DNA from: Rhizoclosmatium globosum
Taxonomy: Eukaryota > Chytridiomycota > Chytridiomycetes > Chytridiales > Chytriomycetaceae
Assembly (NCBI GenBank): GCA_002104985.1
Contig: MCGO01000022.1
Location: 496,001 to 560,000, forward strand
Reading direction: 5' to 3'
DNA length: 64,000 nucleotides
Shown here piece after piece: positions 1-64,000 of the stretch (its first letter is position 1; each line of letters opens with the position of its first letter). The position numbers and the translations under genes are program-made. The notes beneath the pieces were generated by a model. That model was not told the origin of the DNA and did not search any database. It saw only the letters and a program-made list of their open reading frames with translations.

Positions 1-2103
1 CAACCGCAGTCACAAGAGAAACTGTCTGGAAAGTTCCTGCAGAGTACCAGGCAATCATAGATAGATTTGAAGTTATAATGCCTCCCACTCCCGCTGACCC
101 TGCTCCTTTGGTCCCAGTATCTAGCAACGTAGTTGTTATCCCTGTAAACTTTGACTCAAGGGAGGAGGCAGAGAAAGCATTCAAGCAGATGCTTGAAGAA
201 GCTGTAAGCAAGATTATATTTCTATGTTGTTCTCATCATAGTCTTGTAGGACATTGGACTTGACTGGACCTGGGAGCAGACCATGAGAAAAGTAATCAAC
301 AACCCAATGTACAGATGCCTGAAGACCCTAACCGAGCGCAAACAAGCATTTCAATCGTATGTGGAGGATAAGAAGAATAGCATCAAGGTTTGAGGGTTTC
401 ACATCAAGTTGAAGCCGATCTTAACAATCAAAACAGCAAGCTGCAGAAGAAAAACTAGCTTATGAGCGCGATAGTTTTGCCGTTCTTTTGGGATCTTTGG
501 GAGCTGATCTGACGATTACCCTTCGCTACAAGAAGATGGCGGAAGTCTTTGCTGAGGACCCTGTGTTTTTGTCGATTGAACCTGAACGACGCATGGAACT
601 ATTTGAAGAATTCATGACCGAGTTTCGCAAGAAAGACGCGGTACGGAGGATATGATGTGCTTCTCTAGCATCCGTACTGACAAACTAATTTCAACAGGAT
701 GAAAAACGCGCTTTACGAAAAGAGAACGTCGAACGTTTCAAGCACATTCTCAAAACGACGACCACTATCACTGCGACAACAACTTGGCAAGAAGCACAAC
801 AGCTTTGGGCATCTCACCCTGATTTCTTGCCTCCAAGCCCCAACAGTGTAAACCCACTTCATTCAATGGAGGCTATTGATATTCTCGTCACGTTTGAAGA
901 CCATATGAAGCATTTGGAGGCTGCATTCTTTGAGGAATTCGATGCGAAGCGTAAGGCAGAGAAAAGACGGGAGCGCCAACTGCGTGATGAATTCAGATCT
1001 TTGTTGGACCGTCTTGTGGAGGAAGGAATTATTCACGTACACTCAAAGTGGAAGGAAATTTATCCATATGTTGCGGAGGAGTCGTGTTACAACGAGATGC
1101 TTGGTCAACCAGGAAGCAATCCTTTGGAGCTTTTCTGGGATGTTTTGGTTGGATTGGAAGACAGATATTTGTCTGTTCGCAAAGATGCATTGGAGGCAGT
1201 ACGTGTAAGTCGTGTTTTTCTTGTGTTGAGCTATTGTTTATATGTTTGTTGTAATAGGCATCTGGAATCGATATTACAGTGCAAACCTCCTTCAGTGAAT
1301 TTGAAACACTGTTCAAAAACTTCAATCGTGGAAGATATGACCAAAATACTCTCAAGCAAATCTTTGATGAGGTATGAAATTTAATGACTGTAGTTACAAT
1401 CGCAATCGATAATGACTCTGTACATTAGCTCATGCACCGTGCAATCGCCCGCAGCAAAGATGACGAGAAGCGGAAGGAACGTAGGACTAGAAAACGACTG
1501 GATGCGTTTAAATCACTTCTCAAACACTTGAGTCCGCGTTTAACAAGTGTCGCAACGTGGGAGAAGGTAAAACCTTTGGTGAAGGGTACAGATGAGTACG
1601 GTGACTTGGAGGAAGCTCAACGTGTGTATGTGTTTGACAGATTCCTCAAGAAGCTGAAGGTGGGTCCTCGTTTCACTATATATCATGCTTATTAACTTGG
1701 TTGATAGGCCCGAGAGCAGGCGGACGAATCCTCAAGTTCAGAAGAGAGTGGTGACGATGGAGAAAAGTCAAGAAAGCGAAAGTCTTCTGGGCGCGAGAGA
1801 GATCTTCGTCGGGATGATAAAAAGAGAGTTGAGTTAACATCGATTGTTGGTCTCACATTCTTACAGTTGTTTAAATGGCAGAGAACTGCGGAGGACGAGC
1901 GCGATTCGCGACGAGATGAGCGAGATATCCGAAAGGATGACCGTCGAGACGGTTCAAGAAGAGATGAACGTGACATTCGTCGAGATGACCGAGATGTTCG
2001 TGAAACCCGTGAAGTTCGCGACATTCCACGTGATATTCCACGAGAGGTTCCAAGAGAGGAAAGAAGACCAAGTCTTGGAGAACTTGAGGAAGGAGAGTTG
2101 TAA
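1..2103 (+). CDS. PRP40: Pre-mRNA splicing factor Prp40/PRPF40 (5' part outside window)
   Basis: U1 snRNP-associated splicing scaffold, nuclear. The window opens at the end of a WW domain (TVWKVPAEY, about 24-50). A run of FF domains follows: FF1 has WTWEQTMRKVI and FF2 has TITLRYKKM; later ones include the PRPF40 hallmark MLGQPGS (about 1101-1121). The C-terminus is acidic/serine-rich and then Arg-Asp/Glu-rich. Exons in one consistent frame: 3-203, 250-387, 437-640, 698-1204, 1258-1371, 1429-1659, 1708-1827, 1867-2103. Introns are 39-59 nt and nearly all start GTAAG/GTATG/GTTTG. No frameshift is seen. FF order and the MLGQPGS motif favour PRPF40 over TCERG1. The N-terminus and first WW domain lie upstream of the window. 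Confidence 0.9.
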
Positions 2104-2244
2104 GTTTTGTCTATTATGCAATAAAGATTGGTGACTGGTGTCAGAGCGACAATTAATGCCTTCCCGGATAGCCCCGGATAAGCGATCCGGCGGAGAAAAG
2201 TTGGCTCTTGGGACTGAAAGAAATGAGCGAAAAAGAATCCAAAA

Positions 2245-4384
<2,140 letters not shown>

Positions 4385-4412
4385 TTTCAAATAAATGTGC
4401 TATTTTATTTCG

Positions 4413-5569
4413 TTACTGGATTCCAAGACGTTTGATCACGCTGCAAGGCATACAATATCTTGGATCTACAGGTTCCAAATCAGGATATCCGAGCAAAGAC
4501 AATCCAGCAACTCCAAATAATGTGTGAAACACGTCAGATACATCGCCAGGACGGTCTGCAATTCCTCCACCTTCCGTATCTTGAGCGTTCAGAATAAAAT
4601 CAACCAGCGAGTCCCTGTTTATCCAGTGTATTCTGTCCATGATTGAGAGACAGCTGAGAACCCACCAAGAGTAACAAACGTCCTCCAGTTTCTCAGGTCG
4701 CCCATTCAACCCTCCATTCTTCAACTGCCTCTCGGCAAGCCACCATCCAAGACGATCAGTTTCAATCAGCTCAAGTCGTCCCTGAAATATGAAATGAGCT
4801 GAAGAAAAACGTGAACGAGGTAAGCGAGGTTTACCAAAATAGCCAAAGCTCCAACACAACAGAATATTTGGCCAGAGTGACTTTCAGCTCCTGGCACAGA
4901 GCCATATCCTCCATCAAAATTCTTGCAAGAGTGAATGAACTCGACGGCTCTGTCAACGTCAATATAAGGCTGTCGAAGTCTATTCAAGAGCGACAGACAA
5001 TTGACAGCACAGTATGAGAAGCGAGTATCAATTTCGTTGTATTCGTCTCCTGAGAACGATCCGTCGGGTTGTTGAAGTGATTTGACATCTAATGCCAGCT
5101 GTAAGATGATTGTGTTGGTTCAGGGGCTTTTGATGCTTACACGTTGCGATTTGATCGGCATCAATACGGTCCAACGCATCCAAAGTTGCAAGAATTTGAA
5201 CAGCGCTGAGTGTGTAAAGAAGGTGAGGATCGTGACCAATATGTCCACCAAAAGCTCCTAAGAGTTTGATGGTCAAAATCAATGCAAACCAGGAGTGACG
5301 GGTCTCACCATTTGTATGTTGGCATGACATGACGTATTCAATGATTTGTGCAGAGTCAAGGGCTTCTGGATGCTTCAAGAGATGCACAGATGTAAGGCCC
5401 CAATAAACTCCATTCAGTCGGAGATGCTCGCCAGCCCAGTATTCAAACGAGTCCTTTTTCTGTGTAGCAACTTTAATTAATGATTGCGAAAGGGGTGATT
5501 AAGCTGGCTTACGTTGTCCAGCTCTTGGACGTATGTGACATGTTTTGCAACAGCGAGTTTTGGAGTCAT
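4413..5569 (-). CDS. BET2: Geranylgeranyl transferase type-2 beta subunit (RabGGTase beta)
   Basis: Catalytic beta subunit that attaches geranylgeranyl groups to C-terminal cysteines of Rab GTPases in the cytosol, with the alpha subunit and Rab escort protein. The alpha-alpha barrel repeats are clear: [68 protein letters not shown]. The zinc-site region includes EDVCYSWW, and the end [13 protein letters not shown] matches the family. Exons (5' to 3' on minus): 5569-5513, 5459-5309, 5257-5141, 5088-4835, 4781-4413. All junctions keep frame, giving about 315 aa, normal length. It is convergent with the P5C dehydrogenase gene (28 nt between stops) and divergent from the MYND gene (57 nt between starts). 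Confidence 0.93.
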
Positions 5570-5626
5570 CTTTTTTCCAACTCAGAAACTCTCCAGAAAA
5601 ACGTACTATTTCTGAAGGAATCAAAG
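5570..5626. promoter_or_regulatory. Very short bidirectional promoter region
   Basis: Only 57 nt separate the start codon of the RabGGTase beta gene (minus, 5569) from that of the MYND protein gene (plus, 5627). Both 5' leaders and core promoters must overlap here or extend into the neighbouring gene. No TATA box is evident. Confidence 0.4.
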
Positions 5627-6372
5627 ATGAACGCTACCGAAACTGAACATGCCAGTAAGCTCCTCGCCGAAATCTTTCCAGGAGACGTGGAGGAGCAAAG
5701 CAAGATCTTGGATGGAATGAAGAACATGTCGCTTGCTTCTGGAGGCCCAGAGGCTGTTGGAGGATACAAATGTGCAAATAAGGGATGCACGAATGCTGGA
5801 TTAAAGCAATGTGCTAAATGCCATCAAGCGCGGTGAGTGAATCGTGTGGTGTTGATGCTTGAAGCCAAGCTGAAACACAATGCAGATACTGCTCCCAGGA
5901 TTGCCAGAAACAGGATTGGAAAGCTCTGCATAAGGCAAAATGTGGAAAAGATCGAGGAGTTGCGTTTGGTGTAGATCCACAGTCTTTCTTGAACGCTCAT
6001 ACTTCAGGAAATGGGCAGTGGCATGCAGGTCTCAACAGAAAGCGTATTATTGAACGCTTCGTCATGAGCTTCCAGCTTCGCGTCGAAGACACGTATGTTT
6101 TCACAGGAGAGCTGATGGGAGCATACAATCAGAACAAGAAAGCAACTGTCAAAGAATTCACGGATTACTTCAAAGCTGCTAAAAAGAAGGGAATGTTTCC
6201 GAACGATTGGTCCCAATCAGATGATGAAGCGCTTATGGCGTACGCGAAGGAACAGATCCATTTCGCCGTTGACAAGGACGACGTTACTGAAAAGTTTGGC
6301 TACGGTGCCATGGAGCATATTGTCCTTAGGAGCATTGCTGATAATATTCTTGGACCTGTTTCGCAATGGTAA
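5627..6372 (+). CDS. MYND zinc-finger protein
   Basis: Two exons, 5627-5832 and 5886-6372, give about 230 aa. The MYND finger spans the intron: CANKGCTNAGLKQCAKC, then YCSQDCQKQDW and H...KC, with the usual C-x2-C...C-x2-C...C-x3-C...H-x3-C order. MYND fingers bind proline-rich peptides and often sit in methyltransferase or co-repressor proteins. No SET or other second domain is visible in the roughly 140 residues after the finger, which are mostly charged and helical (TDYFKAAKKKGMFP, EKFGYGAMEH). Function beyond protein binding cannot be assigned. The start is the ATG nearest the promoter gap; upstream in-frame sequence runs into the RabGGTase gene. Confidence 0.75.
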
Positions 6373-6375
6373 TGT

Positions 6376-6735
6376 GGCCTGGACGAAAAGCAAGCTACCA
6401 GCTTAATAAAATGAAATAAGCCATTTGTTTGTATTTACATCAGATCCTCCTATCCACTTTTGATTTGAATCAATGGACCAAACAATGGAATCCCTCCCTG
6501 AACAAAGAGATCCAAAACTCACGTAATGGATTTCCTCCAACACACCACGTCCTCCGATGGCAAACACGAGGAGGTGTTTTTCTTTCCATACTTGGAACGG
6601 CCACGACGGACGTGCTTAGCCAATCAAATTTCCAAAAACAACTTTCCGCGAAAGACCACCATTCACCTCGCCCGGTCGCCCAACAACACCAACACCAACA
6701 CCAACAACACCAGCCAACTAAGTGGACCAGTGAGC
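6376..6735 (+). other. Intergenic / 5' leader of MFS transporter copy 1
   Basis: About 360 nt between the MYND stop and the first MFS methionine supported by the paralogue. An open frame in phase with the MFS gene extends upstream to about 6526 but has no counterpart in the second copy, so I treat it as leader. It contains a short CAACAC/CACCAA-rich tract at about 6685-6715. Confidence 0.4.
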
Positions 6736-8535
6736 ATGTTTGGCTTTGAAGTGATCCAGTCGCTTCCCCGGGACGCCGCGCTTCTCTTTGCCACGCGCTC
6801 GTTTCGGCTCTTTGCGTATGGCCTGATTGGCGTCATTCTCGTGCTGTACATGAAGTCGCTTGGCCTCGAGGACGAGTCGATTGGTGCGTTCCTGACAGTT
6901 ACCCTGATTGGAGACTCGGTTGTCAGGTGAGTCATCTTGTTTTGTATGTAGTTGCACAAGCTTTGGGTGCTGACCACCACGCGCCATCTATCGATAAAAA
7001 AAACCAGTCTGTTTGTGACGGGAAATGCTGATCGAATGGGGCGCAAGTTTATGCTGATTCTTGGATCTGTGTTGATGGCGGGAACGGGGTTGGCCTTTGC
7101 ATTGTATCCCACGTTTCGTGTGTTCGACAACTGGATTGGTGGAGATAAGCCTGATGATGGAGATACAAGACGGGACTTGAGCGGTTGGCAGGGATGGATG
7201 TATTATTCAGGACTTGTTGTTATCGGGACGATTGGAGTGCTGAGTCCAAGTGGAAATGGTTTGTGTGTGAGGCTTTGCCCGTTTTATCAACTCATCGCTT
7301 CACTCAGAGGTCGGCCCATTTGTTGCTATGGAAACATCAATTCTCTCCAAATACGCTCGCTTGGAAACAAGAGCGACTCTGTTTTCATGGTATTCTCTGG
7401 TGGGCTCCTTCTCGACTGCTATTGGCTCCTTGTTTGCTGGAGAGCTTATTTCCACATTAACTGAACGAGGTTCGTTCTATGAAGCATATTACAGCCTTGC
7501 TATGGCTGCTCAATCTCCTGCCCGATTACACTTACCAAAACGATGGCTCAATTAACAAGTCCTCCCCCACTGAGCCCGAAGACGGCTTCTATCAAAACTA
7601 GCGGCTTACCGTATTGTCATTGGACTATATGGAGCAGTTGGAATTGTTTGACGTTGCTATTTTGGAAACTTTCGTTGGATGTGGAAACAGATTCCACTGC
7701 CAGTGGATTGGGTAACTCGTGCTTCCCGAAGAAGCCTCGGAAAGCCCCACTGAAAGTGCCCATTGTTGAGTGCAGAAGAAGGAAGAGAGGTTTCCCCAAC
7801 TCGAAGTATTGGAACTGCCATTTTGGATCGCTTGCTCCCTGGACTTAACTTTTCCCCTGACACAAGATGGCTCGTAATTAAACTCTCTATGCTGTTTACT
7901 TTGGATTCTTTTGGAACGGTGAGTGTTAAACTGTTGTGGCAATATGAGATTCACTAAACATCATTCTTAGAGTATTATGACAGGATCTATGCTTGCATAC
8001 TGGTTCTCATACAAATATAATGTGGACGAAGCTTATCTTGGAGAAGTTCTCTTCGTATCCAACATTCTCGCGGGATTCTCGTCCCTCTTGGCTGGATGGG
8101 TCAGTTCAAAAGTTGGAATGGTCAACTGTATGGTCTTCACCACCTTCCTGCGAACATCATGATGCTCTCTGTTCCCTTCATGCCAAATTTGTAAGAATTT
8201 TACACGGTTTTGGGATGTCTAACTTCTCCCAAGGTTTTGGGCAACTGCAATCTTATTCATACGCGCGACAATCTCACAAATGGATGTAGGACCTCGACAA
8301 GCCTAATTTCTTCAATCGTCCCGTCTCAAGATCGTACTGCTGCTTTGGGGGTAATCAATACATTGAGGTCTCTTGGAGCTGCCTTCGGTCCACTGTTGAC
8401 AGGTTATTTATCCGAAGTGGGCTCTTTGACTGGGCGTTTATCGCGTGCGGAAGTCTGACGATTTTGTATGATTTGCTTCTTTTGAGGAGTTTTGGTGGCA
8501 GAAGGGGCGCTGCAGCCCTTCGACGGGATTCCTGA
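6736..8535 (+). CDS. Major facilitator superfamily transporter, copy 1
   Basis: Multi-spanning MFS-1 type transporter; substrate unknown. It is paralogous along its whole length to the gene at 19344-21007: start MFGFEVIQSLPRDA, TRSFRLFAYGLIGVILVLY, the loop motif GNADRMGRKF (MFS motif A after TM2), GWQGWMYY, then LAYWFSYKYNVDEAYLGE, QMDVGPRQA and GAAFGPLLTGYL. Exons begin 6736-6926, 7008-7258, 7308-..., with later introns near 7920-7970 and 8190-8234. The frame is lost about six times (near 7515, 7585, 7650, 7760, 8140, 8425), mostly where one more base in a short homopolymer would restore it. Either this copy is decaying or, because neighbours show the same defect, the sequence carries indel errors. 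ATG 6736 is chosen by alignment with the paralogue. Confidence 0.75.
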
Positions 8536-8604
8536 ACCAAAAAACGTATGGATTAAGCTAGTAAATTTTGACTGGATGCTATTTATATAAAAAAACACAT
8601 ATAA

Positions 8605-11278
8605 TCACAATTCTTTCATCTTCTCCTCCAACCGAGCGACTTCCCCTGGAATTTGCCACCCTCTCTCGCGACACCTCTCTACTAACGCCTCGACAAGTTC
8701 TCTGCACTCTTCTTTCTTGCCAGGGAACAATAAGACTTCTGGGTCCTCAGCCAAGCATACAAACAAGGCCACAACACCCATCTCCACCGTAACACCCATA
8801 ATACTCAGCATAGCCCATCCAAAAAAGAGTGCCGTGATTGTCAGCATGAGAGTAATATCCCAGTCTAGAGAATGAACAATTTTTGCTGTAAAAAGGCAAT
8901 TGTCCCAGGGTGAGAGAGCCTAAAGCAGATGTTGAAGTCGTTATGGATTCAATTGCATCGTCATTCAACAGAGCTTCCAATCCTTGTGTTTGAATCAAAT
9001 TCTGTTTTGTATTTCATCAGTAAAGGGGAAAGAAATGGACTAACAACAATTTTACCCAAGTAGTTCTCGCGGCTTGCACTACGGCTCATACGGACTCCAA
9101 CTCGAACTAACGCATACAAATTAAACACTTGGAGCACATGTGCAAGGAATCCAAGCAACGCTGTCACGATTGTCTTGACAGTCTTTGAAGAACTGTTCTT
9201 TCCCCGTTTGTAAATATAATGCAACGTCTTCAATGAAGCTGTACACAGAGACGCCAAACAAATTGTTCCAAACGAGTACGTACACGCGCGTCCCGCAGCA
9301 CGAACAATTGCACGTGAGTCTGCCTGCTTCTCTGGGAAAATGGGCGAGTAATACCACGTTCCCAACGATCCCGCGACCGAGACGGAAAGGATTGATTTCC
9401 AACTTCATATGTCCAAAAGAAGGAGAGGATCAAAAGTGTGATGAGGAAAGTCAGGAGATGTGGGTCTTGGATCGCTGATGGGGAGTAAAGAGCGAGGTAG
9501 GCGGAAGCGTGAAGGAAACACCAGGCGCGTTCCAAATAAAGAGAAATGTTGCGAGAATGAACGCGGATGGGTTCCTTTTCAAGTGTGACACTGTCGCACG
9601 TAAGATGATTGATGCGAACCTGATGCGAGGCCAGGCAATGACGTAGAATATCGCTTTTCCGACAAAGTATATGATCAGAATGACGGCAAGTGGGATATTC
9701 AATATCAAGAAGTTGACAATCTACACCCATCGAGATTAGTAATGAGGCTGAGATTCCAAAATGAAAAAAACACGTACAATGAGTCCCAACAAGTTGAGCA
9801 TACTCGAAATGATGGAGAACTTGATGATACCTTCGCCAAACACAACCAACACACTCATCCAAACCATTGCCATCACAACTCCTACAATGACAATCACAAC
9901 AAAAGTATAGGCTACTTTTCTCGCGTTTTGAGCAATACGATCACGGAATGACGAGAAATACGCATTGAGACCACCAACAATAGAGTAGGGACTTGCTGAA
10001 ACAACATCCCTGCAAAAGTCTGCCGCAACTCCTTGGAATAGACAGTTTTGGATGGGGAACCTTTTCCCGCCGATAAATCTCCAATTGTTTTTGCAAGACA
10101 GCTTGTGGAAAACTTTTGCGCAAGGTCTGGAAGGGTATTTGGGGAAGTGAGGAGGGCTGTGATGGATTGATTGATAAGGTTAAACACGGGTGACGAGCCC
10201 CCAAGGGCTTTTGTAAGGCCTAATCAAGGCAGCGAGTAGCGGATCCGAGAAGTGATGTTGTTTTGTTTAGGTAAGGGTTAAGGCATGTGTCGATGGAACT
10301 TGAGGCTGTTTGGAGGGATGTTGATGGGTAAATGGAGCTGATGGTGATTGAAAGACAAGATGAAAGAGTCTTTGAGAGTGGAATTGAGGAATCTTGTGCG
10401 GGAGTGATGCAAGTTGAAGTAAGTGTTTGGAGCATTGGTTGTGGAATCTGATATGCAGACAAAGATTTCGTGACGCAATCTACGACTGAAGTTGAGGAGA
10501 CACAATTTGTATAAATTTGAGACGGTGTTGTGGAACTGAGGAGAGCAAGGTCAGAAAGGAAATGGAGTAGGAAAAGGACTAACCGATTGGACGGCAGCAA
10601 AGAAGCCACAGTCACGTCGATACAAGTTGCAAGAGTTCCTTTAGATAAATCAGGCGATTGCAAGACGGGATTGAGGCAAGACGCCATGAGTACGGATGCA
10701 GTGTCAGGCAGAGGACCAAGGAAGGCGGAGAGACCATACTGGATACACTGCAGCGGCGCCGTGGGAGACTTCTGAGCAATAAAGAGGGTGCAGAGGGTGA
10801 ATGCGGACTGCACGGGGCCCGGCAGTGAGCCCAGGTTCGGCACTGACACTGAGCCAGGAAGCGAGGGCAGCGCACGCCTACGTCTAGTAGTTCCACCAGA
10901 CATGTCCAGTCCCGCCAGTGAATTCACCGCATTCGCAAGGCACCTGCTCCGGGCCGACGCAAGGTCGTTCGTGACAATAAAGTGGATGCACTGGTTGTAC
11001 ACGTCGCCGCCCTTCTCCGCCACAGCCAATCCCGCGTCAAAACCAGAGTTCGAATTCGAAGGTCCAAGAACTTCGCAAAACGACGACGGCGACGAAACGA
11101 GCCGCGCGCCCTTCACGCCAAACACAACCACAAACACGAGAAGACTGACAAACGGAACTAGAACGGCCCAGTCGTTGCAGCGCCGGCGTCGCGGTGAATG
11201 CGATAGAACTGCGTACTCCTTTCGTGGTGTGGATGGATTCAGTGGGAGAAGCGGTGTCGTCGATGTGGCGCGAGACAT
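8605..11278 (-). CDS. Choline-transporter-like protein (SLC44/Pns1 family)
   Basis: Multi-pass plasma-membrane protein of the choline-transporter-like family. The N-terminus has RRRRCNDW, then TM1 (VLVPFVSLLVFVVVFGV), followed by a long Cys-containing loop of about 370 residues with two polar repeats. The transmembrane core then carries the family signatures: GTWYYSP, AGRACTYSFGTICLASL, VFNLYALVRVG, and near the end VALFVCLAEDPEVL. Introns supported: 10536-10583 (in frame, GTTAGT...CAG), about 9721-9776, and about 8994-9037 (GTTAGT...CAG). The frame is interrupted near 10206, 9975, 9535, 9395 and 8890, again by single-base changes. It ends 69 nt from the MFS copy 1 stop, convergently. Pns1 in yeast is non-essential and its substrate is unproven, so choline transport is only a family-level inference. 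Confidence 0.8.
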
Positions 11279-11444
11279 TTCTGTTTTGTGATCAATTCAA
11301 TTGTGTCTCTAGTTTCAACCTGGTTGGCAAACAGTTTGACGTTCTTGATTTATTTCTTTCAGAATTCATATTCTTTATTTCTAATTATATTAATATCTGG
11401 ACAATTGTAAAGATATATGAAGATTGTTCACGCGTTTTCCACAT
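11279..11444. other. Intergenic, no gene seen
   Basis: AT-rich spacer upstream of the SLC44-like gene. It probably contains that gene's promoter. No further structure noted. Confidence 0.4.
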
Positions 11445-11640
11445 TTAGCAGGTGATACCACAAATGGAGCTGACTTCATCAACACAGACACTGTCCCAGG
11501 AAGTGATTCCACTGTACTCGTCTTGGGCAATAATTTGACTACCACAATCGCAGGTGATCGGCAGTGGTGGTCCTTACAGCAACGTTGGCAGTCTTCAGAA
11601 CAACAGCGGTGGAAGTCTTCACATCGAGAGAATATATGAC
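11445..11640 (-). pseudogene. Relic of EXORDIUM-like gene C-terminus
   Basis: Reading the minus strand, a Thr/Val-rich stretch (VKTSTAVV, VRTTTADH) is followed by IIAQDEYSGITSWDSVCVDEV and CGITC plus stop at 11447-11445. This matches the linker and last Cys-rich module of the three full genes at 14260, 16444 and 61448 (for example IIAQDSYCG, TSWDSVCVGEV). The first half of the Cys module is missing, one of its cysteines is changed, and no signal peptide or HELAEA domain is found upstream. This is a decayed fourth member of the family. Confidence 0.65.
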
Positions 11641-12497
11641 AAAAATTATAAGTACAAGAAGGCTGAAAATGGAATGAGAAGAGCAAGAGTGGATTGAATT
11701 AGAGAGCATTTTTATCGATGTGACGCGATTCATTTGTTCGTTTGTTGCGCCCCAGCCCAATCATCAGTGTTTAAAAAACACGAAAATCACCTTCCCACAT
11801 ATTATCAACATTCGAGATCGCTAAGGTGCGTCCCATCCAAAACCATCTCAACACTGCCTTATCCACACTGGCAGCCATAATCTGTTTCCATCGATGGTAT
11901 GTCAGCGGCGGCGAGTTGATTTCATTCCCCTTCCACAGTCGATCTTTCAAAACTATACATAGCGGTGCTCAAGAGAACATCCTTTTAACATCTCTATTGT
12001 TTAAACACTTAGGTTATATCTTCAGCCTTCCCGCATATGCGCTCCTCGTCCCTCTCGTACTTCTCGTCTGTCTTGATTTCTGACAATTCTAGTAGTTGAC
12101 ACGTTGCCAACACCTGACTATGTCTTTCTCTCGCCAATATTTGTACGTCTGTAGTATATGTATTTTATTAACTTCCTGTTTTAGTGTGTCTCAACGAATA
12201 TTGAGATGCGTTTCTTTTTTCCTTTGGTTATTTAATTGCTGCTTGTCCTCGTAAATTGCAATACCAGCTGTTTAATGCTTTGGCACGCAGTATGGAGACT
12301 TCGTTTACGGCGGACGGCTGCAATTCGGGCGGTTTTGCAGTGTCTCTCCCCTTGGTGGATTCGGAAGGCCAGTTGTAGTTATGCCTCGGCACCAACCAGG
12401 ATCCCCCCATCTGGCGGAAAACTGTAAAAGAATAGAAATAAACTTATGTCGTATTATAATAATATTTTGAAAAAAAACAAAACTTGACAATTCACTC
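11641..12497. other. Intergenic, about 860 nt, no gene seen
   Basis: Short open frames exist on both strands but none shows protein-family similarity or paired splice sites. The region is AT-rich, especially 12150-12200 and 12420-12490. Confidence 0.4.
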
Positions 12498-14081
12498 ATG
12501 TCTGTCACTGGCCAGCTGGAATGTGTAGATGCACAAGACGCCTTTGAACGCTTAACCCAACGCCCCTCTGATCTATGGGGTCAATCTCTGGCAGATCTCC
12601 TTCTCTCAGGAGAGTTTAGAGAGGAAGGACGAACAATCAGCATTTCAAACCACATTAATTCTCGCTTCCACTATGTGACGGGTCCTACAAATCCTCACGC
12701 GCTCTTAAACTTGCTATCAAAGATCTCTGTAACAGGCACCCAATTTAAATTCTCTGGCAAAAGTCAGTCTTCCAACGAAGCTGTCAATCTCGGCAAGGCC
12801 ACTGACAACAAAACTCAAATGCGCGTTAATATTTCATGTATGTCGGTCAAACTTTTTAAATCATTGGCATTCAACAGAACATTCAGCATCGAAAAGCGTC
12901 CAAGGATCAGAGCGCATGAAAAATATGAACATTAAGTTATTGAAGAGCGTCAAGTCTTCATATCTGGCGTTCAAAAGTTCACCCCATTTGAAGAGTTTGT
13001 CTGTTAAGTCAAAGAAGCTTGTTGTTGTGAAGAGTCCGCGGAGTTATATTGGTGAGTCCCGTACAAATCAAATTTCATCTAAATTAGTTTAACAAGATTC
13101 GGCTTTCGAGGATTTTTGTGAACAAATGACCATCAAAGACCTTGAAGAGGCTGTTAAACATCATAAGGCTGTTGCAGCAGTAGACAGACTCAATTATCAC
13201 CACGCTGAGTCTTTGGAGGAACTAGCCGCAGCAAAGAATATTTTGGTGGAACAACTCATGGTGTTGGAGGAAATGCTTGAACTCAGATTAAGTGAACGAC
13301 GCAGTAATTATCCCCAATTCGAGGTATTTCAGTCAACTCCATTTGAAAAGAATTTGATGAAGACTTGTTGCCGTCTAGATTTTGATTATCTCAGACAAAA
13401 TCCAACTGCCATTGTTCCTGACGTCTATGAAGCATCAGCTTCTTCAACTGCAGAATCTTTGGACCAGATTTATCGCTCAACCACGATTGTTTACTTTCAC
13501 CTTGGAAGCTTCTGTTCTTTCTGTGGTCTGTTTCCGGACATTTTTCCTCACCGTTTTAATCAGTTCCACTGCAGGCTATTATTTATATTGCCCGTTTCCA
13601 GGCTTTGAGTAAGGATAAGTCAGTACCCGCTTTTGCAGTATGTGATGAAGCATTTATACGTTCCCCATAACGTTTCCATTTCTTTAGACGAGGCCAATCA
13701 TCATTATTTCCCCCAAAGCTGACAGATGGTACTTTCCAGCTTTTTAACAACAAGTGTAACAATATAATTAGGATGGCTTTGTTTCGCCTTGTTATCCCAA
13801 TGAAGGAACTTCAGGAGGTGATGGGAGGTCTTTTTGCGTTGGACGACGGTATTTCAAGCAATGGCGCATTCTACATTCATTCAAATCGCGATAACTAAAC
13901 TCGTTCGTTTTGCGATAAACAAAGACTTGGACGCTTTCTCACAGTTGGAATCTTGGAATGAGAGGAAGGGCGTGCTCGTAACTACAAAAAAGATTTTGAC
14001 AGAGGCGTGTTGCGAACTCAAAGGAGCTTCCTGCAAAAGCATCCTTGAATCAACAAAAACAGGGCTGGCTGTTGGAATCTG
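12498..14081 (+). CDS. Hypothetical protein, multi-exon, not recognised
   Basis: Exons 12498-12837, 12887-13051 and from 13097 join cleanly in frame (GTATGT and GTGAGT donors). The first part (MSVTGQLECVDAQDAF...) is mixed. Exon 2 is Lys/Ser-rich (KSVKSSYLAFKSSP, KSKKLVVVKSP). Exon 3 begins DSAFEDFCEQM and contains a likely helical/coiled segment (EAVKHHKAVAAVDRL, MVLEEMLELRLSERR). Further coding pieces are visible to about 14081 (MKELQEVMGGLFALDD, FIQIAITKLVRFAINKDL, TTKKILTEACCEL), but the splice sites between 13470 and 13830 are not resolved, and one shift near 13850 is needed. I cannot assign a family. Confidence 0.5.
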
Positions 14082-14259
14082 AAGATTTCATTGTACATCA
14101 TCTGACATTTGTTTTCTATTTTTTCCTACAAACTATTCTCTTCATCAGTTCAATCAAACGAGATTACCCATTTTTATTTCTAATCAAATTTGGATAAAAG
14201 CAAAACATAGAACACACCACACAAAATAGAACAAACAGTAATTGGCGCGTTTGTCATAT

Positions 14260-15481
14260 TTAGCAAGTAATTCCACACACGGACTTGACTTCGCCAACAC
14301 AGGTGCTGTCCCATGAAGTAGATCCACAGTAGCTGTCGGCAGCGACAATCTTGGCAACACAAGTGTCACAGGCAGATTTCAAAGCAACACCTGTAACACA
14401 CTTGCTGTGGGTGCAGGTAGTTGCGGCAGTGGTGGTCTTGACAGCGGCAGTGGTAGTCTTCACAACAGCGGCAGTGGTAGTCTTCACAACAGCCGCAGTG
14501 GTAGTAGTCTGAACAACCGCAGCAGTGGTCGTGGTCTTGGCACCAGCAGCAGTGGTGGTAGCAGGCTTTGGTCCAGATGCAATACACGCGTTGTCTGAGT
14601 TGGACCATGTCAACTGAACGACGTAAGTAACTCCATCGGCACCGACGGTGGTTCCTTGTTGAGCGTTACAGATATCTCCATTCTCTCCGTTGGTCTGGTC
14701 GTACCAAGCGAGTGGGGATCCAATCACGGTGGCAACACCAACAGCGGCATCAGTGGCAGCCTCGGCGAGCTCGTGGGACGCGACAGAGAACATGTTGTTG
14801 ACTGTGGAAGGGTTGCTTCCACAACCTCCAGCACAGGAACCTCCCTGGTCTGGAATAACTCCGTAGTAGAGGTACTTGGTACCAACGTTAAGGAGGAAAT
14901 GTCAATGGTTCCGTGGTAAGCACAGAAGACGGAGCAAGAAGCACTTCCACCTTGGGTGATGCTGATTCCTGGAGCAAAGTGGATTGGGTAGTAGGTGTTA
15001 GCGGTTGGCTTGATTTGTCCAGTTGAGATTAAGTTGGTGAGGAAAGGGTGGATGTCGTTGACGTCGTCCAAAGCAGTCTTGGTTGCAGAGACAGAGAATC
15101 CTGGAACAGCGGAACCACGGTAGACATTGTATTGAGCCAAGACGTCGTACCAAGATGACTGAACAACACCAGCGTAGAAGGCATTGGTTTGGGACTGGTA
15201 GTTGGCGTTACCGTAGAAGATAGGGTGAACTTCGACTGTTTGAAGTGATTGGTTAGTTAGGGGTAGTTTGAAGCATATGATTATGTGAACAAATGTCACA
15301 TACCATTTGGGATGACTGGTCCTCCGTAGTATGTCAAGTGAGCAGAGGTAGCGGCAAGGTTCAATGCTTCGTGCTTCTTGACACCGTCCTTCAAGTGCCA
15401 GGAGACACTGTGTGGGAGTGGAGCCTGAGTTGGGGCAGCAGCAACAAGAGTAGAGGCAGCAACGACGAGAGACAAGAGCAT
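14260..15481 (-). CDS. Secreted EXORDIUM-like protein, copy A
   Basis: Two exons: 15481-15304 and 15235-14260. A signal peptide (MLLSLVVAASTLVAAA) is followed by the EXORDIUM/phosphate-induced-like domain: YYGGPVIPNG, VEVHPIFYGNANYQSQ, IHFAPGISITQGG, CSVFCAYHGTIDISS, PDQGGSCAGGCGSNPS, SHELAEAATDA, WYDQTNGENGDICNAQQG. A low-complexity linker of KTTTAAV-like repeats follows, then a C-terminal module with regularly spaced cysteines (CTHSKCVTGVAL, CDTCVAKIV, DSYCGSTSWDSTCVGEV, CGITC). The HELAEA motif recalls HExxE zinc sites in related bacterial proteins, but catalysis is unproven. One base appears missing near 14893 compared with copy B. Secretion and a cell-wall or extracellular role are inferred. 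Confidence 0.82.
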
Positions 15482-16443
15482 TTCGTGGGGTTTTCAGATG
15501 ATATGTTCATTGATGAGGAAGACCTCTCGGTTTTTGTATTGTTTCCAAGGCGCCACTTGGTAAAGTGTCGACAACCAAAAGGTCTCGTGGTTTGTTTTTT
15601 TAGCCAGCGTGACCACGGTAACACAGAAATTTTCCACCAAGCATTCAGCGCCACTAGATATCTTGTATCATGCTTCTTCAATTTTCATATGGCAACACTT
15701 GAAAGCGGGTTTATTGCAGAAGCGCATACCACTGTCGAAATTAGAACCACGTGGGGGAAAGAAGAAGCGGATGGATGACGCTGCCAAGACGTGCATATGG
15801 ATGATGGTGATCAAAGCTTGGAAACCCTAACAGGAACCCACCAGGATAACATCATATCCAAAGGACACAGAATTGCGAAACTGAAATGAAAGGAACGAAA
15901 ACTGTCTGAGAGTGTCGTAAAGAGTGGGATGAATGTTGATATCATTTTCAATCTTGGATGCAACACGTGCAACACTATCGATTATGTAATATGCTTGTTA
16001 GATAACAAACTCATGTTCCACCATTCAGTCTTCGGTTATGCAATCAAATGCCATCCCTGAAGCGACCTTGAACAATTACTGCTCTGCCAATATGGGTAAC
16101 TTAACAACACTCCCGTGTTGCACCGTGCACTCACGCACATCAATTAGTTTTCCAGCTACGTCGGGAAGGGCAATTAAACAATGGCGACGAGCCAAACGAG
16201 GTATTTACTTTGATTATGCCAAAAAGTGCGAGTAAGCCAACACCTCGTTGCATTCAGTGATTCATCAGTGTTTCCAACCCGATCACACAAGAGCAGAGAA
16301 ACTTTATTTGGACCTTGACATACATTTCAGGTTAGACCAGAGAACTCATCATTTATTTCTAATCAAATCTGGCAGTCGTAAAACATAGAGAGAGTGTTCA
16401 CCACACATATTTAAAAATCTGATACTGGACGAATTTGTCGCAT
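15482..16443. other. Intergenic between EXORDIUM-like copies A and B, with copy A promoter
   Basis: About 960 nt with no supportable gene. The first 135 nt next to copy A hold motifs shared with copies B and C (minus strand): GGCGCC 15549-15554, CCACGAGAC 15582-15590 and GGTCACG 15608-15614. The remainder shows nothing recognisable. Confidence 0.45.
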
Positions 16444-17601
16444 TTAGCAAGTGATTCCACAGACGGACTTGACCTCGCCAACACACACTGTCCCACGAAG
16501 TGATCCACAGTAGCTGTCAGCAGCAACAATTTGGCAACACAAGTGTCACAGGCAGATCTCAAGGCAACACCAGTGACACACTTGCTGTGAGCACAGGTAG
16601 TTGCGGCAGTGGTGGTCTTGACAGCGGCAGTAGTGGTCTTGACAGCAGCAGTGGTGGTGGTCTTGACACCAGCAGTGGTAGTCACTGGCTTTGTACCCGA
16701 AGCGACACACGCGTTGTCAGAGTTGGACCAAGTCTTCTGAACAACATAAGTAACTCCATCTCCGCCAACAGTTGTTCCTTGCTGAGCGTTACAAATGTCT
16801 CCGTTCTCTCCGTTGGTCTGGTCGTACCAGGCAAGTGGGGATCCAATCACGGTGGCAACACCAACAGCAGCGTCGGTAGCAGCTTCAGCGAGCTCGTGGG
16901 ACGCGACAGAGAACATGTTGTTGACTGTGGAAGGGTTGCTTCCACAACCTCCAGCACAGGAACCTCCCTGGTCTGGAATAACTCCGTAGTAGAGGTACTT
17001 GGTACCAACGTTAAGGGAGGAAATGTCAATGGTTCCGTGGTAAGCACAGAAGACGGAGCAAGAAGCACTTCCACCTGGGTGATGCTGATTCCTGGAGCAA
17101 AGTGGATTGGGTAGTAGGTGTTAGCGGTTGGCTTGATTTGTCCAGTTGAGATTAAGTTGGTGAGGAAAGGGTGGATGTCGTTGACGTCGTCCAAAGCAGT
17201 CTTGGTGGCAGAGACAGAGAATCCTGGAACAGCGGAACCGCGGTAGACGTTGTATTGAGCCAAGACGTCGTACCAAGATGACTGAACAACACCAGCGTAG
17301 AAAGCATTGGTTTGGGACTGGTAGTTGGCGTTACCGTAGAAGATTGGGTGGACCTCAACTGTATTTTGAGTGGTAAGCGTTAAGTGGAAAGCTTGTTGTT
17401 GGAAAGGGAAAGGAGGAACACACCATTTGGGATGACTGGTCCTCCGTAGTAAGTCAAGTGAGCTGAAGCGGCGGCAAGGTTCAGTGCTTCGTGCTTCTTG
17501 ATACCGTCCTTCAAGTGCCAAGAGACACTGTGTGGAAGGGTCTCGCCGGTTGGAGCAGCAGCGACGAAAGTGGCAACAGTCAAGACAAGAGACAAGAGCA
17601 T
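16444..17601 (-). CDS. Secreted EXORDIUM-like protein, copy B
   Basis: Tandem paralogue of copy A on the same strand. Exons 17601-17424 and 17358-16444, with the intron at the identical codon position. Same order of parts: signal peptide (MLLSLVLTVATFVAAA), EXORDIUM-like domain with SHELAEAATDA, a shorter KTTTAAV linker, and the C-terminal Cys module. Three single-base gaps relative to the other copies break the frame: near 17078 (CCTGGG where copy A has CCTTGGG), and near 16530 and 16500 inside the Cys module. With these allowed for, the protein is full length and ends CGITC like the others. This is probably a functional gene with sequence errors; recent pseudogene formation is the alternative. 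Confidence 0.78.
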
Positions 17602-17673
17602 TTTCAGGAGTAGTGGTGGTTTCTTTGTTCCGAGTAGTTGGAGTGAGGGTGAAGGGGATTCCTTGCCTCCTGC

Positions 17674-17769
17674 TTTATACCATTTCCATGGTGGCGCCTG
17701 CTTTGAGAATCATGCGCTCAAAAAACGCAAGCGCGAAGGGTCTCGTGGGTCTGTTGTGTGAACGTGACC
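17674..17769 (-). promoter_or_regulatory. Promoter of EXORDIUM-like copy B
   Basis: TATAAA at 17674-17679 (minus strand) lies 73 nt upstream of the ATG. Upstream are GGCGCC 17693-17698, CCACGAGAC 17740-17748 and GGTCACG 17763-17769. The same elements occur in the same order at similar spacing before copy C, 44 kb away, which supports function. Confidence 0.6.
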
Positions 17770-18211
17770 AGTGGAAACTTTTCCAAACAAGGAATCCATG
17801 CGCCACCAACCAAGCGCGTGCTGTAATTGTGTATCTTATCACGATTTTAGATGGAATAATAGTTTTCATTTACGTTGCATTATCTTTCGTATTTAAACCT
17901 TCAAGTTGATGTAGTTTAATTAGGCTTAGAATGTATCAGACAATAGAATTGATCAGTAATCCTTTATTTGCCGAATCAAGGAGCGTACGGTGCAAAGAGT
18001 AGCAGCGACTGAATTGTGAAGCAAAGAAACCAGATTAGATAGTAGGGTGGCGGTGGCGATCACAGAAACCCTGAGCAGAAAGATTCGTGATACATTCTCA
18101 AGATATCTTTGGAGCTACATCAATGTCGCCAGCTTGGAAAAGGCTGTCGTTAGGCCGAGAGTCGAAGAGGGTGTGAAGAATTTGTCCCATTCAGTTTATT
18201 GATATGGAAGC
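17770..18211. other. Intergenic, no gene seen
   Basis: Spacer between the copy B promoter and the 3' end of the ADP-ribosylglycohydrolase gene. AT-rich at 17820-17950; no conserved frame found. Confidence 0.4.
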
Positions 18212-19297
18212 TTAGACCCCCCGTGCGTCACACCATCCATTTAGCAATCTAATCGCACGGAACACACTGTACTCTTCAGGACGCTGATGTCCAGGTATAT
18301 TACGTTCCAATACGTTGGTGCAATCAAATGCCATGACTGGTTCAACCATGAAAGTCGGAATTCCGTCCAGTCCATAACAGGCTCCCAACAATCCTCCCAC
18401 AATCGCAGCATTCGTATCAGTATCACCTCGAAGCATTAGAGTCTGCTGAATTGCATCTTGAAAAGGAACTTTGAAGTGTAAGAAATGGAATGCAAGTAGA
18501 AATCCGTGTTTCACATGTCCCATTGTGAGTCCTGCTACGGCTTCCATATTTTGAAGTAAAGTTTCGTTCCGTGTTGCTTCCTCCAGCCACTCTGAAACCG
18601 TCTTGTTTTGTACAACCGCTTTCGCAGCTCTAATTGCACCTTCCGAATCGCCATGATTATTTATCAAGTGAGCAATTGCAATATAGTAAGCACTGTTGCA
18701 GTCTTGACACACTGGAGAAGGGTGGGAGAGTATCGCGTCTGCTTTTGCGGACTGTGTGATGTGGAGCTGATTCTGGTTCAACTCTTGTCCGAATGGATTG
18801 CCGCTGATTTGTGCATCATCCATTTGAGTAGTCAGAATTGTCGGATGGACTGCCAGCAGAGCAGCAAGTGGAGCGGCGCGCATCAAGGCGCCGTTTGCCT
18901 CAGAGTAGCTTGATAATTCCAGGGCGACCACTTCCATGCTCGCCCGTGACTCCGGCGAGAAGGCAATGCGACACGTGTTTCCGCAGTCGAAGGGCCCTGA
19001 ACGCAGCCACCGTCTGTAAGCTGCCGCGACGGCGTCCAACCTTGAGTCAGTTGAAGCCGCATCCACGTCCAAGGCCAAGTCGCTGCGAATCGCCGCGGTC
19101 ATCGCCGCGAGTCCAAGTTCGCCGTCGTCCGTGATCTGTCCTTGGCCAACTCGGAGCAGTCCGCCGCCACACATCGTCATGGCATTGGCTGCTATCGAGT
19201 GCGTGATTGCCCCTTTGAAGAATTCGAGCGGTGCTCCAGCTGCATCGCCGACCATTTGTCCAAGAACGGCTCCGAGGATGTGCTTTCGGGTTGTCAT
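18212..19297 (-). CDS. ADP-ribosylglycohydrolase family protein
   Basis: DraG/ARH fold: removes ADP-ribose from proteins or other acceptors at a dinuclear Mg site. Motifs: HILGAVLGQMVGDAAGAPLEF at the start, QITDDGELGLA (metal-binding TDD-type motif), NGALMRAAPLA, and RGDTDTNAAIVGGLLGACYG (second metal motif). Single exon of about 361 aa, near the family's usual 300-370. The frame is open up to an ATG at 19357, but that would overlap the divergent MFS copy 2 start (19344). The ATG at 19297, just before TTRKHILGAVLG, fits the family better and leaves 46 nt between the two genes. The target (Arg-, Ser- or RNA-linked ADP-ribose) cannot be told. Confidence 0.88.
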   Translation of the reverse strand: MTTRKHILGAVLGQMVGDAAGAPLEFFKGAITHSIAANAMTMCGGGLLRVGQGQITDDGELGLAAMTAAIRSDLALDVDAASTDSRLDAVAAAYRRWLRSGPFDCGNTCRIAFSPESRASMEVVALELSSYSEANGALMRAAPLAALLAVHPTILTTQMDDAQISGNPFGQELNQNQLHITQSAKADAILSHPSPVCQDCNSAYYIAIAHLINNHGDSEGAIRAAKAVVQNKTVSEWLEEATRNETLLQNMEAVAGLTMGHVKHGFLLAFHFLHFKVPFQDAIQQTLMLRGDTDTNAAIVGGLLGACYGLDGIPTFMVEPVMAFDCTNVLERNIPGHQRPEEYSVFRAIRLLNGWCDARGV

Positions 19298-19343
19298 TTG
19301 TTGGTGCAAAGGTTTTGGTGTTGTTGGCAGAATCTCTCTCAAA

Positions 19344-21007
19344 ATGCTCGGGTTCAAGGATCTTCTCGCACTACCTTCTGATGCTCAATCTCTCTTTGTG
19401 ACACGCGCCATTCGTTTGTTTACATATGGATTGGTTGGAGTGATTCTGGTTCTGTTTGTGAAAGAACTTGGTTTGAGCGACACCTCCGTCGGCTCGTTCC
19501 TCACTCTCACTCTTATTGGCGATGCGCTCGTGTCGCTTTATGTGACGGGCAATGCGGATCATATGGGCAGACGCTTTATGCTTGTGTTGGGCTGTGCATT
19601 GATGGCATTTGCTGGTCTTGCCTTTGCTTTGTTGCCGTCCTTCTCTGTCTTTGATGCGTGGCTTTCAGGAACTGATGTCGCCAAGGATATGGCGGGCTGG
19701 CAAGGATGGATCTTTTACCTCATTGTTGTGCTTATTGGAACTGTGGGTGTTATCTCCCCTTCTGGAAATGAAGGTCAGATTGGCCAGTTTCCGCCGCCTC
19801 GTCTGTAACTTATTGCTGTACATGATTTAGTGGGGCCATTTATGGCACTCGAGCAATCCGTGTTGTCCAATTTCATTCCAGCTGCTTCTCGGTACATACA
19901 ATCAACAATAATGATTACGACTAACCGCCACATTTATTAGAGCAACTTCATTCGCCTGGTACAATTTGATTGGTTATGTTTCCACTGCTTTCGGTTCTCT
20001 CTTTGCTGGCCTCCTCATTTCATACTTGACCGAAACCTCGATCCTCTCCGCCGTCTTCTCAATCACGATGCTTGTTGAATCTCCAACTCAATTCCACATG
20101 TCACAAAACTCAACGATCCCAGACGCCTCAATGTCCAAGCTGAATTCGTACCGCATCATCATCGCTCTTTATGGCGTCTTTGGAATTCTTCTCGCCATTG
20201 CATTCATGAAACTCACTTCCAAAGTAGAAATTGAACGCGTCCAGGAATCCGTTACAGTGAGTGAACGAACTCCGTTACTCTCTGGAGCAGTACCACAGCC
20301 ATCAACTCCTGTTGCAACCCAACAACAACGAAGAAGTTGGCTCCCCGGATTCGCATCATTGAGCACCGAGTCCCGGTACACAGTTGTCAAACTCTGCTTC
20401 CTCTTTACACTTGATAGTTTTGCTGGTGCGTGTGTGACAGGGAGTATCCTTGCATACTGGTTCAAGTACAAGTTTGGTGTCGACGAAGCGTATCTTGGCG
20501 GTGTATTGTTCGGATCCAATATAATTGCAGGCGTGTCATCGTTATTTGCTGGTTGGATTTCAAACAAGATTGGGATGGTGAATACAATGGTGGTTACGCA
20601 TTTGCCGTCGAATGTCTTGATGCTGATGGTCCCGTTGATGCCGAATTTGTGAGTGTACCTGTGTTTTCTTTGAGTTTTGTCCGCAGTGGTTGATCAGAAA
20701 GTAGGTTTTGGTCGACTGCTGTTCTATTTCTACGATACTCCATTTCACAAATGGATGTGGGGCCTCGCCAGGCATACGTTGCTTCTATAGTTCAACCCAA
20801 TGAAAGGACGGCTGTGATTGGATTGACCAATATCGTAAAGTCTGTTGGTTCCGCGTTTGGTCCACTTCTTGCTGGTTGGTTGATTGAACGTGGATATTTT
20901 GATGCTTGTTTCTTTGTTTGTGGGGGCTCAAGATAGTGTATGATTTGTTGCTCCTTTGGAGTTTCGGAGGTAGTCGAGAGCGGGAAGCGTTGAGTCGCGG
21001 ATCCTGA
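19344..21007 (+). CDS. Major facilitator superfamily transporter, copy 2
   Basis: Paralogue of 6736-8535 with the same intron pattern. It starts MLGFKDLLALPSDA, has motif A GNADHMGRRF, GWQGWIFY, a central loop rich in Ser/Gln (SERTPLLSGAVPQP), LAYWFKYKFGVDEAYLGG, QMDVGPRQAYVA and SAFGPLLAGWL. Exons: 19344-19773, about 19832-19891, 19941-20648, then from about 20705 with intron GTGAGT...TAG. Apparent one-base deficits occur near 19861 and near 20927 (run of G before the last segment); with them corrected the C-terminus matches copy 1 (VYDLLLL, SFGG). About 12 TM helices are expected. Substrate unknown. Confidence 0.8.
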
Positions 21008-21136
21008 TTCGAGCAGGCTCTATATCATGTCCAATAAACAGATGTTAGATTGAAGAATTTAAGACATTCAAGGGATGATAGAAGGATGATGGTTGGTCAC
21101 ACCTTTTTCTCGAAGCACTTCTTCAAAAACACCCAA

Positions 21137-24100
21137 ATGAAGTGCAAGATCGTTGCGCGCGCTGCGTACGACTACGATGCACGAACGGACGAGGAACTGA
21201 CCATCAAAGAGGGCATGATGCTCCTCGTACTCGATGACTCAGACCCGGAGTGGTGGTTGTGCAAAGAGCGGGTCAACAACGACACTTTTCAAGACGGAAA
21301 CGAAGGTCTCGCCCCAGTAAACTATCTCGAAGAAGTACGTGCCCTGTCCCTTTCCTTCAATTCTTGCTCTGGGCACTGCCAAGGCCTAGTCTGGCCTTGC
21401 GGTGCTTGAGTGGAGGCTGCTACTGATACCCCAAGCATCTTTTAGATCGAGCCAAAGCTTATTGCCTCCGCCTTGTACGATTACGAAGCCCGAACAGACG
21501 AAGAAATCAGCTTCTTTGAAAACGCTACTGTGTTGGTGTATGAGAACGACGACCCGGAATGGTGGTTTGTTCGTATCGACAAGGAAGCTGGATTGGCTCC
21601 TGCCAATTATTTGGTGAGTTCAAACTCCGTTCAATTCCTTTTTTACTTTTGCGCTCCGTCACGATTTGGCAGTGGCTGGTGGTGTTGGAAGATAATAGTG
21701 ACCAAACCCCACCTCAATTACTCACCCTGTTTAAAAATAGGAAGCGTCAGTGAACCCTGCAGCTGCTGCCAAAAATGTTACTGCTCCAGTCGCAGTTGGA
21801 GATGCTGCGGCACAGAAGGCGGTCCTCTTCAACACTCTTGATATGTTTGGTGTGGCTGCCACAGGCCCTAAGAAGGTTGAGAAGGAAAAGGCACCTGCTG
21901 ATGTAAAGCTGATTGATCTATTCGTAAGTTCGTTATTGTTACGAAAGGAATGGTTCACTCAATGCTGTAACAGGAACTTGACAAAAAGAATAAGAAGGAG
22001 AGGAAGGATTGTGTTATCGGTATTGGAAACGACTACATTATATACCTCTGTGAGCCAATCTTCAGTGTAAGGAGGATTCGATCACCTTGAATTTCCCTTA
22101 ATATGTTTCCACAGAACGTTCTTGAGAAATGGGACTTCAAGGAATTGACAAAGTTCCACGAAAAGAAGGGAAAGAAAATCACCTTGGAATTCGGAAACGA
22201 TGTTCGTGAGTTCGAAGGTGAAAAGGACAATTTGGACCGTCTCTTTAAAAGACTGGAGGAAGTCTCGACTTTGGTGGGTGCTTTTGATCCTTATTAGCAA
22301 ATTACTCAATCGTCATGGCAGAGCAAAGTCTCAGGTCCAATTTTGACTGGCCCCCCTCCAAACACTGGACCTCCAGAAGGATCTTTGAAAGGTCCTGTCA
22401 GTGATTTTTCTTCTCCCCCACCGCTCCTGTGTTTTTGCCTCCACCAGCACCTGTTGGACTCTCTCCAGCGGCACAAGCTGCCGCCGCCGCTGCTAATTCT
22501 CGTCCTGTTGCTCAGCCTGTTGTACAGTCACCTGTCTCTGCCCGTCCTTCTCAAGCCGGTGGAAAGTCTGCCATTGCTCTCTATGATTACGACGCCACTA
22601 ACGACGAGGAACTAACAATTCGTGAAGATGATGAATTGGTAGTGTTAGATTCATCGGATGATGATTGGTGGATGGTTCGCTCAGTTCGAGGTGGCGGTGA
22701 AGGGCTTGTTCCTAAGTTGTATGTCGAGGTACGTTGGTTTTTCTATTATGTCTGTGTAATTCTAATTTTGTCATAGATGAAAGCAGGTGGAGCTCCAGCG
22801 GCAGCTGCTCCTCCAGCTCCAGCGTACAACCCTGTTATTCCCCCAGCTCCTGCATTCAACCCTGTCATTCCAGCTGCCCCTGCCTTTAATGCCTCAGCAG
22901 CGGCAGATGCACACGTAGACAAGAAGAACAGCGACGTGAACGAGAACGTCAGGAGGAGGAAAGACAATGCGCGCCGAAGCCGATCGCCGAAGAATCGAAG
23001 AAAATGCCAGACACGCTCGTATGGAAGATGAACGTCGACGTGCAGAAGAAGAGGCGGCGAAGAAGCCTGTCTTGATGTCTCGTCCGCCAACTTCGTCCTC
23101 TGTACACCTTCCTTGCCAAAGAGAAATGACACTGCAGCTATGCCCCAATACTCGATCCCGTCTGCTGTTCCACGATTGCCGGAGCGTCCGGCTGCTCCTG
23201 TTTCGAAGCCTGCAGATGAGACTCACACAAAGAAGCCACAATCCGACAGTGAGTGTGTAAAATTCAACCGAATTGAACTTACAATCTTCGATATTTTCAG
23301 AGCCAAACCCTGCCAAAGTCAGAAAATGGGTTGACAAGACCGGAACTTTCACCGTTGATGCTGAATTCTCAGTGTTACTGAAGGAAAGGTCAACTTGCAC
23401 AAAACTAATGGAGTCAAGATTGCCGTTCCACTCGACAAACTAGCTGCACCTGAAATTGAGTACATTCGCACTTTACCTGGGTATTCCCACGTCAGTTCCG
23501 GTGTTTCTGTCGGAGTCCCCACTCCAGGAGCTGCAAGAACTCGACCAGGAGCCTCAAACCTCCTCCCAGCAAGTGCTTACATCTATAATGGGTTCGATTG
23601 GAGAGATTGGCTTCTCCGGGCTGGTATTGCGTCTTCTGATGCGGGAGAGTATGCCCAAGCTTTTGTACGTGAAAAATTGGACAAGTCTGTCTTGGATGGC
23701 GTTGATCGTGATGTCTTGAAAGCACTTGGTATTAGCGAAGGCGATATCATCCGTATTCGTAAATACGCAACCAACAATGTTGCGAGTGGGGCTGGTTTCG
23801 CTATTGCTCAAAGGGCGAAACTGGGGTCCAGTGAGGTAGATCAATTTAGAGTTTTGAAAGTTACCTAACGATTTCTTCAGAAAATCGATCAAATTCTTGC
23901 CGATGAAGCATATGCTCGCCAATTGCAGGAGCAAGAGCTTAACGGAACTGCGGGAACTACTTCTGCTTTGCTCAAAGGAAACAGATGTAAGACATTGCTG
24001 CATTTGCTGAACTCAGCTCACAATTTTTAAAGCTCGCCCAACTGGAGCTGGAATTAATTCTCAATCTATTCTCGCCGCAAGTCATCTTCTCTCAAATGAC

Positions 24101-25219
24101 CGCAATGGAAATCAATCTTCCTCTCAACCAGCCCCTGTTCAAAGAACCTCCTCTGCTAGTGCAGCAAATCCATGGGCAGGCCAAAATAACTCTGCATTTG
24201 GAAGCAGCGGCGCCTCCAACTCAGCATTTGGTTCCTCTGGAAATGGAAACATGAACAAATCAAATCAAATGCTATCCCAGCAACAACAGCTATTGAACGC
24301 TCAGCAGCAACAGGCTCTGAATGCTCAAAAGCAGGCTGAAATGGCTGCTTTGCAATTGCAACAGCAAAAGGCCCTTGCTGAACAACAAACCGCGTTGGCT
24401 AATCGCAAAGCTATGGAGCTAGAGCAGCAAAGGCGTCAGCTTGAGCTTGCGCGTGTAGAAGCAGAAAAGGCCGCTCAATTGAAGGTGATGAGAGATGAAA
24501 CAGCTCGTTTGGAAGCGCAACTGGCAGAACAGAAACGTTGGCTGCCTTGAGACCCATGCAGCCAGCTTTGATTCCAACTCCTCAAGGTGGACCAAACTTG
24601 ACTTTCATCCCTGTCAGTGGTGGTGCTGTTCGACCGAATGTCAATGCATTTGCAAGTATGCCCGCAGTTCAACCAGGAATGATGGGTATGCAACCTGGCA
24701 TGCAAAGTATGCAACCAGGTATGCAACCTGGAATGCAACCAGGGATGCCACAAGGCTTCCAGACTATGGCTCCTGGAATGAACCCAATGATGATGGGAGG
24801 AGGCTTCCAATCGCAACAACCGATGCAGCAACAATCTAACCCTGGCGATAAATACGCCGCGTTAAAAGATCTGGATCCTCTATCATCGAATTCATCAGTT
24901 TTCTCGTCGAGCAGGAAAAGTGTATCAATGCCTCCTCAGCAACCACAAAATATGCAGCAAAATATGGGTATGAACCCAATGATGATGCAACAGCAGCCGC
25001 AAGCATTCAACACAACCAGATGGGACAGCCCGGAATGATGCAACCTGGAATGATGGGTGGTATGCAACCTGGAATGCAACAAGGATTCCAAAGTATGCCA
25101 ATGCAGAATCAAGGCATGATGAATATGGGTGGACAACAAGGAATGATGGGGGGTAATTGACTCCTCAACAGTTGCTGTACCTGCAGCAACAACAGCAGCA
25201 ACAGCAGTACGGGCGATAG
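21137..25219 (+). CDS. SLA1: Actin cytoskeleton/endocytic adaptor Sla1
   Basis: Fungal cortical patch protein linking cargo, clathrin and the Las17/Arp2/3 machinery. In order: SH3-1 (ARAAYDYDARTDEELTI...PEWW), SH3-2 (ASALYDYEARTDEEISF...PEWW), a PH-like segment (CVIGIGNDYIIYL...EKWDFKELTKF), Pro/Ala linker, SH3-3 (AIALYDYDATNDEELTI...DDWW), Ala/Pro repeats, a charged coiled region, SHD1 (RKWVDKTGTFTVDAEF...KTNGVKIAVPLDKL), the SAM-like SHD2 (FDWRDWLLRAGI...ALGISEGDIIRI), a Gln-rich coiled coil, and a C-terminal tail of GMQPGMQ-type repeats. Early exons: 21137-21334, 21446-21613, 21741-21923, 21974-22066, 22115-... Single-base breaks occur near 22415, 22915, 22960, 23095, 23373, 24535, 25000 and 25150. 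The yeast LxxQxTG repeats are not seen. Confidence 0.88.
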
Positions 25220-25296
25220 AATGAAATATTGGACAAAGTAAATTCATGTTATTATTGGTTATATTTGTTTTTATTTCCGGAAAGTTCTTTGAACCA

Positions 25297-28200
25297 ATGC
25301 ACATTTCTTCCGATGCCGACAGCTTAGTACAATCGTTACGACGGCATTCTGTCATCTTTCGCCGTGGTCAGGAGCCGTACCATGTTCCATCGACTCTGGT
25401 ACGTACAGCGTACATGAAACCAAGCATAGTAACCCCTTCGGGTAACAGAATCTCGAGCTCTCTCCAGCAGCTCTGAAGCTTCTCCAAACAGACAAAGTTG
25501 CGCGCGAAGCATTGGACCAAGTGACGATGAGCGTCGTTGCCCCAGACAACTGACAGTGGAAGCAAAGACCCACGACCTTCAACACTTCTTTGAACGAACC
25601 TCACACGGCATCAAAACCGTCAGATTCCATTATCAACAACAGCACGCAAAAGACATTCTCGCCGTACCCGCTATTCTGTACCTCGTCCCCTTTCCAGACC
25701 TCTTATTGCCTTACTTGAAGACATTGGCTCCTTCACAAGTTTCTGCAGCATTATCGGCTCCAATCCATCACAAGATTTATAAATCGAACAATCAGATTCA
25801 ACTTATGCCTGTAACTGCGCTCGATGTTGAGAAGAGTGTCGCTTTGTCGTCTCTCCCGCTTGCCCTTTACCTCAATCAACAACATCAGCTATTCATTTAA
25901 TAGAATTCGGCGCGAAATTCGATCTGAACTTCCTTGCATTTCATCTCATGAAATATCCATATACCCCCGACTTGATGAGAATAGTGGCCGAGTTCACGAA
26001 GCGTGCCGAAGCAGATGAATCGTTATGGAAAACAGTCGACGATGAAGGAGGAACGTTTCTTATGATGCTTGCTCGAGTAGATCCTGTACCAAACCGTAAT
26101 CTGGATGAAAACTCTATCAACAACTTGTTTGCATTGTTGGACTTGTTCTTAGAGAATGTTCCGGATCTGGCGAGGAAAGATACCAAACTGCGTGATCCAC
26201 TCATGTTCATGGTGCTGAATAACCATAAGCACTTGTTTGAGTGGGCTATTCGAACGTCAGACCATAAGATCGATTTTTCAGTCCATATTGTCACCAAGAT
26301 CATCATAAGCGGTCATTATCAATGTTTTGAATGGAAAGGAAGTGACGGAAAAGAATTGGTGCCGGCCGAAGTCTTGAACAACATGAAACTGAGGATAGCT
26401 GATAAGTCCCTTCCTTTGAAGAAAGGTTTTCCCTTTGAGCACAGAGAGTGGTACTGTTTTGAAGAGAATGGAAACTTTATTCCGGGGAAAGATTTGACCA
26501 TTGTTGCTGCGCAGTTAATTCATGCTGGAATTATGCACGAAGATGTTGTCAAGTATTTGGCCAACTTGAAACCATCACATTTGATGAGAGTGCGAGAAAA
26601 AATTAAAGGAGTGGAACATGAGATGTCGTCCACTGAATTAGCGCTTGCCGTGCGTGCTGATAAAGCAGCTATGTATCTAATGGGCCAGGAAGATATTCGA
26701 TGTCTTTTGTTCTATGTTGAAGATCGAATCAAGTTCTTGAAATATCAAATTGAATCAATAACGGGTCCTTTGACGTCGGAACTCAAGGAACTGATACGAT
26801 ATTTTGTGTGCCATCATACATACAAAAGTATAGTCGTAAAGATAATTCCTGATTTACCAATTCAGCTCCGCTTCAGATATATGCTCCCCATCGACGACTG
26901 CACTTATATTTATAATACCTACAGCGTCAATACTCCAATTATCGTTCAGGACGTTGTAGTTGCCAATGTTCATCATAAAAGTGTTAATATCGGAACGATT
27001 CTTCATGAGGCGATTAAGGCTAGGGATTCAGAGTTTGTTCGCTCAGTATTGAACTTTGGTTGTGATGTATCTCTGCAAGATTATCACAAAAACACGGCGC
27101 TTCATATTGCTGCTGCCTGTTTTGAAGATATTGAGACTTGTGCGCCTGTCCTGAATAAGCTTCTGCAAGAAGGCACGATCAATGTGAAAAATGCTCTAAT
27201 TGTACCGAATGGCGACTATTTGACACCACTGATGATTGCTCATTTAAAAGCTATCGTTACGGGCAAAGATGGTGTTTTAGATGTTTTCCGAAACCACTAC
27301 ACAAAACTGACGGGGTCACAACTTAGTCATTTCAATTACTGGAGAGCCGCTCAGATCGGAGGATCCATTCTTCATGATTTAGCCAGACTTTTTGTCCGAA
27401 TGATTGCAGGGGAAACATGCCTTCCAGAACAACTGGGTTTGGGCGTATCTCGTCTTGAGGAAGTGTTCTCGAAATTCAACGAAGTCGCGAAGAGTGACTG
27501 CGAAAAGCTGCGGAGTACAGGTTCTGCAGTTGGTGGGTTGTTGTTGAGTTGGGATGTGAATATCCAGAATATGGAGGGCCACACAGCCCTGGATTTATTT
27601 GCCATCGCGAAATTAGAGCTCGGTGCTTTAAATCGAATTGACGCATGCCAGCAACTGGAACTCTACATAGAACGATTAATGTTGTTGGGTATGAAGCTGA
27701 CTCCTGCTGGAGCACCTCCTCTGATTCAGCAACCTTCGGTACCTGCTGTGACTCAGCACAGAGATCCGCGACGTCGTGGAAGCATACCGTTTACAGAGCC
27801 AGGTTTGTAAAAGTGGTATTTATTCAATGCTGAATATATTTTAGTGGCGAATCAATTTCATGAATCAGAAGAAAGCAATGTTGAGCACACTGAATTCGCC
27901 GGTCTCCGTGACAATCCAGGTTCGTTTGCACAATCAGAACTCATAAAAGATGGATGGCGAAAAACATACAACCGTCTTGAATATACTTTTGACGCCAAAT
28001 TGCGAGATTGGATTCTCGGCTTCGAATTACAACGTGTACAGGAGCGGCGTAATAGTGTTAAGGCAGAACTGTGGGCTCATGCTGTACGAACCACCGACAT
28101 TCAAGGAAATACGTTGATTCATGTGTTGGCGCACACTCAAAAGCATCGAAAAGAACATCTCGAATCTCATTTGGAGGCTGATTTACAAACGTTGGCGCAC

Positions 28201-29776
28201 ATTCTCACAGATGAACTTAACGTCGAAGACCTCAATGTGACCAATAAGGATGGATTGACTCCACTTGCTATATCAGTTTTCGAAGATGCAAACTGTCATA
28301 TAACGAAATTATTGGGATCCGCAAAAGAAGAACCTCGAAAATCGCGAATCACAGTGGTGTTAGAGACATTTGGATGTACTGTCAACGGAGTCGATAATCG
28401 CGGTCGTACTGTAATCCACGGAATAATTCAAGCTTATCTCTCGTTTTGTCTTGCTCAACAGAACCAAAATTTAAAACTGATTTCTTCAAGAAAAATACGG
28501 AATATCAGTTATGCGGCGGTTTCGTCATCAATCAAATCTTTCATGAATGCCGGAGTTGACCTTAATGCTTTAGATAACTGTGGTCATACTGCTCTTGATA
28601 TGTTGATTGCTGAAGCTGGACCATCCTTCTTTAACAATGGTCTTCCTATCAATGGGTCGATTGACTGGTCGCATTCTGCGAATTCAACGTTAAAAAATAG
28701 TCGTGCTGCTCTCGTGGCAATTTTGGAAAAGTTTGGAGCAAAGAACGGAATTGAGGTGGCGATGTTAAACAGATCTCAACCAATGTATGCAAAGCCGATG
28801 GGTACGTGCATAAATGTATAATTAAGTTCAATCATTGATATATCATACAGATATAGATGAGGAAATCGCTGATGAAGATGGGGCCAGTGAAGCAGGGCAA
28901 TCAGATTTTAGTGAGGTTCCAATGCTAATCGACGTTGTCGAAGCAGTTGGTCCAATAGCACCACCTGAGTTCATATCAATGATATACTCTTCCAATATAC
29001 CCGATATTGAAAGCTTTGTGTCAAAAATCGACGAATCTGCTCTTAAAAGTATGATGAGCAGAGCTGATTCCTCTGGAAATTTACCAGTCCATGCGTTAGC
29101 TGCGACTCCAACGCGGTTCAGAAGAACTTATGATGATACTACTACTACTGATTTAACTGCAGCCAAAACCCTTGTCGATTTGGTGACTCAAAGTGGAACT
29201 TTGGATATGAGTACCATTGATGTCTTCAACGTAACTAGCCTCACGCCGCTGGCACTTTCTATTTTGGCAGATTCTCGAACTGAAAACGTGAAATACTCCC
29301 TTTTCTCTGCAGCTAAAGTGAAACCGCGAGTTTCGGCCTTGACAGAGTATTTAGAGGACGCCGGATTCACGGTGGCAAAGATCGACAAGAATAATCAAAA
29401 TGTTATTCATGGAGCAATTAAGGAGTGGCTTGCATCTTGCTCTGAGGAGGCCAAGAATATCCGAGAAGGGAAGCCGAATAGGGTCAAAGATCTTCACATC
29501 AACCCAGAACGGACATCGTCAGGAATCAAAGCATTTTCTGAGAGAGGTGTAGATATAAACTTGCAGGATCAAAACGGTCATACACCATTAGACCTGTTGA
29601 TAGCAACTCCTGGCTCTGAATTTTTGGCCAAATGCCAAGACACAACGATAATGGATTGGAATGCTGAAGAAAATGGCAAGTTTAAACAGTATAGGGATTC
29701 TTTAGTTGGTTATATGCTGGATATGGGTGCACGTCGTGGATTGGATCTTGACTTGATGCATTACAGATGGGGGTAA
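25297..29776 (+). CDS. Large ankyrin-like repeat protein with repeated modules
   Basis: Three long exonic stretches join in frame. 25297-27799 leads by a GTTTGT...TTTTAG intron into about 27844-28801, which leads by a GTACGT...TACAG intron into about 28852-29776; total about 1,450 codons. It has degenerate ankyrin motifs (NTALHIAAACF, GHTALDLFAIA, GHTALDMLIA, GHTPLDLLIA). The last two thirds are two copies of one module of about 300 aa: GN(T/L)..H.LA.T, then LTPLA.S, then a F..TV......VIHG.I segment, then GVD.N..D..GHT.LD.LIA. The first third is a more divergent relative. The 5' part needs single-base corrections near 25440, 25553 and 25880. No signal peptide, TM or catalytic motif is seen. 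It may be a protein-interaction scaffold, but this is inference. Confidence 0.65.
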
Positions 29777-29915
29777 AAGTTGGATTCAAAAACGAAATAT
29801 GGAGCACACCGATGCGGAACCTTGGAAGAAAATTCGACTTGCCTGAGCTCTTTTTATCACTTTCTTCTTTCATTGCTTTGTAAATTGTAATTATGAAATT
29901 GTCACTTTTAATCGT

Positions 29916-32278
29916 ATGTCGAAACTCCTCCCCACCAAACGAAGCGGTCTTTCGCTAAATTTGAGTTTGAACGGATCTCAAAACTCTCTTTCGAGAAGTG
30001 TCAGCAATTCTGGGCAATGGATTAGTTCCATGTTGACCTCGCTCTCACCCACACGAAAACAGTTGGACAAAGACATCGATTTAGGAACTCCACATAATAG
30101 GGACAAAGACATAACAGCAGTTCAGCTTCCGGCAGTATCTCGAAATGAGTCGCGTTCGCGGGGCCCATCTCGACGACAGTCATTGGCACGACAGCCAGAA
30201 AATCATTCTATACCAAAACAGAATCAAACGAAGCCACGAGTACAGTCTGATTCAGAATCAGAAGCTTTTTCTGATGTCTCGGATGATGAAATGCCTTTCA
30301 AGAAAACAGTGTCAAAAACGAAAGTTGCCCGGTCCACTCAGAATATGAGCACCGTCAAGCCCATTGGAAGTCTAATTGAGCCGCGCGAAGATCTAGCAGC
30401 TTTCAGTAGTTCACAACCGCCCTCGAAACCGATTTCTAAGGAATCCCAAACACATCTAACATCGTCACCAAAAAATACTTCTGCTTCGTCGAACTCATTG
30501 AATCAGTCTTCTTCGGAAGGCTTAAATTATGGCTTGACAAATCCTCCGCCGCGGGTCCCCGCGTATGAAACTTTTGGAACGTCAGTGTCTGTAAAAAGAA
30601 CTGAAATGAAGGTAGATGAAATTAAATCAATCAGTTGAGTCAGAATTTATTTTCGGCTCTATAAATGGCGAAATTGTTTTTTGCAGTTGAACAGCAAGAA
30701 ATGAAATTGGCTCGTTATGGAAAACTCATTGAAGCCACAGACACAAGAATACGGGATCACATGGACCACACAGAAGTCAATGAACGCAGCATTTTGCAAA
30801 AATTAACATTTGAGAAGGAGTCTTTGATTGACGAACTCAAGTCTGAACGCAAAACTTTCAATGCGACGATTGCAGACGCCGTGCGAGAGTTGAAAATAGC
30901 ACAGCAAATACAGAAAGATCAACAAAACCGTTTTTTGGAAGCACAACGAGAAATCATTGCTTTAACCGAACAGCATCAACCAGTCGTTGTCCAACAGCCT
31001 ATTTTACGAAAATCACCCGAGCCTCAAGAACCTTGCAAATCTTGCAAAGATCTTGAAGCTGAAATCAAATCTTTGAAATTAGAGATTGAAAAGGTTTCGA
31101 AGGAGGCTGCAGAGTCTGCAAAGCAACGTTAGTTTTTCATTTGAAGGCTGACGCGACTAATGTATACGAAAGTTTTAGCTGAAAAAGAGTCAAATGCAAC
31201 TCTTACAGACCATATCGCAGAAATTCAAACTCTGACACAGACACAGTCAGATACGATACAATGTCTTACGTCCGCCTCTTCAGAACTTGAAATGCATCTG
31301 AAAGAATCCATTTTATCGATAGAATCATTATCGATGAAGAAGGAAAAAAGCGATAGCGTGGCAAAGAAACTGTCTGAAGAGAATCAGTCCTTACGAGATG
31401 ATCTTGAGCATTTGGAAACGACATTGCAAAGGAAGAAAATATGGATCTCGGAGAATAAGCGCCATATTGATGACTACAGAACTTCTCTTTCGGCTGCTGG
31501 GTTACTTGATTTGATGAAAGTGAAAGTTGGGGGGAAAACTCAAGGCCTAAGCCATTGTACTCTTGAAGACTTCATCATTTCCACACTAAAAGAGATACAC
31601 GGTTAGTAAAATTACACAAAGTAATATTTACCGTACATACAGATCTCCGCAAGCAACTGCAGCGATATCAAGCACTCGAAAGTGAACAAGCTTTTCAACT
31701 AGAAAGTTACAAAGAAGAATTATCAAAGCAAAATGAAGTTATAGCAATGAGTAAAGTACACTTGGAGTCTAGTGTTGCAATCGTGAGTTCCTATGAGGTT
31801 CCTAATTTATCTAAAATTTTGAAGGCGGAAGGACTCCGAAGCGAACGAGACTATGCCATTTCGAAAATCAAAGATACCGTCAAAGTTTGTAAATCAAGGG
31901 AGAATCAGTTCCAAATGGAGCTTGAAATTCGTGAGAAGGGTGTGTTGGAGGTCGTTGAAACGTAGGCTTTGCACATGCATCCAACTTATCTAATGTGAGA
32001 ATGAGAAAAGATCAAATCAAAATCTGAAAGCTGTTCGCGAGGGCTATGAAGTGGAACGTGCGAAGTTCAAGGAAGAAATCAAAGATCTTCTTCGGGAAAA
32101 TATGGCACTTGAAGCTAATCTCAGGGCTGTGACAAAGGACAATAAGTTAGACGTATGATATCGTGAATCTTCATAATAACCTTTAAACAGAGAACTGACC
32201 ACCGAGTTTGCAGCAATGAAAAAGAAACTCGAATACAAGCACACTGAATACTTGAGAGAAATCGGGATCCCCATATAA
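29916..32278 (+). CDS. Coiled-coil protein, function unknown
   Basis: The N-terminal 240 residues (from ATG 29916) are Ser/Arg/Pro-rich and disordered (SLNLSLNGSQNSLS, SRGPSRRQSLA, DSESEAFSDVSDDE). From about 30690 the protein is almost continuous coiled coil (QKLTFEKESLIDELKSER, LEAEIKSLKLEIEKV, AKKLSEENQSLRDDLEHLE, NQNLKLAVREGYEVER). A CxxC pair sits in CKSCKDLE. Supported splices: about 31129 (GTTAGT) to about 31180, 31602 to about 31642, about 31962 to about 32010, and about 32144 to about 32204; stop at 32276-32278. The join at about 30609/30688 is one nucleotide out of phase and remains uncertain. Long coiled coils of this style are common in centrosomal or cytoskeletal proteins, but no family was recognised. 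Confidence 0.6.
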
Positions 32279-32288
32279 TACATTGCTT

Positions 32289-32558
32289 TTAATTATTTAA
32301 CTCTGCAAATATCTTTTTCATGAACCCATACACTCCGTAACTCAATCCCAGAATGAAGACGATGAAAACAGCCAGGAAAGCAACCAGTGCCCAAATGTCA
32401 TCGTTTGAATCGTCTTGTTTAGTGACTTTCTTCTTTCCATTGTCGTCCACGAGGTCGGCGTCAGACTTGGGCTTTGTTGCTGGGATTGGGCTGTTGCCGT
32501 TTGCTGTGGTAGTAGTGCGTCGCTTCTGTTTCGGAGCAACCGGATCAGCCATTGCCAT
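32289..32558 (-). CDS. Small tail-anchored membrane protein
   Basis: Single-exon 89 aa protein. The N-terminal two thirds are hydrophilic and Lys/Thr-rich (APKQKRRTTTTANG, DDNGKKKVTKQDD). A single strong hydrophobic helix lies near the C-terminus (IWALVAFLAVFIVFILGLSYG), followed by a short basic tail (FMKKIF). This topology fits a tail-anchored ER or secretory-pathway protein, broadly like SERP/Sec61beta-type small proteins, but no specific family motif is present. Met-3 is an equally possible start. The stop lies 10 nt from the coiled-coil gene's stop, convergent. Confidence 0.6.
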   Translation of the reverse strand: MAMADPVAPKQKRRTTTTANGNSPIPATKPKSDADLVDDNGKKKVTKQDDSNDDIWALVAFLAVFIVFILGLSYGVYGFMKKIFAELNN

Positions 32559-32677
32559 TGCTTCTGATTGCGATCAGCCTCACCTTAAGCTCTTCTTGTG
32601 CGTAGCTGGTCGAGAACATACACGATCAGAGGAGTTTTATTGGACAATTTTTACGAACAATAGGAAATGAAAAGAAC

Positions 32678-33751
32678 CTATTTATCAGATCCAGGAGGCA
32701 AGAAAATAACCTTGGTTCCAGGGTGGGACGATATATTTGCAAGCGTTTCGAGGTAACGAATTTGCATCGCAGCTGTACAGTATGGTGAGGTATTAACAGG
32801 GGTCGGTTTATGATGAAGCACGTTTACCTTGAGTATTTAATATGTCACTTGCTTCTCTCATTAGTTTTGCGCTTTCTACTTCGGCTCTTGCCGTGATGAT
32901 TTTACTCTCTCCGATTCGTTGTTGCTTGGCAGCAGCAGCCAAACTCTCTTGCAAATCTGGAGTGAATTTGATGTCTTTGATCAAAATACTCTCTACTTTG
33001 ACTCCCCAACTCTTTGCCGGAGCTGCAATCAGTCCTAGTATGTCATGGGCCACAGACTCTCTATTCTCGATAGATTCTTGTAACGACCGACTTCCGACCA
33101 CATGACGCAGAGTGGTTTGAGTACGTTCCATCAATGCTTTGTTGACATTTGAAACCAGGAATGTTGCGATGAATGGCTCCACAATTTCCCAATAAATCAC
33201 AGAATCAATCACGATTGAAACGTTGTCTTTCGTCATGATAACTTGAGAAGGAATTGGGGTGATATTAACTTTGATTTCAACAGCGCGAATTTGTTCTGTA
33301 TAAGGATTCACACTGACGAGGCCTGGGTCAACACTGTGTTTTCTGAACCATCAGTACCATGGATAATAATGTCGCATAAAGTAACCCACCATTTATAATA
33401 TCGCCCAAAACGTGTCACTAGACCCACATTTCCTTGCTGAATAGTCCGATATGGATTCGGAAAGCAACACAAACAAGGAAACATCCCCAAGAACCCGCAA
33501 CAATCTCCACAGCATCCTACACATGCTTCGTAAACCGCATTTTGTTGATGTTTTTCCAAAGGAAGTTCGTGTTTATAAGACTTCTGTAGGTTTTGTTGTC
33601 GTGGCAGAGGTGGTGGCTGTATCATTTGATGTTGATGTTGAGGCTGAAATGATGGTTGATGCTGAAGAAGGGGTGGCTCTTGATGAGGGTCGTATTCATA
33701 ATACATGGGATGCTCTTGATCTGGGTGAACACGTTGATTCGTCTGTGCCAT
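32678..33751 (-). CDS. Stomatin-like SPFH/band 7 protein
   Basis: SPFH (prohibitin-homology) membrane scaffold. Long Gln/His/Pro-rich N-terminus, then a Cys cluster (CVGCCGDCCGFLGMFPCLCC) likely to be palmitoylated and membrane-inserted. Next come NVGLVTRFGRYYK and, across an intron, CVDPGLVSVNPYTE. The band 7 core follows: KVNITPIPSQVIMTKDNV, VIYWEIVEP, TTLRHVVGSRSLQ, VESILIKDIKFTPDLQ, AKQQRIGESKIITARAEVESAKLMREASD. Exons run from 33751 to about 33393, about 33345 to 32867, and about 32814 to 32678; the last gives QIRYLETLAN and ends PPGSDK. All junctions keep frame. It is divergent, with 49 nt between starts, from a second stomatin gene at 33801. Confidence 0.88.
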
Positions 33752-33800
33752 TATTGTTTTCAGTCCTGTTTCGTGACAATTCTTTCGAAAAACAGCATTG

Positions 33801-34036
33801 ATGAGTACAATAGAGATCGGAACAGATGGTAGAGCTCTTCAAAAGTCGTTTGCTCATGAAATACAGCTTCCTGTGAATGAAGGAGCTGCGACGTATGAAT
33901 TTTGTATGAACTCCTTGGGATCCTGTCTCAGTTTCTGCGGAATGTTTCCATGCTGCTGCTGTTGCTCGAATCCTTTCAGAATTGTAGATCAGGGTTATGT
34001 CGGTCTAATTTCGCGGTATGGAAGATATTATAAGAG
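33801..34036 (+). pseudogene. Second stomatin-like gene, exon 1 only, cut by LTR element
   Basis: Exon 1 encodes a paralogue of the neighbouring stomatin: FAHEIQLPVNEGAATYEF, a Cys cluster (CLSFCGMFPCCCCC), NPFRIVDQGYVGLISRYGRYYK. It ends at a GTGAGT donor at 34037, the position where the intact paralogue also has its intron. Only 23 nt of intron remain before the LTR begins at 34060. No band 7 exons occur on the other side of the element at 48234, where a kinase gene continues instead. The gene is therefore missing its 3' part here. Confidence 0.8.
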
Positions 34037-34059
34037 GTGAGTTCGAAGGTTTCACCAAC

Positions 34060-35097
34060 TGTAACAAGTAAGGGTTGCTTCCCCTTTCCAGGTTTCAATC
34101 CTCGCTACTATCATACAACACTCGCTCATAGGTCTACGCTTACTTGCCAAAAAGCACGGTACGAATCAGTACCCTGGTCCCTCCTCCGTGGCTCCAATGA
34201 TTCCAGGTACTGTCTGAAAGACCCAAGGTCTTCGCTCGCTAAGACACTAATTCCAGGCTGAAGTAAATAAAGAACAATAAAAGAAATAATACATCGCTAC
34301 GCTCTACCACTCCCTTCTAATGTTCCAGTAGTCCGTTACCGTTACATCATCCACTTCGCTCATCCGCTTGTTACTCCCGAGGCAAGATCCGTTATCCCCG
34401 AGAGACCCGACTTCGCGAACATCCCTGAACGCCTCGGTGCGCCACTATAGCCCTTATGTCCATAGTGTGGAGTCTACGCTGATAGTTCCAGTCGCCGCTG
34501 GCTTTCCACCGCTTCCTCTGTGCAACAGATCCATGGGTCAGCGTTCAAGCCTACAACCCATGGCAAGGCACGTGCTCCGTGGCCGGAGGAACCTGGGGTG
34601 CTCCACACACGCTAGCCCCAGCCCCCGCCATGCACACGTACCCCACACATCCAGCCTACTCGTTCAGTCCAGAGGTAGCCCACTCCTCTCTTCGATTCGT
34701 CCCCTGCTACCTCCTTTGGTTTGCTAACCTGTAGTTCGCTAATCCGGCATCGGACTCCCTAACTCGGCCTTTCCCTTCGGTCGAGGTGACTTGTGTCTCG
34801 CTGATCCAGAGTACTCGCTCCGGCGCGTCTACCGTGAAACCGGCCTATGGTGGCGTCTCCCTAAGAGCGGCCACGCCCGTCTGTTACACGTCGACGCCGT
34901 CGCTCGCTCGAGGTCCGTCTCGCTCTGGGCGACCTTGATCGACTCGCTCGCCTTTCAATTCGCAACAACTTTTTATTCCAATAATAGACACCGTTCTAAT
35001 CTTAAATCCCCAAACTAAAATTCCAAAAATATATAAAGAAAACGTGTCAAGTCCAAGTCCGAACCAAACCCCAGAACGTGCGCCTGCACACGTTACA
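34060..35097 (-). repeat. 3' LTR of the gypsy element
   Basis: Direct copy of 47197-48233 with a few substitutions (for example at about 34111 and 34127). Ends are TG...CA. The host base just outside is in the first intron of the truncated stomatin gene. Confidence 0.9.
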
Positions 35098-35101
35098 GTA
35101 G

Positions 35102-35111
35102 CCTCTTTTTT
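35102..35111 (-). other. Polypurine tract of the gypsy element
   Basis: AAAAAAGAGG on the minus strand, four nucleotides before the 3' LTR. This is the expected place and composition for the plus-strand primer of an LTR element. Confidence 0.65.
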
Positions 35112-35244
35112 AACTATGTATCCGCCCCTTGGATACACAACTGGTTCCAACTTTTCCTGACTTCTTGAACTGGGTATAAAAACTCCACCTTGAAGAAAAC
35201 TATCTAGCCCAAAAGTCACAACTTCCTATTCTCAATCAAAAACC

Positions 35245-38139
35245 TCATTCCTCCTCTTGTGTTTGTTCACCTCCTAACCTACTACTTCTCCGAGGCCTTT
35301 GATTCTGACCTCCCCCTTGTCCTTCCACTTGTTTCCGCCTTTTCTCTGTTCTCTTAAGCTCTGCTGCAGCTTTAGTTATATAAGTGCCAACAGTCACAGG
35401 TCCCAACAGAAACTCATCGTCAGGTACAATGTCTCTGGGTAAGTCATCCACTCCTTTATACCGATCATCAATCCATTTCCGATAAACCGTGTAAGCCCTA
35501 CTTTTGATCTGTTTCTGGTATCCCCAGAAAATCTTTAATGTTTCCTCCGGTAGTGTCTCGTCGGTATGCATTTGTAATTCTCTTACACCTTTCAACTTTA
35601 CCACATAAAAGAATCCTGTTCCTTCTCGTCCCACATGAGTAATGGCCAAAATTTTATGTAAAGGATCTGTGTCCTCGGTATGGTCATACTCTTCCATCTT
35701 TCTTCTCAAAGAAGGGTGAGTCGCAAACAATGGTTCGTGAGAGTACAAAGGCCTCCTCGTTAGGATACGCCCTTGTTTCTTCCACGCAGCTATTTCAGCT
35801 TTTAACTCCTCTTCCTTTGACACTTGTCGCACTGCTCTTTCAGCTGACTCTATTGGTCTCCTATGAACATAGGGTCTTAACCTACTCACATGTGCTTCAC
35901 GTTGAACTACTTCTCCCCCCGGAAAAGTTTCCACCACTCTAAATAAAGTTCCTGAATCACCTTTAGACTGATCCATGATTCTTACAGGTCCAACCCATCT
36001 AAAGATAAATTTCTTTGGAGCTTTCAATCTCTGCATCTCACTTTCTAGTGGTACTGCTAACCAAGCTCTGTCGCCGATCTCAAAGGTATGAGGTGCGCGG
36101 TCGTTTTCCAACGATTTTTCCCTAAGGGCCTCTTTTGCCTTGGCCACCTTTTCTTTTATAACGCTCTGAGCTGCGTGAAGTCCTTTAAGGATGTACTTCA
36201 TAAACAATTTACGCCGCTCATCATCCTTGAGTTTCCTAGTATCGACTACGGGTCGATCAACTGCCTCCTCTAGCTCAACTTCCTCGTCAGCTTCTTCATC
36301 GACAAAAACTTCAAAGATATTCCCTCGGCTCTCTTCGAATACAAAGGTCTCGGTCGACTTTACTCCCACTGAGTATTCTGGTGGGTTAATTATCCAGAAT
36401 TTTCCTGCTTTGTCCCAAAGCGGTTCAGCACCAAATAAATGTAAATCTCTCCTTCGAGGGTCGACAAGACTAACGGTTTTGTCTAAGTATTCCTCTTTCT
36501 CGTACGAACGATAAGTGCACTTCACGACTCCGACACCTTGTTCGCGTCCTAAGGTTACAACCGGTCTGCCATCGTTATACTCAAGATCTTCGGGCGAAGG
36601 TCCAATCTCCAAACTATTCGTTCGGCTATACACGGCCACAAGTCGAGAAACAGGTACCTTACCCATTCTTTCGTCAAAACCGTTCTCCTTCCCCGGGCTC
36701 AAACAATATACCGCGTCCCGTAGGTCAGCTCTCGATCCATCTCTCAAATAAATACAATTTGGGAAAGGACTAACTTTCGACTTCATTTTAGGATCGTACA
36801 CTAAACACAACACATCCAAGTCGTGTCTTTCGAGGATGTCTCTTAGCATCATCCACAAAGGTTGATCGTCTTTGGTGTATCCGTACAAGTGTTTGCAACA
36901 CTTATCTTTAAACTGCTCAACACTAACAAACTGGGCAACAGAAATCCTAGGAAGCCCTTCCCGTTTCCTATTGCTTTCCGCGTTTCCCTCGATATGTATG
37001 TTTGTTTCGGCTTCAATCCTTTCAACAGCCGCAGCTTCTTCTTCGTAAACCGCGTCATCAGGATTAACGTCCCTGGGACTAATTCCAACGAACATATCCG
37101 TAGGTAGTCTCGCGTCTCTACCATGCCATGCAAAGTAGGGTGTCTCGTTAGTGGTTCCGTGTGGGTGCGTTCTATACGCAAACATTACAAAAGGGAGTAT
37201 CTCTTCCCAATCGTTAAACTTAAATTTATCAATATACGCTCTTATCTCCTGTGATAGAGTTTTGATCATCCTTTCGGCAGGTCCATTTGCTCTCGGCCAA
37301 TAAGGCGCGGTAAAAGTCTTTTCGAATCCCAACCATCGGCTCAGTTGATGCACCAATGTACTATCAAGTGGCGGTCCTCCATCAGTGTGTAAGAAGACAG
37401 GTATTCCGTACCTACAGAATATCCGAGTCACTAATGCTTTACAAACAGTTTCCCCCGTCAAGTCAGGAATAGGGATGGCTTCAGCCCACTTCGTAAAGCT
37501 ATCTACCCACACCATTATATAACGGTTTCCATTAGGGTTCTCTTTTCCCGTATCCATAAAATCTAGGAACGTTCGCTCCATTGCAAACTCTCCCAAAGGT
37601 ATTGGATGTAAGTAACCAGTTTTCGTATGAAAGTCCTTAGATTTATTACAGGTTTCACACGATTCCACGTGGTTCCTCAGATCTTTAACAATATCTGGCC
37701 ACCAGAATCTATCCAACAACACGGGTAACACCTTCGCATGGCCGAAATGCCCTGCGTAGATATCGTCGTGGTGCCTCTCAAGAATTGTTCTCTTCAAAGA
37801 GTCAGGTACGCATAAAGCTATTCTTCCTGATGCCCTCCTAACCACATTTGTGTTCAAGTCCGAAACAAAGAACAGTAAGCCATTCAAGTCCAAAACCATT
37901 CGCTTTGATCTTGTAGCCATAGTTTCGGCATCCAAGTCTTCGGGTATTTCGAACTTCTCTTTGAAGCGAATAATGGGTCCTAAATAAGGATCCTCCAACT
38001 GCTTTTCACGCCACGTTTTCAAGGATTCTCCTTGAGTGAAGGACATAACTCCTAAATTAATCTCCAATTCTTCCTCACAGAGTTTTATTGATCCATCGCA
38101 AATGTTGAGAAGTCCGACGTTGCCTTTCCATTCAGCCAC
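35245..38139 (-). CDS. Gypsy integrase with C-terminal extension and large insertion
   Basis: About 964 codons in one frame; the N-terminal end joins the upstream polyprotein by a frameshift. Zinc-binding HHCC: ERHHDDIYAGHFGH and CETC (residues about 123-164). Catalytic DD35E: D193 (FLDFMD), D253 (HTDGG), E289 (GPAER), with exactly 35 residues between the last two. Core motif WVDSFTKWAEAIP is typical. After the core (YFAWHGRDARLPTDMF) comes an unfamiliar stretch of about 265 residues (375-640). The normal post-core helix (KEKVAKAKEALREKS) and GDRAWLAVP GPF-like region then resume. The tail has a chromodomain-like patch (LHKILAITHVGREGTGFFYVVKLKG) and a basic C-terminus. Confidence 0.88.
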   Translation of the reverse strand: MAEWKGNVGLLNICDGSIKLCEEELEINLGVMSFTQGESLKTWREKQLEDPYLGPIIRFKEKFEIPEDLDAETMATRSKRMVLDLNGLLFFVSDLNTNVVRRASGRIALCVPDSLKRTILERHHDDIYAGHFGHAKVLPVLLDRFWWPDIVKDLRNHVESCETCNKSKDFHTKTGYLHPIPLGEFAMERTFLDFMDTGKENPNGNRYIMVWVDSFTKWAEAIPIPDLTGETVCKALVTRIFCRYGIPVFLHTDGGPPLDSTLVHQLSRWLGFEKTFTAPYWPRANGPAERMIKTLSQEIRAYIDKFKFNDWEEILPFVMFAYRTHPHGTTNETPYFAWHGRDARLPTDMFVGISPRDVNPDDAVYEEEAAAVERIEAETNIHIEGNAESNRKREGLPRISVAQFVSVEQFKDKCCKHLYGYTKDDQPLWMMLRDILERHDLDVLCLVYDPKMKSKVSPFPNCIYLRDGSRADLRDAVYCLSPGKENGFDERMGKVPVSRLVAVYSRTNSLEIGPSPEDLEYNDGRPVVTLGREQGVGVVKCTYRSYEKEEYLDKTVSLVDPRRRDLHLFGAEPLWDKAGKFWIINPPEYSVGVKSTETFVFEESRGNIFEVFVDEEADEEVELEEAVDRPVVDTRKLKDDERRKLFMKYILKGLHAAQSVIKEKVAKAKEALREKSLENDRAPHTFEIGDRAWLAVPLESEMQRLKAPKKFIFRWVGPVRIMDQSKGDSGTLFRVVETFPGGEVVQREAHVSRLRPYVHRRPIESAERAVRQVSKEEELKAEIAAWKKQGRILTRRPLYSHEPLFATHPSLRRKMEEYDHTEDTDPLHKILAITHVGREGTGFFYVVKLKGVRELQMHTDETLPEETLKIFWGYQKQIKSRAYTVYRKWIDDRYKGVDDLPRDIVPDDEFLLGPVTVGTYITKAAAELKRTEKRRKQVEGQGGGQNQRPRRSSRLGGEQTQEEE

Positions 38140-38199
38140 TCTGTGGTGTCTACTAACATTTCTTCTCCTATTTTAGGGAATCCCTTCAAACTCGTGTGT

Positions 38200-39300
38200 A
38201 ATTCGACTCTCAGTGGTCACTCCCACTCATGTCTGCATCGATTCGAACGTCGAATCCCTCCTCTTCGATTCGCTTATCTATTAACACATGGTCGATTCTC
38301 CAAAATGGATATTCCGTCTTATTCTTAGCCTTCAACAGCCAAGTCGCTCCCAAGTCATCAGGATGTTTCACTCGAAAACCATCATGATAGTTCTCAGTCA
38401 TTTTCTTGAACCATTCCTGTTCTTCCTTACTAATAGTTGAGGGGAATCGGTTCACCAATTTGTCTTCTGATACTATCGGCGAAACATCATTCATTGTCGG
38501 CGCAATATTCATGTCTCCCAACAAGATTACAAGGTGATCTTCTCTCAGGTTGTCACAGTGTGTCTTGAGGTCGTCTAAAAACTTCAATTTATACTCTGGC
38601 GCTCTGAGTGTCTCATTCCACTCGGACATAAGTATTTACTATTGCTATATCTCCAAGGATCAGGGTTAACACTCGTCCTTTATCTCCATCGTAGACAAGT
38701 GTCTCTCCGCCCTTAGATATCTCCATTCCTTCGATGGTCTTGGCTTCTACTTTTCCGTAGATTCCTTCCTCCATAAGATTGCGACTCCTGCATATCCTGT
38801 TTCTGAGTCATTCAACGAACATTCCAGTTCGGGAGCTCTTTAAAGCAGCGAATAACTTCTTACTTTTATTATTCGTACCCATTCGTGTTTCCTGTAGACA
38901 AACGATACTACATCTCTGTGAATCAAGAAATGTTCGACTCTTTCTGTCAAAGGTAAGAGTTTAAGGTCGTGTTCTTCGTCGTATTTCTTCAATAAACTCC
39001 GCAATCCGTTAATATTCCATGTTGAAACGTTTATACTCTTCGAGATTGGCATTGTCTCAGGTTTCTGTCTCGGTACTTTCTGCACGTCTCTCAAGTTTTT
39101 CAGGCGCTTATCTGTTTTAGACTTATTCATAAGTCTCGTTCCTAAGTCGGTCATAAGATCGTTCGTGCTCTCAGGTTCAGCTGCTTCTGCAACCTGATTC
39201 GAAGTATATGTTTCCAAGAACAATCTACGGTGTTCGCTCTTTGCAACTCTCTCTGTTTGTCAGTCGTAGCATATTTATTATACATGTATGTTTGGTACAA
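38200..39300 (-). CDS. EEP (AP endonuclease/ExoIII-like) domain within pol
   Basis: Reading minus, the motifs of the endonuclease/exonuclease/phosphatase family appear in the right order and spacing: STWNINGLRS (Asn site, about 39022-38993), VCLQETRMG (catalytic Glu, about 38904-38878, in the next frame), KGRVLTLILGDIAIVNTYV (Tyr site, about 38690-38630), LLGDMNIAP (Asp-Asn site, about 38521-38495), PFWRIDHVLID (about 38313-38281), MSGSDH (terminal Asp-His, about 38227-38210). At least two single-base shifts separate the pieces. Upstream, a charged linker connects to the end of RNase H (DTLSRVDF type); downstream, the sequence runs on into integrase. The likely activity is AP-site or target DNA nicking, inferred from motifs. 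Confidence 0.85.
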
Positions 39301-40087
39301 AGTTTTTAAAGGGGTATTCTCGTTCTCCCTTCCAGAATCCCCGGTCTCTTGACCATCAGCCTCTTTTTTAATCGCGTGCTTCACTCCTGTGAAGTCAACT
39401 CTTGATAGTGTATCGGTACAACCTGGTTTTTTCCTGGTACGTGAATGATTGACAAATCATAATCTGAAAGGGCGTAAGCCCATCTCGCGAATCTTCCTGT
39501 CAAAGCACCGCTTTTCACCAATTGTACAAGAGCTGAATGATCAGTTTCGATAGTAACTGGTCGATCGAAGATATACTTATCGAAGCAGCCACAAGCCCAT
39601 ACTACCGCAAGACCTTCTCGGTCTGTGTTCGAGTACTTCTGTTCCACTTCGTTCAGCGTTCTCGAAATGAATGCAACAGGTTTTCTATCTGCTCGAGTTC
39701 CTTTCGGTCCTTTTGCGTAGAGTGCACCGCCTAAAGCCGTGCCAGAAGCATCACATTCGATGATATATTCTTCGTTATCTCCCGGTAAGTATAATATTTT
39801 ATCGTCACACAAAGCTGCTATTAATTTTTAAACGCTGCTTCGCATGCTTCTGTCCAAACCCACGATTTATCTCCTTTCAAGAGCGAGTACAACGGCGCTG
39901 CAATAGACGCGAAATCTTTAATGAATCTTCGGAAGTAGTTTCCAAAACCTAAGAAAGACTGCAATTGTCTAATTCCCGTTGGTACAGGCCAGTTTCTCAA
40001 TTTAGAAATCTTATCTGGATCTCTCCTAAACCGTCCTTCGAAATAACATGTCCCAAAAATGGTAACTCTTGGTGGAAGAGTGCACAT
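39301..40087 (-). CDS. RT thumb/connection and RNase H of the gypsy element
   Basis: First piece (to about 39821): RRDPDKISKLRNWPVP and LQSFLGFGNYFRRFI, the usual segment after the RT core. Second piece: RNase H with IIECDASGTALGGAL (catalytic Asp), NTDREGLAVVWA (Glu), FDRPVTIETDHSALV (Asp) and YDLSIIHVPGKNQV. In a shifted frame it ends DTLSRVDF, the gypsy RNase H/pol boundary motif. Breaks between frames are near 40040, 39815 and 39440. Confidence 0.88.
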
Positions 40088-43000
40088 TTCGACGGTTTTA
40101 TTTTCAAATTATACAAGTACATTCGCTCCAGAACCTTCTCAAGGTGTTCAAAGTGTTCTTCCTCTGTCTTCGAATAGATTATAATATCATCCACGTATAC
40201 CAACGCGAAAACAAATTTATACCCAGCTAACACTGCGTCCATCATTCGTTGGAATGTTGGTGGTGAGTTTGTAAGCCCGAACGGAAGAACCTTAAAATGG
40301 TAAAGTCCTTGTGACGAGATAAAGGCAGTCTTCTCTTTACTCTCTTCGTCCATAGGAATCTGCCAGAATCCACTCATCAAATCCACTGATGAGAAATAAT
40401 GTTTTCCCGAAACCATGTCAAAGGTCTCGTCTATTCTTGGTAGAGGGTATCTGTCAGGTATCGTTATCTGATTTAGTTTCCGAAAATCAGCACAGAATCT
40501 CCAATTACCATCGGCTTTCTTCGCCAAAACCACTGGAGCGGCATATTGAGACGTTGACGGTTCAATTACCTCATCTTTCAACATTTTCTCAATATGTTCT
40601 CGCAATATCTGAGTTCGACCCGCCCCTTCCGGGTATGGGTGTGAATGAGGTATGCGAGCTCCTGGTTTCAACTCAATTTTATGTGCAGGGACTCTTTTCG
40701 TTCCTGTCACTACATCACTTTTAAAGACATCAATATATTTTCCAATTAAGTCCAGAAGCCTCCTTTTTGTGTCTGGGCCATAAAAGTCGGAGTCCATATG
40801 ACTCAAGTCAATCTTATTAAAGATTTCTTCGTTCGACTTATACTCTTCAGGCATGTAATCTCTTTTATCCTCTTTTGTGATATCATGTCCTGGTGTTGAA
40901 TTCATGATTGGGTCAGGATCCAATTCCGATTCTACTATCTTCGTGTAGGTATAAGGGTCAAGCGTCTTTAAATCTTTAATAAATCTCGGATCGCGAATAG
41001 AATCTATCCATTCAGCGCGTCTTTCACGTATTCTTCGCTTCCGACGCGAAGTTTCATCTTCTAATTCATATTTCTTGTCAATCTTCTTTGACAATTCATC
41101 GACGATGTCCTCTATATGCAACATCACCGCTCTGAACTCTTTATGAGTACGGGGTTTCTTCCTTCCTACTGATTGTAAGATCGGGTCGAGGAAGTCCTTT
41201 TCTTTAAACAGTTTGTTCACTGAGGTAGGTTTCTGTTCAAGCACAGACTCGAAGAAATCCTCATCTAATGAAACGTAAAGTTCTATCCGTCCTTCCGTTT
41301 CGTAGTCGGCCTCGTCTGACTCCTTCTCTGAGTCTTCGTCGGAATCCTCTTTATTCGGTGGGTCGACAAAGTCGAGTTCGTCAACCAGTATAGGTTGGAC
41401 CCTAACCTCTTCTTCTAAAGGCGTTTCGGGTGGTTTGTCCTCCATTAAACAGCTAAGAAACGCGATGTTATTCCCTGGATTATGCATTTTCGCCTGTAAC
41501 GCCATTTCGATCATCATTGATTGATCGTTCACGTCTATACTTTTAGGTACATCTAATACAGGTACGTCCCCACATTGGACGGTTGCTAAGCATATTCCTT
41601 CATCTAATTTTAATTCCTCCGATCCCACATAAGTCAGTTGCATTTTAACTGCTTTCGAGTTGACATCTTCAACCCGATATATCGTATTTGCTACAAGAAT
41701 TCCTCTGCTAGCCATATCAGGGAAACCTTGAAGTAAGCAATTTTCTTGGTTGTTGGGTAGCTTTCTATCCAACTCTACTAAAACTATTCTTCCTTCCATT
41801 GGTTTCAGGAGTATATTTTCTTTAAGAACCATCGTCGGTTTCTCTTCTGGAACATACTCTTCATAATATTTTAATGGTACACTCAATCGTTCTTTATTGT
41901 GTACTAGTTCACCATTTTTCGTGTAGAACGAACGTGCTTTCATTCTGGGACCATAGAATAGCCTATCGATTGAAAAGCACAAGTCCATTTCAAATAGTTT
42001 AATGGCTGGTGTTCCCAGTATTATTGGTCTTGGCAATCCTGGAACCAGCGAAAACTTCACTTGTCTTTTGTATCCGTTTCTTTCACCAATGCAAACGTCG
42101 GCGTAAAAATAACCTATCATGGTCATTGATCCCGCTATCCCCTTCGTTGTTCTCAACGAATCATACTTGAATAGTCGAGGCCGTACACGAAATGACTTGT
42201 AAAATTCCAAAGAAGCCGAATTATGGTTCGCTCCGGTATCTACAAGTGCATCTGAAAAGTGAATCATCTCCACGAACAGACTTATAGTCGTGATTCGAAA
42301 AACTCCATCCAACATGGAATAGGTCGCAAGTTCCACGTTTATATCTTTGTAATTGGTTCCTGGGACATCGGATACTCTCGCCGTAGCTATTGATCCATCT
42401 TCAAAGACAGCGGTGAGTTTTTCTTCGAACTCAACGTTCTTTCGAGTTTTACAGAACGTTTTTACCTTAGGTGCAAGTTCATTCTTCTTCTCACGTCCTT
42501 TCTTATTCAGAAAGATGGGGTTTTTAAGGATATTCCTTGAGGGTATAACCTCTCGGTGATTTGTACCAACTTTGGATTCTAACTCACTTATAGGTACAGC
42601 ATTCCATTCGTACCTATGAATCGGCGAAATCTGGGCGTCGAATGCTTTTGAAAGAGGGTCAATCGACTCCTTCGACGGTATTTCCAATTCCATTCTTTCT
42701 TCATTCGACTCCGTTCCTTCTTGAGTCGATTTTCCAGTATGCATTCTCACATCACTACTAATTAAGATTTTATTTTCAAAAGCTAACTCTCCATTATTAG
42801 AGGTTTCAACAGTAAGTTCAGAATCATTATTACACGTAAATTCAATAGGCACTTCGAATTGAGAAACATTATTAATTAAGTTTAAAGGTTTGTCGTTGTT
42901 GTTTGTTGTTTCTGTCAAAATGTTAATTTCATTCACAGTCTCCTCCTGTTCTGACTCACATCTGTCGCCGGCTCGTTCAGCTTTCACCGCACGGATAGCT

Positions 43001-45531
43001 TTCTCTACTACGTCAGCATACGGACAGTCAGCGGCTCGATGGCCTTCCTCCTTACAAGTGAAACACTTCTGTGGCATAGGGCGATTCGAGACTCTCCAAT
43101 TCTGACGTTGATCCGTACTCATATTGAAGGTGTTTGCAATCAATTCGAACTTCTCGTCCCAGTTTTGAGGGTTCGTTTCCTGGTTCACCTGCATCAAAGC
43201 CGTGTGTAAAACCTTTTCCATGTTCGTATTAGGTCCGATTCCTTGACCATAGCGGCGTCCTTCCGACGGCGCACGGTCACGATCTCTTTCACGATCATTC
43301 CGGTGACGACTCTGTTCTCGTTTACGCTCTTCCAGGAGCACCTGAGTCAACTTTCCAATATCAGCTGATGTCTGCGCTTGTTGAAGTGCCACGTGTTGTA
43401 CTGCGGTTTCCAAAGACGAAAGTCTGCTATCTTCGCGACTAGACTTCTTGTTACGTATTTCACCGTTAAAACCTTTCTTGTACAAGAATTGAGCAACCAT
43501 GTCCATAGTTACACGTGAATCAGTGTACTTGACTTTCGAACCAGCCACTACAAAGTCGTGGTCATGTAGACGTTGAATTATACCGTCTTGCGTCGATTCT
43601 GGAATTTTAGCAATGAATGTATCCTTCAACGTTTGTGCGCTAACTGCTTTGTCACCCAACAGATGATTCGCATTCTTACGCATTTCGCTTTCCTTCAGCG
43701 CATTGTTCGAACTCCATTCCCCATTAATCAAGGCTTGAGCTGCTTTAAATTGGACAATCGACGAGGTAACCAAAGTCTCCCATGCCCAATTAAAGTTATT
43801 AAACGTAGGGTCTCGACGCAAAGATGCCTTGAACGTCATGATATCGCTATCAGTAGAGTCCATGGGCAACGTTTGAACAAAGTTCTTGATGAACTCATCA
43901 TCGGTCTTGTACCTCTTGTCTTGACCCACATAATCAGCTTTCAAGGCGTCGACGGCTCTCTTCCATGTTTCACGAGTATCCTTGTTCAAAGGTTCATTAT
44001 GGAAGGACCTGACTCTTGTATCGAAGTTATTGTTTCCATACAATACACCCGTCAGTTTATCGGCAAAATCAGTGAAACCTGTCATGGTATTCGAACCAAT
44101 GTCAGAAACAGCATTATTGAGGCTCTTAACTTGTAAGCCAATTCCGGAAACTTCTTGGTTTACTGACTCCGTCGCTGTAGCTAGACGTTCACTGTGTCTT
44201 GCAATCAAGTTTGCATGACCCTCAGCTTTTCTGTTCGAATGAACCAACTCATCCAACATAGTTCTCGGACCTTCTTGTTCTGGTTCCTCTTCCTGGTCTT
44301 GAGGTTCATCCGGGATAATTTCTACCGGCGTCAATGCATTATTGGGATATGTTTTTCCCAACTCATTCATCAGTTTGCGATAGTTATCATGGCTGTACGC
44401 TCTAACTCGAGTACCAGTCCTTGCTTCAAGGTGTTCTTTAACTTCCTTGAAGATTTGGCGAAGGGTTACGTCACTGGTAACCTCAATGTTATCTGGGATC
44501 CGGAGGGTACCCGAAGTCTCAGTCCAAGAGTAAGATACTCCGTTAATACTGAATTGAATCATGATTCTAGGTGTTGTATTGTTAAACCAAATCCATAAGA
44601 CACCAACGATCAAGGGTGTCCATAACAGGGACATCATAACACTCACGGGAACAAGATAGGTTGAGGACCAGCCATCAATACTCGAAATACCGGTCGTCGG
44701 TTTAATTATAGAAGCAACTATCAAGTTGAAGAGGAGCCGATTCTTGGATCTTTTTGAAATACAACCTCTCCTCCCACCGCTTCTTAAAACTTCATCTCGG
44801 GTCATTTTCAAGCAATTATTATTCAAATAAACTCGATTAAACTCATTAAATGATGTAGATTCAACAACACACTTCAAAGAATAAAGGATTACTTCAGAAA
44901 TAATGAAAGTAACAAATTCAGTTACGCTTGTAGGATCAGCTTCGCTAGTTCCTTTCGCGAGAATATCTTCCTCCAGAGGATGAGTAATTTGGACGTCCGC
45001 GGTTTGAGGGACGTGGATCCCATTCACCTGTTCGAGAATGAATCCTTGATCACCTCTTCCTTCAACCTCACCTCTGTGGTCGTCATATTCGCGCTGTCCA
45101 TAGCGATTACCTCTCATACGGTTATTACGGTTATTTTTCTTTTGAGCTCGATTGGCTTTTCCGAAATCCTTTTGCTGGGCCAGATAACCTCCGATCTGCG
45201 CTCCAGTCAATGCCGCAATTCCGATATTGTCTTTCGTAAGTGGCGTAGATGCGGTAATCCCCGATTGGAGATTAATTCCGGCCACAACTTTCTGAAGGTT
45301 CGAGAGCTCTTCTTCTCTCGCCTTTTTCAAGAAGAACGTCTTTCCTACAGGAAAGAAGGACTTAGAATAATCATATAGTCCCCTCCAAGTCGAAACTTGG
45401 GTACGCAGATATAAAAATCTGGAAATTCCTACAACAACGCTCCACAACTCAACCCAAAATAAAGTCAACTTACTTTCATCCCTATCCGTGGTGGTGTTCC
45501 CGATTGGTCCTTTCCTTGGGCACGGATCCAA
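39997..45531 (-). CDS. Gag-protease-reverse transcriptase polyprotein of the gypsy element
   Basis: One uninterrupted frame of 1,844 codons. The likely Gag start is the ATG at 44562 (MIQFSINGVSYSW); the frame continues upstream to 45531 and includes a hydrophobic segment near the start codon (SVMMSLLWTPLIVGVLWIW). Gag has a long helical capsid-like part and a CCHC knuckle (CFTCKEEGHRAADC, about 43060). Protease: ALVDTGANHNS (about 42240). RT: IEPSTSQYAAPVVLAKK, GNWRFCADFRKLNQIT, FKVLPFGLTNSPPTFQRMM, and catalytic LVYVDDIIIYS (about 40185). It is not separated by a Gag stop, so Gag and Pol appear fused. Confidence 0.92.
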   Translation of the reverse strand: MDPCPRKGPIGNTTTDRDESKLTLFWVELWSVVVGISRFLYLRTQVSTWRGLYDYSKSFFPVGKTFFLKKAREEELSNLQKVVAGINLQSGITASTPLTKDNIGIAALTGAQIGGYLAQQKDFGKANRAQKKNNRNNRMRGNRYGQREYDDHRGEVEGRGDQGFILEQVNGIHVPQTADVQITHPLEEDILAKGTSEADPTSVTEFVTFIISEVILYSLKCVVESTSFNEFNRVYLNNNCLKMTRDEVLRSGGRRGCISKRSKNRLLFNLIVASIIKPTTGISSIDGWSSTYLVPVSVMMSLLWTPLIVGVLWIWFNNTTPRIMIQFSINGVSYSWTETSGTLRIPDNIEVTSDVTLRQIFKEVKEHLEARTGTRVRAYSHDNYRKLMNELGKTYPNNALTPVEIIPDEPQDQEEEPEQEGPRTMLDELVHSNRKAEGHANLIARHSERLATATESVNQEVSGIGLQVKSLNNAVSDIGSNTMTGFTDFADKLTGVLYGNNNFDTRVRSFHNEPLNKDTRETWKRAVDALKADYVGQDKRYKTDDEFIKNFVQTLPMDSTDSDIMTFKASLRRDPTFNNFNWAWETLVTSSIVQFKAAQALINGEWSSNNALKESEMRKNANHLLGDKAVSAQTLKDTFIAKIPESTQDGIIQRLHDHDFVVAGSKVKYTDSRVTMDMVAQFLYKKGFNGEIRNKKSSREDSRLSSLETAVQHVALQQAQTSADIGKLTQVLLEERKREQSRHRNDRERDRDRAPSEGRRYGQGIGPNTNMEKVLHTALMQVNQETNPQNWDEKFELIANTFNMSTDQRQNWRVSNRPMPQKCFTCKEEGHRAADCPYADVVEKAIRAVKAERAGDRCESEQEETVNEINILTETTNNNDKPLNLINNVSQFEVPIEFTCNNDSELTVETSNNGELAFENKILISSDVRMHTGKSTQEGTESNEERMELEIPSKESIDPLSKAFDAQISPIHRYEWNAVPISELESKVGTNHREVIPSRNILKNPIFLNKKGREKKNELAPKVKTFCKTRKNVEFEEKLTAVFEDGSIATARVSDVPGTNYKDINVELATYSMLDGVFRITTISLFVEMIHFSDALVDTGANHNSASLEFYKSFRVRPRLFKYDSLRTTKGIAGSMTMIGYFYADVCIGERNGYKRQVKFSLVPGLPRPIILGTPAIKLFEMDLCFSIDRLFYGPRMKARSFYTKNGELVHNKERLSVPLKYYEEYVPEEKPTMVLKENILLKPMEGRIVLVELDRKLPNNQENCLLQGFPDMASRGILVANTIYRVEDVNSKAVKMQLTYVGSEELKLDEGICLATVQCGDVPVLDVPKSIDVNDQSMMIEMALQAKMHNPGNNIAFLSCLMEDKPPETPLEEEVRVQPILVDELDFVDPPNKEDSDEDSEKESDEADYETEGRIELYVSLDEDFFESVLEQKPTSVNKLFKEKDFLDPILQSVGRKKPRTHKEFRAVMLHIEDIVDELSKKIDKKYELEDETSRRKRRIRERRAEWIDSIRDPRFIKDLKTLDPYTYTKIVESELDPDPIMNSTPGHDITKEDKRDYMPEEYKSNEEIFNKIDLSHMDSDFYGPDTKRRLLDLIGKYIDVFKSDVVTGTKRVPAHKIELKPGARIPHSHPYPEGAGRTQILREHIEKMLKDEVIEPSTSQYAAPVVLAKKADGNWRFCADFRKLNQITIPDRYPLPRIDETFDMVSGKHYFSSVDLMSGFWQIPMDEESKEKTAFISSQGLYHFKVLPFGLTNSPPTFQRMMDAVLAGYKFVFALVYVDDIIIYSKTEEEHFEHLEKVLERMYLYNLKIKPSKCALFHQELPFLGHVISKDGLGEIQIRFLN

Positions 45532-45651
45532 CTGGCTTGGTTCGCATAATCCAATTCTCTTGAAGAGTATTGACGTTACGCCACGCGTTAGTCAGCTGTT
45601 CATTGAGAGAATCGATTCGTTCTTTAAGTCTGAAAACTTGTTCCTCGTTGT

Positions 45652-46116
45652 TTACCATAGCTCGGCTCCTTCGGGAGGAGTCGACCCTGTAGTCACGGTT
45701 AGTTTGGCCTCGGCTTCTTTCAAGCGCGACTGAAAAGTATCACATTGCTTTTTGTGATGGTCGCGACGACCAGTCAAATGCTTGCAACGGTGTTCCAATT
45801 CAACAACCTTATTCTTGGCGGCTGTGTACTTGGTAACCGTCTTATCAAGTTGCTCCATAATCAAATCGCGATCTTTCTTGACAGTTTCAAGCTCAGTCGC
45901 AGTCTCAATCGCTTGGTCTTGAACCGCAATCAAATTGTTTTGGACAGCGGTAAGCTTGGCACGCAAGTAGGTTTCAGAGTCGTTGCCAACGGTTCTCCCA
46001 GTGAAGTTTCTTGACAGCCGTTTCCAAAGAGTTTCTTGGTCAACGTCAATTACCATGGTCGCACTTGGCAAGGGAGAGAGTTCATCCACAATCTCGTCCT
46101 CGGCCGTAGATGCCAA
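45652..46116 (-). CDS. Element-borne small coiled-coil ORF
   Basis: 154-codon frame between the 5' LTR and gag, same strand as the element. Acidic start (MASTAEDEIVDELSPLP), then a predicted coiled coil (KLTAVQNNLIAVQDQAIE, ATELETVKKDRDLIMEQLDK, NKVVELEHRCKHL). No family recognised. It may be an accessory protein or an N-terminal part of Gag separated by a frameshift. Confidence 0.5.
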   Translation of the reverse strand: MASTAEDEIVDELSPLPSATMVIDVDQETLWKRLSRNFTGRTVGNDSETYLRAKLTAVQNNLIAVQDQAIETATELETVKKDRDLIMEQLDKTVTKYTAAKNKVVELEHRCKHLTGRRDHHKKQCDTFQSRLKEAEAKLTVTTGSTPPEGAELW

Positions 46117-46474
46117 AGTGGACGCGCTTCCTTGAGTTTCAACAAGTTCTAATCACAGTTATTCAGCGTGTACCTTCGCAACAGTATACAAACTATTGGT
46201 CTTGAGATCACAACTGTCCTCAATGTCGTCAAAGTCGTAATCAATAAGCTCTTCTTCCGTTTGGCTCATGTTTTTAGGGTGTTTTTTGTTTTGCACTGAA
46301 CAAAAAGAAAGAAAGTCTTTTAAAGTTTCTAAATCAGGAACGTGATTCTGAGAACGTGCCCTTTAGGTTGATTGTGATTGGTTGGTTTGCAAAAAACATG
46401 TCAGTGTTCTTTTATTAGCTTCACATCTCACGTCAAACAACACGTGTATACTCGTCATTACGGTTCTGGACTTC

Positions 46475-46906
46475 TTAATCGTCCTCATTATCCGAAACTA
46501 GGTCTGGCATTGATGTATCATCAGAGATGTCAACAAGTTCTGGTAAATCGTCCAACGTTGCCAAATCTGGTGTTGATAGTTCACAGTACAATGCTAAAGC
46601 ATTCTGTAGAAACTCGCTTGGCGAAGTAGGAAATCCATATCTTGTACTCTGTACTTGATACAGGATCAAATCGTCTTGAATCCGAGTTCCACGAAAGTAT
46701 TGTAGTGTTCCCAACAGCTCCTGTTGTTCCGGTGTGAGGGACTCATCGACGACTCCGGTTTGTTTGTCACAATCCCTCGGACAAGCTACTGCTTTCTCGG
46801 CCTCTGTCAAGGATGACAAGGTCAACGTCTTCGTCATTCGCTGAGTTTCCAGAATGTATCCGCGAATCCAAATTCGGAAATCGATTTTCACATCACTTAT
46901 GGCCAC
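46475..46906 (-). CDS. Element-borne small acidic ORF
   Basis: 143-codon frame just inside the 5' LTR leader, sense with the element. The N-terminus is MAISDVKIDFRIWIRGYILE, the middle contains TLTPEQQELLGTLQYFRG-like helical sequence, and the C-terminus is very acidic (DDTSMPDLVSDNEDD). No recognised domain. Position suggests an extra 5' gene or an N-terminal Gag piece. Confidence 0.45.
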   Translation of the reverse strand: MAISDVKIDFRIWIRGYILETQRMTKTLTLSSLTEAEKAVACPRDCDKQTGVVDESLTPEQQELLGTLQYFRGTRIQDDLILYQVQSTRYGFPTSPSEFLQNALALYCELSTPDLATLDDLPELVDISDDTSMPDLVSDNEDD

Positions 46907-47196
46907 GCAGTCATCTAAGTGATATCATGTTTTGTTATTTGTTCATGCCGTTGAACCCAAAAATCCATTCCAACTAAATAAGTCCAACTTTAAACAAAGT
47001 ACATCCTTTTACTTCGATTTTAAATTGTTTATTTATACATAGCTTCTCCAATAAACTAGTTCAGCTCTCACTAAGAGAGGCCTCATGTTTTAAACTACAT
47101 GGAGTCTCATGTCTAATACATGGTACTACACACATTCCCGTGTGGTCAATCTCACTCACAACTCTAGGTTGTCGCTTTTACGTTGGGCCCCCATTC
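46907..47196 (-). other. 5' leader and putative primer-binding site of the gypsy element
   Basis: Three nucleotides inside the 5' LTR, the minus strand reads TGGGGGCCCAACGTAAAA (47193-47176). A PBS starting TGG, complementary to a tRNA 3' CCA end, is expected exactly there. I cannot name the tRNA from memory with certainty. The rest of the leader shows nothing further. Confidence 0.5.
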
Positions 47197-48233
47197 TGTA
47201 ACAAGTAAGGGTTGCTTCCCCTTTCCAGGTTTCAATCCTCGCTACCATCCTACAACACTCGCTCCTAGGTCTACGCTTACTTGCCAAAAAGCACGGTACG
47301 AATCAGTACCCTGGTCCCTCCTCCGTGGCTCCAATGATTCCAGGTACTGTCTGAAAGACCCAAGGTCTTCGCTCGCTAAGACACTAATCCCAGGCTGACG
47401 TAAATAAAGAACAATAAAAGAAATAACACATCGCTACGCTCTACCACTCCCTCCTAATGTTCCAGTAGTCCGTTACCGTTACATCATCCACTCCGCTCAT
47501 CCGCTTGTTACTCCCGAGGCAAGATCCGTTACCCCCGAGAGACCCGACTTCGCTAACATTCCTGAACGCCTCGGTGCGCCACCATAGCCCTTATGTCCAT
47601 AGTGTGGAGTCTACGCTGATAGTTCCAGTCGCCGCTGGCTTTCCACCGCTTCCTCTGTGCAACAGATCCATGGGTCAGCGTTCAAGCCTACAACCCATGG
47701 CAAGGCACGTGCTCCGTGGCCGGAGGAACCTGGGGTGCTCCACACACGCTAGCCCCAGCCCCCGCCATGCACACGTACCCCACACATCCAGCCTACTCGT
47801 TCAGTCCAGAGGTAGCCCACTCCTCTCTTCGATTCGTCCCCTGCTACCTCCTTTGGTTCGCTAACCTGTAGTTCGCTAATCCGGCATCGGACTCCCTAAC
47901 TCGGCCTTTCCCTTCGGTCGAGGTGACTTGTGTCTCGCTGATCCAGAGTACTCGCTCCGGCGCGTCTACCGTGAAACCGGCCTATGGTGGCGTCTCCCTA
48001 AGAGCGGCCACGCCCGTCTGTTACACGTCGACGCCGTCGCTCGCTCGAGGTCCGTCTCGCTCTGGGCGACCTTGATCGACTCGCTCGCCTTTCAATTCGC
48101 AACAACTTTTTATTCCAATAATAGACACTGTTCTAATCTAAAGTCCCCAACTAAAATTCCAAAAATAGATAAAGAAAACGTGTCGAGTCCAAGTCCGAAC
48201 CAAACCCCAGAACGTGCGCCTGCACACGTTACA
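47197..48233 (-). repeat. 5' LTR of the gypsy element
   Basis: Direct copy of 34060-35097. The right end (GTTACA) abuts the Gln-rich N-terminal coding sequence of the casein kinase gene, so the LTR now forms the upstream region of that gene. Confidence 0.9.
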
Positions 48234-50395
48234 CGCCAACCGCGCCTCGTCGCAGCCAACGGCCGCCCAGTCCGCCGCAACTCTCCTCGCAAAACAACAA
48301 CAACAACAGCAACAGCAACAGTTCTCGCCGCAGCAGCAGTACAACGCCATGGTCGCTTCTGGCATCGTCCCTCTCTCCGCCGTGCCCCAGGCCTACTCCT
48401 CGCAGTCCGCACAACAGCAACAGCAACAAACAGCTCAGAACCAGCCTCAGATCATCGGCTCGCAACAGGCCACCTCCTCGTCCTCCTCCTCAAAGAAATC
48501 ATCCCTCAGTCACAATGTCGTTGGAATGCATTACAAGGTTGGAAAGAAGATTGGTGAAGGATCTTTTGGAATGGTATATGAAGGTACGTCCTCAATCTTC
48601 ACTTGTCGGCAATGATTGGAAGTTCTAACGTTTTTGGGTTTTGTAGGAGTGAATGTGATCAATAACCAACCTGTTGCCATCAAGTTTGAGCCAAGGAAAA
48701 CGGATGTTCCTCAGTTGCGTGATGAGTACCGTACGTTCAAGATTCTTGCTGGATCAGGTACAATGGTCTTTGTTTTCAATGGCGCCCAATTTTTGTCGCA
48801 GCCACCACACCTTAATTGGATTCAGCTGACCTTTTTTGCACTTTTAACATTATAGTGGGTGTACCAAACGTTTACTACTATGGTGCTGAAGGACTATACA
48901 ATGTTCTTTGCTCGGATATGTTGGGACCTACCCTTGAAGATATGTTTGATCTTTGTAAACGGAAATTCTCCATCAAGACTGTTTGTATGACTGCAAAGCA
49001 AATGGTTTGTTTGTGATTTTTGCATTTGAGCTTGTGTGGTTTTTTAACAACAACGGCAAAACCAGATTACAAGAGTTCAGACTGTTCATGAAAAGAACTT
49101 GATTTATCGAGACATTAAACCTGAAAACTTTTTGATTGGGCGTCTGCCTCGTCGTAGTGAGCTTGCTGCCAAAGCTGGAAACAACCCTGGTGAGTTGATG
49201 CACCCCCCATCCAACCCGCCTCGTGTTTCAGTTTCTCATGCAATCAATATTTCAGATCCATACGGTGTTGTATCAAGTCACACTCCTCAAAACCCACACC
49301 CTGCTGCTCAGATCTTCATTATCGATTTCGGAATGGCCAAACTGTACAGAGACCCAAAGACAAAGCAACACATTCCATACCGTGAAAAGAAGAGTTTGAG
49401 TGGAACTGCCCGTTACATGTCCATCAACACCCACTTGGGAAGAGGTATAATTTGTTGTATGAAGAGTTGAGGAGGTTGTAACGATTTTAACAGAGCAATC
49501 CCGTCGTGATGACTTGGAATCTCTCGGTCACGTTTTCATGTACTTTTTGCGAGGATCTCTGCCATGGCAGGGACTCAAGGCTGCCACCAACAAGGAAAAG
49601 TACGAAAAGATTGGACAGAAGAAGCAGAGCACTTCCGTGAAGGACTTGTGTGATGGATTCCCAGAGGAGTTTGGACTCTATATGAAGTACTGTAGAGAGC
49701 TCAAGTTTGAAGAGACTCCTGATTACGATTACTTGAGGGGATTGATGAACAAGGGTAAGTGATTTTCCTTCTTGGGTGTTGCTAATGTGTGTACTAAACT
49801 CTGTACCATCTCCGCAGTTTTGGCAAGAATCGGTGAATTGGACGACGGAGTCTTTGACTGGATGTTCGCCATTGACGCCCAACGTCGTGAAAAGGAGCGT
49901 CTCAGAGAAATCGAGCGCGAGAAGCGAGAACGCGAGCGAGCACTCCGTCACCAACAAATGGCATCCGCAACCGCCGCCTCCACGCCAGCAACTTCTTCAG
50001 CACTTGCTCCACTGTCCCCGTCACCCTCTCCTGCCCCGAACCCAGCCCACCAAAGTTACATTAGTACATCAAACAACAACTACTACCTCCAACAGCCACA
50101 AGGGTCTGGTGCTGGTGCGTCTCGAGTCGTTTTGAATGGAACACCTGTTGACAACCGCGCAGATTCACCGTACACTGCTCAACAGTACCAGCAGATGCAG
50201 CAACAGCAACAGGAATATTACCAACAACAGACTCAGCCTCAACAAGCACCTCTCGCACAAGCTAGAGAGGCGGGATACATGCAGTCTCAGTCGTCGTCTC
50301 CAGCTGGCGGAAACGTTGCGGGAGCTGCGGCATCTGCTGAATCTTCTAAGCCTGGAAAGAAGAAGTGGTGGAAAAAGATGTTTGGGGCCAAGTAG
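48234..50395 (+). CDS. Casein kinase 1 (Yck/CK1-gamma type), 5' end lost at LTR
   Basis: Ser/Thr kinase of the membrane-associated CK1 subfamily. In-frame host coding sequence starts directly at the LTR edge ([14 protein letters not shown]), then poly-Gln; the first in-frame ATG is 48349. Kinase motifs: [24 protein letters not shown] (ATP Lys), [14 protein letters not shown] (HRD-type loop), [14 protein letters not shown] (DFG), [33 protein letters not shown]. An insertion of about 45 residues ([11 protein letters not shown] to NPHPAAQ) lies between catalytic loop and DFG. Splices are supported at about 48582/48647, 48757/48856, 49004/49066, 49444/49494 and 49755/49818. The tail is Gln-rich and ends [12 protein letters not shown], basic-hydrophobic and suited to membrane contact. 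The true N-terminus is missing; translation from 48349 would keep the whole kinase domain. Confidence 0.9.
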
Positions 50396-50666
50396 TTTTA
50401 GAGTTGTTGGTTGGAGTTGTTTACTTGTTTTTTCCCTTTGTTCTTTTTGCATATTTTTTGATGTGTTTAGAGAGCATTCGATCCATGTTAGTTAAAGTTA
50501 CTTTCTTTTTTCGTTGTTTGTCGTTTCTCATTAGTAAACGTGAAACCATCTGAAACAATTGCGTGGGACAAGGCGCGCCCTTTGTTTTTCTTTTTCGAGT
50601 GAGCCCATTCGATTTTTCCAGCTTTTTCTTCCTTCAGGACCAACCAACCAAAACATTGAACGAAAG

Positions 50667-52683
50667 ATGGCGCCAAAGGAACCAAAAGAGGCAAAGGAGC
50701 CAAAGGAGAAGAAAGTGAGCAGATCCGCAGCCCGTCTTGCCGCCAAGAAGGCCGGCGCTACTGGGCCCGCCTCGACCGAGGTTGAGTCTGTCGCTGAGGA
50801 GCTCCGCAAGTTGGTTGTCGATGCCAACAGATCTGCCACCGGTGTCCTGACCTCGGAGAAGTCTTCCCGTGATGTATGCGTGCTTGCTTGCTTGTTTAGT
50901 ATCCTGGCAGACTGCTAATGTGTGTGCTTCTACTCACAGATCAAGGTTGAGGGCTACTCGTTGATGTACTACTCCCAGATCCTTATCCAGGAGTCCACCC
51001 TCGAATTCAACTACGGTCGTCGTTACGGTTTGCTTGGTCCAAACGGATGTGGTGAGTACTGTCCCCTTGCCAGTAATGCTGTCAACTGGTTTTTGACGTT
51101 TCCATCTCGGATAACAGGAAAGTCAACCTTCCTCAAGTCGCTTGCCTCCCGTGAAATCCCAATTCCTGAGCACATTGACATCTACTTGTTGAACCAGGAA
51201 TTCCCTCCAACTGAGATGACTGCTCTGGAAGCCGTCATTGAATTTGCTGAGAAGGAAATCAAGGTGAGGATCTAACTCCACGTGCTTTGCCACGATTGTA
51301 TCTACAATCTTCCACATACTCATACTTCATGTTCAGAACCTCGAAGCTAGAATGGAGGAGATCATGTCTGAGGACCCAGAGTCTTCTATCCTTCAAGACA
51401 TTTATGAGCGTATTGACTCTCTCGATGCCGCAACCTTCGAAGTCCGTGCCGCTTCCATCTTGCACGGTCTCGGATTCAGTGCTGCCCGTATGAAGTTCAA
51501 GACAAAGGATCTTTCCGGAGGTTGGAGAATGCGTGTCGCTCTTGCCCGTGCCCTTTTCGTGAAGCCAACCCTCTTGTTGCTCGATCAGCCAACCAACCAC
51601 TTGGACTTGGGTGCCTGTGTCTGGCTCGAAGAGTACTTGTCCCAGTACGACCGTTGCTTGGTCTGCATTTCCCACTCCCAGGACTTCTTGAACAACGTTT
51701 GTACCAACATTGTCGAGTTCAACCACAAGAAGCAGCTCGTCTACTACGCTGGTAACTATGACACCTACGTCAAGACCAAGGCTGAGTTGGAGGTTAACCA
51801 GATGAAGGCTTACGAGAAGCAGCAAGCTGAAATTAAGGATATCAAGCAGTTTATTGCTTCTTGTGGTACCTACGCCAACTTGGTGCGACAGGCCAAGTCT
51901 AGACAGAAGATTCTCGACAAGATGATTGAGGCTGGTTTGATTGAGAAGGTTGTCAAGGACACCAACTTGGACTTCCACTTCAACTCTGCTGGAAAGCTCC
52001 CACCTCCAGTCTTGTCTTTCACTGAAGTCGACTTCTCATACTCTGGAAACATGAACGAGAACCCAATTTACAAGAAGCTCAACTTCTCTGTCGACACTGA
52101 CTCTCGTATCGCTCTTCTCGGACCAAACGGTGCTGGAAAGTCTACCCTCTTGAAGCTCATGCTCGGAAAGCTCTCTGAGACCAGCGGAACTATCCAGAGA
52201 CACTCCCACCTCAAGTTCGGTCAGTACTCCCAACACGCTGCTGACCAATTGGACTTGGAAGTCTCTGCTGTCGACCACCTCCGAAAGCAGTTCCCAGACA
52301 TGCCACAAGATATCTCCCACTGGCGTTCCAAGTTGGGTCGTTTCGGTTTGACCTCCAACATGCAACTCTGTCCAATTGCCCAGCTCTCTGACGGTCAACG
52401 TGCCCGTATCGTTTTCTGTCAGCTCGCCTTGTCTGCCCCTAACTTGATTCTCTTTGACGAACCTACCAACGCTTTGGATATCGAGACCATCGACTCTTTG
52501 GCCAACGCTATCAACAAGTACGAAGGAGGAGTCGTTCTCGTGTCCCACGATTTCAGATTGATTTCTCAGGTTGCTCAACAGATTTTCGTGTGTGACAAGG
52601 GAGAGTGTACCTTGTGGCCAGGATCCATTGAGTCTTACAAGGCTGCCTTGAAGAAGGAAATTATGAAGTCTTTCAAGGCTTAA
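50667..52683 (+). CDS. ARB1: ABC-F ATPase Arb1 (ABCF2), ribosome biogenesis
   Basis: Soluble twin-ATPase acting in 40S/60S ribosome biogenesis. Exons: 50667-50873, 50940-51051, 51118-51263, 51337-52683, all in frame, about 603 aa. The N-terminus is Lys/Glu/Ala-rich (KEPKEAKEPKEKK). NBD1: Walker A GPNGCGKST, signature LSGGWRMRVALARAL, Walker B LLLLDQPTNHLDL, H-switch SHSQDFLN. NBD2: GPNGAGKST, LSDGQRARIVF, ILFDEPTNALDIE, SHDFRLI. It ends KKEIMKSFKA. The Walker B glutamate of NBD1 is Gln (codon CAG). Strong codon bias (TCC, GTC, AAG, CTC) fits high expression. ATG 50667 is the first after the 5' leader. Confidence 0.93.
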
Positions 52684-52936
52684 GCAAACTGTGTTAGAGA
52701 GTAGGTTCTTTCAGCTCTGCTGTTTTTGGTGTCTGTTATTTGTTTGTTTTTCCTTACCTGTTCTTGTGTTGCATGTCTTTTTAGGTTTTGTTCTTGACTT
52801 GTGACTTATTCGGAGGTTTTTGCTCCATTAAATAAAACCTCCATTTGTGATGAAATTAGTTTTCTCTGTAATCTGTTGGATGGAGTACAATGAGTCTGCT
52901 TCCTGAGAATTGTCATTGAACACAACAAAAGACAGA

Positions 52937-55900
52937 ATGGAAGTTGCTCACCTCCCTGTCAATAGTGCCATATATATGAACTCAAAAGATCTGCCATCTA
53001 TCGATATGGATTCCACAGAACCTATCAAACTTGAAGCTAAAATACCCCAACCACTACCAGCGGATCTTTCCTGGCTTCCAGACTATATTGGACGCGATGA
53101 AATGAATCTAGAAGATCTCGATGATGGATTTGTGCTGATTCAGGTGATTCCAGCATACATTGGCCTTTCACCTCTGAGCTCAAATTAATTATAGGTTCTC
53201 TCGATCATCGCCCCAAACGCAGTTGACCTGGCCTGGTACACAACAGACGCGGCATTAAAGCATCCAAATCTGACTCAACATAATCGGTCGCTTTTACTTG
53301 AAGGAATATCAAAATCCACTGACATTGTCTTGTCGGTTGAAGAACGCGATGGGATACTAGCCGGGGATATGAAACATATTTCAAGCGTAGCGTTAAAAAT
53401 GAAGAATTGGAGCCGTCTAGATATCGATTCATCGATCGCAAAGTCAGTTGAAGTGCCGGAAACAAAAAAAGTGGAACAGACTATTGTTACAGCGTCGACT
53501 ACGACACCATGGTGCTGGGACTACGAATATGAGCCTTCAGAAGTAGCTTTTAAATCGTCTGTGCGCTGGCTGCTCATGTTTGTCAAGCGTGGATGTCATA
53601 CTTTAAAAACGTCCGAAAAAGGTGTCAAGCAGCTTGAAGATATGATAGATATCATTCAAGCATCTGATCCATTGATTCCTGCTGGCCCAGTTATTTCGTC
53701 GTTGGCTCATGGGGCTATTTATCACGCAGCTTGTATTTTGGTATTCGACACTGAGATTGATACGACGATTGAGGAATTCTTGCCCACACGAGAAGATAAA
53801 GTCTCGAAGTATCCCGCATTATTCTTGGAAACACTACAGAAGAGAGGATTTCTTGATTTCAGGGCCGGTTTGAAGGACGCAGTGAAGGATATGGTGTCTG
53901 ATCGAACACCATTTTATGAGTCGATCCATTCAAAAATCATTGAGAACCTCATCAACGCGAGTCTAAGAAGTTTTACGACAGAAATGGTTGCTGCTCATTT
54001 GAAGTAAGTGTTGATTTTTCTTTCGAATTTTATATTTAACGATTCGAACAGGGAACGATTCCCTAAACACAATCCCGCATTCGCTCCTTACGATCTGGAA
54101 GATGCGTTGCTAATGTGGACCAATACCTGTGCTCTTCAACTAGCAGACGAGTATGCTATCCAACAAAAGCAAACAGTAGACGCTGAGAAGCATCCATCCA
54201 CTCCTCCAATCATGCCGCTCTTCATTGAATCATGGACTGAGCTCGATAACTTCTGCAAAGACTTTCGCGATGGACGCGCGTTCAACATAATAGCTTCATA
54301 CTATGGAATCGGTGGCGGAATTATTGACCCATATAAAGTCTATCCAAGACGTCGGGGAGATGGATCAGGTCGTCAATCGTCTGTTGGTGGCTCTATAGCT
54401 GTGAACCTGACTCTCGCCTATCGGACTTCTAATTTGGAGTTGTTTGAAAGAGCTTGCTCGAAGAGCGGGATTGTTGTTCCACCTTGGAGACCAGAGGAGC
54501 TTGCACGCGCCGAAGGGAATATATCGCGGATTGGATCCGCTGCAGGTGATGGTGGGAGAAACGTGACTTCGAATTCCGTTTCTACCACTGCGTTCCGTTA
54601 CTTGTTGCAGGTGTTCTTGTATGAACTCTTTCAAGCCTGTGTCAAGTTGAGTAATTTTTGAGGTGAAAGAAATAACTAAGAGTCTATAAAGAATTCCTGT
54701 GAAACAGCAAACCAGGCGACCATTTAAAGTATCTCGAAAGCACCTGAAAGAGGTTGCTTTATCATCCTCGGGCTCATCGCGGCCAGGTAGGATATCCGTG
54801 AAAAAGGAAATTGTGGTTAACGAATTCGAAAAGACACGGGATTGCTTGCTGTAGCAGCCGAAGATGCATCAAAAGTTGCGATAATAGTCTCAAAAACAGA
54901 AGCCGTTATAATTCAAAATGAACACGCTGATATGGAGTTAACCTCTTCAGACCAATCCAAACACCTGGAAGCAACGAATGATAGTCCGTTACTTGCAGAC
55001 AAAAATGCTCAAGAGATTAGACCTCATGATATAATATCGGAGGAGCAAAAGTCGGAATCTGTTCAACTTCCAAACGAAATTCAAACTGATGAAGTAGAAT
55101 TGGAAATTGAAGAGTCAGAGTCCCATCTGATTCCAATTGAATACTCAATTCATTCTTTGGATAAAGTTATGCATGACCAAGTTGAAGACGTGGCGAGTGG
55201 AGACATGGAGACATCCAAAGAGTTGCTTGTGCCTCACTCAGATTTTGTCAAGCTCGAAAGCAACTCTCCTTCTGAAAATCACACGCATATTGATAATTCT
55301 TCGATATTAGATGAAATTGCGACCGTGAACTGTTCAGGAGAGCAAGAAATAGCTTCAACGCAGTTGCCCCTCGAAGAAAGCTTCCCCTCACCTGAGGTCG
55401 ATCTAATTTCTTCGGAAAGTGTAGATGCTTTCTTGGTGAATCCTATGAAAAATCCCCTGGTGCCTCCAGAGTCAAAGAAACAGAAGAACCCAGGAAAGCT
55501 TGATGAAGACAAAATTGATCTACACAAGTCAAAAACTACCGAACTTTCATCTTCAAATTTAAGCACTAAGTTAAAAAAATCGACGAAGCCCCCGAAACTA
55601 AGTTCGGAAAAGCTACCGAAAGCATTTAAGCCTCCCTTAAAGTCTAACTTCAAGGTTGAGCCACCTGAAGAAGAATCTCATCACGAGAAAAAGACAGCCC
55701 ATGCAACCATTTTATCGCAAGAATCTAAAAAGTCAACACCTGCCTCCTCATCTATTAATGAAGATCTTGCCCCAAAGTTTTCAATTGAGCCTGATTCTGA
55801 TGCAGAATCAATAGAACGTAAAGAAACCACCTCATTCGCGCACCAATTGCACAGGGAATTTCTATTAGAAAAACAACATCATACTGCGTTATTAGTGGAA

Positions 55901-57533
55901 AATCATGCAACAATGCCTTCTCAACGTGTCGAAATCGAGACAACCTATCCACTTCAGAAAGTATCTGAATCGCATTATAATTTCTCAACAGCAGAAGAGG
56001 AGAATGAAGAAGGAAGTGCAGATTCTAAGCCTGTTTCGGCACCCGAATTTGATGTTGACGGCATTCTTGGTGATAACAACGACGAAGAGGAAGAAGACAT
56101 CAATTCCGACATTCACGTCACATTCCAAGATAATGTCATTGAGCAAGAAAGCAGTAAATCCTGGCATCGCCCTGCAACGAGAGGGGTGATGGAAGAAATA
56201 GATCAAGACTCTGAAGAGGTTTACAATTCATCAGAGTATGAAGATGATGAAACTGAAAAGATAACAACGACCAGAAAGAAACGAAGTCGTGGCAAAAAGG
56301 CGATGAAACGCGTCGTTCGAGTAAACCCATCAAGAATTGAAGACGATGAAAGACGTGAAGATACAGCCGTGGCAGCTGAGCCACAGTTTCCAGAAACTCC
56401 GCAAAAAACATATCGTATCTCAACAGGCCTTATGACATTCCCGATACCAGAAACTGAAGCAGAAATCGAGCTTAAAGTGAAACGAGATTTGAATGAAGAT
56501 GCCTGGGAAAGAAGCAAACAAAAAATATGCAAAGCAAAGCAGAAGCGAAGTAAAGCGAGAGGGTTGACTGAGGCTGGATCAGTTTCAACTCCTCCCAGTG
56601 CTGTTGTGCGAAGTGTAACTCCGACTTTACCAGCAGTAAAAGACACTAGTGCCATGAAACAAAAATTGAAAGGAGAGAAAGAACGAGCGGCAGATGCCAA
56701 AATAGCAAAAGAACTGGAACAAAATGAATTAAGGCGGTGAGTTATCTCAAACTCCTATTTTTTACTGACATCAAAGAATAGACAACGAGAACAAGAGCAA
56801 ATGGACTTAATTGCAAGCAGGTCTCGTATTCGCGCAGCTCAAAAGGCAGCTGAAAAGGAAATGGCGCTCGCAGCAGCTCGTGCCTCATCTACCATATCTC
56901 ACGTGTCGTCAAACTCCCTCAAACTGCCCCCTGTAGCAGGGCCGAATCAAATTGTTGCTGCGACGTCTTCATCGGCTCAACTCAAACACAAGAAAACCCC
57001 GATGGCTGTTGTCCCCAAAATGCAATCAAATCGAAAGCTCATAAAAAACGCGTTACAAGTCTGTCTTGCTGGAACAGTGAATGAAAAAGTCAAAAATGAA
57101 GTTCTAGAGGTAAGTCATCCCAACACACTTTGCTCTTGTGCCTGAAATCAATTTTTAGGACCTCGAAACATCATCCGCGAACCATTTCATAATTCTCTTC
57201 CGAGGCTTGAAAAACCACGCCTTTAAAGGACTTTACTCATACGATCCACAATTACACCAAGTCCTTCGCGTTTATGCACCTGCGGCAATATCTTCTCCTC
57301 AACGACCTGCGACATCGTTCTTACCCGACATTGTCCCACCAACACCTGGAACCCCGAACATATCTGTTGTCGGACCAAACACAATCGCGGAGTCGGATGT
57401 ACTGGAGTACTATAAATACGACAGTGGATCACGCAGTTTTAAGGCATTGCCCACAAAAAGTTTCGGCGTTAGCGTGCATGCGGTCGCAGTGAGAAGTGAT
57501 TACGGCAGACGTATTTTGGAGTCGAATAAATAA
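52937..57533 (+). CDS. CAMSAP/Patronin-like microtubule minus-end protein
   Basis: Exons 52937-53143, 53195-54003, 54052-about 54612, about 54680-56735 (one-base break near 54838), about 56782-57109, 57159-57533. The N-terminal third carries a CAMSAP-type CH domain: APYDLEDALLMWTNTC, SWTELDNFCKDFRDGRAFNIIASYY, NLTLAYRTSNLELFERAC. The middle is long, acidic and disordered, then a basic patch (RKKRSRGKKAMKR) and a Lys/Glu/Ala coiled coil (QREQEQMDLIASRSRIRAAQ). The C-terminus is a CKK domain: MQSNRKLIKNALQ, CLAGTVNEKVKNEVLE, HFIILFRG, FKGLYSYDP, then after a Pro-rich loop insertion of about 45 residues LEYYKYDSGSRSFKALPTKS and VSVHAVAV. CKK binds microtubule minus ends; CAMSAPs organise non-centrosomal or basal-body-linked arrays. 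Confidence 0.85.
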
Positions 57534-57607
57534 AGGGAAATGATATATGAAAGGCATTCGTTCACTTTTGTGGAGAGAATATATACTTAACCTGCTTGCA
57601 TTGCACA

Positions 57608-57679
57608 GACTCCTTGGCGCAACGGTAGCGCGTTCGTCTCCAAAGCGAAAGGTTGCGTGTTCAAATCACGTAGGGGTCA
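57608..57679 (+). tRNA. tRNA-Trp (CCA)
   Basis: 72 nt cloverleaf. Acceptor GACTCCT pairs with AGGGGTC; anticodon stem TTCGT/GCGAA with loop CTCCAAA gives anticodon CCA (57640-57642); T-loop TTCAAAT. No intron. It is followed within 10 nt by a run of 12 G. Confidence 0.9.
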
Positions 57680-60066
57680 GCGCCAGGGGGGGGGGGGACT
57701 GCCTGTTGGATTTTGCAAATCTGTGAAATCCAGCATTTCCAGAAATCCATCGTCCACCAGCCCTCGCAGTCACACCATCAGCCTACCTTCATCCACTGTT
57801 TTTAAACGTTGTAAACAAGCATTGCCATCTCACAATCTACTATCTTATGCGAAACAGAGTGAAGAACACCAAGTTGGTGGACAATACCTTCACTGTCTTG
57901 GTCCCTCAATTATTGATCCAATGCCTTCCTCTAACAGAGCTCCAATGCGACAGTTATATCAGTGAGTCGCTATCTTGGTTGCACTCTATCTAAGACTGGA
58001 CAATAGAGCTGCAGCCTACAGCTGAAGGAGTTTGCAATGTACATCCTTCCTTGACGAGGGACATGGGCCGAGATGCTACAGTTGCGACTCAAAATAGTCA
58101 GATCCAGCAGTCTTTTGGTGATCAAAAACGGATTACGCTGCCTTGTGGCAGAAGCAAGGTTGTTTCCCATCAGGTATTGTTCATGGGAGTACTCAGGGAC
58201 TCTCAATCTGATCCGATGTCCAACTTGTGCTGTCGCTGATCTCAGAGCTAGGTGAATCGAGTAAGTGAACTGAGAAACTGTTAGCATTGTATCTATTTAG
58301 CCAATCACAACTGTAAATCCCTCTCTCTGTGTTTCTGTGTAGCAATCGTGAATTCCTCTGAGTGTTCCACTGCTTATTTGTCACTGTTTATTTAAAATAA
58401 ATTACTGAGAGGCTCACATTTTGTTTGTAATGCAGAGAAAACTCAATTAAATCCATGAAGGACATATTTTGAATCATCTATTGATAAAATGAAACTGGAA
58501 CAAAAATCAAGCAGGAAGCACCTTCTACTGGATCCGCAAGTCAGTGTTAGACAGCAAGCATTAGATAATTAATATCTCTAAACGTCAACTCTTATAATTA
58601 TTTAGCATTTTCTGAAATGATTTGCTTCATATTCGTGACTTGATTTCTAAGGACTGTGTTACGTCAAACAAGGTCTCATCTCCAGATTTTACGAAGTTAC
58701 ACAACCCGTGCATACCAGATTGCACAAGCCCGTGTATATTGAATTGGGCTGAGTCCCCGGCCCCTGGGCAGGGGCCGGGTACTCGGGCTTGACCCAATTT
58801 AGCAAGGATTTTTCCAAAGACCGGGAGATGCTCATGTTACACTCAGAATTGTGGAGATTGTACCCCGTGTGACGTTGTACTTATGTAACACACGCACAAA
58901 ATGGAGGAAGGGAGAACAGAAAGCGTCGAAAAAATAATGAACATGAATCGTAAAATATCGGAAATAATCTCTTTCAATATTACACTGAATGTATAGTAGA
59001 AGTATCAATGGCAGAAAAAGATGTTGGAGTTCATGAACCCAACATATATCGCTTTATTCTGCTCTAAGCAATAAATATATCATTGTAATTCTTTCCAATT
59101 GAATCTATCGTATCTGTGGTTCTAACTGCCGTTTGACAAAGTTCAACAAAACTCCAAAAATAACGAATCGCACTCATTCGGAAGACTCTGATTGATTGCT
59201 TTACTTGCCAATAAGAGGAGACTTTGGTTGGGAGTGATGGTGGGTTGCTGGTTTTGTTGGGACATTTTGTGAAAAATTGCGCAAGTCGCCATTTTGTCGA
59301 ATTAGACCCCCCCAGTACCCGGCCCCTGGCCCCTGGGTCAGCGTTTTGCGTTGTGATGTTGGGAAGCGATGTTGCCCGGGCCGTTGCGCTCTTTGACGAC
59401 CTGTCTCAAAGCGAACGCGGCGAACTTGGTTATGAGGAAGTAATGGAATGCTCATCAGGTCGAATAATCTTGTCCGGGCTGTAACTGCAGAAGAAATGGT
59501 TGACTTTTACGCGATTACTGGTGGTATACCTTCCCTTTTCTGAATCCACTCCTGTACTTTCCTGATTTCCGCTGTGCTTATTTACATATTTATAAATCAC
59601 GCCCGATTCAAACAAAATAAAGCATGGCCAAAACATGTGCATTGCATAGAACTGAAGTTGTTCACACAATTGCAACAAATAAATCCGATTCTAGGTATTT
59701 CAAGGAACCATACAATCGCTGAGAAGAAATTATTCTTTTTATTTATGCCATGAATCATTGTCATAAATTGTAATTGTTTCTGGCTTTTTAAGTAGTCTGT
59801 TTTGATGTCCTAATTATGCGAAAGTCAGCAAATCAATCCTGGCAATGTAACTATTATAATATTTTTGTCATTTCTCTAACGTAGCTCCGCAGTGCTACAT
59901 CCGGAAAAGGCCTCAAAATCGTATTTCTAGATTGACATATCAATACTGCAAACGTACATAATACGTAAATGACAAGCATTATCCGAATTATTGAACGTTT
60001 ATATCATATCGAGAGCCGGTTATCATATCTACGATCAGGTAGCCGTCATTGTGACCAACGAAATAA
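57680..60066. other. Gene-poor stretch of about 2.4 kb
   Basis: Starts with G12 at 57686-57697. Short open frames exist (for example 57970-58287 minus, 59224-59484 plus) but none has splice support or a recognisable domain. It contains a GC-rich palindrome at 58742-58799 and a related inverted piece near 59306-59340. The rest is AT-rich. Confidence 0.45.
58742..58799. repeat. GC-rich long hairpin
   Basis: Outer arms AATTGGG/CCCAATT (58742-58748 and 58793-58799) and inner arms CCCGGCCCCTG/CAGGGGCCGGG (58756-58766 and 58769-58779) with a 2-nt loop. A related sequence containing AGTACCCGGCCCCTG occurs near 59312-59326 in inverted orientation relative to the right arm. Possibly the ends of a small non-autonomous transposon. 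Confidence 0.6.
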
Positions 60067-60148
60067 GGGCAGATGACCGAGCGGTCCAAGGTGCCACGTT
60101 AAGGCCGTGGTCTCTCCGGAGGCGTGGGTTCGAATCCCACTCTGCTCA
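60067..60148 (+). tRNA. tRNA-Leu (AAG)
   Basis: 82 nt with the long variable arm of class II tRNAs. Acceptor GGGCAGA/TCTGCTC; anticodon stem CCACG/CGTGG with loop TTAAGGC gives AAG (60101-60103); T-arm GTGGGTTCGAATCCCAC. No intron. Confidence 0.93.
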
Positions 60149-60598
60149 AGTGTTTTGGCGGTGCGTGGCGGCGGCGGTATTACGAGGTTTGGTGGTAGTT
60201 GGTGCTGGAAGAAGTTCAGTGTTTTTGATTTGGTCCGAACAAATCCTGCAAACGCGGTTCTGGACCAATTACAATCTATAATCGTGAAAACAAGGCGGTG
60301 TTGGCAGTGGTGGCGGTTTGGAGTCAGGGGCTGTTAAAAATCGCATCAAAGTATCCACCCATTACACGCGTTTCCATCCATGACAATTATTCAAATCATT
60401 TAACTACACTCTGTTTCAACGTTGATGATTATGAACAGAGTGTATGAATGAAAGTGCATGAAGGTAAGCAGTTTGTTAAGCTTGAAGTTGGTTATATCAT
60501 CTATACTTCAATACTGTACGTTTTTTTTAACGGCGGGTGGCAAGTATTGGCGCGTTTCTGTGAATTTCAGAGGAATTTGAGGGAAATTAAAAACAGAT
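60149..60598. other. Spacer between tRNA genes
   Basis: 450 nt with no supported gene. GT/GGCGG-rich immediately after tRNA-Leu, then AT-rich. Confidence 0.4.
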
Positions 60599-60670
60599 TC
60601 CTAGATCGTCTAGTGGCCAAGATTCCACCCTCTCACGGTGGCGACCGGGGTTCAATTCCCCGTCTGGGAG
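60599..60670 (+). tRNA. tRNA-Glu (CTC)
   Basis: 72 nt. Acceptor TCCTAGA/TCTGGGA; anticodon stem CCACC/GGTGG with loop CTCTCAC gives CTC (60632-60634); T-arm CGGGGTTCAATTCCCCG is canonical. No intron. Confidence 0.93.
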
Positions 60671-61280
60671 CGCTTTTGGCGGAGGTGAGCTGTATTGTTT
60701 AGGTTTGGGTGGAGTTCCTGTTGTCCACATAATGTGGTATCAACCACCTCTCGCAGAATGAACAATTGGTCCTTCATTATCTAAGTTTCTTTTTGTTGCA
60801 AGTTAGTGGTAGTCCAGTGAGAAGAGAGTGTTTATTGTGTAAGGAGTTGACAAAATTAAAGGACGCCAGGTCCCCGTTCAATGCGTTGTGAGCGATTTTT
60901 GTGGTATTTCTGAATGAAAATCATGCTGCAGTAAACTCGGAACGTAGTGGTAATTCCTCGGTCTCTATGGGTGCTCAGGATACTTTTACCCTTGTCACCC
61001 ATGCAATTCAGTCTCCTACTTTTGCGTAATTCAGTCTGATCTATCTTTCGTACTTAACTTTATTTGGCCATCATATGATTTTCCGCACTATAAATTATAT
61101 TTCGCGATACATTCCAAGCCATGAAATTTCATTAGCTGAAGTTGAAACAACAAGAATTGAATAAAGCGATTTTCGCATAACCCACTGATATATTTCATAC
61201 GAGTGAGTTATGCAAATGCAGCACGCGCTTGGTTGGTGGCGCAGAATGGAAAGGCTTGCATCGAAAATTCGATTTACAGG
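60671..61280. other. Intergenic, no gene seen
   Basis: About 600 nt between tRNA-Glu and the promoter of EXORDIUM-like copy C. No open frame with support. Confidence 0.4.
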
Positions 61281-61281
61281 A

Positions 61282-61379
61282 GGTCACGTTGGCAATCAGA
61301 CCCACGAGACTCTTTGTGCTGTGTTTTTTGAACGCGTGAGTCTCAAAGCAAGCAGGCGCCACTTTGAAAATGGTATAAA
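61282..61379 (+). promoter_or_regulatory. Promoter of EXORDIUM-like copy C
   Basis: GGTCACG 61282-61288, CCACGAGAC 61302-61310, GGCGCC 61355-61360 and TATAAA 61374-61379, 68 nt before ATG 61448. The block between GGTCACG and the sequence GGCAAGGAATCCCC after the TATA box is clearly alignable with the copy B upstream region. Confidence 0.62.
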
Positions 61380-61447
61380 GCAGGCAAGGAATCCCCTTTT
61401 AGCTCACTCCAACCAATCAGAATACAAAATCACTCCTACTATAACAA

Positions 61448-62611
61448 ATGCTCTTGTCTCTTGTCTTGACTGTTGCTACCTTTGTCGCTGCTGCTCCAGC
61501 TGGGGAGCCTCTTCCACACAGTGTTTCTTGGCACTTGAAGGACGGCGTCAAGAAGCACGAAGCATTGAACCTTGCCGCTGCCTCCGCTCACTTGACATAC
61601 TACGGAGGACCAGTCATCCCAAATGGTATGTCCATTATCCAATCAACAACATTCTCCTAATAAACACTCACCACTTAAAAAACAGTTGAGGTTCACCCAA
61701 TCTTCTACGGTAACGCCAACTACCAATCTCAAACCAATGCTTTCTACGCTGCCGTCACTCAATCTTCTTGGTTTGATGTTTTCGCCCAATACAATGTTGG
61801 CCGTGGATCTGCTGTCCCAGGATTCTCCGTCTCTGCCACCAAGACATCTTTGGATGACGTCAACGACCTCCAACCTTTCCTGATCAACTTGGTTAAGGCC
61901 GGAACCATCAAGCCAACCGCCAACACGTACTACCCAATTCACTTTGCTCCAGGAATCACCATTACCCAAGGCGGTAGTGCTTCTTGTTCCGTTTTCTGCG
62001 CGTACCATGGAACCATTGACATTTCCTCTCTTAATGTTGGCACCAAGTACCTCTTCTACGGAGTCATGCCAGACCAGGGAGGTTCCTGTGCCGGAGGTTG
62101 TGGAAGCAACCCATCCCAAGTGAACAACATGTTCTCCGTCGCGTCCCATGAACTCGCCGAGGCTGTTACCGATGCTGCCGTCGGCCTTGCTACTGTGATT
62201 GGATCACCACTCGCCTGGTACGACCAAACCAACGGCGAGAACGGAGACATCTGTAACGCTCAGCAGGGAACTACTGTTGGTGGAGATGGAGTTACCTACG
62301 TGGTTCAGAAGACTTGGTCTAATGCTGATAACGCGTGTTTGGCTAACAGTGGAAAGCCAGTGACCACCACTGCGGGTGGTGTCAAGACCACTACCACTGC
62401 CGCCGTTGTGAAGACTACCACTGCTGCTGTTAAGACCACTACCGCCGCTACTACCTGTGCCCACAGCAAGTGTGTCACTGGTGTTGCGTTGAGATCGTCT
62501 TGTGATGCTTGTGTTGGCAAAATTATTGCCCAGGACAGCTACTGTGGATCTACTTCTTGGGACAGTGTTTGCGTTGGCGAGGTTAAGTCCATTTGTGGAA
62601 TCACTTGCTAA
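61448..62611 (+). CDS. Secreted EXORDIUM-like protein, copy C (intact)
   Basis: Exons 61448-61625 and 61686-62611, 367 aa with no frame break. Signal peptide MLLSLVLTVATFVAAAP; YYGGPVIPNG; VEVHPIFYGNANYQSQ; HFAPGITITQGG; CSVFCAYHGTIDISS; PDQGGSCAGGCGSNPS; SHELAEAVTDAAVG; WYDQTNGENGDICNAQQG; linker of KTTTAAV repeats; Cys module CAHSKCVTGVAL, CDACVGKII, DSYCGSTSWDSVCVGEV, CGITC. This is the best reference for reading copies A and B. It is more divergent from them than they are from each other, and it lies in the opposite orientation. A secreted, possibly wall-associated or substrate-binding role is inferred; HELAEA might bind zinc. Confidence 0.9.
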
Positions 62612-63000
62612 ACTGTGGCGAGCGCGTTTTTTTCTTGTGGTACACAACTCTCTATGTTTTACAGTTGTCCAGATATCTAGAAATAAATGAATAAGTATTC
62701 TGGTTTGAATGAATTGAGTTTCTTTAAATTCTTCGTCATAGTCTGAAGACCGACTGGAAAGCTACGAGCCAAATTCGATGTAATTGCGCCGAAATAAGAT
62801 GACTTTGATCCAGCATCGTCTGTTGTGAAAGTTATGAGAGAATCCTTGAATCAAAGTAATCCAATTGTCAAGAAGTGTGTTGTAGATGAAGTGATTCTCT
62901 TGAATCCTTAGACAAGCAGCACCAAACAAGAAAATCAGCGACATCTAGAAAGAACAACACGATTGATTCGATGACGGAATAGTCAAACTATTGTGCAAAA
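62612..63000. other. Intergenic, no gene assigned
   Basis: A 60-codon minus-strand frame (62762-62944, MSLIFLFGAACLRIQ...) is present but lacks recognisable similarity or splice support. The polyadenylation-like AATAAATGAATAA at 62681-62693 follows copy C. Confidence 0.4.
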
Positions 63001-63972
63001 ATGATACCATTAGTTGATTGTCACGCCCACTTTTACCCACCAAACTATACGTTACCCGAGATTGAGGAGCACCTCACCAGTCAAATCGATGGCTACTACA
63101 TTGCGGCCGTTGTAGTCACACCCGAAACACTTGCGGAGAGTGAGACAGTTGCAGACCTGTCGAACAGGTTCACTCAAATCAAGTCCTGTGCGGGTCTCCA
63201 TCCAGTCCAACACGTGACTTCATCGAACGAAGGAGCAGTCGTTTCAGTGTCAGCGCATCCGAGCCATCTAGGCGGCGTTGTTGAGTTTGTGCGGACAAGG
63301 GCCTCAGTTGCAGTTAGGGATGGCTACCCGGTGGTTACCCGATACCCGCGGGTACAAGAGTTCCTCATATCTGGTCATTTAGTAACTGTACCCGTACCCG
63401 ACCGGGTATGACCTACCCGGTTGTATCTGGTTATAAGAGACTAAAATAAAATAAATGATTTAAAGAACAGAAATCATATCATCAACAGAATCATTGCAGT
63501 CGAAATGTTTCATTGCAAGCTTGGCACTCCCATTGATGGTAAACTCAAAAATTCCGAAACTGCACCAATAATGAGTGCAAATAAGCGCCCGTGCGTTAGC
63601 AGGAGTGAGTCTTGCTCTTTTACTGTTCAAGATTAATCCAGCAGCGGAGAATAATCGCTCGCAAGGAACTGATGATGCTGGGATCATTAAATAATCACAG
63701 GCCATTTTCGAAAGTTGCGGGTATGCCTTTGCATGAGATTTCCACCATTTCAGCACTTATAATATAAGCATTGAATTCGTCAGTAACAGTAACAGGACCA
63801 ACAGTCAACCCTACCAACCGGGTAAAATGTGTGACAAACCCGAACCCGATAACTATCGGGTATACCCGGCCCAGGTAATCCGATCAGATACAAAATGGCC
63901 ATCCCTAGTTGCAGTTGGTGAAATCGGGCTCGACTTTTCGCCGTGGATTCTTGAATCGACAGCCAAGGTTTG
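63001..63972 (+). CDS. TatD-family nuclease (TATDN3-like), interrupted by hAT element, 3' end outside window
   Basis: Metal-dependent DNase/hydrolase of the TatD TIM-barrel family. The start MIPLVDCHAHFYPPNY has the metal motif DxHxH; CAGLHPVQHV follows. The frame runs to RASVAV at 63314. There a 593 bp element with an 8-bp duplication is inserted. Directly after it the frame resumes with GEIGLDFSPWIL, the TatD EIGLDF motif that follows VAV in this family (TATDN3 has EVGLDFSP). A GT donor-like site follows at about 63970, where the frame reaches TGA, so the gene probably continues beyond the window through an intron. With the element present, translation would run into it and stop at about 63411. 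Confidence 0.82.
63307..63314 (+). repeat. Target-site duplication of the hAT element (left copy)
   Basis: GTTGCAGT, identical to 63908-63915. Removing one copy plus the element restores an uninterrupted TatD frame. Confidence 0.9.
63315..63907 (-). mobile_element. Truncated hAT transposon in the TatD-like gene
   Basis: Terminal inverted repeats TAGGGATGGC (63315-63324) and GCCATCCCTA (63898-63907). The target-site duplication GTTGCAGT (63307-63314 and 63908-63915) is 8 bp, as in hAT elements. The inside carries CCCGGGTA-type subterminal repeats near both ends and a piece of transposase. At 593 bp it is a deletion derivative, mobile only if a full-length relative supplies transposase. Confidence 0.92.
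63460..63756 (-). pseudogene. hAT transposase C-terminal dimerisation fragment
   Basis: 98-codon frame: WWKSHAKAYPQLSKMACDYL, then IPASSVPCERLFSAAG, LNSKRARLTPANARALIC. This is the hAT dimerisation (Dimer_Tnp_hAT) signature, with the W...YP.L...A...L..P.SS...ERLFS.AG pattern. The catalytic core and BED finger are absent. Confidence 0.85.
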
Positions 63973-64000
63973 ATTACTGATTACTCTGATTGATTTGTGG

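Follow-up and report, generated by a model that had tools for sequence, protein, structure and literature searches.

The window, by which we mean the whole 64,000-nucleotide stretch analysed here (positions 496001-560000 of contig C135, in a 56.9-Mb genome assembled into 420 contigs), carries a Ty3/gypsy-type LTR retrotransposon at 34060-48233 on the minus strand. Its LTRs are about 1.04 kb each and end in TGTAAC...GTTACA, and between its RNase H and its integrase lies a domain of the EEP nuclease superfamily (Table 1). Pfam matches within the open reading frames of the window place the zinc knuckle and reverse transcriptase (RT) in 40000-45591, RNase H in 39384-39827, and the integrase zinc finger (H2C2) and core (rve) in 35248-38172, while the DTGA motif is presumably that of the aspartic protease. 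No match to a chromodomain, the mark of chromoviruses, was obtained in the window ORF or in L009, an intact copy on contig C43.

Table 1. Parts of the retrotransposon, in element orientation (window coordinates)
Feature	Position	Strand	Basis
5' LTR	47197..48233	-	LTR-to-LTR comparison, ends read
Gag CCHC zinc knuckle	43021..43071	-	PF00098, 25.1 bits
Putative aspartic protease motif DTGA	42220..42252	-	Read by eye; no Pfam family match
Reverse transcriptase	40042..40521	-	PF00078, 127.9 bits
RNase H	39459..39776	-	PF17917, 99 bits
Poorly conserved linker, RNase H to EEP	39023..39458	-	Amino-acid identity across family pairs
EEP, exonuclease III/APE1-family, frame-broken in this copy	38213..39022	-	PF03372, 40.4 bits; TIGR00633, 66.8 bits (below cut-off)
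Integrase HHCC zinc-binding domain (Integrase_H2C2)	37636..37809	-	PF17921, 66.3 bits
Integrase DDE core (rve)	37297..37566	-	PF00665, 38.3 bits
Stretch without assigned kind, integrase core to C-terminal RWVGPVRI stretch	35998..36948	-	Comparison of clade A loci
3' LTR	34060..35097	-	1020/1039 identical to 5' LTR; TGTAAC...GTTACA ends

An earlier note on this DNA had placed an EEP domain between RNase H and integrase on the same strand, and both the arrangement and the coordinates it gave proved right. In a six-frame search the PF03372 match spans profile positions 2-225 and reads through 7 in-frame stops; taken by itself, the second half (38213-38635) reaches 31.6 bits, the cut-off being 24.5, and the first piece (38843-39259) by itself gave no match. 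The domain is thus present as claimed, but in this copy it is broken by frame changes, since alignment with the C43 copy reveals 10 one-base gaps in 1,470 columns. Ten of the 15 gaps that separate the two copies over 9.9 kb are concentrated in the 1.46 kb of 38000-39460, a cluster that reflects either local decay or local sequencing error.

In the four family pairs where it was measured, the linker is 25-69% identical in amino acids, against 48-82% for the EEP domain of these pairs. Counterparts of the stretch at 35998-36948 occur in five loci of the group that we call clade A below (L009, L014, L015, L026 and L029, those of L015 and L029 being partial); that of L009 has no Pfam match, and no solved relative was found for this type of stretch under an E-value of 0.5.

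Recurrence of the arrangement in the genome

Genome-wide lists of matches, which are lower bounds for repeats, were compared for PF03372 (83 matches), PF17921 (60) and PF17917 (65, of which 60 were used after five split fragments were dropped). Thirty-nine of the 83 EEP matches lie at most 1.5 kb after an RNase H and at most 1.5 kb before an integrase zinc finger, and these represent 37 elements, two of which contribute two matches apiece. Two further EEPs stand just before an integrase with no RNase H found, seven are found upstream of the zinc finger at a distance of 2.0-3.4 kb, and the remaining 35 fall elsewhere. Seen from the integrase, an EEP lies immediately upstream at 39 of the 60 zinc-finger sites and a PF03372 match is nearby at 46; of the 14 sites with none nearby, two (on C55 and C189) show a weak TIGR00633 match in the interval that separates RNase H from integrase. 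As rough random placement predicts about 0.07 EEP-integrase pairs, the association is not due to chance. Some contigs are likely to be haplotypes of one another, as is suggested by an endonuclease IV match common to C109 and C372, so that element counts do not equal counts of independent insertions.

The domain occupies the same place in several divergent families, a recurrence that the earlier note had proposed to look for. Element L009 encodes in a single frame of 2,867 residues the zinc knuckle, RT, RNase H, EEP, H2C2 and rve domains, and L026 (C401) is organized alike, with no zinc-knuckle match in the part covered. Two further families, L006 and L007, follow the order of L009 by Pfam, and in another, L029, the order RT-RNase H-EEP-integrase was read by eye. 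In clade A, RT, RNase H and integrase stand in gypsy order on one strand, and the copies scanned score 93-100 bits with the RNase H model PF17917. A second group, clade B, comprises L020 and L024, which have a divergent RT and carry RT, RNase H, EEP and H2C2 in one frame, together with L018, L034 and L035, in which the EEP comes first and is followed in the same frame by RT, RNase H and H2C2. The rve match is absent or under the cut-off in these five (the L034 and L035 sequences scanned stop near the integrase), and in L018 RVT_1 is under the cut-off as well. Judged by domain matches, then, the EEP is found between RNase H and integrase in most families and ahead of RT in some. The Ty3/gypsy assignment rests on Pfam models and domain order, the RT tree being built from elements of this genome alone; clade B is called gypsy because of its RNase H, H2C2, domain order and the LTRs of the C347 element, a relative of L018. 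A partial EEP resembling that of L034 (L045, C368:91900-93300) lies on the opposite strand about 4 kb from the L034 element.

Identity of the domain

The earlier note had regarded APE-type EEP domains as belonging either to LINE-type elements or to cellular repair; for the domain found here, profile scores favour the cellular exonuclease III/APE1 alternative. The curated cut-off of NCBIfam model TIGR00633 (exonuclease III/APE1) is 99.05 bits; 34 sites exceed it on their own and a 35th does so together with its neighbours, and all 35 are integrase-associated. Outside the integrase-associated set no EEP site of this genome reaches the cut-off, and the EEPs of L023, L042 and L043, called LINE-like by eye, fall below it. 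A search with a single sequence retrieved exonuclease III (5cfe) at 3.4e-22. With a profile of ten families, exonuclease III was matched at 2e-49, APEX1 at about 5e-39 and the LINE-1 endonuclease at 4.5e-15, so the fold named in the earlier note was recovered, the EEP family being found at around 1e-49. By these profile scores the domain is better assigned to the exonuclease III/APE1 family than to the LINE type.

Active-site residues were scored in 28 EEP rows of the genome, five of them partial (L017, L031, L033, L044 and L045). The catalytic N, E, Y, D, N, D, D and H are kept in all 23 full-length rows. All full-length clade A rows have the tryptophan of the WRID motif, whereas clade B has F, A or M at this position; in APE1 this tryptophan lines the AP-site pocket, and the predicted nuclease of clade B may therefore not favour abasic sites. 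The host genome encodes endonuclease IV, and L046, read by eye, is probably an APE2; a stand-alone APE1 was not evident in it, although intron-split genes could escape such a search. The chitin synthases and 16 dynein heavy chain matches observed in the same genome suggest that the host is a flagellated fungus, which makes the chytrid origin presumed in the earlier note plausible.

Phylogeny of the EEP and RT-RNase H regions

The EEP tree of 41 rows combined 11 EEP elements of the genome, 24 of 80 bacterial loci, three LINE-like sequences and three others. It recovered clade A (6 rows, support 98/99) and clade B (5 rows, 96/90), and the three LINE rows were weakly placed on long branches. In the unrooted RT-RNase H tree of 14 rows the same clades were supported at 97/99 and 100/100, respectively, and three EEP-less gypsy elements that had been included fell with A, across the branch from B. 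Inside clade B the two trees differ: the two rows with the EEP between RNase H and integrase are nested among the EEP-before-RT rows in the EEP tree, whereas the RT-RNase H tree unites the three EEP-before-RT rows with 99/97 support. From this discordance it is likely that the EEP changed its position within Pol in clade B. Several tree rows are long branches, and neither a single EEP clade (p-AU 0.435, EEP tree) nor a single clade of EEP-bearing elements (p-AU 0.459, RT tree) was rejected, so that one capture followed by losses and two separate captures both stand.

Selection on the EEP domain

Between families, synonymous sites are mostly saturated, with EEP amino-acid identities of 48-82%, and dN/dS was for this reason estimated from within-family pairs. 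The full-length pairs with at least ten changes gave dN/dS values of 0.016 (L013-L014; 15 synonymous and 1 nonsynonymous changes), 0.041 (L029-L032; 23 and 4), 0.054 (L026-L027; 9 and 2) and 0 (L027-L028; 10 and 0). One-sided binomial tests on these four pairs, two of which share L027 and are not independent, yielded p values from 2e-5 to 1e-12. L026-L028 (3 synonymous, 2 nonsynonymous) gave 0.166, and the other full-length within-family pairs are identical or differ by at most three changes (dN/dS 0 to 0.30). Overall, estimates from pairs with few changes were either 0 or 0.14-0.30. Among fragment pairs, those with L017 and L044 gave 0.76-0.77 and L032-L044 gave 0.10; pairs involving these two rows were set aside because the row ends run out of frame. 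The codon comparisons point to strong purifying selection on the EEP, in keeping with the view in the earlier note that the preserved motifs reflect selection.

LTRs and mode of insertion

A search with the LTR of the window family returned 19 matches, of which four are unpaired and three cover only 95 bp, at 77% identity, in related elements. Six LTR pairs were delimited (on C135, C43, C324, C372, C184 and C416), and each encloses an EEP between RNase H and integrase; copies of this family lacking the domain, which would have told against the earlier note, were thus not encountered among the six LTR-bracketed copies. LTRs ending in TG...CA are found in the window family, including C416, and in the clade B element on C347. 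The C416 LTRs are identical over 1037/1037 positions and are flanked by the 4-bp duplication CGCT, and the C347 element, of the EEP-before-RT type, has LTRs that are 98% alike, all differences being gaps, and the duplication CATG. Exact 4-bp target duplications also flank the copies on C324 and C184, so that three of the six window-family pairs (C416, C324 and C184) have one; none was found at the LTR-pair flanks of the window copy, C43 and C372. The 4-bp duplications and TG/CA ends indicate insertion as by integrase, for which the additional nuclease need not cut the target.

The window copy itself looks composite. Its 5' flank is common to C324 and C43, and its 5' LTR shows no difference from the 3' LTR of C43 or, over 930 bases, from that of C324; its 3' LTR is identical to the C372 5' LTR, and the 5' flank of C372 ends in GTTG, the start of the window's 3' flank. 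LTRs and flanks therefore match two different insertions, through recombination or misassembly, and C372 looks composite as well. It follows that LTR divergence does not date the window copy.

Relatives outside the genome and in the literature

A profile of the RNase H-EEP-integrase region gave 67 matches among the best 7,990 candidates scored, and a single other EEP-bearing gypsy-type protein, P0002, was found among these best candidates. It is encoded on an ENA contig of 11.8 kb and comprises RT, RNase H and EEP in 1,052 residues, and it stops where the integrase zinc finger begins, so that its order is seen up to that point. Its EEP scores 110 bits with TIGR00633, and where long alignments exist the protein shares 44-48% identity with the clade A frames, which places it outside the clade A families compared. 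Searches with EEP proteins returned no match among 768 candidates for the C43 element and one, P0001, among 2,272 candidates for L020; a scan of virus contigs detected no relative. P0001 is a protein in which exonuclease III is fused to a group II intron-like RT (RVT_N, RVT_1, GIIM), and P0060, P0064 and P0066 each combine exonuclease III with DNA polymerase I domains, the EEP being N-terminal in P0060. Judging from these fusions, the joining of exonuclease III to polymerases recurs.

A gypsy element with an EEP domain was not found described in open-access text, and within that literature the earlier note's remark that it knew of no such gypsy lineage holds. PMC3248453 mentions complex transposons that carry extra domains and attributes them to several insertions into a single locus; figure S1 of that paper is a possible earlier sighting. 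In the accessible portions of two other papers, Exo_endo_phos is assigned to LINEs (PMC10799480) and APE domains are confined to non-LTR elements (PMC5911963).

Discussion

We regard it as about 95% probable, from domain matches and gene order, that these elements have a Ty3/gypsy-type Pol that includes an exonuclease III/APE1-family nuclease. They share with Ty3/gypsy elements (Metaviridae) the TG/CA LTR ends, the CCHC Gag, the RT-RNase H-integrase order, the HHCC and DDE integrase domains and, in some copies, the 4-bp duplications, and differ from them in the added domain, in the lack of a chromodomain match and, in clade A, in some 300 residues without assigned kind after the integrase core. 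The EEP resembles exonuclease III and APE1 in its score above the cut-off, its catalytic residues and its best solved relatives (exonuclease III and AP endonucleases), but it is embedded in a retrotransposon polyprotein and, in clade B, is without the WRID tryptophan. The APE-type endonucleases of LINE (non-LTR) elements belong to the same superfamily but match the profile far more weakly, and LINEs differ in element order and mode of insertion. Two gypsy precedents come nearest. In KnitGypsy-Dnmt3 of K. nitens (PMC5890265) the Pol frame includes a captured enzyme under purifying selection, a methyltransferase rather than a nuclease; in Archon and Chronos, which have dual RNase H (PMC5348765), the extra nuclease captured beside the gypsy RNase H is of the RNase H family rather than an EEP. 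That the EEP is peculiar to one copy, as an isolated insertion, a chimera or a piece of a LINE, which the broken EEP frame and composite LTRs of the window copy might suggest, is refuted by the recurrence of the domain at the same place in divergent families, the intact frames, the selection and the presence of P0002 in another source, and retains practically no probability.

As to function, we favour a role in cleaning the element's own cDNA. The EEP would be made with Pol and enter the particle, where it would cut the cDNA at abasic sites and remove blocked or extra 3' nucleotides; RT could then extend, and integrase join, the cleaned ends, with RNase H and integrase keeping their usual roles. 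Taken jointly with the architecture, this mechanism has in our estimate somewhat less than an even chance of being correct, and the location of the EEP beside the integrase zinc finger would be equally compatible with a part in integration. Slightly less probable again is a fuller account, in which an LTR retrotransposon lineage with two catalytic DNA nucleases captured its exonuclease III/APE1 domain from a cellular or bacterial source, came to require it for cDNA maturation or integration, and moved it to a second position in Pol.

The earlier note had suggested that the domain could nick target DNA, and a dual-endonuclease element whose EEP helps or steers integration is the best surviving alternative, albeit an unlikely one. 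LINE elements nick their targets with a related fold, to which the EEP profile is indeed matched (LINE-1 endonuclease), and the EEP directly precedes the integrase zinc finger at 39 of 60 sites; yet the 4-bp duplications and TG/CA ends of the C416, C347, C324 and C184 copies are what integrase alone produces, and some clade B families have the EEP ahead of RT. These insertion marks and the position of the clade B EEP away from integrase are our reasons for preferring cDNA cleaning over target cutting.

Two other roles appear more improbable still, and to a similar degree. The EEP might act on RNA or RNA-DNA hybrids, as a second RNase H-like activity or in primer removal: bacterial exonuclease III has RNase H activity, but the elements' own RNase H, to judge from its PF17917 scores in the clade A copies scanned, needs no replacement. 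Some precedent for this role is that gypsy elements are known to have captured a second RNase H (PMC5348765). Alternatively, the EEP could counter a defence by which the host leaves cDNA with uracil or abasic sites, which would call for the same enzymology as cDNA cleaning and would agree with the strong retention of the domain.

The general view is that RNase H and integrase are the only nucleases that LTR retrotransposons require. The gypsy LTR families seen here have a selected nuclease of DNA-repair type predicted in their polyprotein, and we found no such family described in open-access text. A selected AP-endonuclease-type domain in several families would imply either that damaged or blocked cDNA ends limit the replication of these elements, or that a helper nuclease can be used in their integration.
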